Part shown: positions 1 to 64,000 of the stretch, piece by piece | Layout: the number at the start of each line of letters is the position of its first letter | How positions within the stretch are numbered: position 1 is the stretch's first letter | Assembly (NCBI GenBank): GCA_000828975.1 | Contig: AP014683.1 | Location: 62,001 to 126,000 of the forward strand | Length of the DNA stretch: 64,000 bases | Direction: 5' to 3' | DNA from: Burkholderiales bacterium GJ-E10 | Lineage (GTDB): Bacteria > Pseudomonadota > Gammaproteobacteria > Burkholderiales > Burkholderiaceae_F | The notes under the pieces: generated by a model | Seen by the model: the letters and a program-made list of their open reading frames with translations, nothing else | Told to the model about the DNA's origin: nothing | Databases searched by the model: none | Program-made: the position numbers and the translations under genes

Positions 1-67
1 AAACGCATCGCCGCATGGCTGACATATTACCCGTCCTGAACGAGAACAAATAATCCATGTCATCGAC

Positions 68-1525
68 ATGGAAAATGGGAAGCAGAAAGTGGATGATCGA
101 GTCATAGATGCGGACGCCTGCGGGGCAGGCCGGTCGGGGCGTCCCAAGCGGGTGGACCTCCCGGACCGGGCCACGATAAGCCGTTTCGACCAGCCGGGTC
201 CGCGGTACACCTCATACCCGACGGCGGACCGGTTCGTCGAGTCGTTCGATGCCGATACGTACCGGCACTGGCTCGGCGTGCGCACGGCCGGCGTGCAGCG
301 GCCGATCTCCGTCTACATCCACATCCCGTTCTGCGATACGGTCTGCTATTACTGCGCCTGCAACAAGATCGCCACCAAGGATCGCGCCAAGGCGGCCGAG
401 TACCTCGGGTTCCTCGAGCGGGAAATCGACCTGGTCGCATCCGAGATCAAGGGGCGGGCGCGCATCGAGCAACTGCATCTCGGCGGCGGGACGCCGACTT
501 TTCTGAGCAACGAGCAACTGGAGCAGGTGCGCGACATGCTGCGCGCCCGCTTCGATCTCGCCGACCGCGGCGAATTCAGCATCGAGATCGATCCGCGCAG
601 CGCGCCCGGCGACAAGATCCGCACGCTGGCCGGACTCGGATTCAACCGCATGTCGGTCGGGGTCCAGGATTTCGATCCGGTCGTACAGCAGGCGGTGAAC
701 CGGGAGCAGAGCTTCGAGATCACGAAGGAGAGCGTCGATGCGGCGCGCGCCTCGGGGTTCAAATCGGTCAATCTCGACCTGATCTACGGCCTGCCCCACC
801 AGTCGAACGCGCGGTTCTCGAAGACCCTGGACCGGATCCTCGAGGTCGGCCCCGACCGCATTGCGCTCTACCACTACGCACACCTTCCGACCCGCTTCAA
901 GCCGCAGCGGCGCATCGCGGCCGAGGACCTGCCGTCGTCGCAGGAGAAGCTCACGATCATGATCGACGCGATCCGCCGGCTCGGCGCCGCCGGATACGAA
1001 TACATCGGCATGGACCATTTCGCGCGCGCGGATGACGATCTCGCCCGTGCGCAGCGCCACGGCTGCCTGCATCGCAATTTCCAGGGCTACAGCACCCGCC
1101 CGGATTGCGACCTGATCGGCTTCGGGGTGTCGGCGATCGGCAAGGTGGGCCCGACCTACGTCCAGAACGTCCGGACGCTCGACGAATACTACGAGTCCCT
1201 GCGTGCGGGGGTGCTGCCGGTGCAGCGTGGTATCCAGCTCGACTCGGACGACCTGGTGCGACGGGCCGTGATCATGGCGCTGATGTGCCAGTTCGAGGTC
1301 TCCAAGGAGGCGATCGCGGCCGCGCACCTGATCGATTTCAACGACTATTTCGCCGACGAGCTGCGGGATCTCGCCCCCTATCAGGATGCCGGGCTGGTCG
1401 AGAACACGAAGGAATGGGTGAGCGTCACCCCCAAGGGCAAGCTGCTCGTACGTGCGCTGGCGATGGTGTTCGACAAATACCTTCGCCACGACCAGCGCGC
1501 CCGGCCGTACTCGAAGATCGTGTAG
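68..1525 (+). CDS. hemN: Oxygen-independent coproporphyrinogen III oxidase (radical SAM)
   Basis: Converts coproporphyrinogen III to protoporphyrinogen IX without oxygen, in the cytoplasm, using S-adenosylmethionine and a [4Fe-4S] cluster. The 485-residue product has the radical-SAM cysteines C89, C93 and C96 plus the adjacent C98 typical of HemN, followed by a GGGTPTFL segment near residue 140 that helps bind SAM. It is slightly longer than the usual roughly 460 residues because of about 30 extra N-terminal residues, so the true start could lie downstream. No strong ribosome-binding site is visible before this ATG, and the promoter lies at or beyond the window edge. The other haem gene here, hemH, is far away at 38.4 kb. 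Confidence 0.93.
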
Positions 1526-1541
1526 CAGCGCCAAGGCGGTG

Positions 1542-1570
1542 CCGCGGGCGGACCGGGCGTCGGCCCGCGG
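1542..1570 (+). terminator. GC-rich hairpin after hemN
   Basis: An 8-bp inverted repeat, CCGCGGGC at 1542-1549 and GCCCGCGG at 1563-1570, sits 17 bases after the hemN stop. There is no T-run after it, so it may be a weak or Rho-assisted terminator or only an mRNA-stabilising stem. Confidence 0.3.
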
Positions 1571-1664
1571 GGACGGGGCCGATGCCTTGCATGTCCCCCT
1601 CCGGGTCCGCACGTATTCCCGCTATCATCCGCAGCAATTTCCGACCCATCCGGCCGCACCTGCG

Positions 1665-4304
1665 ATGAAAAGCTCCGAAATCCGCGAACGCTTCCTGCAA
1701 TTCTTCGTCTCGAAGGGGCATACCCGCGTTCGTGCCGCCTCGCTGATCCCCGCCAACGACCCCACGCTGTTGTTCACCAACTCCGGCATGGTGCAGTTCA
1801 AGGACGTCTTCACCGGTCGGGAAACCCGTCCCTACACCCGCGCGACCTCCTCGCAGAAGTCGCTGCGGGCGGGCGGCAAGCACAATGATCTGGAGAACGT
1901 CGGCTACACCGCGCGCCATCACACATTCTTCGAGATGCTGGGCAACTTCAGCTTTGGCGATTATTTCAAGCGCGACGCCATCGCCTACGCCTGGGAGTTG
2001 CTGACGACCGTCTACAAGCTGCCGGTGGATCGGTTGTGGGTCACGGTCTATCAGGATGACGACGAGGCCTTCGACATCTGGACGAAGGAGATCGGCGTGG
2101 CGCCGGAGCGCTGCATCCGGATCGGCGACAAACCCGGCGCCGGGCGCTACGTCTCGGACAACTTCTGGCAGATGGCCGACACCGGCCCCTGCGGTCCCTG
2201 TTCCGAGATTTTCTATGACCATGGCCCCGGGGTCGCGGGCGGTCTGCCGGGATCGGCCGATGCCGACGGCGATCGCTACATCGAGATCTGGAACCTGGTG
2301 TTCATGCAGTTCGACCGGGATGCCGAGGGCACGCTCACACCCTTGCCGCGTCCCTGCGTCGATACCGGGATGGGGCTGGAGCGCCTTTCCGCGGTGCTGC
2401 AGGGCGTGCACAGCAACTATGAGACGGACCTGTTCCGCAGCCTGATCGCGGCGGCGGCGCGTGCGACCGGCACCAAAGACCTCGCCGACAACTCGCTCAA
2501 GGTCATTGCCGACCATATCCGCGCATGCGCCTTCCTGGTCGCGGACGGCGTGATTCCCGGCAACGAGGGGCGCGGCTACGTCCTGCGCCGCATCATCCGG
2601 CGCGCGCTGCGGCACGGCTATCGCCTGGGCTGCCGGCAGCCCTTTTTCGCGACGCTGGTCGCGGATCTCGAGAAGGAAATGGGCGAGGCCTACCCGGAAC
2701 TCGGCGAGCAGCGAGAACGCATCGAATCCGTGCTGCGCCTCGAAGAGGAGCGTTTCGGCGAGACCCTCGAACACGGCATGAAGATCCTCCAGGAAGCCTT
2801 CACCCGCCTGCCGGCGTCGGGTGCGCAACTCGACGGCGAGACGGCCTTCCTGCTCTACGACACCTACGGCTTCCCGCTCGATCTCACGGCCGACGTGGCA
2901 AGGGAGCGTGGCGTCGGCGTCGATACCGAAGGCTTCGAGGCGGCGATGGAGCGCCAGCGTGCCCAGGCGCGCGCGCACGGCAAGTTCAAGTCGGCGCAGG
3001 AACTGCACTTCGAAGGCCGGCCTACGGCATTCGTCGGGTACGACGCGGCGGCCGCCGAGGCGCAGGTGCTCGCGCTCTTCCGCGACGGCGCGGCGGTGCC
3101 GGAGGTGGGCGATGGCGAGCATGCGATCGCGGTGCTCGACACGACGCCCTTCTATGCGGAGTCGGGCGGCCAGGTCGGCGACCGGGGCTGGATCGAGGCC
3201 GACGCGGCGCAGATGGCGATCGAGGACACCCAGCGCATCCAGCCCGGCGTGTTCGGGCATCATGGTGCGGTCCGCGGCGGCGCGCTGCGGGTCGGCGACC
3301 GCGTGCGGGTGCGGATCGACGGCGATCGCCGCGCACGCACGCGCGGCAATCATTCGGCGACCCATCTGATGCACGCCGCCTTGCGCAAGGTCCTGGGTGC
3401 CCACGTGCAGCAGAAGGGCTCGCACGTCGATGCCGCGCGCACGCGTTTCGATTTTTCCCACGACAAGCCGCTGACCCAGGACGAAATCGCGCAGGTCGAG
3501 CGGATCGTCAACGATGCGATCCGTGCCGACGTCGCCGTGTCCGCGCGCGAGATGGCCTACGACGACGCGATCCGCGCCGGCGCCCTGGCTTTCTTCGGCG
3601 ATAAGTACGGCGACCGCGTGCGCGTGATCGCCATGGGTGACGGGTCCGAGAGCCGCTCCACCGAGCTGTGCGGCGGCACCCACGTCCGGCGCACCGGCGA
3701 GATCGGCTTCTTCAAGATCGTCTCCGAGAGCGGCGTCGCCGCCGGGGTGCGCCGTGTCGAGGCGGTGACCGGCGCTGGTGCGCTGGAGGCGGTCCAGGAG
3801 ATGGACGCGCGCTTGAACGAGATCGCCGCCGCCGTTCGCAGCCCGGTGCCGGAAGCGGTGCAGCGCATTGGGCAGGTTCTCGAGCAGGTCAAGGCGCTGG
3901 AGAAGGAAGTCGCGCGCCTGAAGCAGAAGATGGCGGCCGGCCAGGGAGCGGATCTGGTTTCCCAGGCGGTCGAGATCGACGGCGTCCAGGTGCTCGCGGC
4001 CACGATCGAAGGGGTCGACGCCCGCCAGTTGCGCGACACCGTCGATCAGCTAAAGTCCAAGTTCGAGCGCGCGGCCATCGTGCTGGCCGCGGTCGGCGAT
4101 GGCAAGGTGCAACTCGTGGCCGGCGTCACCGCGACCGCGACGGGCAGGATCAAGGCCGGTGAACTGGTCAACTTCGTCGCCGTCCAGGTCGGCGGCAAAG
4201 GTGGCGGCCGTCCCGATCTGGCGATGGCGGGAGGCACCAACGCCCAGGCGCTGCCGCAGGCGCTGGCGCAGGTACCGGACTGGGTTCGGAAGCAGCTCAC
4301 CTGA
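1665..4304 (+). CDS. alaS: Alanine-tRNA ligase
   Basis: Charges tRNA-Ala and hydrolyses mischarged Ser- and Gly-tRNA-Ala. The 879-residue product has the full family length: an N-terminal class II synthetase domain beginning [13 protein letters not shown], the editing-domain zinc/substrate motif H563-X3-H567, the CGGTH motif at 669-673, and a C-terminal helical plus glycine-rich DHHA1-type domain. The ATG at 1665 is chosen because the conserved N-terminus starts there; in-frame extension upstream to 1452 would overlap hemN and is not conserved in character. A TusA-like gene follows 21 bases downstream and is probably co-transcribed. Confidence 0.97.
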
Positions 4305-4325
4305 GCATCACCGGGAGCAATCCTC

Positions 4326-4580
4326 ATGAACGATCTCGCCGAACCGATCCCGCAGCACTTCGATCGCGAAGTCGATGCCCGCGGTCTGAGTTGTCCCCTG
4401 CCGATCCTGCGTGCCAAGAAGGCGCTCTCCGAAATGCAGAGCGGGGAGACCCTCAAGCTCATTTCCACCGATCCCGGTTCGACGCGTGATTTCCAGGCGT
4501 TCGCGCGCCAGACCGGCAATGCGCTGGTGGCGCAGACGTCGGACGGCAAAGAGTTCGTCCATTTTCTGCGGCGCCGCTGA
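4326..4580 (+). CDS. TusA-family sulfurtransferase
   Basis: Small 84-residue sulfur-carrier protein of the TusA/SirA family. The hallmark CPxP motif is C23-P-L-P, preceded by the typical V-D-A-R-G-L-S strand and followed by the helix ILRAKKALSEM. Members carry a persulfide on this cysteine and pass sulfur to tRNA thiolation, molybdenum cofactor or dissimilatory sulfur pathways. Which of these applies here cannot be told; the full TusBCDE relay is not in the window. It follows alaS closely on the same strand and ends 25 bases before the convergent CusC-like gene. Confidence 0.88.
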   Translation: MNDLAEPIPQHFDREVDARGLSCPLPILRAKKALSEMQSGETLKLISTDPGSTRDFQAFARQTGNALVAQTSDGKEFVHFLRRR

Positions 4581-4605
4581 ATTCGCGCCGTGGCCCGGCA
4601 CGGCG

Positions 4606-5955
4606 TCAAAGCCGTGTCGCGGCGATCGCGTCGACGTCGGCAGCCCGCGTGGCGGCGTCGAGGCGCAGATCGAGGAGCGTCTCCAGGGCCTTGATTCGCA
4701 GCCGTTCGATCCGCACCGGTTCGTCGCTCTCCGCCTCGTCTTGTGCGATGTCCGCGCGGGCGAAGTCGGCCATGCCCCGCAGGCGGGGAAGCAGGTCCTT
4801 TTCATAGAGGTCGATCTCGCGGGTGTCGGCGTCGAGTCGAACCAGGTCGGCGACGAGATCGGCGGCGATGCCGAGGCGCCGACTGCGCAACTGCGCCCGC
4901 GTCTTGCGCAGCCGGTCGCGGCTCTGGCGGATGGCCGCATCGATTCCCTGGTATGCCGCGATCGGAAACATGATTCCCGCCCCCGGGCTTTGCGTGGCAC
5001 CGTCGAGACCGGCAGCGACGGAAAGGGTGAAGTCCGGGAGATATTCGAGTCGGGCGCGTTCGATATCGAACCGGTCGGCACGGATTTCGCGGCGCAACCC
5101 GGCGAGTTCCGGGTTGCGCCGCACCGCCTGCGCCAGCAGGCGATCCATGCTCGCCTGCGGCGCAAGGTGGCGCGGAAACCGCTCGGGTACGCCCAGCGCG
5201 CGCCGTGCCGGGCGGCCGAGAATCCGGTTGAGGTTCGCGCGATCGGCGGGCAGCCGGGCGGATACGGCAACGATCCGGGCACGCAGCGCGGTGCGCTCAT
5301 CCTCGATCGACAGCGCGGTCGTCGCCGGTGTCGTCCCGGTCTCGATGCGCACCCGGGCGAAGGCATTGAGTTCGTCGAGCAGGCGCTCGTCCTGCTGCAG
5401 GAGGCGAAGCATCTCGGTGTCTGCGGTTAGCGTGTACCAGGCATCGAGCGTGTCCCGGCGCACGGCGAATTGCGCCCGGCGGTAGTCCCATCCCGCCGCG
5501 TACGCTCGTTGCAGCGCAGCGCGCGCCGCCGTGAGCGGCTTGATCGGCCACTCGATCGGTGCGCTGGACATGTTGGCCAACTGGAGCATCGTGTTGGCGG
5601 CGCTCGCCGTGCCGTTTTCGAGGCCGACGGTCGCTCCCAGCATGGGCACGGTCGGTTCGGTGCCCCGCTGCGGAATCTCCTCGATGGCGGCACGCCATTG
5701 CCAATATGCCGCCTCGACCTCGGGACTTTCGAGCAGGGCCCGGGAGACCAGCTGCTGTCGTGTCGGCACGGCCGGCAAGGACTGGGGATGGCGCCGCTGG
5801 GGCGGCTCGGCGAACTGCCGGCCCGCACGGTCCGCCTCCTGCCGCAATGCCGCTTCGCCGTGCGGCAGGAACGTGCAAGCCGCAATCATGACGGATGCGG
5901 CGAGTGCGAGCAGGATGTGCCGGACCCGTTTCCGTTGCCCCGATTCGCCGGTCAT
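4606..5955 (-). CDS. Outer-membrane efflux lipoprotein, CusC/TolC family
   Basis: Predicted 449-residue outer-membrane channel of a tripartite metal efflux pump. The N-terminus is a lipoprotein signal: basic residues 8-13, a hydrophobic stretch 14-26 and a lipobox cysteine at C27 after M-I-A-A. The rest is long alpha-helical hairpins with heptad-like spacing, as in TolC/CusC proteins. Its ATG overlaps the TGA of the upstream RND pump gene by four bases, so translation is coupled. It is the last gene of the minus-strand Cus-like operon. Sequence similarity to CusC is modest, so the call rests heavily on context and the lipoprotein/helical pattern. Confidence 0.85.
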   Translation of the reverse strand: MTGESGQRKRVRHILLALAASVMIAACTFLPHGEAALRQEADRAGRQFAEPPQRRHPQSLPAVPTRQQLVSRALLESPEVEAAYWQWRAAIEEIPQRGTEPTVPMLGATVGLENGTASAANTMLQLANMSSAPIEWPIKPLTAARAALQRAYAAGWDYRRAQFAVRRDTLDAWYTLTADTEMLRLLQQDERLLDELNAFARVRIETGTTPATTALSIEDERTALRARIVAVSARLPADRANLNRILGRPARRALGVPERFPRHLAPQASMDRLLAQAVRRNPELAGLRREIRADRFDIERARLEYLPDFTLSVAAGLDGATQSPGAGIMFPIAAYQGIDAAIRQSRDRLRKTRAQLRSRRLGIAADLVADLVRLDADTREIDLYEKDLLPRLRGMADFARADIAQDEAESDEPVRIERLRIKALETLLDLRLDAATRAADVDAIAATRL

Positions 5956-8900
5956 AGGTCGTCCTCCGAGTGCGGGTCGACGGGGGGCTTCGCGAGGACC
6001 GTGGCCGATGCAAACCGGTCGCGCAGCGTGTAGCCCTTCACCATGTAGTAGAGCGTCGGCAGGACCAGCAACTCCAGCAGGAAGCTGGTGATCAGCCCGC
6101 AGATCATGGGGAGAGCGAGGTGGCGCATCACGTCCGCGCCGGATCCCTGGACCCAGAGCAGCGGCGCCAGGCCCATCAGCGCTGCAGACACCGTCATGGT
6201 CTTGGGGCGGATGCGGCGAACCGTGCCGGTATGCACTGCTTCGAGCAGATCCGCGCGGCTGTTCAGGCGACCGCCTTCTTGCGCCTGCCGCAGGCTCACA
6301 TCCAGGTACACGAGGAGCACGAGACCCATCTCGGCGCTCAGACCGGCGACCGCGACGATGCCGACCCAGACCGCCACCGACAGTTCGTAGTGCATGAACC
6401 ACAATCCCCAGAACGCACCGACGAGTCCGAACGGCACCGCCAGCAGGACCCCGAGCGTACTGGCGAAATTTCCCGTCGCCAGAACCAGCAGAACCACGAT
6501 CCCCAGCAGCACGAGCGGCACCGCCATCAGAAGGCGTGCATTGGCGGCGCGGATCTGCTCGAACTGGCCGATCCATTCGTAGGTGTACCCGGCCGGCAGC
6601 GCAACCGTCCTTTCGATCGCGGCGTTGGCGCGGCGGACGTAACCGACCAGGTCCGGAACCTGCGTGGTGACGTTGATGTAGTTGACCGTGCGCGTGTCGT
6701 AACTGTCGATCTCCGGCGGGCCGGGGCTATAGCGGATGTCGGCGACCATGCCCAGCGGAATGCTGTTGCCGTCGGGCAAGGTGATCGGAATCTGCCGCAG
6801 GGCATCGGGGTGGTCGCGCAGATCGACCGGGTAACGGAGGTCGATCGGATAGCGCTCCACGCCGAGCACCATCGTTCCGATCCGGCTGCCGCCGATGGCG
6901 GTTTCGATCACGCGCTGCACCGCGCCGACGGTCAAGCCATAGCGTCCGGCCACTTCGCGGTGCACCGTGATGTCGAGATAGTGGCCGCCGAGGGTCTGGT
7001 TGGCGATCGCGCTCAGGGTGCCGCGTACCGGGGTGATGGCGGCGGCGATCTCGTTGGAGAGCGAGCCCAGCACCGACAGGCGAGGCCCGGTCACGCGAAT
7101 GCCGATCAGCGTCTTGCTGCCGCTGTTGACCATGTTGGTCCGATTGGCGATGGGCATGGTCCAGTACGCCGGCAGGCCGGGAAGGTTCAGCGCCTCGCTC
7201 AAGCCCTCGTGGTGGGCGCCGGAGGCGTCGACGTAGCCGTTTTCGAGGTCGGCGACGCCGATCCGGCGCGTATCCGGCCAGAAGGTGTTGCGGAACGGCC
7301 ATTGCGCCCAATGGGGCCAGCGCGCATAGAAGCGTGGGATCGCCACGGCGGGCCATTGGTCGCGTGGCTTCAGGTGGATGATGGTGTCGAGCATGCCGAG
7401 GCCGGCATCGTCCGTTGCCGTGTCCGCCCGGCCGGCCTGGCCGAACACGCTGGCCACTTCGGGAAACCGCTGGATGATCCGGTCGGTTTGCTGCACGATG
7501 GCGCGCGCCTCGGTGATGCCCAACCCGGGATAGGTCGTCGGCATGTATTCGAGATCGCCCTCCCAGAGCGGCGGGGTGAACTGCGTGCCCAGGTGCGACA
7601 GCGGCCAGATGATCGACAGGGTCAGCGCGGCGGCGATGGCGATCGTCGACCACCGGTGGGCGATTGCGAATCGGAAGGCCGGGGCGAACACTGCCTGGAG
7701 CGCGCGGTTGATCGGGTTGCGCTCTTCCGGAACGATGCCTTGTGGAACCGCGAGCATCAGCGTCAGTACGGCGGTGCCGATCGCGGCCGCCCAGCGATGC
7801 CGGGCCAGCAACGCGGAATGTCCGACCAGCACGAAGACCGCCGCGGCGGCCAGCGCCGCGAGCGCCGCGGCCAGCGCGACCTGCAATCGGCGCGGCCATT
7901 GCGCGGGGAACAGGCTGGGGCTGATGAAGTTCATCATCAGCACCGGGATCAGGGTGATGGACACCAGGGCCGCGGCCGCCATGGCGAAGGTGCTGGTCAG
8001 CGCAAGCGGGCTGAACATCCTGCCGCTTTCTCCCGGCAGCACGAAGATCGGCAGGAAGCTGAGCGTGAGGATCAAGAGGCTGAAGAAGAGGCTCGGAACG
8101 ACTTCGGCCGCGGCCTGCAGGATGAGGCTGCCGCGGTCCTGCGGCTTCTCGCCGTTCTGCACGCGTAGCGCCTCCGCGTTGAGATACTGATGGGCGTTTT
8201 CCACCGAGATGATCGCCGAGTCGACCACCACGCCGATCGCGATGGCAATGCCGCTCAAGCTCATGATGTTGGCGCTCACCCCCAGCAGTTTCAGCAGCGC
8301 AAGGCTGATCAGCATGCTCGTCGGAATGACGATGATGGCGATGAGGGCGCTGCGGCCGTGCAGCAGAAACGCGAGGCAGACCAGCGCCACCACGATCATT
8401 TCCTCCGTCAGGGTGTCGGAGAGTGTCGAGATCGCCCGGTCGATCAGGAGCGTGCGGTCATATCCGGTTTCGACGAGCACCCCCGCCGGAAGGCTGGATT
8501 CGATCCGGGCAATCTTCTTCTTGATGGCCTGCACGACCTGGTAGGTGTTGCCCTGGAAGCGGACGACGACGATGCCGCAGGCCGCTTCGCCCAGGCCGCT
8601 CCATTCGCAGATCCCCTGGCGTTGCTCGCCGCCGCGCTGCAGGGTCGCGACGTCGCGCAGCAGAATCGGCGTTCCGTTCCGTTCGCGGCCGACCGGAACG
8701 GCCCCAAGCTCCCGGAGATTCCGCAGGTAGCCGCGGCTACGCACCATGTAGCTCAGTTCGCTCCGCTCGATCACCGATCCGCCGACGTCGTTGTTGGAAT
8801 CGGCGATCGCCGTGCGAATCTGCTCGACCGAAAGGTGATTGGCGCGGATCCGATTTGGGTCGATGATCACCTGGTATTCGCGGACGAAGCCGCCCAGTGG

Positions 8901-9596
8901 CGCAACTTCGGATACGCCCGGTACGGCTTCGAGTTCGAACCGCACGAACCAGTCCTCCAGGGTCCGCAGTCCGCCAAGGTCGATGTCGGCCTTGGCCAGC
9001 GGTCTTCCGCCGATCGGACAGCTTCCGGGGTGCGGGAATCCTCGCACCCGCTTCAGCCGCGGGCGGACCGATTCGTCCGCGGCATCGGCCGACGCGTACC
9101 ATTTCCCGGTGGTGGGATCGTGCCAGATGCCGCGGGGGTGATCGGCGCAATACCAGCCCGCGATCAGCGCATATTGATAGGCCCAACCGACGCCGGTCGC
9201 GTCCGGACCGAGCTGTGGCGTGACGCCCCGCGGCAACTGCGTGCTCGCATGGTCGAGGTATTCCAGGACGCGGCTGCGCGCCCAATAGAGGTTCGTTCCC
9301 GGCTGGAAGGTCACGTGGATGAGCGAGTAGTCGAACATGCTCTCGCCGCGGATCGACTGCACCTTCGGCACGTCCAGCAGGGCCGTTTCGAGGGGATAGG
9401 TGACCTGATCCTGCACTACGTCGGGCGGTTCGCCCATGTAGTCGGTCAGGACCAGAACCTGCGTGTCGGAAAGGTCCGGCACGGCATCGAGCTTGCCGTG
9501 AAACGTCAACCAGGCGGAGACCGCGATGATCGTTGCGGCGAAAAGCAGGACCAGCCCGCGGTTCTTGATGGAAAGCGAGAGGATGTTTCGGATCAT
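5952..9596 (-). CDS. Heavy-metal efflux RND pump, CusA-like (copper/silver type)
   Basis: Inner-membrane, proton-driven pump of the HME-RND family, 1214 residues. Methionines matching the CusA triad (M573, M623, M672 in E. coli) are present at M685, M735 and M822, in contexts EYMPTTYPG, GMLDTIIHLKP and NRTNMVNSG, which supports monovalent Cu/Ag export. The TM4 proton-relay aspartate is D459 in VVVDSAI. The protein is about 170 residues longer than CusA. One insertion, about residues 145-203, lies in the first periplasmic loop and carries C150 and C193. A second, about 564-620, adds two hydrophobic stretches before the second half. It starts 22 bases after the CusB-like gene and overlaps the CusC-like gene. 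Confidence 0.92.
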   Translation of the reverse strand: MIRNILSLSIKNRGLVLLFAATIIAVSAWLTFHGKLDAVPDLSDTQVLVLTDYMGEPPDVVQDQVTYPLETALLDVPKVQSIRGESMFDYSLIHVTFQPGTNLYWARSRVLEYLDHASTQLPRGVTPQLGPDATGVGWAYQYALIAGWYCADHPRGIWHDPTTGKWYASADAADESVRPRLKRVRGFPHPGSCPIGGRPLAKADIDLGGLRTLEDWFVRFELEAVPGVSEVAPLGGFVREYQVIIDPNRIRANHLSVEQIRTAIADSNNDVGGSVIERSELSYMVRSRGYLRNLRELGAVPVGRERNGTPILLRDVATLQRGGEQRQGICEWSGLGEAACGIVVVRFQGNTYQVVQAIKKKIARIESSLPAGVLVETGYDRTLLIDRAISTLSDTLTEEMIVVALVCLAFLLHGRSALIAIIVIPTSMLISLALLKLLGVSANIMSLSGIAIAIGVVVDSAIISVENAHQYLNAEALRVQNGEKPQDRGSLILQAAAEVVPSLFFSLLILTLSFLPIFVLPGESGRMFSPLALTSTFAMAAAALVSITLIPVLMMNFISPSLFPAQWPRRLQVALAAALAALAAAAVFVLVGHSALLARHRWAAAIGTAVLTLMLAVPQGIVPEERNPINRALQAVFAPAFRFAIAHRWSTIAIAAALTLSIIWPLSHLGTQFTPPLWEGDLEYMPTTYPGLGITEARAIVQQTDRIIQRFPEVASVFGQAGRADTATDDAGLGMLDTIIHLKPRDQWPAVAIPRFYARWPHWAQWPFRNTFWPDTRRIGVADLENGYVDASGAHHEGLSEALNLPGLPAYWTMPIANRTNMVNSGSKTLIGIRVTGPRLSVLGSLSNEIAAAITPVRGTLSAIANQTLGGHYLDITVHREVAGRYGLTVGAVQRVIETAIGGSRIGTMVLGVERYPIDLRYPVDLRDHPDALRQIPITLPDGNSIPLGMVADIRYSPGPPEIDSYDTRTVNYINVTTQVPDLVGYVRRANAAIERTVALPAGYTYEWIGQFEQIRAANARLLMAVPLVLLGIVVLLVLATGNFASTLGVLLAVPFGLVGAFWGLWFMHYELSVAVWVGIVAVAGLSAEMGLVLLVYLDVSLRQAQEGGRLNSRADLLEAVHTGTVRRIRPKTMTVSAALMGLAPLLWVQGSGADVMRHLALPMICGLITSFLLELLVLPTLYYMVKGYTLRDRFASATVLAKPPVDPHSEDDL

Positions 9597-9618
9597 GGCG
9601 TACCCCGGCGGCAGGCGA

Positions 9619-11043
9619 TCAGTGGCCCGCCTGCGACAGATTCGGCTTCGCCTTCGCGGGCATCGGCATCGTCATTCCGGTTCCGTCGGGGCCCGCCGAC
9701 GGCGCCTTGGCAGTGAACTTGGCCGTGACCTCACGCATGTCCGATTCGACGTCGATCAGGAACTGGCCGCTGGTGACGACCTGCTCCCCGGCTTGCAACC
9801 CCGAGAGCACTTGCACCGTGCCGTCGCTGCCGGAGAGTCCCGTGGTGACGCGCCGAGGGTTGAATCGCCCATGCCCTTCGGCGACCAGTGCGACCTCGCT
9901 CGTGCCGGTGTGGATGATTGCCGATGCCGGTGCCAGCAGGCTGCGCGGGATGGGCGTGGTGGGGATGTCGACGAGGGCGTACATCCCGGGGCGGAGCAAG
10001 CCGGAGGGATTGGGAAACTCGGCGCGGACCGTAACGGTATGGGTCTGCGGATCCTCGTTGGGGTCGATGAAGAAGATCCTGCCTTCCAGGGTCGCGCCCG
10101 GATCCGCCGCGGGATGTGCCCGCATGGTTTGTCCAAGTCGCAGCCACGGCAACTGATTGTCGTAGACCTGCGCGTCCAGCCAGACGTGGCGTAACTGGTC
10201 GATTCGCATCACCGCCTCGCCGCGTTGGATGAACGACCGCTGCCGAACGCCAATCCCTGTCAGGTAGCCCGAAGCCGGACTGAGGAACGTCAGGTATTCC
10301 TGCGGCTTGCCGCTTCCCGCGATGCGGTCGAGTTGCGCGGCGCTGACGCCGAGGTAGATCAGGCGCATGCGAATGGAATCGAGGATCCGCCGCGCTTCGG
10401 CACGGCCTCGTTCGTCATCGGCACGTTCCGCGAGCGCGACGTTGCGCGCGGCCGCGAGCATCTCCCCTTCCGCCGCCAGGAGTTGCGGGCTGTACAGGGT
10501 GAAGAGCGGATCGCCCTTGCGGATCGCGGTGCCGTCGGTGGCGGCGTAGAGCGTTCCGATCCATCCGCTCGTACGCAGCGCCACGGTATAGACGACCGGC
10601 GCGGCCTGGCGGAAATAGCCGACCGTCCGCACGGTCTTGCGCAGCGCGCCGAAATGAACCGCGCTGGTCTGCACTGCCAGGTTCTGCAAAATTGCGGGGT
10701 CGATCGTCACTTCGCCGGGATTGCCGGACCCGGTTCCCGAGGCATATACGGGAATGAGTGCCATGCCCATGGCGCTCATTCCCGGCTTCGGCGAAATCGA
10801 CGCCGGCCCCACCATCGGATCCCACCAGTAGAGAACCTTGCGCGCCGGCTTGCCCGCCGCGGCGGTTGCGGGAGCCGCTCGTTCGCCCGCTTTCTGACTC
10901 GCTTGCTGCCCCGCTGGCTGCCCTGCTTGCCGGCCCATTTCGCGGACGGGCTCTCTGCTGTCGGAGAAATACCGTGCCCCGATGACCACGCCCAGCGCGG
11001 CGGCGAGGAGTACGAGCGGAATTGTCTGGGTGATGCGTTTCAT
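9619..11043 (-). CDS. Efflux periplasmic adaptor (membrane-fusion) protein, CusB-like
   Basis: Periplasmic adaptor of 474 residues linking the RND pump to the outer-membrane channel. It starts with a signal/anchor segment (residues 8-24), then a Gln/Ala-rich linker. Next is a heavy-metal-binding-like module around residues 71-100 (YWWDPM..., PGMSAMGMALIPVY) in which methionines replace the usual cysteines. The barrel-sandwich, helical hairpin and beta-barrel regions typical of CusB follow, and the C-terminus is Met-rich. The Met enrichment agrees with Cu(I)/Ag(I) handling. It lies between the small exported Met/His-rich gene and the pump gene. Confidence 0.92.
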   Translation of the reverse strand: MKRITQTIPLVLLAAALGVVIGARYFSDSREPVREMGRQAGQPAGQQASQKAGERAAPATAAAGKPARKVLYWWDPMVGPASISPKPGMSAMGMALIPVYASGTGSGNPGEVTIDPAILQNLAVQTSAVHFGALRKTVRTVGYFRQAAPVVYTVALRTSGWIGTLYAATDGTAIRKGDPLFTLYSPQLLAAEGEMLAAARNVALAERADDERGRAEARRILDSIRMRLIYLGVSAAQLDRIAGSGKPQEYLTFLSPASGYLTGIGVRQRSFIQRGEAVMRIDQLRHVWLDAQVYDNQLPWLRLGQTMRAHPAADPGATLEGRIFFIDPNEDPQTHTVTVRAEFPNPSGLLRPGMYALVDIPTTPIPRSLLAPASAIIHTGTSEVALVAEGHGRFNPRRVTTGLSGSDGTVQVLSGLQAGEQVVTSGQFLIDVESDMREVTAKFTAKAPSAGPDGTGMTMPMPAKAKPNLSQAGH

Positions 11044-11224
11044 GTGGATCTCCGACGGAATGGAACGAGCCGCGGCTCGCCGGGCGAGCCCGATCGCTCG
11101 GGTGCCGGCGGCAGCGGATCACCGCGGGGGTGCGCGCCGTGGACACCGGGCGGGATCGCCCTCCGCACTGGGAGCGTCTGCACGTCGGCTACGACGTAGA
11201 GCCCCACCGCAGCGACCGCATGGG

Positions 11225-11515
11225 TCAGCGCGGGATGGGAAGGTCCCCCACCGTCGTGCGGCTCGCATCGTGGCCCGGGCAAAGACAACCGGTCCCCATG
11301 TCGTGGCGCATGGGATGGGCCGTCGTCGCGCCGTGCGCCGCCGGGGCCGTCGCCATGGCCATCGCGCTCATATCGCCGACGTGCTGGGCACAGTAGGTCG
11401 GCATGGCCATGTGCGTGACCGCGCAGACGCAGGCCGCCGCTGCGGATTGCGCCCACAGCACGGCCAGGATCGACAGCATGCCGATTGCTCGACGGATGAG
11501 GCCTGAACGCTTCAT
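11225..11515 (-). CDS. Small exported Met/His/Cys-rich protein heading the Cus operon
   Basis: Predicted 96-residue product. Residues 1-28 look like a Sec signal peptide: basic KR..RR, a hydrophobic core, then AQSAAAA. The mature part is packed with soft-metal ligands: about seven Met, six His and five Cys, including two C-x-C pairs (C29/C31 and C77/C79). It precedes the CusB-like gene by 181 bases on the same strand. This suggests a periplasmic copper/silver chaperone or sponge with the role of CusF, but it does not resemble the CusF fold in sequence. I do not recognise the family. The ATG at 11515 is chosen because it gives the cleanest signal peptide; a start at 11566 would add 17 non-signal residues. 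Confidence 0.68.
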   Translation of the reverse strand: MKRSGLIRRAIGMLSILAVLWAQSAAAACVCAVTHMAMPTYCAQHVGDMSAMAMATAPAAHGATTAHPMRHDMGTGCLCPGHDASRTTVGDLPIPR

Positions 11516-11557
11516 AACCCCAAGTTTAGTCCCATGGTGGCCGGCGCTGGTTGACCT

Positions 11558-11574
11558 GTCACACATCGGGTGAC
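11558..11574. promoter_or_regulatory. Possible operator upstream of the Cus-like operon
   Basis: A GTCAC / GTGAC inverted repeat with 7-base spacing lies 43 bases upstream of the small metal-ligand-rich gene, in the only gap (108 bases) where the operon promoter can be. No copper regulator gene is in the window, so its binder is unknown. Confidence 0.25.
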
Positions 11575-11602
11575 GTGGGAAACGGATCGGGGTCGGCTCC
11601 GG

Positions 11603-11624
11603 ACCCGATTTCCCGGAATCGGGT
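11603..11624 (-). terminator. Hairpin at the end of valS
   Basis: A perfect 8-bp stem, ACCCGATT / AATCGGGT, with a 6-base loop abuts the valS stop codon. It lacks a T-run on either strand, but its position between valS and the Cus-like operon fits a transcription boundary. Confidence 0.4.
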
Positions 11625-14485
11625 TACCCCGGCGGCAGCTTGGCGAATTGTTCGCGCAGCTTTTCCAGCGTCGCGCTGAAATCGGCGAGCCGGCTCCGTT
11701 CCTGTTCGACGATGTGCGCCGGCGCCCGCTCGACGAAACTGGGCGTCGAGAGGCGGGTGCCGGCCTTGGCGATTTCCGCTTCGAGCCGGGCGATTTCCTT
11801 GCCCAGCCGTTCCCGTTCCTGGGCGACGTCGACCTCGACCTGCAGCATGATGCGATAGGGTTCCACCACCGCCACCGGGGCGGGACCGGCGGCCTGTGCG
11901 GCCGCGGCGAGATCGGCCACGGGCCGCACGGCCTCCAGTCGTGCCACCGTCGCGAGATAGGGCGCGAATTCCCGGATCCGATCGTCGGCCGGGGACACCA
12001 TGAGCGGCACCTTGCGCGAGGGCGGGAGGTTCATCTCGCCGCGCAGGTTGCGTGTGGCATCGATCACTTGTTTCAGCAGGCGCACCTGCGCGTCGGCCGC
12101 TTCGTCGATGCGCTCCGCCTGGCTGCGCGGAAACGGCTGGACCATGATCGACGTCGTTTCATCCGCGGCGCGCTTGCCCGCCAGCACCGCGACCGGCTGC
12201 CAGAGCTCTTCGGTGATGAACGGCAGCAGCGGATGCGCGAGCCGCAACAAGGCTTCGAGCACGCGCACGAGGGTGCGGCGGGTGGCGCGCTGCTGCGCGT
12301 CGTCGCCGACGGCAAGCTGGACCTTGGCCAGTTCCAGATACCAGTCGCAGTACTCGTTCCAGGCGAATTGGTAGATGGCGTTGGCGACGTTGTCCAGCCG
12401 GTAGTCGGCGTAGCCCTTTTCGACCTCCGCTTCGGTGCGCTGCAATTCGCCGATGATCCACCGGTCGACGAAGGAGTGGGAGAGCGCGGATTCCGGTGCG
12501 TCGATCCCGCAATCCTGGCCCTCGGTGTTCATCATCACGAAGCGTGTCGCGTTCCAGAGCTTGTTGCAGAAGTTGCGATACCCTTCGCAGCGCTTGAAAT
12601 CGAAGTTGACGTTGCGGCCCAGGGTTGCGTACGCCGCCATCGTGAAGCGCAGGGCGTCGGCGCCGTAGGCCGGCATGCCATTCGGGAATTCGTGCCGCAG
12701 CCGCTTGGCGACCTTGGGCGCATCCTCGGGCCGGCGCAGGCCCATGGTGTTCTTGCGGATCAGCGCTTCGAGGTCGATGCCGTCGAGCAGGTCCACCGGG
12801 TCGATGGTGTTGCCTTCCGACTTGCTCATCTTCTTGCCTTCGGCATCGCGCACGATGCCGTGGATGTAGACGTCGCGGAACGGAACGCGCCCGGTGAAAT
12901 GGGTCGTCATCACGACCATGCGGGCGACCCAGAAGAACAGGATCTCGTGGCCGGTGACGAGGACCGACGAGGGCAGGTAGCGGTCAAAGGCCGCGTCTGC
13001 GCCGCCCGGCCATCCCAAGGTCGAAAACGGCACCAGTGCCGACGAAAACCAGGTGTCGAGCACATCCGGGTCGCGCTCCAGCGGCCCCGTGTAGCCCGCC
13101 GCACGCGCCTGTTCCTGTGCCTGCTCGGCAGTGCGGGCGACGAAGATGCGGCCATCCTCGGCGTGCCAGGCCGGAATCTGGTGACCCCACCAGAGCTGGC
13201 GGGAAATGCACCAATCCTGGATGTTGGTGAGCCACTGGCGGTAGACGCCGCGCCACTGTTCGGGAAAGATCCGGATTTCGCCGCCCTCGACCGCATCGAG
13301 CGCGACCTGCGCCAGCGACTTGCCGGCGTCGGCATGCGGTGCGGGAACGGGTTTGCTCATCGCCACATACCATTGGTCGGAGAGCATCGGTTCGACCACT
13401 TCGCCGGTGCGCGCGCAGCGGGGCACCATCATGCGATGGGGCCGCTCCGACACCAGCAGGCCGGAATCCCGCAACTCTGCGAGCACCGCCTTGCGCGCCA
13501 CGTAGCGGTCCAGGCCGCGGAACCGGGTCGGCGCGTTGTCATTGACCGTCGCCGTGGGTGTGAAGATCGCGATCGGCACGAGGGCGTGCCGTTGGCCGAC
13601 GGCGAAGTCGTTGAAATCGTGCGCCGGCGTGATCTTGACGCAGCCGGTGCCGAATTCGGGATCGACATAGTCGTCGGCGATCACCGGAATGGTCCGATCG
13701 GTCAGCGGAAGGCGCAATCGGCGTCCGATGGCGTCGCGGTAGCGCGGATCGTTCGGATTCACCGCCACGGCCACGTCTCCCAGCAGGGTTTCGGGGCGGG
13801 TCGTGGCGACGATGCAGTCGGGGCCGCCGTCGGCGGCGGGGTAGCGGATTTCCCAGATGCGGCCTTCCTCTTCCTGGGATTCGACTTCCAGGTCGGACAC
13901 CGCGGTCTGGAGCTTGGGATCCCAATTGACGAGGCGCTGGCCGCGGTAGATCAGTCCTTGCTCGTAGAGGCGGACGAAGGCTTCGATCACCGCTTCCGAG
14001 CGCGGCGCATCCATCGTGAAGTAGGTCCGTTTCCAGTCGCAGGAGTCTCCCAGGCGGCGCATCTGCTGCAGGATGGTGTCGCCGGAGTATTGCTTCCACT
14101 CCCAGACCTTGGAGACGAAGGCATCGCGCCCGATCTCCTTGCGGTGCACGCCCTGCTGCTCGAGCTGACGCTCGACCACGATCTGGGTGGCGATGCCGGC
14201 ATGATCGATGCCGGGCAGCCACATCGTGTTGAATCCCCGCATCCGGTGATAGCGGACCAGCGCATCCATGATGGTCTGGTTGAAGGCGTGCCCCATGTGC
14301 AGGATGCCGGTGACGTTGGGCGGCGGCAGCTGGATGCCGAACGCGGCCTTGCCATCCTGCATGCCTGCATCGAAAACCCCTTGCGACTCCCAGATCGGAT
14401 ACCAGCGTCGTTCGATCTCGGCCGGCTCGAAGCTCTTGGAGAGGGCGATGTCCGGAGCGGATCCGGGGCGTTGTGCGGCGGTCAT
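11624..14485 (-). CDS. valS: Valine-tRNA ligase
   Basis: Class I aminoacyl-tRNA synthetase charging tRNA-Val, 953 residues, full length. The HIGH-type motif appears as [15 protein letters not shown] near residue 50 and the KMSKS loop as KKMSKSEGN near residue 555. An editing (CP1) domain lies between them, followed by an anticodon-binding domain and a C-terminal coiled coil rich in Glu, Arg and Lys. It is preceded by a DUF2486-like gene and holC on the same strand. Confidence 0.97.
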
Positions 14486-14511
14486 GGTCTTGAGATCCGG
14501 TTGATGGCGTG

Positions 14512-15105
14512 TCAGTGGGAACGCCCAGCGCTGCGCAGCGTTTCACGCTCCTGCTCCAGGCTTGCGCGGACGGCATGTTCGATGATGTCGCGCAGCGTCG
14601 TGGCGATGGCAAGCTGGGCTTCGGCAACCAGGCTTTCGAGCGCGCGGTCGATCGCAGCCTGCGCGCGGCTGCGTACGGTCGTCTCGATTTCGTGCGGCAG
14701 CCGCTGCGCGACCTCCTGCAGGATCGTATCGCGCAGCGTGTGTTCGATCTGCGCCCAGGCCGCGTCGTCGAGCAATGCAGCCGGGGCCGGGGCGGCCGGT
14801 TCCGGGGGCGCAACCGTCACCGCGGGCGCGGGTTGCATCGCCGCGATTTGCGGTGCCGGAATCTGCGGTGGTGGCATTGCCGGCACCGCAGCGGAATCGG
14901 GCCAATGCAGCACCGGCTCGCGGCGTCCCGGCCCCGATGGCGCGGGCGGGACGCGCAGAAACGGATCGTCCGGCGGAACGAGACTCGGCAGCGTGGTGTC
15001 GAGTTCGAGCGGCGGGAATTCGAGGTGCTCCGTCAGGACCGGGATCGAGGGATCATCCTGGACGGCGGTTGCCGCGGCGCTGCCGGGGGAGGGACGAGGA
15101 ATCAT
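14512..15105 (-). CDS. DUF2486-like hypothetical protein between holC and valS
   Basis: Predicted 197-residue cytoplasmic protein. The first half is Pro/Ala-rich and low complexity, including D-D-P-F-L-R-V-P and a P-P-Q-I-P-A-P-Q stretch. The C-terminal 80 residues are a long amphipathic helix rich in Glu, Arg and Ala. No enzyme motif is seen. Its ATG overlaps the holC TGA by four bases, so the pair is translationally coupled. Burkholderiales genomes commonly carry a DUF2486 gene at exactly this place, which is the main basis for the name; function is unknown. Confidence 0.75.
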
Positions 15106-15596
15106 GGGGTACCGACCTCGTGCGCGACCGGGGACCACCCCGCATCGCGGTAGGTTTTGAATCGCACGCGGGCCTGGGCGCGATCTTCGGCGTCACCGGA
15201 AACGATGTCGATCACCCGCGCAAACCGCGGGAACCAGGTATCGAACTGCGGCGCGGGCGCGTCGTCGAGCAGGATCAGCACGTCGCGCGCCGATTCGATC
15301 GGCGTGTGCGCCAGCCACACCGGCGTCTGATCGGCCAGCGGCGAGTCGGCATCGACGTGCGGCAGGAAATCGAGCGCGGAAAACGTCCACAGCGCGAGGT
15401 CGAAGCGGGCGAGGCGCGCGGCATCCCGGCTGAATACGAGCACGGTCTTGCCGGCACCGAGGGCCTTGCGCACCACACGGCAGGCGTACCCGATCCGGTG
15501 GTCGACGTTGAAATGAAAGTCGATGGTGCGCGAGGCCGCCGGCTCCGGCGCTGCCGGAGCCGGGGCCGGAACGCGGGGAGTCTGCGTGCCAGCCAA
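15102..15596 (-). CDS. holC: DNA polymerase III chi subunit
   Basis: Chi links the clamp loader to single-strand binding protein at the replication fork. The 164-residue product has the family signature IDFHFNV followed by YACRVVRKAL near residues 25-45, and D-I-V-S-G-D near the C-terminus. No ATG or GTG is available in frame before the conserved start; the best start is a TTG at 15596, 8 bases after the pepA stop, giving an Ala/Pro-rich leader of about 20 residues. The start is therefore inferred. Confidence 0.88.
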   Translation of the reverse strand: MAGTQTPRVPAPAPAAPEPAASRTIDFHFNVDHRIGYACRVVRKALGAGKTVLVFSRDAARLARFDLALWTFSALDFLPHVDADSPLADQTPVWLAHTPIESARDVLILLDDAPAPQFDTWFPRFARVIDIVSGDAEDRAQARVRFKTYRDAGWSPVAHEVGTP

Positions 15597-15604
15597 GCCT
15601 GTCC

Positions 15605-17113
15605 TCAGCCCGCGCGGGCGAGCAGGAATTGGGTCAGCAACGGCACCGGCCGACCGGTTGCGCCTTTCGCTGCACCGCCCCGATAGGCCGTGCCGGCGAT
15701 GTCCAGGTGGGCCCAGCGCTGTCCCTTGGTGAACCGTGCCAGGAAGCAGGCGGCGGTGACCGAGCCGGCGTTGCCGGGCTGGCCGATGTTGGCGATGTCC
15801 GCGAAATTCGACTTCAACTGTTCCTGGTAGTCGTCGTCCAACGGCATGCGCCACGCCGAATCGCCGGCCTCGCGGCCGGCGGCGAGGAGTTCCCCGGCAA
15901 GCGCCTCATCCTTGCTGAACAGGCCCGAGTGGACATTGCCCAGGGCGACCACGCAGGCGCCGGTGAGCGTCGCGACGTCGACGATCGCCGCCGGCTTGAA
16001 GCGTTGCGCATAGGTGAGCGCATCGCACAGGATCAGCCGTCCCTCGGCGTCGGTGTTGAGGATCTCGATCGTCTGCCCCGACATCGAAGTCACGATGTCG
16101 CCGGGCTTGCTGGCATTGCCCGAGGGCAGGTTCTCGCAGGCCGGAACGATCGCCACCACGTTGATCTTCGGCTTGAGCTCGGCGATCGCACGCATCGTGC
16201 CCAGGACGGACGCCGCGCCGCACATGTCGAACTTCATTTCGTCCATGGCGGCGCCGGGCTTGAGCGAAATGCCGCCCGAATCGAAGGTGATGCCCTTGCC
16301 GACCAGGGCGATGGGATTGGCGAAGCCCGGCTTGCCGTCGCCGTGGTAGCGCAGGACGATCAGGCGGGGCGGTTGCTCGGAGCCGCGGGTCACGGACAGG
16401 AACGAACCCATGCCCAGGCGTTCGATGCCCCGGCGGTCGAGGATCTGCGCCGTCAACCCGCCCTGGCGCGCGATCTTGCGCGCTTCGCCGGCCAGGTAGT
16501 CCGGCGTGCAGACGTTGCCGGGCAGGTTGCCCAGGCGCTTGGCGAGCTCCATGCCGTCGGCGATCGCCGCGCCCTCGCGCAGGGCGCGATCGATGGCGCG
16601 GTCGGCCTTGGCGTGCAGCCAATGGATCCGCGCCGGATTCTTGGCGTCGTCGCCCTTGCCCTTGCCGTCGCCGGCGGCGCGCGACTTGAGTTCGTCGGTG
16701 CGGAAGCGCGCGGCGCGGGCGGCAAGCACCAGCGCGCGCGCCGCCCACGGCAGTCCGCGGTCGCGGACTGCCCACTCGGACGCCGCGATCGCCAGCGTTG
16801 CGACGCCTGCGCCGCAGCCGCGTACGGTGGCGGCGATGGCTTCGGCGTACGCCTTGTCGCCGAAATCGGCCGACTTGCCGAGTCCGACCAGGGCAACTCG
16901 CGGGCTTGCGACGTTCGTCAGCGAACGCAGCACGATCAGCGTGCCGCGCTTGCCGGTCATGTCGCCGCTGCGCAGGGCCGCGCGCACGGCGCCGCCGGAT
17001 GCCTCGTCGATGCGTTTCGCGCTGTCGGTGGGGCCGAGATCTTCGAATACGCCGACGGCGATGCAGTCGGCCTTGCACGACTCGGGGCTTGCGGTCTTCG
17101 TGGTACAGTCCAT
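15605..17113 (-). CDS. pepA: Leucyl aminopeptidase (cytosol aminopeptidase, M17)
   Basis: Metallo-aminopeptidase releasing N-terminal residues from peptides; some homologues also bind DNA. The 502-residue product carries the catalytic, metal-binding segments [16 protein letters not shown] (Lys and Asp ligands), [11 protein letters not shown] and the M17 signature [14 protein letters not shown]. The ATG at 17113 gives the normal family length; in-frame extension further upstream would run through the divergent lptF gene. It is divergent from lptF with 87 bases between starts. Confidence 0.95.
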
Positions 17114-17120
17114 CGGGCTC

Positions 17121-17149
17121 TTCCGCGCTCGAAAGGCCCCGAGTATAAA
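17121..17149 (+). promoter_or_regulatory. Candidate lptFG promoter in the pepA-lptF gap
   Basis: TTCCGC at 17121-17126 and TATAAA at 17144-17149 are 17 bases apart and lie about 50 bases before the lptF start. On the other strand the same AT-rich patch gives TATACT, a possible -10 for pepA. The -35 match is weak. Confidence 0.35.
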
Positions 17150-17200
17150 GCCCGGAAAAAGCCGGAACTTATCGCCGCCCGTCGCCGGGGTTTTCCCAAC

Positions 17201-18304
17201 GTGATCTTCCGCCGCGCCATCGTCTCCGAGATTTCGAATAACGCGGGGGCGGTGTTTTCCGTACTGTTCTTCATCGTCTTCACGCAGGTCCTCGTCCATC
17301 TGCTGGGCGACGCGTCCAACGGCAAGGTCGACCCGAAGGACCTGGTGTCGATCGTCGCGCTCGAGACGCTGACCAACATCCCGCTGATTCTGGTTCTCAC
17401 GGTATTCATCGCGGTGCTCATCGCCTTGTCCCGGGCATTCCGCGATTCGGAGATGGTCGTCTGGTTTGCCGCCGGCCAGAGCCTGTTCACCTGGGTGCGG
17501 CCGGTGCTGCGTTTCACGCTGCCGGTGGCGGCCGTGATCGCGATGCTGGCGTTTTTCGTTTCGCCGTGGGCCGAGCGCCTGATCGCCGAAGCCCGCACCC
17601 GGTTTCAGCATCGGGACGACGTCAGCAAGGTCACGCCGGGGCAGTTCATCGAATCCGCGGGGTCGAATCGCGTCTTCTTCGTCGAAAACCTCGATCCGGA
17701 AGGCGGGCGGGTGCAGAGCGTGTTCGCAGCGCAGCGGCGCGGCGACCGGGAGAGCGTGATCGTCGCCTCGAGCGGCGTGATGGAAACCCATGCCGACGGC
17801 GCGCGCTTCCTGGTCCTGCGCAACGGACGACGCTACGAGGGGGACGCGGGCGTGCCCAAGTACCGGGTGCTGGAATTCGACCGCTATGCGATCCGCCTGG
17901 ATGCCCAGCCCGAGGCGCCGCTGACCAACGCGCAGACGCGGACCATTCCGACCCGGCTGCTGCTGACCGATTTCACGCCGCGCAACCAGGGGGAGTTGCT
18001 CAGCCGCATCGCGCTGCCGGTCGTCGGCGTGGTGCTGGCCTTGCTGGCGATCCCGCTGGCCTACGTCAATCCGCGGGTCGGCCGGTCGGCGAACCTGATC
18101 GCCGCGACGCTGCTCGCGCTGATCTATCTGAATTCCGTGCAGATCATGCAGGCATGGGTCGATCGCGAACGGATGCGGTTCTGGATCGCCGTATGGCTGG
18201 CCCACGGCGTCGCGGCATCGCTGGCGGCGATCCTGTTCGTGCGCCGGGTCTATTCGCCGCGCATGTTGTGGTCGGCCTTGCGACGCGGGTCAGGGGGGGA
18301 GTAG
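17201..18304 (+). CDS. lptF: LPS export permease LptF
   Basis: Inner-membrane subunit of the LptB2FG transporter that extracts lipopolysaccharide from the inner membrane. The 367-residue protein has three N-terminal membrane segments (about 13-33, 61-81, 100-120), a periplasmic beta-jellyroll domain and three C-terminal segments ending RVYSPRMLW. It begins with GTG, immediately at the conserved FRRAIVSEI start. Its TAG stop shares one base with the lptG GTG start, so the two are coupled. Confidence 0.93.
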
Positions 18305-19482
18305 TGCGCACGCTGCGCCGGTATCTGGGGCGGGAGATCGCCAACGCCACGCTGTTTGTCCTCGCGGCGCTGGTCGGCATCTTTTCGTTGTTCGATCTGA
18401 TCAACGAACTCGGCGACCTCGGGCGTTCGGCGTACCGGTTCGGGGCGGCCGTCCTGCACGTCGTGCTGCTGGTGCCCGCCCACGCATACGATCTCATGCC
18501 GATCGCCGCGCTCATCGGGACGATCTACGCGCTGTCCAAGCTGGCGTCGAATTCGGAGTTCACGATCATGCGGGTTTCGGGCATGAGCACCCGGCGCCTG
18601 GTCGACGCCGTGTTCTGGGTCGGGGTCGGATTCGCGGTGCTCACCTACGTGTTCGGCGAGGTGGTGGCTCCGCCCGCCGAGGAATTGGCGCAGCGGTTGA
18701 AATCGCACGCCGTCGGCGCCCACCTGTTTCAGGGATCGCGCTCGGGGATCTGGGTGCGCGACGTCGTTCCCGGTGCGCCGGCCGGGCAACGGATGCGCTT
18801 CGTCAACGTGCAGGCCGTGCACAACGACAGCGAGGTCGACGGCTGGCGGATTTTTTCATTCGACCGCGCATTGCGCCTGCGGTCGATCACCACCGCCAGG
18901 CGCGGGCAGTACCTGCGTGGCCAGGGATGGATGCTCACCGATGTGGTCGAGACGCAGTACCCGGCGGTAGCGGCGCTGCAGCCGGTGGGGTCGGCGCCGC
19001 CGAGTCCACCGGAACCGGATGGCGCCGCGGCGCCCGGCGTTCTGACGCAGACCCGCATCCTGCGCGAGCCGTCGATGATGTGGAAGTCGGACCTCACGCC
19101 CGACATTTTCGGCGTCCTGCTGGTGAAGCCGGAGAAGCTGAGCGGGTACAGTCTGTACCGCTATATCCGGCATCTCGATGAGAACCACCAGCGCACCGAG
19201 CGCTACATGCTGGCGCTATGGCAGAAGGTGTTCTACCCGCCGGTCGTCATCGTGATGATGGCCCTGGCGTTGCCGTTCGCGTATCTGCACGTGCGCGCGG
19301 GCACGGTCAGCCTGAAGATCTTCGCCGGCATCATGATCGGTGTCGTGTTCTATGCGATCAACAAGATCTTCTCGAACCTGGGGATCATCAACACCTGGCC
19401 GCCGGTGATCGTCGCGGCGCTGCCCGGCATGGTTGCGTTCACGATCGCGCTGGGCGCGCTCTACTGGGTCGAGCGGCGCTGA
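18304..19482 (+). CDS. lptG: LPS export permease LptG
   Basis: Partner of LptF in the LPS transporter, 392 residues. It starts with GTG at the conserved RTLRRYLGREI segment, has membrane segments near residues 14-34, 60-82 and 100-120, a periplasmic domain, and three C-terminal segments within FYPPVVIVMMALALPFAY to ALGALYWVERR. A Pro/Gly/Ala-rich loop of about 25 residues around position 230 looks lineage-specific. The start overlaps the lptF stop by one base. Confidence 0.93.
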   Translation: MRTLRRYLGREIANATLFVLAALVGIFSLFDLINELGDLGRSAYRFGAAVLHVVLLVPAHAYDLMPIAALIGTIYALSKLASNSEFTIMRVSGMSTRRLVDAVFWVGVGFAVLTYVFGEVVAPPAEELAQRLKSHAVGAHLFQGSRSGIWVRDVVPGAPAGQRMRFVNVQAVHNDSEVDGWRIFSFDRALRLRSITTARRGQYLRGQGWMLTDVVETQYPAVAALQPVGSAPPSPPEPDGAAAPGVLTQTRILREPSMMWKSDLTPDIFGVLLVKPEKLSGYSLYRYIRHLDENHQRTERYMLALWQKVFYPPVVIVMMALALPFAYLHVRAGTVSLKIFAGIMIGVVFYAINKIFSNLGIINTWPPVIVAALPGMVAFTIALGALYWVERR

Positions 19483-19515
19483 GCGGCGGGGCGCCGCGGA
19501 GGCAGGGAAGAGGCG

Positions 19516-19557
19516 CCCCCTCTGCCGCGGAGGCGCGAGAGGGCGCGGGTGAGGGTG
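19516..19557 (+). repeat. REP-like palindromic repeat, copy 1
   Basis: A 42-base GC-rich, partly palindromic sequence (core CCCCTCT...GGCG..AGAGGGCG.GGGTGAGGGT) lies in the convergent gap after lptG. It closely resembles two copies at 29589-29630 and 29851-29892. It is probably a dispersed intergenic repeat; here it could also act as a bidirectional terminator. Confidence 0.55.
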
Positions 19558-19567
19558 CGGGAAGATG

Positions 19568-20533
19568 TCAGGAGGGCAGGAACGGGTCGGCGTGGATCGC
19601 GTCCATCGATGCGCCGGCCAGAAACGCCTCCCGCTTGGCGCCGGCGACGAGATTCGCGTCGCCGCAGAGGAACACGCGCCAGCCGGTGAGATCCTGGTTT
19701 TGCGTCAGCGCAACCTGGACCACGCTGCCCTGGGCGCCTTCCGGCGGTGCCTCTTCGCGCAAGACGCAGGGAACGTACCGCAGGTTGGGGTGTTCGTGCG
19801 CAAGCGGCGCGATGCGATCGGCGCCGTAGAGGCCGTCGCGGCGCAGGGTGCCGTGGTAGAGCCGGATCGGCCCGGTGTGTCCCTGTCGCAGCGCATCGCG
19901 GACGATGCCCAGCAGGGAGCCCAGCCCGGAACCGGTTCCGACCAGCAGGATCGGCTGTTCGGGTTTTCCCGGAACGTAGAAACAGTTCCCGGTGGCCTCG
20001 GAGATCGTCATGGTCTGGCCGAGGTGGGCCGATTCGTGGATCCAGTTGCTGACCTGCCCTTTCGGCACGCGGGTGACGTGCAGCTCGATATCGCGATCGA
20101 GTTCGCATACGCTGGCGAGTGAGTAGCAGCGCGACGTCTGGTCGTCGCGGTACAGGCGCAGGAACTGCCCCGCCCGGTATTCGTAGGGTGCTTCCGGTCG
20201 CAGCCGGATCGACATGACGTCGGGTGTCAGTTCGCCGATTTCGATGACTTCCGCCGGAACGCGGGTGATCGCGTCGTCATCGGTCACGATCTCCATGTCG
20301 CCCGTCGGCCGGCAGACGCAGGCCAGCAGGTAATTGCGCGCGCGCAGCGTCGCCTTCAGTCCCGCCTGCGCCGCTTCGGGAACGTCCCCCGATACCGCGC
20401 GCACCATGCAGGACTGGCAACTGCCGGCGCGGCAGGAGGAACGCATCGGGACGCCGTGAGCCTCCAGTCCCTCGAGGAGGGTCGCTCCGGGCGGGCACTC
20501 ATATGCCCGCCCGCCGACAACGATCGTAGGCAT
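19568..20533 (-). CDS. 2Fe-2S / FAD / NAD(P)H oxidoreductase, probable globin reductase
   Basis: Electron-transfer protein of 321 residues. An N-terminal plant-type ferredoxin domain has C34-X4-C39-X2-C42 and C72. An FAD-binding domain with RCYSLAS near residue 135 and an NAD(P)-binding domain with GTGSGLGSLLG near residue 205 follow. This is the layout of phenol-hydroxylase reductase, CDP-6-deoxyglucoseen reductase and similar enzymes. It starts only 16 bases after the truncated haemoglobin gene on the same strand, so it may be the electron donor for that globin. No oxygenase partner is nearby, which favours this idea, but it is inference. Confidence 0.88.
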   Translation of the reverse strand: MPTIVVGGRAYECPPGATLLEGLEAHGVPMRSSCRAGSCQSCMVRAVSGDVPEAAQAGLKATLRARNYLLACVCRPTGDMEIVTDDDAITRVPAEVIEIGELTPDVMSIRLRPEAPYEYRAGQFLRLYRDDQTSRCYSLASVCELDRDIELHVTRVPKGQVSNWIHESAHLGQTMTISEATGNCFYVPGKPEQPILLVGTGSGLGSLLGIVRDALRQGHTGPIRLYHGTLRRDGLYGADRIAPLAHEHPNLRYVPCVLREEAPPEGAQGSVVQVALTQNQDLTGWRVFLCGDANLVAGAKREAFLAGASMDAIHADPFLPS

Positions 20534-20549
20534 CGTTGCGGACTGCCGC

Positions 20550-20915
20550 TTAGCGACCGAGGATGTCGTTGCGCGTGGTTTCGGCGATCGCCGCCACCTT
20601 CGCGATCAGCTCGGCCGGAACGTTCAGTTCCTTCAGGGTCGCGCCGAGATCTTCGACCACGGCGTCGAAGTGCGAGTCGTTCAAGCCGCGGGCGACCAAG
20701 TGCGCATGTCCCTTGCGCATGTCTTCGCCGGTGTAGTTGTTGGGGCCGCCGAACGCCATCGTGAGGAAGGCCTTCTGCTTGGCCGCTTGACGGTCCATGT
20801 CGACGCCGTCGAAAAACTGCTTAATGCGGTCATCTTTAAGAACCTTGCGATAAAAAATATCGACCGCCGCATTCACCGCCGCTTCGCCGCCCAACTGCTC
20901 GTACAGACTGCTCAT
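20550..20915 (-). CDS. Group I truncated haemoglobin
   Basis: A 121-residue 2-over-2 globin. Expected residues are visible: Y22 (B10 tyrosine), F35 (CD1), and H70 in MRKGHAHL as proximal haem ligand. The lengths and the FGGPNNYTG loop match group I (trHbN/GlbN) proteins, many of which convert NO plus oxygen to nitrate. The ATG at 20915 follows a good ribosome-binding site (GAGGAGA). Upstream, at 21007-21029, is an NsrR-like dyad. A reductase gene follows directly, so globin and reductase probably form one NO-detoxifying unit. Confidence 0.92.
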   Translation of the reverse strand: MSSLYEQLGGEAAVNAAVDIFYRKVLKDDRIKQFFDGVDMDRQAAKQKAFLTMAFGGPNNYTGEDMRKGHAHLVARGLNDSHFDAVVEDLGATLKELNVPAELIAKVAAIAETTRNDILGR

Positions 20916-21006
20916 TCCGTTCTCCTCGTTGAGAGATTTTGGGAACCGGGGAATTCCCGGGGTATGTCGAATTGCGAGTCCTTCGCATTGCCGGTCACAC
21001 CTCCAA

Positions 21007-21029
21007 GAGAGGCATGACGTATGCATCTT
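21007..21029 (-). promoter_or_regulatory. NsrR-like dyad upstream of the truncated haemoglobin
   Basis: On the minus strand the site reads AAGATGCATAC, then G, then TCATGCCTCTC: an 11-1-11 dyad whose left half matches the known NsrR half-site AAGATGCATTT at nine of eleven bases. The right half is less exact. It lies 91 bases before the globin start. NsrR is the NO-sensing repressor of NO-detoxification genes in proteobacteria. Confidence 0.5.
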
Positions 21030-21104
21030 ATTGGGCAAACGAGAATGCGTCAACACCCGGTCGCAGGATTTTTCCCGGCGCTTTTCCGGTGATTCCGGTT
21101 GCCC

Positions 21105-22238
21105 CTATCGATACTGGCGCAGGTACCGGCGTTCGAAGGCCCGTTTGGCCCAATGGAGCGCGCGCATCGGCGGCAGCAGGATGTTGCGCGTCGGACTGCG
21201 GTACACCAGCATGCCCTGGTCGAGCGCGTCGACGATGCAGATCAGTTCCACCCGGAAGCCGGCGTTGGCGGGCGTGCCCTTGCGATCGGCGAGCAGATTC
21301 TGCGCGCACGCGGCGGCCTGGAGGTCCGCCATATGGGCCTGCTTGGGCATCCAGTCGGGCCCGGGGTAGCTGCCGGAATCGCCGACGACGTACACGCGTT
21401 CGTGTCCCGGCACCCGGCAGTGCGCATCCGCCCGGATCAGGCCGCCCGGGGAGCGGGGCAGATCCGTTGCGTCGAACCACGCGTTGCCGGTCATGCCGGG
21501 CATGAAGAGAATCAGGTCGGCGGCGAATGATTCCTTCTCGGTCACCACGCGGTCCGGCTCGAAGCGCAGCATCTTGTTCCCGAGGTGCGTGCGGATGCCG
21601 CGCCGAGCCATTTCGGCAAGCAGTCGGCGGACGGCAGCGGGGCCGAGCCGGTTCCCCGGCTCGTTCGACGGATTGAAGAACACGAGGTCGAATCGATCCC
21701 GTCGTCCTTCGCGGCGGAGCTGGCGATCGATGCCGAAGAGAAACTCGAACATCGGTCCGCCGCGCACGGCGCTCGGCTCGTTCGGGTTCCCGGCGAAGCC
21801 GACCGCGATCGTGCCGCCGGTCATCTCGCGCAGGCGATCACGAATGCGCTCGGCTGCGGCGATGCCTTCGCAGGGGGTGATCGCGTGCTCGATCCCGGGA
21901 AGTTTCTTGAGAAAGCGTCCCCCGGTGGCGATGACGAGCGCCTCGTTCGGCACATCCCCGCCCGTGGTTTCGACGATCCGGCCGCCCTCGCGCAGCCCGG
22001 TCGCCTCGGCCGCGACGAAATCGACCCGCGTGCGCTCCAGGAAGGGCGCGAGTGGGACGATGAGGTCCTCGCGCCGCCGCAGTCCGCTGGGGATCCAGAT
22101 CGTGCCGGGCAGGTAGTGCAGTTCCGCGCGCGGCGCCACCAGCGTGATCGGGACCTGCGGGTCGTGGCGCCGCAGGGCGCGGATCACCGAAAGCCCGGCA
22201 AATCCGGCTCCCAGCACCGCGATACGGGATGGTTTCAT
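21105..22238 (-). CDS. FAD-dependent oxidoreductase, sulfide:quinone oxidoreductase-like
   Basis: A 377-residue flavoprotein with an N-terminal FAD-binding fold (AVLGAGFAGLSVIRAL), an internal VIATGG motif near residue 105, a central GGPMFEFLFGIDRQL segment typical of SQR and flavocytochrome-c-like proteins, and a C-terminal VYVVGDSG FAD motif. Such enzymes usually oxidise sulfide and reduce quinone at the membrane; others are type II NADH dehydrogenases. Substrate cannot be fixed here. ATG at 22238 is chosen; a GTG at 22250 is also possible. It lies on the same strand upstream of the globin gene, but the 189-base gap with its own regulatory dyad suggests separate transcription. Confidence 0.8.
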   Translation of the reverse strand: MKPSRIAVLGAGFAGLSVIRALRRHDPQVPITLVAPRAELHYLPGTIWIPSGLRRREDLIVPLAPFLERTRVDFVAAEATGLREGGRIVETTGGDVPNEALVIATGGRFLKKLPGIEHAITPCEGIAAAERIRDRLREMTGGTIAVGFAGNPNEPSAVRGGPMFEFLFGIDRQLRREGRRDRFDLVFFNPSNEPGNRLGPAAVRRLLAEMARRGIRTHLGNKMLRFEPDRVVTEKESFAADLILFMPGMTGNAWFDATDLPRSPGGLIRADAHCRVPGHERVYVVGDSGSYPGPDWMPKQAHMADLQAAACAQNLLADRKGTPANAGFRVELICIVDALDQGMLVYRSPTRNILLPPMRALHWAKRAFERRYLRQYR

Positions 22239-22441
22239 CTTGGCATGCACTCCGGTTGGCCATTGGGGAAATTCGCGACAGAGGAAACCTTACTCCGGGC
22301 GGCGCGATGCGGCGTGATGTCGCGTGATGCCGGATTGACCGGGATCTGTGCGGCGGCGCGCCGGTGCGCCGCTGGCGAACCACTACAATCCGCCGGTTGC
22401 CGTTGCCACTTTCGTCGTCGCCACTTCCCAGGCACCCCGCC

Positions 22442-23278
22442 ATGCTCGTCGCCCCCCAATTCGATCCCGTCGCCTTTCATATCGGCCCGCTTCCGGTACG
22501 CTGGTACGGGCTGATGTACCTGCTGGGCTTCATCGCGTTTCTCACGCTGGGGCGGCGGCGTGCCCGCGAGGCCTGGCGGGGCATGTCGGAGCGCGATGTC
22601 GAGGATCTGCTGTTCTGGGGCGTGTTCGGCGTCATTCTCGGCGGCCGCCTGGGTTACGTGCTCTTTTATCGGCCGAGCTACTATTTCGCCAATCCGATCG
22701 AGATCTTCGAGCCATGGAAGGGCGGCATGGCCTCGCACGGCGGCATTCTCGGCGTCACCCTGGTGCTGTGGCTGTTCGCGCGCTCGCGGGGCAGGAGCCT
22801 GTTCCAGATCGCCGATTTCGCGGTGCCGATGATTCCGTTGGGCCTGGCGTTCGGGCGCCTCGGGAACTTCATCAACGGCGAGTTGTGGGGGCGGCCGGCC
22901 GACCCGCACGTCTGGCCGTGGGCGATGGTGTTCCCCCGGGCCCACGACAACATTCCGCGCCATCCGTCGCAGCTCTACCAGTTTGCGCTCGAAGGGATGA
23001 CCTTGTTCGTGTTCCTCTGGTTGTTCTCGCGCAAGCCCCGTCCGACCGGCGTCGTTTCCGCCGCGTTCCTGATCGGCTACGCCGTATTGCGGTTCGTGGC
23101 GGAATTCGCGCGGGAGCCCGACGATTTCCTCGGATTCCTGGCATTCCACCTTTCGATGGGGCAATGGCTGTCGCTGCCGGTGTTCGCCGTCGGCGTGCTC
23201 CTGCTGGTGTGGCGGCTGCGCGTCAACGAGCCCCCCGTGCCGTTGTCGGGAGAGGAACGCGCCGTCACCAGCGCGTAG
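22442..23278 (+). CDS. lgt: Prolipoprotein diacylglyceryl transferase
   Basis: Inner-membrane enzyme adding diacylglycerol to lipobox cysteines, the first step of lipoprotein maturation. The 278-residue, seven-helix protein has the HGG motif ([11 protein letters not shown], near residue 95) and the Lgt signature [14 protein letters not shown] near residue 137. ATG at 22442 matches the conserved start. A TACAAT -10-like box lies about 55 bases upstream. Its 3-prime end overlaps the convergent CRP-family gene by 14 bases. Confidence 0.95.
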
Positions 23279-23930
23279 GCAGCGGGCGCAGGATCCGGAA
23301 CTGCCGGTCCTCGACCGCGATATATCCGCCGGCCAGCAGATCCCGCAATACCCGTCCGACCATGTCGCGCGACGCGCCGACCTGGTTGGCGATGTCCTGA
23401 TGCGTCAACCGTTCGCGGGGGGTGTGGGCGGCATCGGCGGCTGCTTCGAGGTTGACCAGCAGCTGGCGCACGCGACCGTAGACGTCCACCAGGGCGAGCC
23501 GCCGTACGCTGTCGACGATGTCGCCATGGCGCAGCGTCAGGATGCCGATCATGCGGCGCAGGATCCCGGGGTGTGCGCGCAGCGCGGCGTCGAGCGGATT
23601 GCGATCGATGACCGCGCAGACCGCGGCCGTGCGCGCGCAGGCGGAGTATCGGTGGCGATCGCAGCCCGCCATCCCCAGGGCCGCGCCCAGCGCCATCTCG
23701 CCCACGACCTCCGCCGGACCGTAGCGATGCAGGACCATCTCGCGCCCTTGTGAATCGGAGACGTATCCCTGGATTTCTCCATGCAGGATCAGGAATAGCG
23801 ACTCGGCCGGGTCGCCCTCGCGATGCAGTACCGCGCTGGCGGCAAAGTCGCGGATGCGGCCTCGCGCGGCGAGATCCCGGACGATGGGGTCGGAGAGGGC
23901 ATCGAGTGTGCGTTCCGGTGGGCAGGGCAT
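23265..23930 (-). CDS. CRP/FNR-family transcription regulator (no iron-sulfur cysteines)
   Basis: A 221-residue regulator with an N-terminal cyclic-nucleotide-binding-like beta-roll ([20 protein letters not shown] to GEMAL) and a C-terminal winged helix whose recognition region reads [24 protein letters not shown]. It lacks the clustered N-terminal cysteines of FNR, so it is not a classical oxygen sensor; the ligand is unknown. It differs clearly from the true FNR at 56.1 kb. No operon partner is apparent: it faces lgt tail to tail. Confidence 0.88.
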
Positions 23931-24036
23931 GGCTTCCGATCGTCCCGGCGGGGAGCGCCGGGCAGGCTGCTGCGCAGGGCGTTTCGCGCCGGGCGATCAG
24001 GTTACCGATGCGTCGGGACGGGGGGAACCGCCGCTG

Positions 24037-24537
24037 TCAGGACTGACAGGCGCCTTTGCCGGCGGTCGGCGGCGCGCTGCCGTCGATCAGGTCTTGCACG
24101 AACTGCCATTCCTCCGCGGTGACCGGGGTGATGGAAAGCCGGTTCCCGCGTTGCAGCAGGCGCATCTGCGCCAGTTCGGAGTGGGAGCGCAATTCGCCGA
24201 TCGGGATGAGCCGGGTCTTGCGCAGGGCGCGCACGTCGACCAGGATCCAGCGCGGCGATGCCGGCCGGGAGGCCGGATCGCAATACTTGCTGGCCGGATC
24301 GAACTGCGTCGGGTCGGCGTAGGGCGGGCTGACAATTTCCGCAATGCCGGCGATGCCCGGCGGGGTGCAGCCCGAGTGGTAGAAGAGCACCCCGTCTCCG
24401 GGGCGCATCTCGTCGCGCATGAAGTTGCGAGCCTGGTAGTTGCGCACGCCGGTCCAGGGGACCGTTGCCCCGGGCGCCGCGAGTGCATCATCGATCGAGC
24501 ACTCGCCGGGTTCGGATTTCATCAACCAGTACCGCAT
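24037..24537 (-). CDS. EVE-domain protein
   Basis: A 166-residue protein starting MRYWLMKSEP, the typical opening of EVE domains. GVRNYQARNFMRDEMRPGDGVLFYHS follows; it matches the modified-base-binding cage region of this family. EVE proteins bind modified nucleotides in DNA or RNA; the physiological role in betaproteobacteria is not settled. It lies directly downstream of the 6S RNA and zapA, a neighbourhood seen in other betaproteobacteria. Confidence 0.9.
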   Translation of the reverse strand: MRYWLMKSEPGECSIDDALAAPGATVPWTGVRNYQARNFMRDEMRPGDGVLFYHSGCTPPGIAGIAEIVSPPYADPTQFDPASKYCDPASRPASPRWILVDVRALRKTRLIPIGELRSHSELAQMRLLQRGNRLSITPVTAEEWQFVQDLIDGSAPPTAGKGACQS

Positions 24538-24545
24538 GATCAGAG

Positions 24546-24722
24546 GGCCCCGCGCGTGCCGCCCGGCTGCTCATCCTGAACCGAGGGTCCAGGGTGGTCG
24601 CCGTCCGCGCCGTTTAGGTTCAGCAAACGCGTGCCGATCGCACCGCGACGCGAGCCCGGTGACCGAGCGCAAAGCGCATTGGTTCAAGGAACATAACAGC
24701 CTTTGCGCGCGCACCGCAGGGA
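24546..24722 (-). ncRNA. ssrS: 6S RNA
   Basis: Roughly 177-base RNA gene between zapA and the EVE gene, the place where 6S RNA is found in proteobacteria. A promoter -10 box TACAAT (minus strand, 24734-24729) precedes a transcript beginning near ATTTCCCTGCGG, resembling the E. coli 6S start. The two ends can pair (CCCTGCG.GTGC with GCACGCGCGGGG), and conserved-looking internal pieces CCTTGAACC and GGTTCAGGA are present. 6S RNA mimics an open promoter and traps sigma-70 RNA polymerase in stationary phase. Exact ends are approximate. Confidence 0.8.
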
Positions 24723-24760
24723 AATCCGATTGTACCGATTGCCGCGGCCGCGGCGGTGCT

Positions 24761-25060
24761 TCAGAACAGTTTTTCCTGCGGCGCGAGCACTTCATCCGCA
24801 AGCGCGGTCAGTTCGCGCAGGCGCTGCCGGACGTCCGCCAGCGACGCGCCGTCGGTTCCCTTCGCGCTGAACAGTTCCTGCGCGATCTGCAGGGCTGCCA
24901 GCACGGCGATCCGGTCGAGCCCGAGCACCTTCCCCCCTTCGCGGATCGCCGACATCTTCTGGTCGACGTAATGCGCGCAGGCCAGCAGTTCGCTGCGCTC
25001 TTCCGGGCGGCAGGCAACCCGATACTCCCGGCCGAGGATGGTGAGACTGATCTGTTCCAT
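24761..25060 (-). CDS. zapA: Cell-division protein ZapA
   Basis: Cytoplasmic FtsZ-ring stabiliser, 99 residues. The N-terminus VSLTILGREY-like segment (QISLTILGREYRVAC), the central YVDQKMSAIRE segment and the DRIAVLAALQIAQEL helix match ZapA, ending in a coiled coil. It follows the zapB-like gene by three bases and precedes 6S RNA. Confidence 0.93.
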   Translation of the reverse strand: MEQISLTILGREYRVACRPEERSELLACAHYVDQKMSAIREGGKVLGLDRIAVLAALQIAQELFSAKGTDGASLADVRQRLRELTALADEVLAPQEKLF

Positions 25061-25063
25061 GCG

Positions 25064-25267
25064 TCAGGCGTCATCCGATTGCGGCAGTTGTTCGAGGAGG
25101 GTGTCCAGCCGCTGGCTGGCGACGGCGATGCGTTCCCGCAGCGCGCCCGCCTCCGCCTGCGCGTTGGCAACCTGGGTGCGGAGCTGGTGATTTTCCTCCC
25201 GCAGATGGCGCACGAGCGCGACGAGTTCATTGACCCGGTTGGTAAGTGCGTCAAGGGGCTCCAGCAT
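25064..25267 (-). CDS. Short coiled-coil protein, ZapB-like
   Basis: A 67-residue protein that is almost entirely coiled coil: LDALTNRVNELVALVRHLREEN, then heptads rich in Leu, Gln, Arg and Glu. It sits three bases upstream of zapA on the same strand. This position and form match the small coiled-coil partner often paired with ZapA (TIGR02449-like), presumably a division-ring factor. Start ATG at 25267 is the only sensible choice for this length. Confidence 0.78.
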   Translation of the reverse strand: MLEPLDALTNRVNELVALVRHLREENHQLRTQVANAQAEAGALRERIAVASQRLDTLLEQLPQSDDA

Positions 25268-25354
25268 GGCGCGGATGGTAGCAGAGCGCTCGCTGGTAGA
25301 ATTTCGCCGCGATCCGCGTACGGTTTTCCGACCGTCGCGTTCGCACCATGCCTC

Positions 25355-25602
25355 CTCGGTGCCTTCGGCCGGTCCTGCCGGCCAAGGTGAAACGGGAAAC
25401 AGCCGCGCGCGGCGACGAGAGCCAGGCCCTCGATGGGTTTGCCCGCCGTCCCTGTGCGCCAACCTGTGCTGCCCCCGCAACGGTACGAGAGCATCGGCGG
25501 TCCGGACACCCGGCCCGCCGAAAGTCCGATCCAGTGCCACTGCGACGCCTCCCGGCGTCGCGGGAAGGCGATCGGGCCCGCTCCCAGCCCGGAGACCGGC
25601 CG
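25355..25602 (+). promoter_or_regulatory. Cobalamin (adenosylcobalamin) riboswitch
   Basis: The leader of btuB holds the ordered conserved blocks of this riboswitch: GGTGCC at about 25359, AAGGTGAAACGGGAAAC at about 25384, GCTGCCCCCGCAACGG (the B12 box region) at about 25470, GTCCGATCCAGTGCCACTG at about 25525, CGGGAAGGC, and CCCGGAGACCGGCC near 25600. Binding of cobalamin is expected to switch off the downstream uptake operon btuB-btuC-btuD. Confidence 0.96.
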
Positions 25603-25698
25603 AGAGGCGGGCCCGCGCGCCGCCCGTGCGCGCGGCTTTCGTGCGCGGCATGCGTCGCGCGTTTCCTTCCGGCGGAGGGCCGGAACTGGAGTCACAAT

Positions 25699-27609
25699 AT
25701 GTTCAGCGAACGATTCCCGCAGGCGCGGGAAGGGTCGCCCGCGCGCCGCGCGGGCGTTGCATGCAGTTTGTTTGCCATGGCGGCGTGGTGGCCGCCGGCG
25801 TATGCGCAGGAGGCGCCGCCGGTCGACGACACGATCGTCGTCACGGCATCCCGCCTCCCGCAGCCGACGAGCGACGCGATCCCCGATACCACTGTGATCA
25901 CGCGTTCGGAAATCGATCAGTCGCAGGCGCAAGATCTCACCACGTTGCTGGCGCAGCAGGCGGGGGTCGAGGTCGCGCGCTCGGGTGGGTTCGGTTCGCA
26001 GACTTCCCTGTTCATGCGGGGCACCAATTCGAATCAGGTGCTGGTGCTGGTCGATGGGGTGCCCTTGAACAATTCCCTGTCGGGCGCGCCGAGCCTGGGC
26101 GGCATCTCCACGGATTCGATCCAGCGGATCGAGATCGTGCGGGGCAACCTGTCGAGCCTGTACGGGTCGGAGGCGATCGGCGGCGTGATCCAGATCTTCA
26201 CGCGGGCCGCATCGCATCCCGGTGCCCAGGTGCAGGCCGATGCCGGGCAGGGCGGCACCCGCGACGCCAACGCCAGCGTAAGCACCAAACTCGGGTCCGC
26301 CATGCTGACGGCGAGCGCCGGCACCAGCGGCCAGAACGCGATCTCGGCGCAGAACCCCGCGCAGTTGCCCGGCGCAAATCCCGGCCTGGACGGCAACAAC
26401 CACCGCGACGGCAGCCTGCGTCTTGCCGGCGATGCCGGCAGCGACAAATATGACGTCTGGGTCTGGGGCAATCGCAACGACACCTACTTCGACAATTATT
26501 TCGACGGCCCGACCTCGATCCACCTCGAACACGCCACGCTGCAGGGGGTCGGCGCGTCCGACGCCCATCGTTTCGGCCCGTCCGTGGTGCAGGTGCAGGT
26601 GGCGCAGACGCGCGACAACTCCGTGGATGTCTCGAACGTCCCGACCTCGTTTTCCAACGGCGTGTTCTACAGCAGCAATCAACTCGCCAGCGTGCAGGAC
26701 ACCACGCCGATCACCGCCGGGATCGATTTCAACGGTGGGCTCGAACACGAATTGCAGACCGGATCGTCGAACCAGTACGACCCGACGGGAAACAATGCCG
26801 CGGTCACCGCGTTCCAGCGCCACATCGATTCCGCCTGGGTCGGGTTTTCCGGCCATCACGGCACGCAGCAATGGCAGGCGAACGTCCGCCACGACCATTA
26901 CAGCGATTTCGGCGGGGCGACCACCGGCCTCCTCGGTTGGGGATGGCGGTTCCTGCCGGAGTGGCGGCTGACCGCGCAGGCGTCGAGCGCGTTTCGCGCG
27001 CCCAGCTTCAACGACCTGTATTACCCCTATAGCGGAAACTCCGCGTTGCAGCCCGAGCGCGCGCGCAGCGAGGAAGTCGGGCTGCATTGGCAACGCGCGA
27101 GCACGACGGCGGGCCTGACCGTCTATCGCACCCGCATCACGAACCTGATCGATTACCTGGCGCCGAACTTCGTCGCGACGAACATCGGGCGCGCCGCGAT
27201 CAACGGCGCCGAACTGGCGGGATCCTGGTCGTGGTGGCGATTCCGCTTCGAGGCGAACCTCAACGCCGATCGGCCGCGCGATCAGATCACCGGCCAGCCG
27301 CTGCTTCGCCGTGCGGACTACTACGGCAACCTTGGCGTCTCGTATGCCGATCCGCTCTGGAACGGACAGTTCGACATCCGGCGCACCGGTGCCCGCAACG
27401 ATACGTACACGAACCCGGCGACCTATTCCTCGGTCGCCGAGCAGTTGGCGCCCTACACGCTGGCCCGGCTGGCCATCGAGCGGGTTCTCACGCCCAATGT
27501 ACGCTTGCAGTTGCGCGTCGAGAACCTGTTCAACGCGCATTATCAACTCGTCTACGGGTACAACACGCTTCCCCGCCTGATCATCGCCGGCATCGAAGCG
27601 AAACTGTGA
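25699..27609 (+). CDS. btuB: TonB-dependent vitamin B12 receptor BtuB
   Basis: Outer-membrane cobalamin receptor of 636 residues. A signal peptide ends near AYA-Q at about residue 36, a TonB box DDTIVVTASR follows, then a plug domain (DLTTLLAQQAGVEV to VLVLVDGVPLNN and SSLYGSEAIGGVIQIFTR). A C-terminal beta-barrel of alternating aromatic strands ends in LIIAGIEAKL, a proper terminal strand. The cobalamin riboswitch directly upstream identifies the substrate. ATG at 25699 is chosen for the signal peptide. The BtuC-type gene starts one base after the stop. Confidence 0.95.
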   Translation: MFSERFPQAREGSPARRAGVACSLFAMAAWWPPAYAQEAPPVDDTIVVTASRLPQPTSDAIPDTTVITRSEIDQSQAQDLTTLLAQQAGVEVARSGGFGSQTSLFMRGTNSNQVLVLVDGVPLNNSLSGAPSLGGISTDSIQRIEIVRGNLSSLYGSEAIGGVIQIFTRAASHPGAQVQADAGQGGTRDANASVSTKLGSAMLTASAGTSGQNAISAQNPAQLPGANPGLDGNNHRDGSLRLAGDAGSDKYDVWVWGNRNDTYFDNYFDGPTSIHLEHATLQGVGASDAHRFGPSVVQVQVAQTRDNSVDVSNVPTSFSNGVFYSSNQLASVQDTTPITAGIDFNGGLEHELQTGSSNQYDPTGNNAAVTAFQRHIDSAWVGFSGHHGTQQWQANVRHDHYSDFGGATTGLLGWGWRFLPEWRLTAQASSAFRAPSFNDLYYPYSGNSALQPERARSEEVGLHWQRASTTAGLTVYRTRITNLIDYLAPNFVATNIGRAAINGAELAGSWSWWRFRFEANLNADRPRDQITGQPLLRRADYYGNLGVSYADPLWNGQFDIRRTGARNDTYTNPATYSSVAEQLAPYTLARLAIERVLTPNVRLQLRVENLFNAHYQLVYGYNTLPRLIIAGIEAKL

Positions 27610-27610
27610 A

Positions 27611-28675
27611 ATGCGTCCGCGTCCCTCGGGGCCGCGGGGCGGAGGGGGCATGCGTTTTCGTACGGCCGTCGTCGTTGGAATCCTGGGCTGCGGCCTCGCC
27701 CTCGCCGTCCTCGGCGCGCTGGCGGTCGGGAGCGTGTACCTGAATCCGGTCGCAGCCTTGCGGGGGATGATTTCCGGCGGGCAGGCGGCCGATGGTTCGT
27801 CGCTGGCGTCCGCGATCCTCGGGTTGCGCCTGGCGCGCGCGCTGGCGGGGGCGGCGGTCGGTGGGCTGCTGGCGCTAGCGGGAGCGATCCTGCAGGGCTT
27901 GCTGCGCAACGCACTGGCCGACCCCTACGTGCTCGGCGTCTCGGGCGGCGGTTCCTGCGGCGCCCTGGGGGCGCTCGCGCTCGGACTCGGCGGCATGGCG
28001 GCGGCGCTCGCCGCGGCCGCTGGCGCGACGGCGGCCCTGGCCGTCCTGTTCGTGCTGGCGCATCGCGCGCTGTTCTCGATCGATCTGCACGCCGAATCCG
28101 GACGCGACGACACCATCCTGCTCGCGGGCACCATGCTGGCGTCGGCGTGTTCGGCGGCGATCGCGGTTGCGCTCGCGTTCGCGCCCGACGGACGCCTGCG
28201 CACGATGGTCTTCTGGCTGATGGGCGATCTTGGCGGCGCGCACCGGATCGGGGTCGGCGCCGCGGCCGTGTGCGTGTGGATCGGCCTGCTGCTCCTGGCC
28301 ACGCGCGACGCCGATGCCGTGAACCGCATTGCGGCAGGAGACCTGCTGGCATTCACGCAGGGCGTCGAACCGGTTGCGTTGCGCCGCCGCCTGATCGGGG
28401 TGGCCGCCGCCGCCGCGGGAATCGCCGTTTCGCTCGCCGGTGCGGTCGGGTTCGTCGGGTTCGTCGCGCCGCATCTCGTCCGGCGATTTTGGGGGCCCGA
28501 TGCGCGCATCGTGCTGCCGGCTGCCTCCCTGCTGGGCGCGGCGCTCGTGGTCGTCGCGGACACCTTGGCGCGGACCTTGGTTGCGCCGATGTCGCTTCCG
28601 GTTGGCGCGTTGACGGCGCTCGTCGGCGTGCCGGTGTTTCTATGGCAGTTGCGGCGTCCGGGGAGCGCACCGTGA
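27611..28675 (+). CDS. btuC: Cobalamin ABC transporter permease, BtuC-type (FecCD family)
   Basis: Inner-membrane permease of 354 residues with about ten hydrophobic segments and the FecCD/BtuC hallmarks: RLARALAGAAVGGLLALAG near residue 77, NALADPYVLGVSGGG near residue 100 and FVGFVAPHLVRR near residue 290, the loop contacting the ATPase. It starts directly after btuB (TGAAATG) and its TGA overlaps the GTG of the ATPase gene. A start at the internal ATG, residue 14, is also possible. Confidence 0.9.
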   Translation: MRPRPSGPRGGGGMRFRTAVVVGILGCGLALAVLGALAVGSVYLNPVAALRGMISGGQAADGSSLASAILGLRLARALAGAAVGGLLALAGAILQGLLRNALADPYVLGVSGGGSCGALGALALGLGGMAAALAAAAGATAALAVLFVLAHRALFSIDLHAESGRDDTILLAGTMLASACSAAIAVALAFAPDGRLRTMVFWLMGDLGGAHRIGVGAAAVCVWIGLLLLATRDADAVNRIAAGDLLAFTQGVEPVALRRRLIGVAAAAAGIAVSLAGAVGFVGFVAPHLVRRFWGPDARIVLPAASLLGAALVVVADTLARTLVAPMSLPVGALTALVGVPVFLWQLRRPGSAP

Positions 28676-29445
28676 GCGATCCGGCTGCGCCCTTGCTGGC
28701 GTGTCGCGATCTCGACCTGCGCTATGGCGCGAGGATGCTCGTCCGCGGCCTGCAATGGAATGTGCGGCGCGGCGAACGCTGGGCCGTCGTCGGTCCCAAC
28801 GGCGCAGGCAAATCGTCGCTGCTGCGCGTGCTGGCCGGCGCGCAACGGCCCGCTGCCGGCACGGTGGCGCTGGCGGGGCTGCCGGCGGAGCGGACCACCG
28901 CCGACGCGCTGGCGGCGATCCGCGCGTTCGTTGCCGACCGGTGGGCCGATCCCTTCGGATTCACCGCACGGGACACGGTGCTCGCCGGCCGCTTCCGCCT
29001 GCGCGGCGGCGATCCGGACGCCGGAGCCGCGGCGCTGCGGTTTCTGGAACAGGTGGCGTGCGCGCATCTCGCCGATCGCGACGTCCGCGGACTATCCCGC
29101 GGCGAACGCCAGCGCGTCGCGCTTGCCGCCGCGCTCGCCCAGGAGACGCCCCTGCTGTTTCTCGATGAGCCGGTATCCCATCAGGATCCGCGCCAGCGCG
29201 GGAGCGTGCTGCGCTGCCTGACCGCCGCCGCGCAAGGCGACGCCGCGCGGACGATCATCGCCGTCTTCCACGACCTCGACGCCGCGCTGCGCTTCGCGAC
29301 GCATGCATTGCTGCTGTCCGGCGACGGTGCATGGCACGCGGGTGCCGCGCAGGACGTACTGACGGCGGAAAACCTCGCGCAGCTGTTCGGAGTCCGTTTC
29401 ATCGAAGCATGCGCCGAAGGCCGGCGGATCGTCGTCGCGGAATAG
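28672..29445 (+). CDS. btuD: Cobalamin ABC transporter ATPase, BtuD-type
   Basis: A 257-residue ABC ATPase with Walker A GPNGAGKSS near residue 41, a signature motif that reads LSRGERQR (slightly variant from LSGGQ), Walker B LLFLDEP and the switch histidine in AVFHDLD. It overlaps the permease gene by four bases (GTGA), which fixes the GTG start. It is the last gene of the riboswitch-controlled operon. The matching binding protein gene lies beyond the IS element, on the other strand, at 31.8 kb. Confidence 0.9.
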   Translation: MSDPAAPLLACRDLDLRYGARMLVRGLQWNVRRGERWAVVGPNGAGKSSLLRVLAGAQRPAAGTVALAGLPAERTTADALAAIRAFVADRWADPFGFTARDTVLAGRFRLRGGDPDAGAAALRFLEQVACAHLADRDVRGLSRGERQRVALAAALAQETPLLFLDEPVSHQDPRQRGSVLRCLTAAAQGDAARTIIAVFHDLDAALRFATHALLLSGDGAWHAGAAQDVLTAENLAQLFGVRFIEACAEGRRIVVAE

Positions 29446-29588
29446 GCGGGTCGGGCCTCGCGCCGCTCCGCGCCGGCGGCTATGTGCGAAGGGGCCGCTG
29501 CGTCTGGACAGCAACCATTGAACCGTCCGCGTTCCTGGTTCGATCAACGGCCGGGTTCGGCCAGGTCCGGTCCCGCGATGTCACGACT

Positions 29589-29630
29589 CCCCCTCTCCCG
29601 CGACGGCGGGAGAGGGCGGGGGTGAGGGTC
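29589..29630 (+). repeat. REP-like palindromic repeat, copy 2
   Basis: A 42-base repeat with the core CCCCTCTCCCGCGACGGCGG then GAGAGGGCGGGGGTGAGGGT. It is nearly identical to copy 3, which lies 220 bases away in the opposite orientation, and similar to copy 1 at 19.5 kb. Confidence 0.65.
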
Positions 29631-29652
29631 GTCGCAAGAGCGATGTCGTGCG

Positions 29653-29757
29653 AATTTGCTCGAGCACTGCCACGGTCTGCGTCAAGACCTCGTTGTCCCG
29701 GAATCGCATCACCACGAAACCGCGCTTGCCAAGGAATGCATCCCGCGAAGCGTCGTA
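29653..29757 (-). pseudogene. Remnant of a DUF559 (endonuclease-like) gene
   Basis: About 35 codons read YDASRDAFLGKRGFVVMRF, then RDNEVLTQTVAVLEQI, which match the C-terminal end of DUF559 proteins (typical form: DAFLRAQGYRVLRFWNNEVL). The N-terminal catalytic part is missing. The piece is flanked by inverted REP-like repeats, so it looks like debris left by rearrangement or a mobile repeat unit. Confidence 0.6.
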
Positions 29758-29850
29758 GCCTACGGAATGGGGAACAGCGTCGGAGAGCAGCCGAAGGTTG
29801 TGTTGCCGGATGGGTTGTGGCACTACCGTCGACCGCAGCAATGGCAGCCG

Positions 29851-29892
29851 CCCTCACCCCCCGCCCTCTCCCGCCGTCGCGGGAGAGGGGGT
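29851..29892 (-). repeat. REP-like palindromic repeat, copy 3
   Basis: Reverse-orientation copy of the repeat at 29589-29630. The two copies face each other around the DUF559 remnant. Confidence 0.65.
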
Positions 29893-30052
29893 TGGCGCGC
29901 CTCCCATGGCGACGGTCCGCACTGGGTCTATCAGGAACATTCGACATACCGAAGCCCGAAAGGTCGGTTCTCCTCGAAAGCGGATATTCCCGCGTCCGGT
30001 CGTCCGCGGCAGTCGAATTCCCCGGTTTTCTTCGCCCGCTCCGGGTCGTGGC

Positions 30053-30100
30053 GGCACGCTGCGGCTGCACTCCGCCGGGGCCGGCATAAGACGCGGTGGC
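30053..30100 (+). repeat. Left arm of a 33-bp-core inverted repeat around the IS element
   Basis: The first 33 bases (starting GGCACGCTGCGGCTGCACTC) are identical to the reverse complement of the segment near 31715-31747; similarity continues loosely to GCGGTGG. This arm ends 7 bases before the left terminal repeat of the IS. Confidence 0.7.
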
Positions 30101-30226
30101 GAGATGGTATGGACGCCTCCCACCTTCGCCGCGCTCCCAAGCTGCTTGATCGGGGGGCCTCGCGTGCAACGGCATCAAGTGCCAAAGTGGAGGTTCTCGC
30201 AACCACTCGATGACGGAGGCCCCACG

Positions 30227-31252
30227 ATGGATGCTACAACCTATGCAGTGGATCTTGCCAAGCATGTATTCCAGGTTCATTGGGTTGATCCCGCCAGCGG
30301 GGAGATCCACCGTAAGAAGCTCAGCCGCGCCAAGCTCTCGGAGTTCTTCGCACAGCTTCAGCCGGCCAGGATCGTGATGGAGGCTTGTGGGGGTGCCCAC
30401 CATTGGGCCCGCCGTCTTGTCGCGATGGGTCATGAGCCCGAGTTGCTGCCCGCCAAGCAGGTGCGTGCGTTCGTGCGCGGCAACAAGGATGATGCCGCCG
30501 ATGCGCGAGCAATCTGGGTCGCGGCCTCGCACGAGGATATCCGGCGCGTTCCGATCAAGAGCTGTGACCAGCAAGCCATCCAGTCGCTGCACCGGATCAG
30601 GTCGCATTGGATCACCACGCAGACAGCGACCGTCAACATGCTCCGGGGACTGATGTATGAGTTCGGGGTGGTGCTGCCGCAAGGGCGCCATGCGGGCTTG
30701 CGTGTGCTGGCCGAGCGCCGCGCCCAATTTAACGAGAGCTTGCCGGAGCTGATGGTGCGTCTGGTCGATGAGTTGCAGCGAACGCTCAAGGAGATCGCGC
30801 ACAACATCGAGGTGGCCGAAGGCGAGATTGCCGCCGTACAAAAGAGCTCAGAGACGGCCAAGGCGCTGCGCCAGATCCCGGGCGTGGGTGTCTTGGGGGC
30901 GACCGCCCTGGCGGCCGTTCTGGGCGATGGCAAGGCCTGGCGCAACGGGCGGGAGTTTGCCGCCAGCCTGGGGCTGAGCCCGGGTCATCAGGGGACCGGC
31001 GGCAAGGTTCGCATGGGCGGCATCACCAAGCGCGGCGACCCGTATCTGCGCACGCTGCTCATCAGCGGTGCGCACGCGGTGGCAATATCGAAGAGTCGCA
31101 CCGAATGGTTCACCAAGATCCTGGAGCGCCGACCGACGAACGTCGCTGCGGTTGCATGGGCCAACAAGACTGCAAGAACAGCCTGGGCATTAATCCGGCA
31201 CGGGCGCGCTTATGACGCGAGCTGGAAGGCGAGCGCACCCGTGGCGGCCTGA
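30227..31252 (+). CDS. IS110/IS1111-family DEDD transposase
   Basis: A 341-residue transposase. The N-terminal RuvC-like DEDD domain shows D in AVDLAKH (D9), E in VMEACGGAHHWAR, and D-D in NKDDAADARAI. The C-terminal Transposase_20 domain reads LRQIPGVGVLGATALAAVLG through FAASLGLSPGHQGTGG, containing the expected catalytic serine. The ATG at 30227 is preceded by GACGGAGG. It appears intact, so the element may be active. Confidence 0.93.
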   Translation: MDATTYAVDLAKHVFQVHWVDPASGEIHRKKLSRAKLSEFFAQLQPARIVMEACGGAHHWARRLVAMGHEPELLPAKQVRAFVRGNKDDAADARAIWVAASHEDIRRVPIKSCDQQAIQSLHRIRSHWITTQTATVNMLRGLMYEFGVVLPQGRHAGLRVLAERRAQFNESLPELMVRLVDELQRTLKEIAHNIEVAEGEIAAVQKSSETAKALRQIPGVGVLGATALAAVLGDGKAWRNGREFAASLGLSPGHQGTGGKVRMGGITKRGDPYLRTLLISGAHAVAISKSRTEWFTKILERRPTNVAAVAWANKTARTAWALIRHGRAYDASWKASAPVAA

Positions 31253-31537
31253 ATACGGCTTCCCCGAAGGGTAAATAACCAACAAACAATGGCAGATGCC
31301 AAAACGAGTGTGCGAGAGAAGTTGACGAGGTGATGGCAAGCGGCCAGACCGTGGGTCGGAAAATCCGATGCGCTGCTCGGGCAAGCTTCACGCAAAGCCC
31401 TGTGGTGAGATGGGATCCGACCTCGCGAATGACCATCAAGGCCAGCGGCGGAATTACATCCGAACCGCACGAACAGGCCGGATATAAGACCGCAGTTGAA
31501 CCGCCATACCAGAACTTCAAGACTTCTCTTGACACAA
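31253..31537 (+). ncRNA. Non-coding right end of the IS1111-type element, probable guide RNA region
   Basis: 285 bases between the transposase stop and the right terminal repeat hold no plausible protein. IS1111-group elements encode a guide RNA in this position that pairs with target and donor DNA. I cannot fold it by eye, so the RNA boundaries are unknown. Confidence 0.45.
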
Positions 31538-31607
31538 GGGAGGCGTCCATATAAGCAGCACAAGGCCGCGGGCGGCGCGCGACCGCGCGCCTCCTCTTCT
31601 GACTTAC

Positions 31608-31747
31608 GGCCGCATGTTTGAGCGCGGCGTCCGCAGGACGCTGCGCGAGTTCGGCCGTGCGCCCGCGGACTGCGCAGCGCAGCACAGTCGACCCGCAGGG
31701 GCGACCACCGCGTAGCCGGCCCCGGCGGAGTGCAGCCGCAGCGTGCC
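31608..31747 (-). repeat. Dispersed intergenic repeat with right arm of the inverted repeat
   Basis: Non-coding, GC-rich sequence containing the stem GCGTCC-GCA-GGACGC near 31638 and, at 31701-31747, the right arm that matches 30053-30100 in inverse orientation. Its style resembles intergenic repeats found in multiple copies in Burkholderiales-type genomes. No gene is seen. Confidence 0.5.
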
Positions 31748-31769
31748 TGCGCATCCCCGCATCCCCGCA

Positions 31770-32717
31770 TCAGCGATCGCGAGAAACGATCGAGTCTTCG
31801 CGAATCCGCGCCAGCCGCGTGCAGAGCGCCTGCGCCGCATCCAGCACCCGCAGGCTTCCCCGATCCAGCTCGTCGGCGTCCAGAAAGACGAAGCCATTGT
31901 GGGCCGTCGCGCGCAGCCGGGGAAAGCGCTTCCAGAAATCCAGCGCGCCATCATCCGCATCCGACCGATCGCCCGGCTCCGCAGCGACGATCGCATCCGG
32001 ATCGGCCGCGAGCACCGCTTCCGCATCCACCGCAGGCGCGATGCCCGGCAGTTGCGCGAACACGTTGCGCGCCCCGCAGACGCGCAGCATTTCGCTGACG
32101 ACGTGCTTGCCTGAGAGCGTCATGAGCGGGTCGGACCAGATCTGGACGAACACCCGCAGCGGCTTCCGCCCGGCGTAGCGGTTGCGCAGGCGTTGCAGAC
32201 GCAGGCGATACCGGGCTGCCGCGGCGATTGCCGTCGCCGGGGATCCGGCGAGCATGCCCATGCGCTCGACGTCGACGGCGATGCCGGACAGCGTCCGCGG
32301 CTCCACGATGTAGACTGGAATGCCGAGACTGCGCAGCGCATCCAGCCGCGCCGGAGAATATCCGCTGCCCCACGCCACGATCAGGTCCGGACGCAGCGCC
32401 GCGACCCGCTCGATGTCGATTCCCGCGTTGCGCGCGATGCGCGGGATGCGGCGCGCGGCCGGCGGGTAATCCGAATCCTCCGCGGTTCCGACGATGCGCG
32501 CTCCCGCGCCGGCGGAAAACAGCAGTTCCGTGATTCCCGGCGACAAGCTGACGATGCGTTGCGCCGCGTGCGGAAGACGGATCTCCCGCCCGGTGTCGTC
32601 GATTGCGGCAACCCCGCCTTGGGCGGGGGTGGCCGCAGCGACGGACGTCGCGATCGCGGCCAGCGCGGCGGCGCCGATGCGCAGCGAAACCGGGCGTCTA
32701 AGCCGCGGCGAGGACAT
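31770..32717 (-). CDS. btuF: Periplasmic cobalamin-binding protein, BtuF-like
   Basis: A 315-residue substrate-binding protein of the helical-backbone (BtuF/FecB) type. An N-terminal signal peptide ([23 protein letters not shown]) is followed by the two-lobe fold with [22 protein letters not shown], the usual first motif, and [16 protein letters not shown]. Context gives the ligand: the other uptake genes btuB, btuC and btuD lie across the IS element. The ATG at 32717 lies inside the end of dapB (20-base overlap), so translation is probably coupled to the bamE-dapB unit rather than to the riboswitch. Confidence 0.85.
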
Positions 32718-33492
32718 CCTGCATGTCGAACAGGCCCGGCCCGCGCCCGTGGATGAACCGGGCCGCGCGCAGCGCACCCATCGCATAGGTCATGCGGCTC
32801 GCGGAACGGTGGGTGATCTCGATGCGCTCGCCGGTTCCGGCGAACAGCACCGTATGGTCGCCGATGATGTCACCGCCGCGGATGGTCGCGAAGCCGATGC
32901 TGCCCGCCGGCCGCGGGCCGATGTTGCCGTAGCGCTCGTATACGGCGCAGTCCGCCAGTTGCCGCCCCATGGCGCGGGCGGCCGCCTCGCCCAGCTGCAG
33001 CGCGGTGCCCGACGGCGCGTCGACCTTCAGGCGATGGTGGGCCTCGATGACCTCGATGTCGTATCCCTCGGCCAGCATCTTCGCGGCCAGTTCGACCAGG
33101 CGCACCATCGCATTCACGCCGACGCTCATGTTGGGGGCGAAGACGACCGGAGCCCGCTCCGCCGCCGCGGCGATCGCCGCTTTCCCGGCCGGATCGAAGC
33201 CCGTGGTGCCGATCACCGCGCCGACGCGTGCCCCGGCGCAGACGTCCAGATGCGCCAGCGTCGCGTCCGGACGCGTGAAATCGATCAGCACTTCCGCCCG
33301 CTCGATCTCCCGCAGTTCCGCGGCGATCGGCACGCCGATCGCGCGCCCGAGGAATTCCGCGCAGTCGCGGCCGATGTCCGGGCTTTCGGCACGATCGAGC
33401 GCCGCGACGATTTCGACGTCCGGAGCGGCCAGGGCCGCTTCGATGATGGCGCGGCCCATGCGGCCCGTGCATCCTGCGATGGCGATCTTCAC
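32698..33492 (-). CDS. dapB: 4-hydroxy-tetrahydrodipicolinate reductase
   Basis: NAD(P)H-dependent step of lysine and diaminopimelate synthesis, 264 residues. Visible features are the nucleotide-binding start [21 protein letters not shown] near residue 95 and the signature [15 protein letters not shown] near residue 150, whose His-His and Lys act in catalysis. The start overlaps the bamE stop by four bases and the end overlaps btuF. Confidence 0.95.
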
Positions 33493-33959
33493 TTCTTCGC
33501 TTTCTTCCCGATGATCAGTTTGTCCGCTTCGGTTTCCGTCGGCATCTTGTCGCTATGGAAGCGCGCCAGCCGGCCCGAGCGGTCGAAAAAGACGGTCAGC
33601 TTGCGCAGCTGCGTCCTGCCGTCGCCACGCTGCAGGTAGTATGGGTAATCCCAGCGATCCTGGTGGAAAATATCGCGCAGCATCGGCGTTCCGAGCAGGA
33701 AGCGGACCTGGTCCTCCGTCATGCCCGGGCGCAATTGTTCGACCATTTCCTGGGTGATGATGTTGCCCTGCTGAACGTCGGGGCGATAAGGCCGGGCGAA
33801 ATAGGGAATCCAGTTCGTCGAGCAGGCGCTGGCCCCGATCGCTGCCGCGGCGAGCAGCGCGGCGAGCGGCATCCTGGCCAGCGCGCGCGGCGGGAAACCG
33901 GACGGGTCCGACGTTCGCTGGGGGTTCACACAGGGCCGTGCCGCACGTCGTGTTTTCAT
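33489..33959 (-). CDS. bamE: Outer-membrane assembly lipoprotein BamE
   Basis: Lipoprotein of the BAM complex that inserts beta-barrel proteins, 156 residues. A long basic leader precedes a hydrophobic stretch and lipobox (GASA-C, cysteine near residue 46). The BamE domain shows [28 protein letters not shown] and DRWDYPYYL, with [10 protein letters not shown] near the end. The N-terminal start is uncertain: 33959 is chosen, but 33971 and a shorter form are possible. It is divergent from fur, as is common in proteobacteria. Confidence 0.9.
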
Positions 33960-33996
33960 GATCCAGGACAAACTTGAACAAAACTCGCTACAGTAA

Positions 33997-34018
33997 GGTG
34001 ATCACCAACTCACTATGA
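33997..34018. promoter_or_regulatory. fur/bamE intergenic promoter region with palindrome
   Basis: The 89-base gap contains a perfect 10-bp palindrome GGTGATCACC (33997-34006) and TATGAT (34013-34018), a good -10 box for fur. No clear Fur box is visible. Confidence 0.35.
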
Positions 34019-34048
34019 TACCGGTAGCCTCCATCGAAAAAGGTTGAC

Positions 34049-34528
34049 ATGTCCCGCAATCCCAACTCGGCCGAATTGAAAGTCAGTGGACTCAAGGCAA
34101 CGGTCCCGCGTTTGAAGATCCTCGAAATTTTTCAGCGTCATGCCGGAGAGGCTGGATCCCGCCACCTCAGCGCGGAAGACGTATATCGCCTGTTGAGCGC
34201 GGATCGCGTCGATGTCGGCTTGGCGACCGTATACCGGGTGCTGACCCAGTTCGAGCATGCGGGGCTGTTGTCCCGGCGCCATTTCGAGGCCGGGCGGGCG
34301 GTGTTCGAACTGAACGAAGGCTCGCACCACGATCACCTCGTCTGCCTGAACTGCGGGCATGTCGAGGAATTCATCGATTCCGAGATCGAGGAGCGGCAGC
34401 GCCGCGTTGCCGCGGAGCGGGGGTTCGAGCTGCAGGACCACGCGCTGGCCCTCTACGGCACCTGCAAGCGGGAAAATTGTCCGAACCGGGGGGCGGCCGA
34501 CACGGCGCACCCGGGTCATCTGGCGTAA
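34049..34528 (+). CDS. fur: Ferric uptake regulator
   Basis: Iron-sensing repressor, 159 residues. The winged helix is at residues 13-85 ([43 protein letters not shown]), and the metal/dimer domain holds [16 protein letters not shown] near residues 92-108, with a second Cys pair, C139 and C144, near the end. The Cys-X2-Cys and HHDH pattern is typical of Fur. Divergent from bamE. Confidence 0.95.
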
Positions 34529-34607
34529 GCGGGGCATCGTCGCCGGACATCGCGCGCGCGGGACGTCGTCCCCCTGCGGGGGCGTTCCGCCGGCCGGCCG
34601 CCGGCAG

Positions 34608-36281
34608 TCAACGCGAGCCGATCATTTCTTGGGCGTGCCGGCGCGTGAGCGACGTGATCTCCGCTCCGCCCAACATCCGCGCGACCTCTTCGATGCGGGC
34701 CGCGTCGTCGAGGCGCTCGGTCTGCGAGAGCGGGCGGCCGTCGGGGTGCTGCGATTTGCGCACCGTGAAGTGATGTTCGGCGCTTGCGGCGACCTGCGGC
34801 AGGTGGGTCACGCAGAACACCTGCCGTAGCCCTCCCAGTTGACGCAGCAGGCGCCCGACGACCGCGGCGGTCTGCCCTCCGATGCCGGCATCGACCTCGT
34901 CGAAGATCAAGGTCGGAACCGGATTCGCGGAGGCGGCGATGACCGAGATCGCCAGCCCGATCCGCGACAGTTCGCCGCCTGAGGCGACCTTGGCCAGCGG
35001 GCGCGCCGTTCCGGCCGCGTGGGCCGCGACCAGGAATTCCACCCGTTCCGTGCCGTACGCCGACGGTTCGCCGGCCTGCAGCCGCACTTCGAAGCGCCCG
35101 CCCGCCATGGCAAGGTCCTGCATCGCCCGCGTGACTTCGGCCGACATCGCATTGGCTGCCCGCATACGCGCCGCCGAAAGGCCGGCTGCGCGGGTACGGT
35201 AGTCCTCCTCCGCGCGCCGCGCCGCGTCCCGCAAGGTCTCCATGTCTTCGGCCTGATCGAGGCTGCGCAACTGCGCCTGCGCCTGGGCGAGTTCGTCGTG
35301 CAGTTGCGCCGGCCCACAACGCCAGCGCCGGGCCGCCGCGTGGAGCGCGGCAACGCGGCCTTCGACGTAGGCAAGCCGGCCTTCGTCAACCTCCGAGCGC
35401 GACAGGTAATGGGCAAGCTCGCGCTGCGCTTCGTCCAGTTGGATCGTCGCGGCGTCGATGGCATCGCAGGCGGCCTGCAAGCGGGCGTCATAGCCGAGGA
35501 GCGCCGAGAGTTGCCCGGCGACGCGGGCCAGACGGGACTGCAGCGAGTCGTCGGCATCGGCGATCGCGTCGAGCGCGGACCGTGCGCCTTCGATCAAGGC
35601 CGCGCCGTGCGCGAGGCGCTTTTGTTCGGTTTCGATCCGCTCCCATTCGCCCGGCTCCGGAGCGAGCTGCTCCAGGTCGGTGACGATCTGGCGGAGCCGT
35701 TCGCGTTGTTCCTGCGCTGCGCGCATCCCCGATTCCGCCTCCTCCACGGCGCGGCGGGCATCGCGCCAGCGCGCGAAGGACGCGGCGACTTCCGCAACGC
35801 ATCGGGTCAGCCCGCCGTGGTCGTCGAGCATGTGCTGTTGCGCCGCCGGGCGCAGCAGGGACTGATGCGCATGCTGGCCATGCACGTCGAGAACGAAGGC
35901 GCCGAATGCCCGCAACTGGGCCAGGGTTGCCGCGGTGCCGTCGAGGAATGTGCGGCTGCGGCCCGAAGCGTCGAGCGTGCGGCGTACGAGCACGGTGCCG
36001 GGATGGGCCCGGTCGCCTTCGGCCGCGCTCGGGAAGTCCTGTTCCGCAAGCCACTCCCAGGCCGCTTCGGTGCATTGGAATTCCGCCGCGACTTCCGCGC
36101 GGGACGCGCCCTCGCGCACCCAGTCCGCCTCGGCGCGTCCGCCGAGCACGAATTCGAGGGCGTCGATCAACAGGGACTTGCCGGCACCGGTCTCGCCGGT
36201 GAATGCCGTGAACCCGCCTTCGAACTCGAGGTCGGCGTGCTCGACGATGATGAAGTCGCGGATGGCGAGGGAGCGCAGCAT
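34608..36281 (-). CDS. recN: DNA repair protein RecN
   Basis: SMC-like ATPase in double-strand-break repair, 557 residues. Walker A GETGAGKS near residue 33, two coiled-coil arms in the middle, the RecN/SMC signature VASGGELSRIGLA and Walker B LIFDEVDAGIGG are all visible. ATG at 36281 gives the conserved start MLRSLAIRDFIIV; a start at 36338 would overlap nadK. It follows nadK closely, an arrangement common in this group. Confidence 0.95.
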   Translation of the reverse strand: MLRSLAIRDFIIVEHADLEFEGGFTAFTGETGAGKSLLIDALEFVLGGRAEADWVREGASRAEVAAEFQCTEAAWEWLAEQDFPSAAEGDRAHPGTVLVRRTLDASGRSRTFLDGTAATLAQLRAFGAFVLDVHGQHAHQSLLRPAAQQHMLDDHGGLTRCVAEVAASFARWRDARRAVEEAESGMRAAQEQRERLRQIVTDLEQLAPEPGEWERIETEQKRLAHGAALIEGARSALDAIADADDSLQSRLARVAGQLSALLGYDARLQAACDAIDAATIQLDEAQRELAHYLSRSEVDEGRLAYVEGRVAALHAAARRWRCGPAQLHDELAQAQAQLRSLDQAEDMETLRDAARRAEEDYRTRAAGLSAARMRAANAMSAEVTRAMQDLAMAGGRFEVRLQAGEPSAYGTERVEFLVAAHAAGTARPLAKVASGGELSRIGLAISVIAASANPVPTLIFDEVDAGIGGQTAAVVGRLLRQLGGLRQVFCVTHLPQVAASAEHHFTVRKSQHPDGRPLSQTERLDDAARIEEVARMLGGAEITSLTRRHAQEMIGSR

Positions 36282-36327
36282 GGGCGGCTCTTCACGTGTG
36301 GACGTCTGTCGTGTGGATGCCGGTTGC

Positions 36328-37236
36328 TTAGCGTCCACTGTCGTCGCTCGCCATTACGTTCCAGTGCAGTTTGCGCTGCAGGGTCGCGAAATGGTTGTAT
36401 CCGGGCGGGTGCAGCAAGGTCGCGGCGTGTTCGCTTCGCCGCACGCGCACGATGTCGCCGGGTTTGAGCGCCTGATACGACTGCATGTCGAAATAGGCGC
36501 AGGCGGCCCGGCCTTCCGTGAGTTCGATCTCCACCTCCATGCCGTCCGGGATCGCGATCGGTCGCGCCGACAGCGAGTGCGGCGCAACCGGCACGAGCAC
36601 CAGACCGGCGAGGGCCGGGTGCAGGATCGGGCCGTTGGCGGAAAGCGCGTACGCGGTCGACCCCGTCGGCGTCGACAGGATGATGCCGTCGGCCCGCAGG
36701 TTGTACATGTTCACGCCGTTCACGCGCACCGTGAACGCGATCATGCCGCTCGCCGCGCCGTGCGACACGACGACGTCGTTGAGGGCATGGGCGTGCAGCG
36801 CGATGGCTCCCGCATGGACCACCTCGCCGGCCAGCATGGCGCGGCGGTCGGCCTCGAAGTTCCCGGCGAGCATGGGACCGAGCACGTCCGGGATCCGGTC
36901 GAGGGCGATGTCGGTGATGAACCCGAGCCGGCCGAAGTTGATGCCGATCAGGGGGACGTCGTAGGCTGCGAGATCGCGCGCGATGCCGAGCATGGTGCCG
37001 TCGCCACCGAGGACGATCGCCAGATCGGCCTGGGCGCCGATCGAGGCCAGGCTGTGCGCCTGCCGCTCCCCGGCGGCATTTCCCAGGGCGTCGTGCGCGT
37101 CCGTGTGCAGCAGCAGTGCCGACCCTGCCCCCTCGACCATGTCGACGATCCGGGCCAATGCCGCGGCCAGCGACGGCCGATTGGCGTCGCCGCGGGATTT
37201 CGCAAAAAGCGCGGCGGTTGGGAAGGGGACATTCAT
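36328..37236 (-). CDS. nadK: NAD kinase
   Basis: Phosphorylates NAD to NADP. The 302-residue protein has the GGDGT motif ([13 protein letters not shown] near residue 75), the N-D-V-V-V segment LNDVVVSHG and the conserved [20 protein letters not shown] near residue 190. ATG at 37236 fits the normal length. Divergent from hrcA; the gap of 85 bases holds both promoters, and no CIRCE element is seen there. Confidence 0.95.
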
Positions 37237-37321
37237 CGTGGCGCCGATTATGCAAGAATTGGCCGTCGCTCCCGGACCTCGTTGCGGTTTCCGCAGGATC
37301 CGGGTCTCATTTCCGGTAGCC

Positions 37322-38335
37322 ATGCTCGATCAGCGCGCTCGTCTTCTGCTCAAGACCCTGGTGGAACGGTACATCGCCGAGGGGCAGCCCGTGGGGTCGC
37401 GCGCGCTGTCGCGGATTTCGGGGCTGGACCTGTCTCCGGCCACGATCCGCAACGTGATGGCCGACCTGGAGGAGATGGGGTTCGTGGCGAGCCCGCACAC
37501 CTCCGCCGGGCGGGTGCCGACACCGCGCGGCTACCGGTTGTTCGTCGACACCTTGCTCACGGTGCAGCCGCTGGAGAGCGCCGCCCAGGAAATCCTGCAG
37601 GACCGGATGCAGGTGGCCGAGCCGCAGCGGGCAATCCAGACGGCGGCGCAGCTGCTCTCGAACCTGTCGCACTTCGCCGGCATCGTCCTGGCGCCCCGTC
37701 GCGCGATGGCGTTCCGCCAGGTGGAGTTCCTGGGTCTGTCGGAACGGCGGATCCTGATGATCGTGGTCGCGCCCGATGGCGACGTCCAGAATCGCATCCT
37801 GCTGACGCGGCACCCGTACAGTCAGGGTGAGCTGGTCGAGGCGGCCAACGCGCTCAACCAGCACTTCGCCGGCATGAGCTTCGAGCAGGCGCGGACCCGG
37901 CTGCAGGGCGACCTGCTGCAGTTGCGCGGGGAAATCCTGGCCCTGATGAACGCCGCGGTCGAGGTCGGCGCCGACGCGGTGGAAGAGGCGGAGCCGGTGG
38001 TCATCTCCGGGGAGCGCAAGCTGCTGGAAGTGGAAGACCTTGCTGGAAACATGGGGAAATTGCGCGCCTTGTTCGATCTTTTCGAACACAAGACGCGCCT
38101 GGCCGGCCTGCTCGACGAGTCGAGCCGGTCGCAAGGCGTGAAGATCTACATCGGCGGCGAATCCGAACTGGTTCCGCTCGATGAAATGAGCCTGGTCGCC
38201 GCCCCTTACGAGGCCAACGGCAAGGTCGTGGGCACCCTGGGGGTCATCGGGCCGACGCGGATGGCCTACGAACGCGTGATCCCGATCGTCGATATCACGG
38301 CAAAATTGCTGTCCGGCGCGCTGTCCCGGGACTGA
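37322..38335 (+). CDS. hrcA: Heat-inducible transcription repressor HrcA
   Basis: Repressor that binds CIRCE elements before chaperone genes, 337 residues. The winged-helix N-terminus ([48 protein letters not shown]) is the family signature, followed by a GAF-like dimer domain. It starts the hrcA-hemH-grpE-dnaK-dnaJ stretch. No CIRCE repeat (GCACTC-N9-GAGTGC) was found in the window, so its targets, likely groESL, lie elsewhere. Confidence 0.94.
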
Positions 38336-38378
38336 GCGGCCGCCCGGACCGGCGCAAGAACAAGGAGAAACCGATCTG

Positions 38379-39410
38379 ATGCCCGATTCCCCGACCGAAG
38401 TCCCGGCCCGCACGGCGGTGCTCCTCGTCAATCTCGGCACGCCGGAAGCGCCTACGCCGGCGGCGGTGCGGACCTATTTGAAGGAATTCCTGCTCGATCC
38501 GCGGGTGGTCGAAATTCCGCAGATCGTCTGGCGTCCCGTGCTGCAAGGCGTCATCCTGCCGCGGCGCGGACGCGATGCGGCGGCGCGCTATGCCGGCATC
38601 TGGACGCCGGAGGGCTCGCCGCTGCTGGTCTACTCGCGCCGGCAGCAGCACCAGTTGTCGCTGGAACTGGCGAGCCGGGGACTGTCGGTCGATGTCGAGC
38701 TTGCCATGCGGTACGGCGAGCCGTCCCTGGCGGCGGCATTCGACCGCATGCGCCACGCCCACGTCGGCCGGATCCTTGTGCTGCCGATGTATCCCCAGTA
38801 CTCCGCAACGTCCACGGCCTCGGTGCTCGATGGGGTGATGCACTGGATGCTCGGCCAGCGCGATGTGCCCGAGTTGCGCTGGGTGCGGGATTTCCATGAC
38901 GACCCGGGCTACCTCGACGCCCTGGCGGAGTCGGTCCAGGCAGTCTGGGACGTCCGCGGTCGCCCCGACCGGCTGCTGCTCAGCTTTCACGGACTGCCGC
39001 AGCGCAACATCACCCTCGGCGATCCGTACCAGGAGCAATGCCTGCGCACGGCGCAACGCCTGGCCGAGGTTCTGCAGCTGCCTCCGGAGATGTGGGCGGT
39101 GAGCTTCCAGTCCCGTTTCGGCCGCGCCCGCTGGATCGAGCCCTACACGGTCGACACCTTGCATACGTGGGGGCGCGCCGGAGTGGGGCGCGTCGATGTG
39201 CTGTGTCCCGGATTCGTCGCCGACTGCCTCGAGACCCTCGAAGAGATCGCCGTCGAGGCCCGCAAGGAGTTCCTCACCGCCGGCGGCCGGGAATTCCATG
39301 CCATTCCCTGCCTCAATGCCGCGCCGCGGTTCATCTCGGCGCTGGCCGACCTGGTGCAGCGTCACCTCCAGGGCTGGCCGGGAGCTTCCTCCGAGTCCGT
39401 CGCTGGCTGA
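38379..39410 (+). CDS. hemH: Ferrochelatase
   Basis: Inserts iron into protoporphyrin IX, the last haem step. The 343-residue protein shows VLLVNLGTPEAP at the start, LPMYPQYSATSTAS, the signature LLSFHGLPQRNI (catalytic His near residue 208), FQSRFGRARWIEP and the C-terminal CPGFVADCLETLEEI. A strong ribosome-binding site (AAGGAGAAA) precedes the ATG. It lies between hrcA and grpE, a typical betaproteobacterial order. Confidence 0.95.
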   Translation: MPDSPTEVPARTAVLLVNLGTPEAPTPAAVRTYLKEFLLDPRVVEIPQIVWRPVLQGVILPRRGRDAAARYAGIWTPEGSPLLVYSRRQQHQLSLELASRGLSVDVELAMRYGEPSLAAAFDRMRHAHVGRILVLPMYPQYSATSTASVLDGVMHWMLGQRDVPELRWVRDFHDDPGYLDALAESVQAVWDVRGRPDRLLLSFHGLPQRNITLGDPYQEQCLRTAQRLAEVLQLPPEMWAVSFQSRFGRARWIEPYTVDTLHTWGRAGVGRVDVLCPGFVADCLETLEEIAVEARKEFLTAGGREFHAIPCLNAAPRFISALADLVQRHLQGWPGASSESVAG

Positions 39411-39437
39411 CCGTTCCGCGGCCGGAAGCCAAGACCT

Positions 39438-39465
39438 CTTGAATTTCGGCTGACCATCCCCAGAT
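39438..39465 (+). promoter_or_regulatory. Sigma-32 (heat-shock) promoter for grpE-dnaK-dnaJ
   Basis: CTTGAA at 39438-39443 and CCCCAGAT at 39458-39465 are 14 bases apart, matching the sigma-32 consensus CTTGAAA / CCCCATNT. It lies 54 bases before the grpE start, after hemH. Confidence 0.85.
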
Positions 39466-39518
39466 CGGGGGTCTGGGCCACGCAACCGCGTGGGCGCCAT
39501 CCTGGAACCAACGAGCTG

Positions 39519-40085
39519 ATGGGGGGCTGCATGACCGGCACCGAACGTCCGGAAAACGAAAAGAACGACCAAGCCGGCGCACCGGCCGAATCGCTGGAGA
39601 TCGGCGCGAGCGCCGATCCGATGATGGATCTGAATGCCGCGCTGGCGGCAGCCCAGGCGCAGGCCGAAGAGAATCACGAACTGTTCCTGCGCGCCCGCGC
39701 CGAGACGGAAAACGTCCGGCGGCGCGCCCAGGAAGATGTCGCGAAGGCGCACAAATTCGCCGTCGAGTCGTTTGCGGAGGCCCTCGTTCCGGTATTCGAT
39801 AGCCTCGAGAAGGCCTTGCAGGACGAGTCCGGGAGTGCGGCGACCCTGCGCGAGGGGGTGGATCTCACCTTGCGGCAGCTGCGGGCTGCGTTCGAGCGCG
39901 GCCGCCTCACGGAAATCAATCCGATCGGCGAGAAGTTCGATCCCCACCGCCATCAGGCGATCTCCGCGGTTCCGACCCAGGGCGATCCGCCGCCCAACCA
40001 CGTCGTGGCGGTGCTGCAGAAGGGCTGGATGATTTCCGATCGGGTGCTGCGGCCGGCTTTGGTCACCGTCGCGCAGGGGACTTGA
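39519..40085 (+). CDS. grpE: Nucleotide exchange factor GrpE
   Basis: Co-chaperone that releases ADP from DnaK, 188 residues. An acidic, disordered N-terminus is followed by a long coiled coil ([21 protein letters not shown]) and the C-terminal beta-domain [20 protein letters not shown]. The start may instead be the second ATG at 39531. It is preceded by a sigma-32 promoter and followed by dnaK after 122 bases. Confidence 0.94.
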
Positions 40086-40120
40086 AACCGGGCCGATCGG
40101 CCGCACGTTTGGATCAGTCC

Positions 40121-40136
40121 GGGGCCTGAGGGCCCC
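40121..40136 (+). other. Hairpin in the grpE-dnaK gap
   Basis: GGGGCC-TGAG-GGCCCC forms a perfect 6-bp stem with a 4-base loop. There is no T-run; it may be an mRNA processing or stability element between the two cistrons. Confidence 0.35.
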
Positions 40137-40207
40137 ATCGAGATCCCGGGCTTCCGGAAATCTACGCAATCGCGCCGCGGGCGGCGCAGCAAGAAGGGAA
40201 AAAGGAA

Positions 40208-42154
<1,947 letters not shown>

Positions 42155-42171
42155 CGTATCGGTCGGGATCG

Positions 42172-42194
42172 CGGGCGGACGTTCGGTCCGCCCG
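42172..42194 (+). terminator. Stem-loop after dnaK
   Basis: A 9-bp stem (CGGGCGGAC / GTCCGCCCG, loop GTTCG) starts 17 bases after the dnaK stop. No T-run follows, so it may only partly end transcription or protect the dnaK message upstream of dnaJ. Confidence 0.45.
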
Positions 42195-42338
42195 TGATCG
42201 GAGCGATATCGGGCGCCGCGGGTGATGCCGCGGCGGAGCGCGCGGACCGGATTCCCGCCTTTGCGGCGGTGTCCGGTTTTGCAATTCCGGGGTTCCTTCC
42301 GGGGTTTCCCCCTTCGGCACCACGATTGAACGATCACC

Positions 42339-43484
42339 ATGTCCAAACGCGATTTCTACGAAATTCTCGGCGTCGCCAAGAACGCATCCGACGAGGAAAT
42401 CAAAAAAGCCTATCGCAAGATGGCGATGAAGTACCACCCGGACCGGAATCCGGGGGACAAGGCGTCCGAGGAGAAATTCAAGGAAGCCAAGGAAGCCTAC
42501 GAAATGCTCTCCGACGCGCAGAAGCGCGCGGCCTACGATCGCTTCGGCCATGCCGGCGTCGATCCCAACGCCGCGGCGGGCGGGTTCGGTGCCGGCGGCG
42601 CGGGATTCAACGGCGGGTTTGCCGAAGCGTTCGGCGACATCTTCGGCGACATCTTCGGCGGGGCGGCGCGCGGCGGCGGCCGGGCCGGCAACGCCTATCG
42701 CGGGGCCGATCTGCGCTACAACATGGAGATCACGCTCGAGCAGGCGGTCAACGGTTTCACCACCGACATCCGCGTGCCGTCCTGGGATCCCTGCGAAACC
42801 TGCGGCGGCACCGGCGCCAAGCCCGGCACCAAACCCAAGACCTGCACGACCTGCAACGGCTCGGGGGCGGTGCGCATGTCGCAGGGCTTCTTCTCGATCC
42901 AGCAGGCCTGCCCCACCTGCCACGGCAGCGGCAAGGTGATCGCGGAGCCGTGCGCCTCGTGTCATGGGGAAGGCCGCATCAAGCGCAACAAGGTGCTCGA
43001 GGTCGCGATCCCGGCGGGGATCGACGAGGGCCAGCGCATCCGCTTGAGCGGCAAGGGCGAGCCGGGGATGAACGGCGGCCCGCCGGGCGATCTCTACGTC
43101 GAGATCCGGATCAAGCCGCACGAGGTGTTCCAGCGCGACGGCGACGATCTTCACTGCGAGGTGCCGGTTTCGTTCGCGACCGCGACGCTGGGCGGCGAAG
43201 TCGAGTTTGCGACGCTCAAGGGCAACGTCAGCATCAGCCTTCCCGAAGGGACCCAGAGCGGCAAGACGTTCCGGCTGCGGGGCAAAGGCATCAAGGGTGT
43301 GCGTTCGCACCATCCCGGGGATCTCTACTGCCACGTGCGCGTGGAAACGCCGGTGCGCCTGACGGAGAAGCAGAAAAAATTGCTGCGGGAATTCGACGAG
43401 GCGCTCAACGAAGGCGGGACCAAGCATTCGCCGCAGACGAAATCCTTCATGGACAAGATGAAGGGCTTCTTCACGGCCGACTGA
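42339..43484 (+). CDS. dnaJ: Chaperone DnaJ (Hsp40)
   Basis: Hsp40 co-chaperone, 381 residues. J-domain with HPD ([10 protein letters not shown], residues 29-38), Gly/Phe-rich region 75-110, four Cys-X2-Cys-X-Gly zinc repeats ([36 protein letters not shown]) around 147-213 and C-terminal substrate domains. Separated from dnaK by 184 bases that hold a stem-loop but no other gene. Confidence 0.97.
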
Positions 43485-43545
43485 CGCCGGGAGCGGTGCG
43501 GCGCGCCGTTCGGCGCCCGCCCGTTCTTCGCGCGTTATCCGTCCG

Positions 43546-43929
43546 TCATTCGCCCAGCGCCTCTCCGATCCGTCGCCGGTCGCGTTTCGTCGGCCGGCCC
43601 TTGAGCGATCGCGCCGGATCGGATGCGTTCTGCACCCGGATCCGCTCGCGTCGCGCAATGCTTTCCGCGGTTTCCTCATAGAGCGTGCGCGCCGCGCTCG
43701 CCGGGCCGCGTTGCGCCGACAGCGCGCGGACGACGACCAGCAGGGTCTGCTCGCCCGCGTGAATCTCCATCCGTTCCCCGATCTTCACGGTGCGCGCCGG
43801 CTTGATGCGTTCGCCGGCGATACGGACGCGTCCCAGATCGATCGCGTGGGATGCGAGCGATCGCGTCTTGAAGAACCGTGCGGCCCATAGCCATTTGTCG
43901 GCACGCACGGAAGCACTGTCGTCAGCCAT
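43546..43929 (-). CDS. hslR: S4-domain RNA-binding heat-shock protein, Hsp15-like
   Basis: A 127-residue protein with an S4 domain at the N-terminus (VRADKWLWAARFFKTRSLASHAI, RVRIAGERIKPARTVKIGERMEI) and a basic C-terminal tail. Hsp15 binds stalled 50S subunits carrying peptidyl-tRNA and helps recycle them. ATG at 43929 fits. It lies next to the dnaK operon, facing dnaJ. Its promoter region appears to contain the palindrome at 44050-44068. Confidence 0.88.
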   Translation of the reverse strand: MADDSASVRADKWLWAARFFKTRSLASHAIDLGRVRIAGERIKPARTVKIGERMEIHAGEQTLLVVVRALSAQRGPASAARTLYEETAESIARRERIRVQNASDPARSLKGRPTKRDRRRIGEALGE

Positions 43930-44049
43930 CGGCAATCCGAATTTCCCCGGAAAGGCCGCGGACGGTGGGGTGCCCGCGGCCGCATGGCGCCATTTTCCTC
44001 CCATTTCCACCCTTTTCCCATATGGGTTTTCAGGGCAATGGCGATAAAA

Positions 44050-44068
44050 CATATCATGCCGTGATATG
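44050..44068. promoter_or_regulatory. Strong palindromic operator-like site
   Basis: CATATCA-TGCCG-TGATATG is a perfect 7-bp inverted repeat with a 5-base centre, in an unusually AT-rich patch (44030-44095). Further symmetry (ATCATG ... CATGAT, 44053-44081) overlaps it. On the minus strand TTGTGA and TATGTT flank it at 16-base spacing, a plausible hslR promoter; it could equally control the repeat protein gene to the right. Confidence 0.55.
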
Positions 44069-44228
44069 ATCACAACATGATAAGAAAAACCAGTCGCCCG
44101 TCCAGGATCCGCGAAACCCGTCGCGGAACACCTCGTCCGCCGCGCGCGAGTGCGCCATCCGGAAGCGGAGGACCGAGGAGATGCAGCAAGGTGAGTCCGG
44201 ACGCCGGAATATGGGAAAGGAATTGGAA

Positions 44229-44570
44229 ATGAAGGGTCTTCAGATGGCTGCCGCAGTGGTGTTCGCAATGTCCTGCGCTTCCGCGATGGCGGCGGGCGAT
44301 TCGCCGAGCGCGGCGAGTTGCCGGGCGTTCCCGTCCACCTGCGGAAACGGGGCGATGACCGAGTCCGCGTCGCCGTTGGCGGGGCAGGCGCAAGCAGGTC
44401 TGGTCTACGGTCCGAGCGCGGCGAGCTGCCGGGCGTTTCCGTCGACCTGTGCGACGACGCCGGGATCGGTGGTTCGCACGTCCGTGCCCGCGGCACCGGT
44501 GGGCGAGTCGGATCCGCAACCTTCCGCTGCGGCCTGTCGCGCATTTCCGTCGTCCTGCCGCAACGGCTGA
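44229..44570 (+). CDS. Small exported protein with three 36-residue Cys-pair repeats
   Basis: A 113-residue predicted secreted protein of unknown function. Residues 1-22 are a Sec signal peptide (MKGLQMAAAVVFAMS then CASAMAA). The mature part has three copies of the motif PSAASCRAFPSTC, starting at residues 26, 62 and 98, exactly 36 residues apart; the third reads PSAAACRAFPSSC. Each has a Cys-X6-Cys pair; the linkers are Gly/Ser/Ala/Pro/Thr-rich. Copies 1 and 2 are also close in DNA, pointing to tandem duplication. ATG at 44229 follows AAAGGAATTG, a good ribosome-binding site. No modifying enzyme or transporter is adjacent. I do not recognise the family. Confidence 0.72.
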   Translation: MKGLQMAAAVVFAMSCASAMAAGDSPSAASCRAFPSTCGNGAMTESASPLAGQAQAGLVYGPSAASCRAFPSTCATTPGSVVRTSVPAAPVGESDPQPSAAACRAFPSSCRNG

Positions 44571-44648
44571 GGCCCGGTTCCGTCGGGGGCGCCTGTCGTC
44601 CTCGGCGCGGATCGATGGGGGAACGTGGTGCCGCGGTCGCTCGCGGCG

Positions 44649-47600
44649 CTACGTTCCATCCCCGGAAAGACTCATCAGGGCGGCATTCCCTCCGGCCGCG
44701 GCGGTGTTCACCGTGATGGTCTGTTCCGTCACCAGTCGATCGAGCGCGTAGCGTTCCTCGGCGCTCGGTCGCACCAGCGCGATCCGCCGGCCCGGGCGCC
44801 GCGCGAGCAGCCAGCGCAGGTTGTGGGTGCGCCCGTCGTCGCCTTCGAACAGGGCCGCCTCGAACGGTTCGCGCCCCCAGTCCTCCACCCAGTCGATGTT
44901 CATCCAGACTGACGCGGGAATTCCGGAGAGCACGGCCCGGGAGCGCGCATCCGCGAGCAGCAGCGCGCGATTGTCCGTCGCCAGCACGGCCGCGAGTTGC
45001 GCCAGGACGCCGCGGCCTGCGAGGCGATGCCCGGAGCCGAGGCAGAGGATGCGGCCCAGGGGACGGTAGCGCAGCAGGTTGCTTTCCCCGGTCGGTGCAG
45101 GCAGGTCGACGCGGCAGCCGATCGGTGTGCAGGCAGCGTATTCGGCGCAGATCTGTGCCAGTTCATGGCGCCCGTCCGTCGACAGCCAGCGCTGAAAGTC
45201 GTGCAGCGCGGCCGGAGCCCCCGACTCCCGATGCGCGCCCCACCGCGCGATGCAGGATTGCGGATTCGCGGCGTCGACCGGTGCGGCCGCTTCGCGCCGC
45301 AGGCGCCGGACGATCCACGGGCCGCCCATCTTGGGGCCGGTTCCGGACAACCCATGGCCGCCGAACGGCTGCATGCCGATCGCGGCGCCGATCATGTTGC
45401 GGTTGGCGTAGACGTTGCCGGCCTCGATGCCGGCGGCGATCGCCGCCACGGTCTCATCGACACGGCTCTGGATGCCGCAGGTCAGCGCGTATCCGGTGGC
45501 GTTGAGTGCGTCGACGAGGGTCTCGAGATCCGCCCGCCGGTATCGCAGCACGTGCAGGATCGGCCCGAACGCCTCGCGCGCCAATTCGTCGACCGATTCG
45601 ATCGCGACGATGGCCGGCGAGAAAAAGCTTCCTTCGGCGCACTCGGGCGACAGCGGAATGCGCGCGAGAACGCGGTTGGCGGGGAACGACCCCAGGTGGG
45701 TGTCGAGCGCCGCGCGTGCCGACCCGTCGATCACCGGACCGATGTCGGTGGCGAGGGCGGCGGGATCGCCGACGCGCAGTTCGGCCGCGGCGCCGATCAG
45801 CATTTCGAGCATCGGCTCGGCGATCTCCTCCTGCAGGCACAGGATGCGCAGGGCGGAACAGCGCTGCCCTGCGCTGTCGAAGGCCGAACGCAGCGCGTCC
45901 AGGACAACCTGTTCCGACTGCGCGCTGGCGTCGACGATCATCGCGTTCAGCCCTCCGGTTTCGGCGATGAGGATCCGGTCCCGGTGGGTGGGCAGGGTGG
46001 CGACCGCGCGGTCCACGTCCTGTGCCGTATCCGTCGAGCCGGTGAACAGGACCCCATGCACCCGCACGTCCCGCACCAGCATGGCGCCGACCGCGCCGTC
46101 CCCGGGCAGCAGCTGCAGCGCGCTTCGCGGCACGCCGGCGGCATGCAGGCACTGCACCGCCCGCGCGGCGATCAGCGGGGTCTGTTCCGCCGGCTTGGCC
46201 AGGACCGGGTTGCCCGCCGCGAGGGCCGCGGCCACCTGCCCGACGAAGATGGCGAGCGGGAAATTCCATGGCGAGATCGCGACCACCGTGCCGACCGGCG
46301 AGCCCGTCGAGCCAGCATCGGTGCTATGGAGCTGCTGGGCGTAGTAGCGGCAGGCGTCGACCGCTTCGCGCACTTCGGCGATCGCCGCACCGAGCGTCTT
46401 CCCGGCCTCCCGGATGGCGAGCGCCAGAAACTCGTCCCGGCAGGACTCGAGCGCGTCGGCTGCTGCCTCCAGGATGGCGGCACGTTCGCCGGGCTCGGTC
46501 TTGAGCCAGACGCTGTCCACTGCCGCAGCGAACGCGGCATCGATCTCGGTGGCGTCCGCGTCGCGCACCGTTCCGACGATCTCGTCGTGCCGCGCCGGAT
46601 TGCGGATCGTCCGGCGCCCCGGCACGTCGGAGGCGGCAACCGCCGCTTCGCCGTGCGCTTCCGCGCCCGCGGTCGCCGGAACGCGCGCGAGGATCGCCTC
46701 GACCTCGTAGATTCCGGTGTGCTCGACCGCCCGGTCGATGGCCGCGCGCTGCGCCGCCGCGGCGCCGGGGTCATGCAGATCGATGCCGCTGGCGTTGCGC
46801 CGCGGCGCGGTGATGTGCGCCGGCAGGGGAATCGCCGGGTGGGGGGCGCCTTCGGACTGCCGCGCGGTGGCGAAGGGGTCCTCCAGCAGGTGGTCGATTT
46901 CGACGCTGGCGTCGACGATCCGCCGCACGAAGGAGGAGTTGGCGCCGTTTTCCAGCAGCCGCCGGACGAGATAGGGCAGCAGGGTCTCGTGCCGTCCCAC
47001 GGGCGCGTAGATCCGGCAGACGAGGCCGGACGGTACCGGTCCCGCCGCCTTGGCGGCGAGCACGCGGTCGTAGAGGGCTTCTCCCATGCCGTGCAGGCAT
47101 TGGAACTCGAACCGACCCGAACCGGGGGCGATGCCCGCCGCCGCCGTCATTTGCAGGATCAGGCACAAGGTCAGCGCGTTGTGCGTGGCGAATTGGGGGA
47201 ACAGATGGTCGCCATGGTCGAGCAGACGTCGGGCGCAGACCAGATAGGCGGCATCGGTGTGCGCCTTGCGCGTATAGACCGGGTAGTCCGCCAGCCCTTC
47301 CACCTGCGTGCGCTTGATCTCGCGGTCCCAGTAGGCACCCTTGACCAGCCGCACGCCGATGCGCCGGCCGCTTTCCCGCGCCAGTGCCGCCAGCCAGTCG
47401 ATCACCGGCAGGGCGCGCTTCTGGTAGGCCTGCACCGCGATGCCGAGGCCGCTCCAGTCCGCGAGGGCCGGATCGAACGCGAGCGCTTCGACGATGTCGA
47501 GCAGCGGTTCCAGCCGCTCGCCTTCCTCGGCGTCGAGATCGAGTGCAAGCCCGTGCTTGCGGGCCAGCCGGCAGAGTTCGCGGATCCGCGGCAGCAACTC

Positions 47601-48434
47601 CCGCCGGACCCGGTCTTCCTGAAGGGATTCGAACCGGGGGTGGAGTGCCGAAAGCTTGACCGAGACGCTGGCACGACGCCGAAGCCGATCTTCCGGGTGC
47701 ATCGGTGCCGCTGCGGCATCAGCCACCGGTTCGGCGGCGGCGATGGCGGCGATCGCGCCGGCATAGGCGTCGAAATAGCGCTTCGCCTCGGCGGCGGTGA
47801 GCGCCGCCTCACCGAGCATGTCGTACGAATGGCGGTAGCCGCGTCCCCTGGCGGAGCGGGCCCGCGCCAGCGCCTGGTCGATCGTCTTCCCCAGAACGAA
47901 CTGTTCCCCCAGCATGCGCATCGCGGTATCGATCGCGGCGCGGACCAGGGGTTCGCCTCCGCGCGCAATCGCCCGGGTGACGGCGGCGGTCAGGCCGGTT
48001 TCGCTATGGGTGGCCGAAAGCTTGCCGGTGAGCAGCAGGCCCCAGGCGGCGGCGTTGAGAAAGACCGAGCGGCTGGGCCCGATGTGCGCACGCCAGTCGC
48101 CGCGGGCGAGCTTGTCGCGGATCAGCGCGTCGGCGGTGGCGGCGTCCGGAATGCGCAGCAGCGACTCGGCCAGACACAGCAGCGCGACGCCTTCCTGGCT
48201 GGACAGGGAAAACTCGCGCATCATGGCGTCGACGCCGTGGGCATGGCTGCGCTGGGCGCGCAGGGCCCGGATCAGCGCCTGCGCCGGTCCGCGCGCTGCC
48301 GCAATCTGGGTGGCGGACAGGGGGTTGCGCTGCAGGAGTTCGGCAACGCATTCCGCCTCCGGGCGGAGGGCGGCGGCGCGGATCCGCGCGCGCAGTGCGG
48401 GCAGGGAAGATTCCGGGAAAGGTAAGATCGCCAT
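44649..48434 (-). CDS. putA: Bifunctional proline dehydrogenase / P5C dehydrogenase PutA
   Basis: Oxidises proline to glutamate in two steps, 1261 residues. No N-terminal ribbon-helix-helix is visible, so it is probably not an autorepressor. The FAD-binding proline dehydrogenase barrel (RASVSVKLSALHPRFE; GVRLVKGAYWDREIK; FATHNALT; FEFQCLHGMGE; RIYAPVGRH) is followed by the aldehyde dehydrogenase domain (ISPWNFPLAIFVGQ; ETGGLNAMIVDASA; SAGQRCSALRILCLQ with the catalytic Cys). A C-terminal domain follows FGGHGLSGTGPKMGGP. ATG at 48434 lies only 23 bases from the divergent scpA start. Convergent with the repeat-protein gene. Confidence 0.95.
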   Translation of the reverse strand: MAILPFPESSLPALRARIRAAALRPEAECVAELLQRNPLSATQIAAARGPAQALIRALRAQRSHAHGVDAMMREFSLSSQEGVALLCLAESLLRIPDAATADALIRDKLARGDWRAHIGPSRSVFLNAAAWGLLLTGKLSATHSETGLTAAVTRAIARGGEPLVRAAIDTAMRMLGEQFVLGKTIDQALARARSARGRGYRHSYDMLGEAALTAAEAKRYFDAYAGAIAAIAAAEPVADAAAAPMHPEDRLRRRASVSVKLSALHPRFESLQEDRVRRELLPRIRELCRLARKHGLALDLDAEEGERLEPLLDIVEALAFDPALADWSGLGIAVQAYQKRALPVIDWLAALARESGRRIGVRLVKGAYWDREIKRTQVEGLADYPVYTRKAHTDAAYLVCARRLLDHGDHLFPQFATHNALTLCLILQMTAAAGIAPGSGRFEFQCLHGMGEALYDRVLAAKAAGPVPSGLVCRIYAPVGRHETLLPYLVRRLLENGANSSFVRRIVDASVEIDHLLEDPFATARQSEGAPHPAIPLPAHITAPRRNASGIDLHDPGAAAAQRAAIDRAVEHTGIYEVEAILARVPATAGAEAHGEAAVAASDVPGRRTIRNPARHDEIVGTVRDADATEIDAAFAAAVDSVWLKTEPGERAAILEAAADALESCRDEFLALAIREAGKTLGAAIAEVREAVDACRYYAQQLHSTDAGSTGSPVGTVVAISPWNFPLAIFVGQVAAALAAGNPVLAKPAEQTPLIAARAVQCLHAAGVPRSALQLLPGDGAVGAMLVRDVRVHGVLFTGSTDTAQDVDRAVATLPTHRDRILIAETGGLNAMIVDASAQSEQVVLDALRSAFDSAGQRCSALRILCLQEEIAEPMLEMLIGAAAELRVGDPAALATDIGPVIDGSARAALDTHLGSFPANRVLARIPLSPECAEGSFFSPAIVAIESVDELAREAFGPILHVLRYRRADLETLVDALNATGYALTCGIQSRVDETVAAIAAGIEAGNVYANRNMIGAAIGMQPFGGHGLSGTGPKMGGPWIVRRLRREAAAPVDAANPQSCIARWGAHRESGAPAALHDFQRWLSTDGRHELAQICAEYAACTPIGCRVDLPAPTGESNLLRYRPLGRILCLGSGHRLAGRGVLAQLAAVLATDNRALLLADARSRAVLSGIPASVWMNIDWVEDWGREPFEAALFEGDDGRTHNLRWLLARRPGRRIALVRPSAEERYALDRLVTEQTITVNTAAAGGNAALMSLSGDGT

Positions 48435-48457
48435 TACGCACCAGAGTCTATCCCGCG

Positions 48458-49369
48458 ATGAGCCAGGAAACACCCCCTATCTCCAGCACCGGCGCGGCCG
48501 CCGATGCCGGCGCCGCGATCGGCGTCATGCTGGAAAACCCGCCGCCCGACGAGGCCGTCGACGCGACCAATCCGCAGGTCGTCGACGGCCTGGCGTTCGC
48601 GCGCCTGTACGGCGAGCCGTTGTTCGAACTGCCCCAGGATCTCTACATCCCGCCCGACGCACTCGAGGTGTTCCTCGAAGCCTTCGAGGGACCGCTCGAC
48701 CTGCTCCTGTACCTGATCCGTCGCCAGCATTTCAACGTGCTGGACATCCCGATGGCGCGCCTGACCGAGCAGTATCTGCTCTACGTCGAGCAGATCCGGG
48801 CGCACAACCTGGAGCTGGCTGCCGAATATCTGCTGATGGCGGCGATGCTCATCGAGATCAAGTCGCGGATGCTGCTGCCCGTGCGCAAGGCCGACACCGG
48901 CGAAGAGGTGGAGGATCCGCGCGCCGAACTCGTCCGCCGCCTGATCGAATACGAGCGCATCAAGCTGGCGGCGGTGCACCTCGACGAGCATCCGCGGATC
49001 GGGCGCGACTTCCTGCGTGCGCTGGTGACGATCGAGCAGACCGCCGCGCCGCGCTATCCCGATGTCGAGATCGCCGATCTGCAGCGCGCCTGGCGCGACA
49101 TCCTGCGCCGCTCCAAGCTGCATTCGCACCACCGCGTCGCGCGGGAGGAGCTGTCCGTGCGCGAGCACATGAGCATCATCCTGCGCCGTCTGCAGACATC
49201 GCGGTTCGTCGAGTTTGCGGACCTGTTCGACCCGGCCAAGGGGACGGCGGTGGTCGTCGTCCATTTCATCGCGCTGCTGGAGTTGACGCGCGAAGGGCTG
49301 GTGGCGCTGACGCAGGCCGCGCCGTTCGCGCCGATGTATGTGCGGCTCGCCTACGCGGCGGCGAACTGA
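48458..49369 (+). CDS. scpA: Segregation and condensation protein ScpA
   Basis: Kleisin subunit that bridges SMC heads in chromosome condensation, 303 residues. The N-terminal kleisin segment FLEAFEGPLDLLLYLIRRQHFNVLDIPMARLTEQYL and the helical LELAAEYLLMAAMLIEIKSRMLLP are diagnostic. The first 50 residues are variable and Ala/Pro-rich, so the ATG at 48458 is likely but not certain. The partner scpB is not in the window. ilvD follows after 60 bases. Confidence 0.93.
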   Translation: MSQETPPISSTGAAADAGAAIGVMLENPPPDEAVDATNPQVVDGLAFARLYGEPLFELPQDLYIPPDALEVFLEAFEGPLDLLLYLIRRQHFNVLDIPMARLTEQYLLYVEQIRAHNLELAAEYLLMAAMLIEIKSRMLLPVRKADTGEEVEDPRAELVRRLIEYERIKLAAVHLDEHPRIGRDFLRALVTIEQTAAPRYPDVEIADLQRAWRDILRRSKLHSHHRVAREELSVREHMSIILRRLQTSRFVEFADLFDPAKGTAVVVVHFIALLELTREGLVALTQAAPFAPMYVRLAYAAAN

Positions 49370-49429
49370 CCGCCTCCGAACGCGCGCCGGACCCCCGGAA
49401 ATCGATCCACCATTGGGAGGAGTGATCCT

Positions 49430-51268
49430 ATGCCCGCCTATCGTTCCAAAACCTCCACCTCCGGCCGCAACATGGCGGGGGCCCGCTCGCTGTGGCGCGC
49501 CACCGGGATGCGCGACGCCGATTTCGACAAGCCGATCATCGCGGTCGCCAATTCGTTCACGCAGTTCGTTCCCGGGCACGTCCACCTGAAGGACCTCGGC
49601 CAGCTGGTCGCGCGTGCGATCGAGGCCGCCGGCGGCGTTGCCAAGGAATTCAACACCATCGCGATCGATGACGGCATCGCGATGGGCCACGACGGCATGC
49701 TGTATTCCTTGCCGAGCCGGGATCTGATCGCCGATTCCGTCGAGTACATGGCCAATGCCCACTGTGCCGATGCCCTGGTCTGCATTTCGAACTGCGACAA
49801 GATCACCCCCGGGATGCTGATGGCCGCGATGCGGCTGAACATTCCCGCGGTGTTCGTGTCCGGCGGCCCGATGGAGGCCGGCAAGACGCGGCTTGCGCCG
49901 CACAAGCTCGACCTGATCGACGCGATGATCATCGCCGCCGACCCGAAGGCGAGCGATGCCGAGGTGGCGGACTATGAGCGCAGCGCCTGTCCGACCTGCG
50001 GTTCGTGCTCGGGCATGTTCACCGCCAACTCGATGAACTGCCTCACCGAGGCGCTGGGGCTGTCGCTGCCGGGCAACGGCAGCCTGCTCGCGACCCACGC
50101 CGATCGCAAGCAGCTGTTCGTGCGCGCCGGGCAGGTCATCGTCGATCTTTGCCGCCGTTACTACCAGGAGGACGATGCGTCGGTCCTGCCGCGCAACATC
50201 GCGGGCCGGCCGGCGTTCGAGAATGCCATGGCCCTCGACATCGCCATGGGCGGATCGACCAACACGATCCTGCACTTGCTGGCCGCGGCCCAGGAAGCCG
50301 AGCTGGACTTCGACATGCGCGCGATCGATGCGCTTTCGCGGCGCGTGCCCAATCTGTGCAAAGTCGCGCCGTCGAGCCACTATCACATGGAGGACGTCCA
50401 TCGTGCCGGTGGCGTCATGGCGATCCTCGGGGAACTGGCCCGCGCCGGGCTCCTGCACACCGATGCCGTCACCGTGCATTCGCCGACGCTGGCCGACGCG
50501 CTGGCCCGGTACGACGTCACCGTGTCGTCGGATGAGGCCGTCCGCACCATGTATCGCGCCGGACCGGCGGGCATTCCGACGCAGGAGGCGTTCAGCCAGG
50601 ACACCCGCTGGGAGAGCCTCGATCTCGATCGCGAGGGCGGATGCATCCGCAACATCGCCCACGCCTACAACAAGGAGGGGGGGTTGGCGGTGCTCCACGG
50701 CAACATCGCCGCCGACGGTTGCGTGGTCAAGACCGCGGGAGTCGACGAGGCACTCTTCGTCTTCGAGGGCACCGCGCGCGTCTACGAGAGCCAGGACGCG
50801 GCGGTCAAGGGCATCCTGGGCGATGAGGTCCGGGCCGGCGACGTGGTCGTCATCCGCTACGAAGGCCCGCGCGGGGGGCCGGGAATGCAGGAGATGCTCT
50901 ACCCGACCTCGTATCTCAAGTCCAAAGGACTGGGCAAGGCGTGCGCGCTGATCACGGACGGCCGGTTTTCCGGCGGAACCTCCGGATTGTCCATCGGGCA
51001 CGTGTCGCCCGAGGCGGCCGCGGGCGGGGTCATCGGCCTGGTTCGCGATGGTGACCGCATCCGGATCGACATTCCGGCCCGACGGATCGACCTGCTGGTC
51101 GATGAAGCCGGGTTGGCGCATCGCCGCGCGGAGCAGGATGCCCTGGGATGGAAGCCGGCCAAGCCGCGCGCGCGCCGCGTTTCCGCGGCCTTGAAGGCCT
51201 ACGCCATGCTCGCGACCAGCGCCGACAAGGGCGCCGTGCGCGATCTCTCGCGGCTCGGCGGAGATTGA
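49430..51268 (+). CDS. ilvD: Dihydroxy-acid dehydratase
   Basis: Fe-S dehydratase of branched-chain amino acid synthesis, 612 residues. Cluster and metal ligands are visible in [18 protein letters not shown] and [20 protein letters not shown], with [24 protein letters not shown] and [20 protein letters not shown] near the end. A ribosome-binding site (GGGAGGAG) precedes the ATG. Confidence 0.97.
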
Positions 51269-51305
51269 CCGGCCGATCGGAGGGGCGCCGCGGCGCGGAA
51301 CCCGC

Positions 51306-53123
51306 ATGAGAACTCCCGAGTCCGTGCTGCGCGAGGTCTTCGGCTACCCGTCCTTTCGCGGGTTGCAAAAGGACGCGATCGACCACCTGATGGGCGGCGG
51401 TGACGCGCTCGTGTTGATGCCGACCGGCGGCGGCAAGTCGCTGGTGTATCAGATCCCTGCGCTGGTGCGCGGCGGTCTGGGCGTGGTCGTGTCGCCGCTC
51501 ATCGCGCTGATGCAGGATCAGGTCGACGCGCTTGCGGAACTCGGAGTGCGCGCGGCATATTGGAATTCGACGCTGAGCGCGCGCGAGGCGTACGAGGTCG
51601 AACAACGGATGCGCCGCGGCGACCTCGACCTCGTCTACGTTGCGCCGGAGCGCCTGCTCGGCGAGCGATTCCAGGGTCTCCTCGACGAGTGCGCGCTGGC
51701 GCTGTTCGCGATCGATGAGGCGCATTGCGTGTCGCAATGGGGCCACGATTTCCGGCCGGAGTACGGCCAGCTCGGCGTCCTGCGCGACCGATTCCCCGCA
51801 GTGCCGCGCGTGGCGCTCACCGCCACCGCGGACGTGCCGACGCGGTCCGAGATCGCGCAGCGGCTGCTGCGGGCGCCGCGCGAATTCGTCGCCAGTTTCG
51901 ACCGCCCGAACATCCGCTACCGGATCGCCGAAAAGCGCGATGCGCGTTCGCAGCTGCTCGCGTTTCTCCGCGATGAGCATGCGGGCGACACGGGCATCGT
52001 CTACTGCCTCTCGCGCAAGACCGTCGACGAGGTGGCGGCTTGGCTTGCCGGCCACGGCGTGGCTGCGCTGCCCTATCACGCCGGCCTCGACGCGGCGACC
52101 CGCGCGCGGCACCAGGCGCAGTTCCTGCGCGAGGACGGCTGCGTGATGGTTGCGACGATCGCATTCGGGATGGGGATCGACAAGCCCAACGTGCGGTTCG
52201 TCGCGCATCTCGACATGCCGCGCAGCATCGAGGGTTACTACCAGGAGACCGGGCGCGCGGGACGCGACGGCCTGCCTTCGGACGCCTGGATGAGCTACGG
52301 CCTTGCCGATGTGGTCCAGCAGCGTCGGCTCATCGAACTGTCCGACGCCGATGATGCCCATAAGCGCCTCTCCGCCGCCAAGCTCGATGCGATGCTCGGA
52401 CTCGCCGAGGCCGTCGATTGCCGGCGCGTGCGCCTGCTCGCCTACTTCGACGAGGCCTCGGAACCCTGCGGCAATTGCGACAATTGCCTGCAGCCGCCGG
52501 CGCGGTGCGACGTGACCGAGGATGCGCGCAAGCTGATGTCGTGCATCTTCCGCTGCCGCCAGGCATCGGGATTCGGCTTCGCCGCCGGGCATGTCATCGA
52601 CGTGCTGCGCGGCAAACGCAGCGAGAAGGTGGCCCGGTTCGGCCATGAGGGGCTGTCGACGTTCGGCATCGGTGCCGATCGCACGGAGGCGCAATGGCGC
52701 CTGCTGCTGCGCCAGTTGATCGCCCTCGATCTGGTGCGCGTCGATCACGACCGATTCAACGTACTGGTGTTGACGGCCGCCGCGCGCGACGTGCTGCGCG
52801 GGGAGCGTCGCCTGGAGTTGCGTGAGCCGGATGCCCCGGCGCCCCGGCGTGCCGGCCGTGGGGCCGCGGCGGCCGCGGCCGCCGACGAAACGCCGCAGGA
52901 ACGCGCGTTGTTCGAGCGGCTGCGCGCGTGGCGTGCCCAGGCGGCGCGCCAGCACGCGGTCCCGGCGTACGTGGTGTTCCACGATCAGACGCTGCGCGCG
53001 ATCGCACAGGCGCGGCCCGACAGCATGGAAGCGCTGCGCGCGATTTCGGGCGTCGGTGCGCAGAAACTCGCGAACTACGGTGCAGACCTGCTCGCGCTGC
53101 TGACTTCCGCCCAGGAAGCCTGA
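51306..53123 (+). CDS. recQ: ATP-dependent DNA helicase RecQ
   Basis: 3-prime to 5-prime helicase in recombination and repair, 605 residues. Walker [16 protein letters not shown] near residue 40, DEAH box [18 protein letters not shown], motif [12 protein letters not shown], zinc-binding cysteines in ACSTF-type region seen here as [13 protein letters not shown], the winged helix, and a C-terminal HRDC domain ([21 protein letters not shown]) are all present. Full length. Confidence 0.96.
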
Positions 53124-53312
53124 GGCGTCCCGGCTTGCGCGACGGCCAAGCCTGCGACGCGCAAATTCTGCAGTCGTTTCCAATTCAGGTATGAGCCTGG
53201 AGGGGCCGGACTTGGTGGGGTAAGGCGCGTCGATTCGTTTTGAAGAAGTTAGGAGTGTAGACGGCGGGTTCCGGAGTGGTTTCTCCGTTTCTTTTTCTGC
53301 CGGCTGGGGGGT

Positions 53313-53335
53313 GCGGGGGGCGGCAGGCCCCCCGC
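53313..53335 (-). terminator. GC hairpin downstream of the transposase
   Basis: GCGGGGGG ... CCCCCCGC with a short loop forms a very stable stem 14 bases after the transposase stop, inside the element. It could end transposase transcription or block read-through from recQ. Confidence 0.45.
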
Positions 53336-53348
53336 GTCTCCGGAGGGT

Positions 53349-54608
53349 TCAGGCAGCACGGGTAGTGACCCCCTTGAAGAGCGCCTGGCGTGCCTGGGCA
53401 AGCTCCTGGGCGGCATCGAAGTCGCTGAGCGCGCGGGCGAGTTGGTGCAGTTCTTCCAACGAGATTCCGGGGCGTAGGCACTTTTCCGCGTTGGGTAGGC
53501 TGGCGAGCTTTTCGAGGGGCGTCATTGCGTCGCGCGGACGGTAGATGCGCTTGATGCGCCCGGGCTTCTTGGGGTCGAGCACCTCCGTGGCGAACAGGCA
53601 CGGACGGTGGAAGTTCAAGTACGGGTTGAGGTATTCGCCACAGAATGTGTTGAACTTGGTCGCATAGCGCTGCGGGATGTGCGCGTAGCCGAAGACCTTG
53701 CGCACCACGGCGCCGTTCTTGGTTTCGGCCAGTCCATTGTCGTTGCTGTGGCGGGGCCGCGAGCGCGTAAATTCGATACGCAACTTCTCGAGCATTCTCG
53801 CCACTTGGTAATTGACGTACTCGCTGCCGTTGTCGGCATGGAATCCCAGGAGCGCGAAGGGGAACTGCGCGAGCATCTGCTCGATCACCGGCAGCAGATG
53901 GCTCTCGGAGATCGTCTGTACGCTGGCCACCACCTGCCACTGCGTGACGCAGTCGACGGCATTGATGTGGTAGAGCCCCTTGACGCCGTCCTGATCGCCC
54001 TGGTGGACGCTGTCGATGCGGATGAATCCCGGACGGCCCTGCGGCGCCGGCGCCTTGCGCACGCCGATGGTCACGGCCGAGGTCGGCCGGGTCTTGGTCG
54101 TGACGACGCGCTGCGCGCGATAGCGATCCGTGGCGCGCAGGTTGTAGAGGTGCGCCACCGAGATCGACCCCAGGCGCACGAAGCGCGCATCGCCGAACAC
54201 GTCGCGCTGGCGCCGCAGCATGCAGACCGTGGCCGGTCCGGAGAGCGTCCCGGTCGCGCGGTCGACCTCGGCCAGCAGTGCGATGTCGGCGGCCGTATAA
54301 CGGCGTGCGAAGGCGTGCTCCGGCGCGCGGTATTGCTTGACCAGCGGCTTGCCCGCCACCGCCCGGGACACCAAGCGCGTGACCTGCGCGCGGCTGTAGC
54401 CGCTCAAGCGCTGGAGGTACGCCAGTACCGTGCCCCGATCCGGCCGCGAGAGATGCCGATAGCCAAACCGCTTCAACACCGATTCGACCCAGGCGTAGCG
54501 CCCGGCGTCGTCCTCGGGCCGCTCGAATTGCAGCGCCTCCGTACCATCGAGCACCTGCCGCACCTGCTCCAGGGTACGGACCTGCGTTTCGTTCATGTCG
54601 ATCACCAT
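53349..54608 (-). CDS. Transposase with rve integrase core
   Basis: A 419-residue transposase. A helix-turn-helix N-terminal half (LQRLSGYSRAQVTRLVSRAVAG) is followed by a DDE integrase core with D in RIDSVHQGD, D in GFHADNGSEYVN and E in NDNGLAETKNG. A C-terminal Mu-type or IS481-like tail contains PRDAMTPLEKLASLP. It resembles IS481/ISNCY-type integrases common in betaproteobacteria; the exact IS family cannot be fixed here. It looks intact. The start could also be the internal ATG at residue 5. Confidence 0.85.
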   Translation of the reverse strand: MVIDMNETQVRTLEQVRQVLDGTEALQFERPEDDAGRYAWVESVLKRFGYRHLSRPDRGTVLAYLQRLSGYSRAQVTRLVSRAVAGKPLVKQYRAPEHAFARRYTAADIALLAEVDRATGTLSGPATVCMLRRQRDVFGDARFVRLGSISVAHLYNLRATDRYRAQRVVTTKTRPTSAVTIGVRKAPAPQGRPGFIRIDSVHQGDQDGVKGLYHINAVDCVTQWQVVASVQTISESHLLPVIEQMLAQFPFALLGFHADNGSEYVNYQVARMLEKLRIEFTRSRPRHSNDNGLAETKNGAVVRKVFGYAHIPQRYATKFNTFCGEYLNPYLNFHRPCLFATEVLDPKKPGRIKRIYRPRDAMTPLEKLASLPNAEKCLRPGISLEELHQLARALSDFDAAQELAQARQALFKGVTTRAA

Positions 54609-54675
54609 GCCCTCGATGATCGACGCGCCTCCCGGGGGCGACGGCCCCTCAGCCGGCCAACCGCCTCCTACAGAA

Positions 54676-54744
54676 CCCCTCCAGGCTCATACCTCGCTGG
54701 AATCACGGACCCCGCTCCAGGCTCACACCTCGTTGGAAAAGACT
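54676..54744 (-). repeat. Doubled right end of the integrase-type element
   Basis: Two direct copies of a 24-base sequence (CTCCAGGCTCAyACCTCGyT then GGAA) start 36 bases apart, at 54679 and 54715. They probably are two transposase-binding sites. Confidence 0.6.
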
Positions 54745-54890
54745 TCTGCTGGACACGCGAGTTGTTCTGATATATCCTCCGCTCGCTTGCGTTAGAGTTT
54801 CGTTTCTCCTCCGGTTTGCTTTGACCCGTCGCCCATCGCGGCGGTGCGTCCTAGGTTCCCCAGGTTCACGTTTCTTAATCGTCAGCACGC

Positions 54891-54916
54891 CGCGAGGCGT
54901 TCTCGCGACGGATTTT
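54891..54916 (+). promoter_or_regulatory. Stem plus T-run in the csp leader
   Basis: CGCGAG-GCGTT-CTCGCG followed by ACGGATTTTT lies 30 bases before the csp ATG. It looks like an intrinsic terminator placed in the long leader, or like the temperature-sensitive leader structures of cold-shock messages. The leader from the IS end (54745) to the ATG holds no gene. Confidence 0.4.
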
Positions 54917-54945
54917 TCTCATCAATACATTCAAGGAACGAGAAA

Positions 54946-55149
54946 ATGGCTAGTGGCATCGTAAAGTGGTTCAATGACGCGAAGGGTTTCGGATTCATCA
55001 CGCCGGATGACGGCAGCAAGGATCTGTTTGCGCACTTCTCCGAGATCAAGGGCAACGGCTTCAAGTCGCTGAGCGAAGGCCAGCGCGTGCAGTTCGTCGT
55101 CAAGCAGGGCGCCAAGGGCCCGCAGGCGACCGAAATCCAGGCCGCCTGA
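54946..55149 (+). CDS. Cold-shock protein, CspA family (canonical)
   Basis: A 67-residue single-stranded nucleic-acid-binding protein that melts RNA structure. Both RNA-binding motifs are standard: [11 protein letters not shown] (RNP1) and LFAHFSEI (RNP2). ATG at 54946 follows AAGGAACGAG. It is followed by a very stable hairpin and then the IF-1 gene. Betaproteobacteria often pair csp and the second IF-1 gene. Confidence 0.95.
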
Positions 55150-55160
55150 CGTCTCCCATC

Positions 55161-55198
55161 GCGGTTGGCGCGCGGCCTTGGCGCCGCGCGCCAACCGC
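55161..55198 (+). terminator. Perfect 16-bp stem between csp and infA
   Basis: GCGGTTGGCGCGCGGC and its exact complement are separated by CTTGGC, starting 11 bases after the csp stop. No T-run follows. It likely ends or stabilises the csp message; a smaller CAACCG/CGGTTG stem follows at about 55201. Confidence 0.6.
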
Positions 55199-55351
55199 GC
55201 CAACCGTATCGCGGTTGCGGCGCCATGCCTTGCGTGGCGCCGTGGTTCTCCAGGGTTGCCGACCCGGGTCGAAGACCCGCATCGCCGCCACGCATGTAGG
55301 CCCGGCGCGAGCCGGCGTTTGGGTTTTCGCATTGTTCGGGGGAAGGTCACC

Positions 55352-55609
55352 ATGGCGCGGGAAGAACACATCGAGATGAACGGCGTCGTCAGCGAAGTGT
55401 TGCCGGACGCCCGTTTTCGCGTCACGCTGGACAACGGGCACCAGATCATCGCCTATTCCGCCGGCAAGATGCGCAAGCACCATATCCGCATTCTCGCGGG
55501 GGACAAGGTATCGCTGGAGCTCTCGCCGTACGACCTGAGCAAAGGCCGCATCACCTTCCGCCACCTCGAGACCCGGGGACCCGCCGCGCCGCCGCGGCGC
55601 CGGTTCTGA
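55352..55609 (+). CDS. infA: Translation initiation factor IF-1 (longer, second-type copy)
   Basis: An 85-residue S1/OB-fold factor binding the ribosomal A site during initiation. [47 protein letters not shown] is clearly IF-1. The C-terminal tail ([14 protein letters not shown]) is about 13 residues longer than the 72-residue ribosomal-operon form, as in the extra IF-1 copies of betaproteobacteria. GGGGGAAGG precedes the ATG. Confidence 0.93.
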
Positions 55610-55933
55610 TCGTCCGATCCCTGCTCGATCCCCTCTCGTCCGACTTGCTGTAGCGCGTGTCCCGCATCGCGGGATGCGCCGCCTTCTGTGCCGCCCGTAC
55701 GCGGCGAGCCCATTCCCTGCTTGTGCGATGCGCGAGTAAGGGATCCCCGTCCACAAAATTGATTGCTGTCAACGTGGGCCCACCCTCGGCGCCGCACACT
55801 CGTCTTTCCGTGCTTGGGTATTGAAACCATCTTCTGCAACAAATCTTTTCGGCGAACCCAAACTGATTTGCTTGGTTTTTGTGCCATGGCGGCGTGGAAT
55901 GCAGATGAGAAATGGGAGTTGGAGGTACATCGA
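55610..55933. other. Leader of the csp-fnr operon, no gene
   Basis: 324 bases with no convincing coding sequence. It contains the FNR-type box at 55759 and a weak -10-like CACACT at 55795-55800, placed as expected for an FNR-activated promoter. An in-frame upstream ATG at 55886 could extend the Csp by 16 residues but lacks a good ribosome-binding site. Confidence 0.5.
55759..55772 (+). promoter_or_regulatory. FNR-type box before the csp-fnr operon
   Basis: TTGATTGCTGTCAA matches the FNR consensus TTGAT-N4-ATCAA at nine of ten fixed positions. It is 161 bases before the csp start. The encoded FNR keeps the recognition residues for this site, suggesting autoregulation. Confidence 0.6.
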
Positions 55934-56149
55934 ATGGCGATCTTGGGAACGGTGAAGTGGTTCGATCGGGGAATGGGGTACGGATTCATTCTTTCGGATG
56001 TCGGCGGGGAGGGGCTTTTCGCGCACTACACCGCCATTCGCATGGACGGGTTTCGGGCGCTGACGGAAGGTCAACGGGTTTCGTTCGAAGTGAAGAACGG
56101 TGTCAACGGCAAGCATGCCATCAACATCACACCGCAGAGGCAGCCATGA
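55934..56149 (+). CDS. Divergent cold-shock-domain protein coupled to fnr
   Basis: A 71-residue cold-shock domain. RNP motifs are altered: RGMGYGFILSDVG in place of KGFGFI and GLFAHYTAI in place of LFVHFSAI, so RNA affinity or target may differ. GGAGG eight bases before the ATG at 55934 decides the start. Its TGA overlaps the ATG of the FNR gene by four bases, so both are made from one message. The role of this coupling is unknown. Confidence 0.87.
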   Translation: MAILGTVKWFDRGMGYGFILSDVGGEGLFAHYTAIRMDGFRALTEGQRVSFEVKNGVNGKHAINITPQRQP

Positions 56150-56970
56150 TCTCGACCCAATCGGAAGACGGTGGCACCCGTTCGGGCGGCCCGCGGTTGC
56201 ATGGCGTGGTCGCCATGCGGGAACACGGCGCGGAATATGCCATTCCGCGCAACGGTTTGATCACGTCCGACCCGGGTTGCCCGGGGTGCAATCAGCGCGA
56301 CCGCTGTGTCGGGGCGGGGAGTTCGCCGGAAGACCTGGCGCAGGTTGAGCGGATCATCGGCCATCGGCGGCGACTCTATCGCGGGGAAGTGCTGTTCCGC
56401 ACCCGCGATCCTTGCGAGTTTCTGTATGCGATCAAGGTGGGATCCCTGAAGAGCGTCCAGATCTCGGAAGACGGTCGCGAGCAGGTGATCGGATTCCATA
56501 TGGCGGGGGAGATCGTCGGCTTCGACGCCATCGCCGCCAGAACCCATACGTGCAACGCAGTGGCACTCGAAGACAGCAAGGTCTGCGCGATTTCGTTGAA
56601 GCGGGCGGCGGAGGGGGGCACGGCGGCGCAACTCGTTCAACGCAACCTGTCCCGGGCGATGAGCCAGGAGATCACGCGGGAACAGCGCATGATCGTTCTG
56701 CTCAGCTATTCCCTGGCGTTGTCGCGCGTCGCCTCGTTCCTGCTCAGCATGTCGAACAATTTCGAGTCGCGGGGATACTCGCGGTCCGAATTCCTGCTGC
56801 GCATGAGCCGGGCAGAGATCGGCAGCTTCCTGGGGATGACGATCGAAACGGTGAGCCGTTCGCTTTCCGAGCTTGCGCGGGAAGGGATCATCGAGACCGA
56901 CCAACGGCATCTGCGCATCCTCGACATGGATCGCCTGCGCAAGAAGACCCGGCGGATTGCGATGAGCTAG
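56146..56970 (+). CDS. fnr: Oxygen-sensing regulator of the FNR family
   Basis: A 274-residue CRP/FNR protein with all four cluster cysteines expected for an oxygen-labile [4Fe-4S]: C-P-G-C-N-Q-R-D-R-C (C-X2-C-X5-C) near residues 43-52, and the distal Cys in DSKVCAISL. The beta-roll and the dimer helix follow, then the recognition helix FLGMTIETVSRSLSEL, keeping the E..SR residues that read TTGAT. The N-terminus is about 20 residues longer than in E. coli FNR. It overlaps the csp stop (ATGA) and probably autoregulates through the box at 55759. Confidence 0.93.
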   Translation: MISTQSEDGGTRSGGPRLHGVVAMREHGAEYAIPRNGLITSDPGCPGCNQRDRCVGAGSSPEDLAQVERIIGHRRRLYRGEVLFRTRDPCEFLYAIKVGSLKSVQISEDGREQVIGFHMAGEIVGFDAIAARTHTCNAVALEDSKVCAISLKRAAEGGTAAQLVQRNLSRAMSQEITREQRMIVLLSYSLALSRVASFLLSMSNNFESRGYSRSEFLLRMSRAEIGSFLGMTIETVSRSLSELAREGIIETDQRHLRILDMDRLRKKTRRIAMS

Positions 56971-57033
56971 CGCGTCGCCGCGTTGCGGCCGTTGGCGCGG
57001 CGACTGCCCGGAGAGTCGGGCGAGGAGGCGAAC

Positions 57034-57153
57034 ATGAAAACGGTGCATGGGATCCGGGCGGCATCGTCGGGCGGACCACGAGCAGGAGCGGACCATATCC
57101 TTGAAGGCTGCGAGCACAAGGGAGTGGGGTTCGAATGGCCCGCCGAAGAATGA
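57034..57153 (+). CDS. Possible 39-residue small protein
   Basis: A short reading frame starting ATG AAA ACG directly behind a very strong ribosome-binding site (GAGGAGGCGAAC). The product ends GCEHKGVGFEWPAEE and has no known motif. It lies between fnr and the SpoIIAA-like gene, whose start is six bases after its stop, so it may be a leader peptide or a small coupled protein. Could also be chance. Confidence 0.35.
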   Translation: MKTVHGIRAASSGGPRAGADHILEGCEHKGVGFEWPAEE

Positions 57154-57159
57154 GCCGCC

Positions 57160-57522
57160 ATGGTCCACTTGTTGACGGGATTTCCGGACAACGTCGTTGC
57201 CATCGTGGCGAGCGGCTACATCACGAGCGCCGATTACGACGGTGTCCTCGTCCCGGCGATCGACGGTGCGTCGCGGCGTCATCGCAGGATCCGTTTTTAC
57301 TGCGAGATTGACCCGACCGTAATCGACGTCCGGGCGGCTTGGGACGATTTCAAACTGGGCGTGGAACACCTCATGCCGTGGGAGCGGATCGCCGCCGTCA
57401 CCGACGCATCGTGGATGGGCTGCGGCGCCAACCTATTCCGGCCCTTCATCCCCGGCAAGATGCGGGTGTTCGGAGCAGGACAGACCGACGAAGCGCGCAG
57501 GTGGATCGCCGAGGAATCGTAG
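57160..57522 (+). CDS. SpoIIAA-like (STAS/SEC14-type) protein
   Basis: A 120-residue single-domain protein. VVAIVASGYITSADYDGVLVPAID, IRFYCEID and a central AAWDDFKLGVEHLMPWERIAAVTDASWM match the SpoIIAA-like family (PF11964). Members are small soluble proteins with a STAS-like fold and no settled function, often stress-linked. It stands between fnr and a convergent small gene. Confidence 0.85.
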   Translation: MVHLLTGFPDNVVAIVASGYITSADYDGVLVPAIDGASRRHRRIRFYCEIDPTVIDVRAAWDDFKLGVEHLMPWERIAAVTDASWMGCGANLFRPFIPGKMRVFGAGQTDEARRWIAEES

Positions 57523-57528
57523 CCCGCA

Positions 57529-57777
57529 CTACCGTTCGGGAAAACGAAGCTCGTCTTCCAGCAGGTCGATCACCTGGGCCACGCGCCCGTGGGCGGTGTG
57601 ATGGAGTTTCCGGTGCAGATAGTCATCCGACGAGAGCCAGGCCGTGGCTTCGCGGATTTCCTCGATCGTGGCTCCCAAATCCTGCAAGGCCGTCACCAGC
57701 GATTCATCGACGGTTCCGAGGGTCTCGCGGATTTCCGCGGCGGACGCGAACGTGCGCTGCGATCGGATCATGGACAT
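57529..57777 (-). CDS. Hypothetical 82-residue protein
   Basis: Helical protein reading MSMIRSQRTFASAAEIRE, then ALQDLGATIEEIREATAWLSSDD, ending in Glu/Leu/Arg-rich helix. A strong ribosome-binding site (GGAGGAGGCGCG) precedes the ATG at 57777, which decides the start. No recognised family, signal or membrane segment. Its end faces the SpoIIAA-like gene, 6 bases apart. Confidence 0.7.
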   Translation of the reverse strand: MSMIRSQRTFASAAEIRETLGTVDESLVTALQDLGATIEEIREATAWLSSDDYLHRKLHHTAHGRVAQVIDLLEDELRFPER

Positions 57778-57971
57778 CGCGCCTCCTCCTCCGCCGGCCC
57801 CGGGCCACTGGTGCATCCCATGCGGCCGACCGCCTGCAGACGCGGCACCCGGCGGACCGTGGAATGTAGGCTACACGCTTCCGGAGCGCGGAAACCCCGG
57901 GTGCGCTCGCATTGTGCGCAATCCTTGACCGCCGACAATCGAGTCCGCCGGCGTCGGGAACGGCGCGGCGT

Positions 57972-58178
57972 TCAGGTCGATGCCGGCTTCTGCGGAAGGG
58001 GAAAGTAGACGTAGCCGGGCTGGCGCTCGCGCACCGCCGCCCAGCGCGCCGCATCCTCGGGGTCGGGGGCGTGGTCCCACCAGATTGCGCGCCCTTCGAA
58101 CTGCTTGCGGTCGAGTTCGGGGTTCTGCGTCTTCAGGTCGCGCAGAAACGTCGTCAGTTCGGATACGTAGCCAGCCAT
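57972..58178 (-). CDS. DUF3460 family protein
   Basis: A 68-residue protein beginning MAGYVSELTTFLRDLK and containing RAIWWDHAP and YVYFPLP, the pattern of DUF3460, a small betaproteobacterial family of unknown role. It is 38 bases downstream of metG on the same strand, its usual place in Burkholderiales. Confidence 0.88.
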   Translation of the reverse strand: MAGYVSELTTFLRDLKTQNPELDRKQFEGRAIWWDHAPDPEDAARWAAVRERQPGYVYFPLPQKPAST

Positions 58179-58216
58179 CTTTCCTCCTGTGCGCGATGCC
58201 TCGTACGGCGCCGAGC

Positions 58217-60376
58217 CTATCGTACCCGCATCCCCGGCTGGGCACCGGCATGCGGCTCCAGCAGGAAGAGTCCGGGATGCTCCTTCTGGTTTTCGTGACT
58301 GGCCGCGAGAATCATCGCTTCGCTGACACCGAACTTCATCTTGCGGGGCGCCAGATTGGCGACGACCACGGTCAGCTTGCCGATCAGTTGCTCGGGCTGG
58401 TAGGCGGACTTGATGCCGGCAAAGACATTGCGGGGTCGCTCCTCGCCGATGTCCACCGTCAGGCGTAGCAGCTTCTCCGCACCTTCGACCGGTTCGGCGT
58501 TGACGATGCGCGCGATGCGCAGCTCGATCTTGCCGAAATCGTCGATGGAGATGGGCGCCGGGGCGGCCGGTTGCTGCGCGGCAGTGCCGTTGGCGGGCGC
58601 CTGGGCCGGTGAATTTTCGGAAGAAGACACCTTCGGTTCCTTCGTAGGGGTTGCGGTTGTCGGGGTCGCGCCGGCACCGCCCGCGAGCGCGGGAAGCGCG
58701 AACAGCGCATCGATCTGCTTTTCCTCCACCCGCGCCATCAGGTGCCGGTAGGGGGTGATTCGTTCGAGCGGGGGCAGGGCCGATCCGGATTCCCAGCGCA
58801 TCGCGCCGCAGCGGAGGAAGGCTTCGGCTTCTTCCGCCAGCCGTGGCAGCACCGGCTTGAGCCAGAGCGTCAGGTACTGGAATCCGCGCAGGGTGACGGA
58901 GCAGATCTCCTGCAACCGCTGTGCATCGTCGTCGTCGGCGCTTCCCTGGCCCAGCTTCTTCGCCAGTTCCCAGGGCTTCGCCGCATCGAAGTACGCGTTG
59001 ACCTCGTCGGCGTAGGCCATTGCGAGGCGTATGGCCCGGCCGAACTCGCGATCCTCGTACGCCTGGGCGATTTCCTGGCCGAGCGTTTCCGGTTGATGCC
59101 GGAGGATGTGCAGGAGGGGGCCGGCCGCGTTCTGCAAATTCGCGGCCTGACCGTCGAAGTGCCGGGTGAGGAACGTCGCCGCGCGGCTGGCGATGTTGAC
59201 GTACTTGCCGATCAGGTCGCTGTTGACCCGCTGGAGGAAATCGTCGGGGTTGAAGTCGACGTCCTCGACGTGGGCGTTCAACTTGGCGGCGATGTAGTAG
59301 CGCAGCCATTCCGGATTCATGCCGAGCGCGAGATAGCGCAGCGGGTCGATGCCGGTACCCCGGCTCTTCGACATCTTTTCGCCGCTCACGGTGATGAATC
59401 CGTGGACGTTCACGCGATCCGGCACCTTGAACGGCGGCCCTGCGAATTCCAGCATTGCCGGCCAGAACAGGGTGTGGAAATAGATGATGTCCTTGCCGAT
59501 GAAGTGGATCTGCTCGGTGCGCGGGTTGCGCAGCACGGCTTCGAAATCCAGCCCCCGGCGGGCGCAGTACGCCTTGAGCGAGGCGAGATATCCGATTGGC
59601 GCATCCAGCCAGACGTAGAAGTACTTGCCGGGCGCATCCGGGATCGGAATGCCGAAGTAGGGCGCATCGCGCGAAATGTCCCAGTCGGCGAGTTCCCGTT
59701 CGCCGTCGAGCCATTCCCGCGCCTTGTTCGCCACCTCCGGCTGCAGCCGGCCGCCCTGGATCCAGCCGCGCAGGAATTCGCGGCAGCGGATGTCGGAGAG
59801 GCGGAAGAAATGATGCTCGGATGCCCGCAGTTCGGGCGTGGCGCCCGAGAGCGCCGAGCGGGGGTGCTTGAGTTCGGTCGGGGCGTAGACCGCGCCGCAG
59901 ACTTCGCAGGAGTCGCCGTACTGGTCGGCCGCGCCGCAGCGCGGGCATTCGCCGCGGATGTAGCGGTCCGGCAGGAACATGCCCTTCACCGGGTCGTAGA
60001 ACTGCTCGATGATGCGGGTGGCGATCAGCTCCTTGGCGCGCAACCGGCGGTAGATCTCCTGCGACAACTCCGTGTTCTCCGCCGAGTCGGTGGAATGCCA
60101 GTGATCGAAGGAAAGAAAGAACCCGTCGAGGTATTGGCGGCGCGATGCGGCGATCTCCGCGACGTACTGCTGTGGCGTCTTGCCGGCTTTTTCCGCGGCG
60201 ATCATGATCGGCGCGCCATGTGCGTCGTCGGCGCCGACGAAATGCACGGTCGCGCCCCGCAGCCGCTGGTACCGGACCCAGATGTCGGCCTGGATGTACT
60301 CCATGACGTGGCCGATGTGCAGCGGCCCGTTGGCGTACGGCAGCGCCGTGGTGACGAAGAGTTCTCGATGGGTCAT
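58217..60376 (-). CDS. metG: Methionine-tRNA ligase
   Basis: Charges initiator and elongator tRNA-Met, 719 residues. HIGH-type motif [17 protein letters not shown] near residue 20, zinc-knuckle cysteines [18 protein letters not shown] near residue 145, KMSKSRGTG near residue 345 and a C-terminal tRNA-binding OB domain ([26 protein letters not shown]) after a Pro/Ala-rich linker. Followed by DUF3460, preceded by dcd on the same strand. Confidence 0.97.
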
Positions 60377-60383
60377 GGATGGC

Positions 60384-60947
60384 TTATGTGCGCGGCAGCG
60401 TCACGCCGCGCTGCCCCTGGTATTTCCCGCCCCGGTCGCGATAGGAGGTCTCGCAGACTTCGTCGGATTCGATGAATATGACCTGCGCGCAGCCTTCGTT
60501 GGCGTAGATCTTCGCCGGCAGCGGCGTGGTGTTGGAGAACTCCAGCGTCACGTGCCCCTCCCACTCGGGCTCGAGCGGCGTGACGTTGACGATGATCCCG
60601 CAGCGCGCGTAGGTGCTCTTGCCGAGGCAGATCGTCAGCACGTTGCGCGGAATGCGGAAATACTCGACCGTGCGGGCGAGGGCGAAGGAGTTCGGCGGGA
60701 TGATGCAGACCTCGCCGTGGAAATCGACGAAGGAGTCCGGATCGAACGCCTTCGGATCGACGATGGTGCTGTTGATGTTGGTGAAGATCTTGAATTCGGG
60801 GGCGCAGCGGATGTCGTACCCGTAGCTCGACGTGCCATAGGAAACGATGCGCCGACCCTCGACGCTGCGGACCTGTTCCGCCTCGAAGGGTTCGATCATT
60901 CCCTGGGCCGCCATGCGCCGGATCCACCGGTCGCTCTTGATCGTCAT
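60384..60947 (-). CDS. dcd: dCTP deaminase
   Basis: Converts dCTP to dUTP, supplying thymidylate synthesis. The 187-residue protein has the family length and motifs [44 protein letters not shown] (catalytic-site segment) and [20 protein letters not shown] at 60947 fits; it ends 7 bases before metG, so the pair is probably co-transcribed. Confidence 0.95.
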
Positions 60948-61030
60948 TGCCGCGCTCTCCCCGACTTGCAAGGGGAGGGATTTTACGGCAGGTGGGGCCC
61001 CGGCTGGCGGGCTGCGCGCCGCGCCGCCTT

Positions 61031-62824
61031 TTACAGCCCGCGTTTGGCCTGGGTCAGCAGCGTGGCCACCTCGGTGGAGACCGTCGCGAACCGCGATCCC
61101 GAGCCGATCAGCCGCTCCGCGTCGGCATACTGGCCCGCGTTGATCTTGCGGGCGACCCCGCCGGCGACTTCATGGAATTCGGCGTGCCTGGCCTGCAGGG
61201 GAGCGAATCCCGGCCGCTGCCCCCACTGTGCCGCGCCGGGACCGTGGATCCACTTCCCGAGCGCACACCGGTCGTCGCGGCAGATGGTGTCGGCGTCGAG
61301 CGTCTCATGGCCGGCGATCGCCTTGCGCAGCCGCACCTTCCAGTCGCGGTGCGCGGCGATGGCCTGGTCGAAATCGAATCCCACGACCTTCGCTGCGGTC
61401 GCGGTCGCGGTCGCGAGCCGGGCCGTCGCCGGCAGGCGGAAGCGGGACACCGCGTCCTGCAGGTCGAGCGCCTGGCCGCGCATCGTCGCCGCCGCGGCCG
61501 CCGTCTCTTCCACCAGCGCGGCGTTCTGCTGGGTCATGCGGTCGAGGTCCTGCACCGACTGGCCGACCTGCGCTACGCCCGTGGTCTGTTCGCGGGCCGC
61601 CGAGGAAATTTCCTCCAGCAGACCGTTGACCCGGTCCGACGAGGCGACGATGTCCCGGATGGTGTCGCCGGCGTCGCGCACCACGGCGGTGCCGGCCTCG
61701 ACCTTTTCCATGCTGGCGCCGATGAGCGCCTTGATTTCCCGCGCCGCCTCCGCGCTGCGCTGCGCCAGCATGCGCACCTCGCCGGCGACGACCGCGAAGC
61801 CGCGGCCCTGCTCGCCGGCGCGTGCCGCCTCGACCGCGGCGTTGAGCGCCAGGATGTTGGTCTGGAATGCGATGCCGTCGATGGTGCCGATGATCTCGCT
61901 GATCTGGACCGAGGCGGTATGGATGCCTTCCATCGTCACGACGACGTTGTGCATGACCTCGCCGCCCCGGCTCGCCGCTTCGGCGTTATGCCGCGCGACC
62001 TGGGCCGCCTCCAGCGTGTGGTCGGAGGTGCTGCGCACGGTCGACGCGATCTCCTCCATCGAGGCGGCCGATTCCTCGAGGTTGGAGGCGGCCTGTTCCG
62101 TCCGTGCCGACAGGTCCTGGGCGCCGGAGGCGATTTCCGCGCTCGAATGGAGGATGTCCTCGCTCGAACTGCGCACCCGCAGGACCATGGCGCGCAGCGA
62201 GTCCTGCATGCCCTTCAGGTCGAGCATGAGTTCTGCCGCGTCGTCCTTTCCCCAGGGCGATGGGGAGGTCGTCAGGTCACCCGCCGTCATGGCATGCAGG
62301 TGGCGGCGGGTCTCCTTGAGGCCGCCGTCCATCACCTTGTAGAAGCTCAGGAAAAGGTAGCCGGCGAGCAGCATCGAGGCGGCGAGGAGCCCGCTCTTGA
62401 TGGCGATATTCCGCAGCGCGGCATCACGCAGGTCGGAAATGTCGACCGACCCGTCGCGGGTCCACGACTCGGGCACCCGGGAGAGCAGGTCCTGGGCGTT
62501 GGCGGCCGTGACCCGGCCACCGGCCTGTTCCGTCTGGAGCCAGGACTGGATGTCATGTGCAACCCGGGCGTCGACCGTCGCGGTGTTCTCGCGCGTCGCC
62601 ACGGCGTCGGCGTACTGGGCATCGATGTCCCAGGCCACCATCGCGATGGTCGGCAGTACGAACGCGGCGCTGATGATGACCGCCTTGACGCCGAAATGCA
62701 GTTGACGGAACACGCGGACGCCCGGCGCCCAGATGCCATGGAAGCGGAAAAAGCTGGCGTCGGCGCCCGCGGCCCTCGAATCCTCGGGGGCCGGGGCTTG
62801 GCCGATATCGAGAACGGCTGACAT
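61031..62824 (-). CDS. Methyl-accepting chemotaxis protein with zinc-binding CZB domain
   Basis: A 597-residue chemoreceptor. Membrane segments near residues 48-68 and 147-167 bracket a short periplasmic domain of about 80 residues; a HAMP-like region leads into the signalling helices with the conserved tip [21 protein letters not shown]. The C-terminus, about residues 470-590, is a CZB domain: His in [10 protein letters not shown], then [12 protein letters not shown] and [11 protein letters not shown], giving the 3-His/1-Cys zinc site. CZB receptors are known to sense hypochlorous acid or zinc. No che genes are adjacent. Signal input here is inferred only from the domain. Confidence 0.92.
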
Positions 62825-62982
62825 GTGGTGGTCCCTGTTTTCCTGGTTTCGGCCTAACCGCGCGCCAAGCGCGGGGGCAGCGTCTCATCTTAGGAGGCGC
62901 TGTCATGCCGGAAACCGGGGAAAAGGGCCCGGTCGCGTGTCTGTTTCGGGCTTTCCGCCCGCGATGCCCCGGGGGCGCCGCT

Positions 62983-64000
62983 TCAGGTATTGACGATCTT
63001 GATCGCCGGCATCTTCCCGGAGAGATCCTTGGCGCGGTCCGCGATCCGCACCGCGACACGCCGGGCGATCGCCTTGTACGTCTCGGCGATCGGGCTGTCG
63101 GGCTGGGCGGAAACGGTCGGGTTGCCGCCATCGGCGTCCTCCCGGATGCGGATGTCCAGGGGCAGCGCGCCCAGCACCTCCACGCCGAACTGCTCCGCCA
63201 TTCTGGCGGCGCCGCCGGCGCCGAAGATGTGTTCCTCGTGACCGCATTGCGAGCAGATGTGGGTGGCCATGTTTTCGACCAGGCCGAGGATGGGCACGCC
63301 CACCTTCTCGAACATCCGCAAGCCGCGCATCGCATCGATGAGGGCGATATCCTGGGGCGTGGTGACGATCACCGCGCCGGTCACCGGCACCTGCTGCGCC
63401 AGGGTGAGCTGGATGTCCCCGGTTCCGGGCGGCATGTCGATCACGAGGTAGTCGAGGTCGCGCCAGTTGGTGAGCATCAGGAGTTGTTGCAGCGCGGAGG
63501 TGACCATCGGGCCGCGCCAGATCATCGGCTGGTCCGGGTCGACCAGGAAGCCGATGGAACTGACCTGAATGCCGTGACCCTCCATCGGGTCGAAGCTCTT
63601 GCCGTCCGTGCTCTCGGGGCGGCCGGTGATCCCCAGCATCGTGGGCTGGCTCGGCCCGTAGATGTCGGCGTCGAGCATCCCGACCCGCGCCCCCTCCGCG
63701 GCGAGCGCCAGCGCGAGGTTGGCCGCCACCGTGCTTTTGCCGACGCCGCCCTTGCCGGAGGCTACGGCGATGATGTTGCGCACGTTGGGCAGCACCTTCA
63801 GACCGCGTTGCACCGTGTGCGCGACGATCCGGGAGGTGATGTTGGCGCGGACTTCCCGCGCCCCGGCAGCCTGCAGCGCCTCCGCGACCCGGGCGCGCAG
63901 CGGTTCGATCTGGCTGGCGGCGGGGTAGCCGAGTTCGATGTCGAGGTGTACGGCATCCCCCTCGACGCGAATGTTGCGCACCGACCGGGATTTCACCAGG
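62983..64000 (-). CDS. apbC: Iron-sulfur cluster carrier ApbC/Mrp (5-prime end outside the window)
   Basis: P-loop NTPase that carries and delivers Fe-S clusters. Visible: deviant Walker A ASGKGGVGKSTVA, DADIYGPSQPTMLG, VIDMPPGTGDIQLTLAQ, and the cluster-binding C-X2-C in HICSQCGHEEH. The reading frame stays open to the window edge; the first in-frame GTG, at 63996, encodes an internal Val of the conserved segment, so about 30 N-terminal residues are missing. Separate from the chemoreceptor gene by 158 bases with nothing notable. Confidence 0.93.
   Translation of the reverse strand, partial: LVKSRSVRNIRVEGDAVHLDIELGYPAASQIEPLRARVAEALQAAGAREVRANITSRIVAHTVQRGLKVLPNVRNIIAVASGKGGVGKSTVAANLALALAAEGARVGMLDADIYGPSQPTMLGITGRPESTDGKSFDPMEGHGIQVSSIGFLVDPDQPMIWRGPMVTSALQQLLMLTNWRDLDYLVIDMPPGTGDIQLTLAQQVPVTGAVIVTTPQDIALIDAMRGLRMFEKVGVPILGLVENMATHICSQCGHEEHIFGAGGAARMAEQFGVEVLGALPLDIRIREDADGGNPTVSAQPDSPIAETYKAIARRVAVRIADRAKDLSGKMPAIKIVNT

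Follow-up and report, generated by a model that had tools for sequence, protein, structure and literature searches.

A truncated globin and ferredoxin-type flavoreductase operon under a predicted NsrR operator as a probable two-protein counterpart of flavohaemoglobin

The stretch of DNA analyzed here (64,000 nucleotides, hereafter the window) carries on its minus strand a compact two-gene operon, in which the gene of a small haem protein is followed by that of an iron-sulfur flavoreductase. The features of the locus are listed below.

19568..20533, minus strand: reductase gene, 321 aa, with a 2Fe-2S ferredoxin domain followed by FAD and NAD(P)H domains (Fer2, FAD_binding_6, NAD_binding_1)
20534..20549, minus strand: intercistronic gap of 16 nt in the two-gene operon (from the sequence)
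20550..20915, minus strand: glbN-like gene of a group I truncated haemoglobin (PF01152, 1.6e-18; Synechocystis GlbN, E 9e-39)
21007..21029, minus strand: predicted NsrR-type operator, AAGATGCAT-ACGTC-ATGCCTCTC (pattern scans; largely kept in the relatives L039-L041)
21025..21030, minus strand: -10 element TAAGAT, overlapped by the operator (sequence; layout of relatives)
21048..21053, minus strand: -35 element TTGACG (sequence; layout of relatives)

The globin reading frame starts with the ATG at 20915, has a stop codon ending at 20550 and encodes 121 residues. The closest solved relative is the Synechocystis cyanoglobin GlbN (E 9e-39, ~62% identity), and this best match together with the PF01152 assignment makes the protein a cyanoglobin-type member of group I. 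The haem pocket contains Tyr22 (B10), Gln43 (E7), Lys46 (E10), Gln47 (E11), and His70 (F8), five residues that are the same in all 96 orthologues compared. The TyrB10/GlnE7/GlnE11 combination is the one known from group I globins that stabilise bound O2. In the alignment with Synechocystis GlbN, Lys46 falls on His46, a position that may ligate the haem iron; Chlamydomonas THB1 has a lysine as its distal ligand (PMC11904497 and references therein). By analogy with THB1, LysE10 of the window globin is a predicted ligand of the resting haem iron.

The reductase combines a 2Fe-2S ferredoxin domain of plant type with domains that bind FAD and NAD, and is the proposed electron donor to the globin. 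Its closest solved chain is 5ogx, a cytochrome P450 reductase, with carbazole and benzoate dioxygenase reductases also among the best matches; the C-terminal two thirds resemble the reductase domain of flavohaemoglobin (Hmp). All 83 linked reductases compared have the cluster cysteines 34, 39, 42, and 72, and they also retain the motifs for FAD and NAD(P)H (R-x-Y-S, GTGxG, CG). The 16-nt gap to the globin gene is shared by the three nearest relatives (L039-L041), and elsewhere gaps are mostly 5 to 32 nt. Like Hmp, the locus combines a haem globin with an FAD/NAD(P)H reductase, Hmp being NsrR-controlled and serving NO detoxification. However, Hmp is one chain with a 3-over-3 globin (PF00042) and no 2Fe-2S domain, whereas the window pair is encoded by two separate reading frames, its globin is of the 2-over-2 truncated kind and matches PF01152 only, and its reductase has the extra ferredoxin domain. 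Immediately upstream, in the same orientation, is a gene for a sulfide:quinone-oxidoreductase-like flavoprotein (21105-22250). It was considered as a part of the operon, but stands beside the globin only in L039-L041 among 80 named relatives and is thus regarded as a mere neighbor.

A close examination of the upstream region identified, on the minus strand, the dyad AAGATGCATACGTCATGCCTCTC at 21029-21007. One of its halves is the exact NsrR half-site AAGATGCAT and the other, CATGCCTCTC, is weaker; relative to the published NsrR consensus gATGyAT-N5-ATrCATc (PMC1274295) the window operator has one mismatch. When AAGATGCAT-N5-ATGCNTCTT was scanned with up to three mismatches, the dyad was the sole match in the 64 kb (shuffles: mean 0.06). 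The promoter reads TTGACG-N17-TAAGAT, and the dyad begins one base inside the -10 box. A preliminary description of this DNA had noted the group I truncated globin, the 2Fe-2S/FAD/NAD(P)H reductase 16 bases behind it (gap 20549-20534) and the NsrR-like dyad upstream, and all three are confirmed by the domain matches and the pattern scan; the overlap with the -10 box was absent from it. In L039-L041, whose globins are 99-100% identical to that of the window, the -35 element, spacer and -10 element are nearly unchanged, and G and A alternate at the R of ATRC in the right half-site, as the consensus allows, with CCTCT retained. The layout extends to more distant relatives. In the 68 loci with both globin and reductase, the best site to the consensus was taken from the 300 nt preceding the globin match, and 43 of them have an NsrR palindrome with at most two mismatches, against ~0.5 expected from dinucleotide shuffles. 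Of the 52 sites having up to three mismatches, 48 show a -35 box, counted at four or more of six positions, 16 to 18 nt ahead of the TAAGAT of the operator, compared with 13% for random positions. The operator is therefore fixed on the -10 box, which is the layout that would be expected of a repressor.

The window genome is a single contig of 3.28 Mb, estimated to be 100% complete, and encodes two Rrf2-family proteins. One is IscR, which exceeds one of the two cut-offs defined for that family; the other is an NsrR-like protein, whose best NCBIfam match is NsrR at 141.5 bits, below the cut-off of 182, with RirA close behind at 126.2. A search of the whole genome with AAGATGCAT-N5-ATGCATCTT, up to three mismatches, returned two places only, the glbN operon and a site that precedes the nsrR-like gene by ~150 nt; a control pattern returned none. 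The nsrR-like gene lies apart from the globin operon and retains an NsrR-like site of its own. This second site (L038, ~6727-6749; G000:C1:2811726-2811748) comes with promoter-like hexamers TTGCAA-N17-TAAGAT directed away from nsrR, as if an ancestral arrangement with nsrR and glbN divergent had left them behind; remains of a globin gene were not found at this place.

Relatives were collected by a protein-profile scan of GTDB species genomes, which gave at least 556 confirmed cases, and the best 80 of these were examined as named loci. They come from Gallionella, Sideroxydans, Ferrovum, Methylomonas, Methylobacter, Methylococcus, Crenothrix, Chromatiales and similar organisms, and the module is found across beta-, gamma-, and alphaproteobacteria, with Methylococcus capsulatus, Methylomonas lenta, and Ferrovum myxofaciens among the named isolates that carry the pair. 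Co-occurrence of both genes, which the preliminary description had put forward as a check, is borne out, since the reductase lies directly downstream of the globin in 68 of these best 80; three of the 12 remaining loci reach a contig end. A divergent nsrR-like gene is directly beside the globin in 45 of the 80 and in 11 of 16 same-order relatives (orthologues at 74% identity or higher, with the next match at ~39%), and 15 of these 16 same-order loci have the reductase. In Methylocystis the pair is found on plasmids, with 4-5 nt between the genes, which shows it able to travel as a unit. The globins are 75-88% conserved; for the linked reductases the figure falls to 32-54% beyond the nearest clade, so that conservation is not tight on the reductase side. 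A globin-reductase fusion was also sought as direct proof of partnership, but no fused form occurs among the 68 linked loci.

Ferrovum-like lineages (for example L060, L062, L067, L070, L079, L087) keep globin and reductase with a gap of ~70-106 nt, and neither a nearby nsrR nor an NsrR operator was seen in them. This suggests a different regulation, and NO control is therefore not universal.

No PF00042 globin was found in the complete window genome, with E. coli and B. subtilis controls positive, and the genome hence has no Hmp. Prismane/Hcp also gave no match there, again with positive controls, NnrS gave none either in this genome or in the control genomes, and the PF00115 matches obtained in the search for NorB include an apparent cbb3-type oxidase subunit and short partial matches. 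The absence of hmp from genomes with the globin, the second check put forward, also holds more widely. In 370 class-level genomes, with the globin called at E 1e-25 or better and flavohaemoglobin by frame length, which is a proxy only, 66 have the globin, 31 have a flavohaemoglobin-length PF00042 frame and the two never coincide (expected 5.5; hypergeometric P 0.0017). The corresponding numbers in 200 order-level genomes are 16, 30, and 0 (expected 2.4; P 0.066), both P values ignoring shared ancestry and being inflated by relatedness. Some families and one genus hold both kinds, in different species. That full-length Hmp is missing where the globin is present suggests that its function has been replaced.

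Long PF00042 frames behave differently, as the globin is also present in 21 of the 37 genomes with them, far above expectation. We considered these long proteins as a possible partner, but two of them (L119, 387-3677; L120, 1129-3900) are read as globin-coupled chemotaxis sensors of ~900-1100 aa, with PAS-like repeats, MCP-type C-termini and che-type genes alongside. Their co-occurrence with the truncated globin is probably a lineage or lifestyle effect.

The comparison across genomes, that is, operon linkage, absence of Hmp, and the presence of nsrR and its operator, supports the proposal of the preliminary description that the pair is a two-protein equivalent of flavohaemoglobin. We give a probability of roughly 0.77 to the reading that this operon encodes an NsrR-repressed, two-protein NO dioxygenase equivalent to Hmp. 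In the proposed mechanism, the ferrous haem of the globin would bind O2 and turn NO into nitrate, leaving ferric haem, which the reductase would reduce again with electrons from NAD(P)H passed through FAD and the 2Fe-2S cluster; LysE10 on the resting haem iron would ease this electron transfer. When NO is absent, the Fe-S repressor NsrR, encoded elsewhere in the genome, would occupy the operator over the -10 box and block transcription, and NO would damage its cluster and thereby release the repressor.

NsrR control says only that NO is the signal, and many carriers are iron oxidisers or methanotrophs, which can live at low oxygen. The pair could accordingly be NO-inducible with another chemistry, either the reduction of NO, nitrite or hydroxylamine at low oxygen or the reduction of peroxide or peroxynitrite. 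The pocket of O2-stabilising group I type and the missing full-length Hmp in globin carriers, with the functional replacement this suggests, make such a chemistry unlikely in our judgment, even though a truncated haemoglobin of Roseobacter denitrificans is reported to have peroxidase activity (PMC4319818). It is also conceivable that the globin serves as an O2 store or as an O2 carrier, for instance to methane monooxygenase or terminal oxidases, with the reductase only keeping it ferrous and NsrR control reflecting hypoxia or denitrification. This would suit the many methanotrophs among the carriers, and truncated haemoglobins of groups II and III have been proposed as O2 carriers to methane monooxygenase (PMC11102522). 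However, the module is equally common in relatives of Gallionella, Sideroxydans, and Ferrovum, which are iron oxidisers and not methanotrophs, and a storage role predicts neither the nsrR linkage nor the complementarity with Hmp, so we find it quite improbable. That the reductase serves an oxygenase elsewhere and sits beside the globin by chance is very hard to credit, despite its best solved relatives being oxygenase reductases, in view of the linkage in 68 of the best 80 of at least 556 relatives, the short gaps, the plasmid-borne pair and the other Fer2-type reductase loci that the genome has of its own.

The two-protein NO dioxygenase has a close published precedent. Rodionov et al. (2005, PMC1274295) described Legionella pneumophila as having no hmp and glbN-lpg2536, a cyanoglobin and a hypothetical ferredoxin reductase, as its sole NsrR target, and suggested NO oxidation like that of Hmp; Gardner (2012, PMC3820574) repeated the proposal. 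As judged from the published description, the window operon is alike in its cyanoglobin-type truncated globin, in the co-directional ferredoxin-reductase-type gene adjoining it 16 nt downstream, in the genome lacking hmp, in the proposed NO oxidation, and in the predicted NsrR operator upstream with an nsrR-like gene in the genome, although one half-site is imperfect and the NsrR score is below cut-off. The Legionella proposal concerned one genome and came with no experiment, whereas the module described here is widespread and usually has nsrR divergent alongside. Full-text search of the open literature, with subscription journals outside its scope, found only the 2005 paper on lpg2536 and no experimental test of the electron transfer, NO dioxygenation or NsrR binding proposed here. 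Given that precedent, the hypothesis is probably right but not new. What is new here is the breadth of the module, the conserved layout of promoter and operator, the invariant LysE10, and the distribution complementary to that of Hmp.

Chlamydomonas THB1 likewise belongs to the group I truncated globins and has Lys at E10, is tied to NO and nitrogen metabolism, and needs an external reductase, for which nitrate reductase has been proposed; it differs in being algal, in having no known dedicated reductase gene in an operon and in its control. Mycobacterium trHbN (GlbN) is a group I truncated globin with NO dioxygenase activity, but is further away in sequence (E 1e-18, compared with 9e-39 for the cyanoglobin), and we know of no dedicated reductase linked to it. 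The cgb-COG0543-COG0446 operon of Acidithiobacillus ferrooxidans (PMC1274295) also has separate globin and reductase genes and an NO-responsive regulator, but its globin is a single-domain one of Campylobacter type and the regulator is DNR.

Globins in general can dioxygenate NO in vitro, but a reductase decides whether this also happens in cells. As Smagghe et al. (2008, PMC2323109) pointed out, no hexacoordinate haemoglobin had an assigned cognate reductase, and finding such reductases was the needed step. The operon offers a specific globin and reductase pair with conserved NO control in named isolates, which makes the question of the cognate reductase directly testable. A broader claim, to which we would give even odds, is that many iron-oxidising and methanotrophic proteobacteria have, as their standard substitute for Hmp, a hexacoordinate, Lys-ligated truncated globin together with a genetically linked 2Fe-2S reductase of its own, that this would be the first gene-linked cognate reductase for a truncated globin of hexacoordinate type, and that some lineages add membrane-anchored two- and three-domain versions of this globin.

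Other forms of the globin were also seen in related genomes. In a single-domain paralogue (L016; G152:C17 69438-72794), a stretch resembling a membrane anchor, MENSLPFLILFSPFLFLALTI..., comes in frame ahead of the globin, and no reductase gene lies alongside. Relatives with two domains (271-287 aa) and even three (398 aa) are encoded in L121 (1985-3181), L122 (2422-3285), L123 (2137-2964), and L124 (2568-3383); these chains have an N-terminal hydrophobic or amphipathic stretch and are without an adjacent reductase. Such multi-domain frames occur in ~10 of the 66 globin-bearing class-level genomes, and the one in L122 has an NsrR-like site with one mismatch close upstream.
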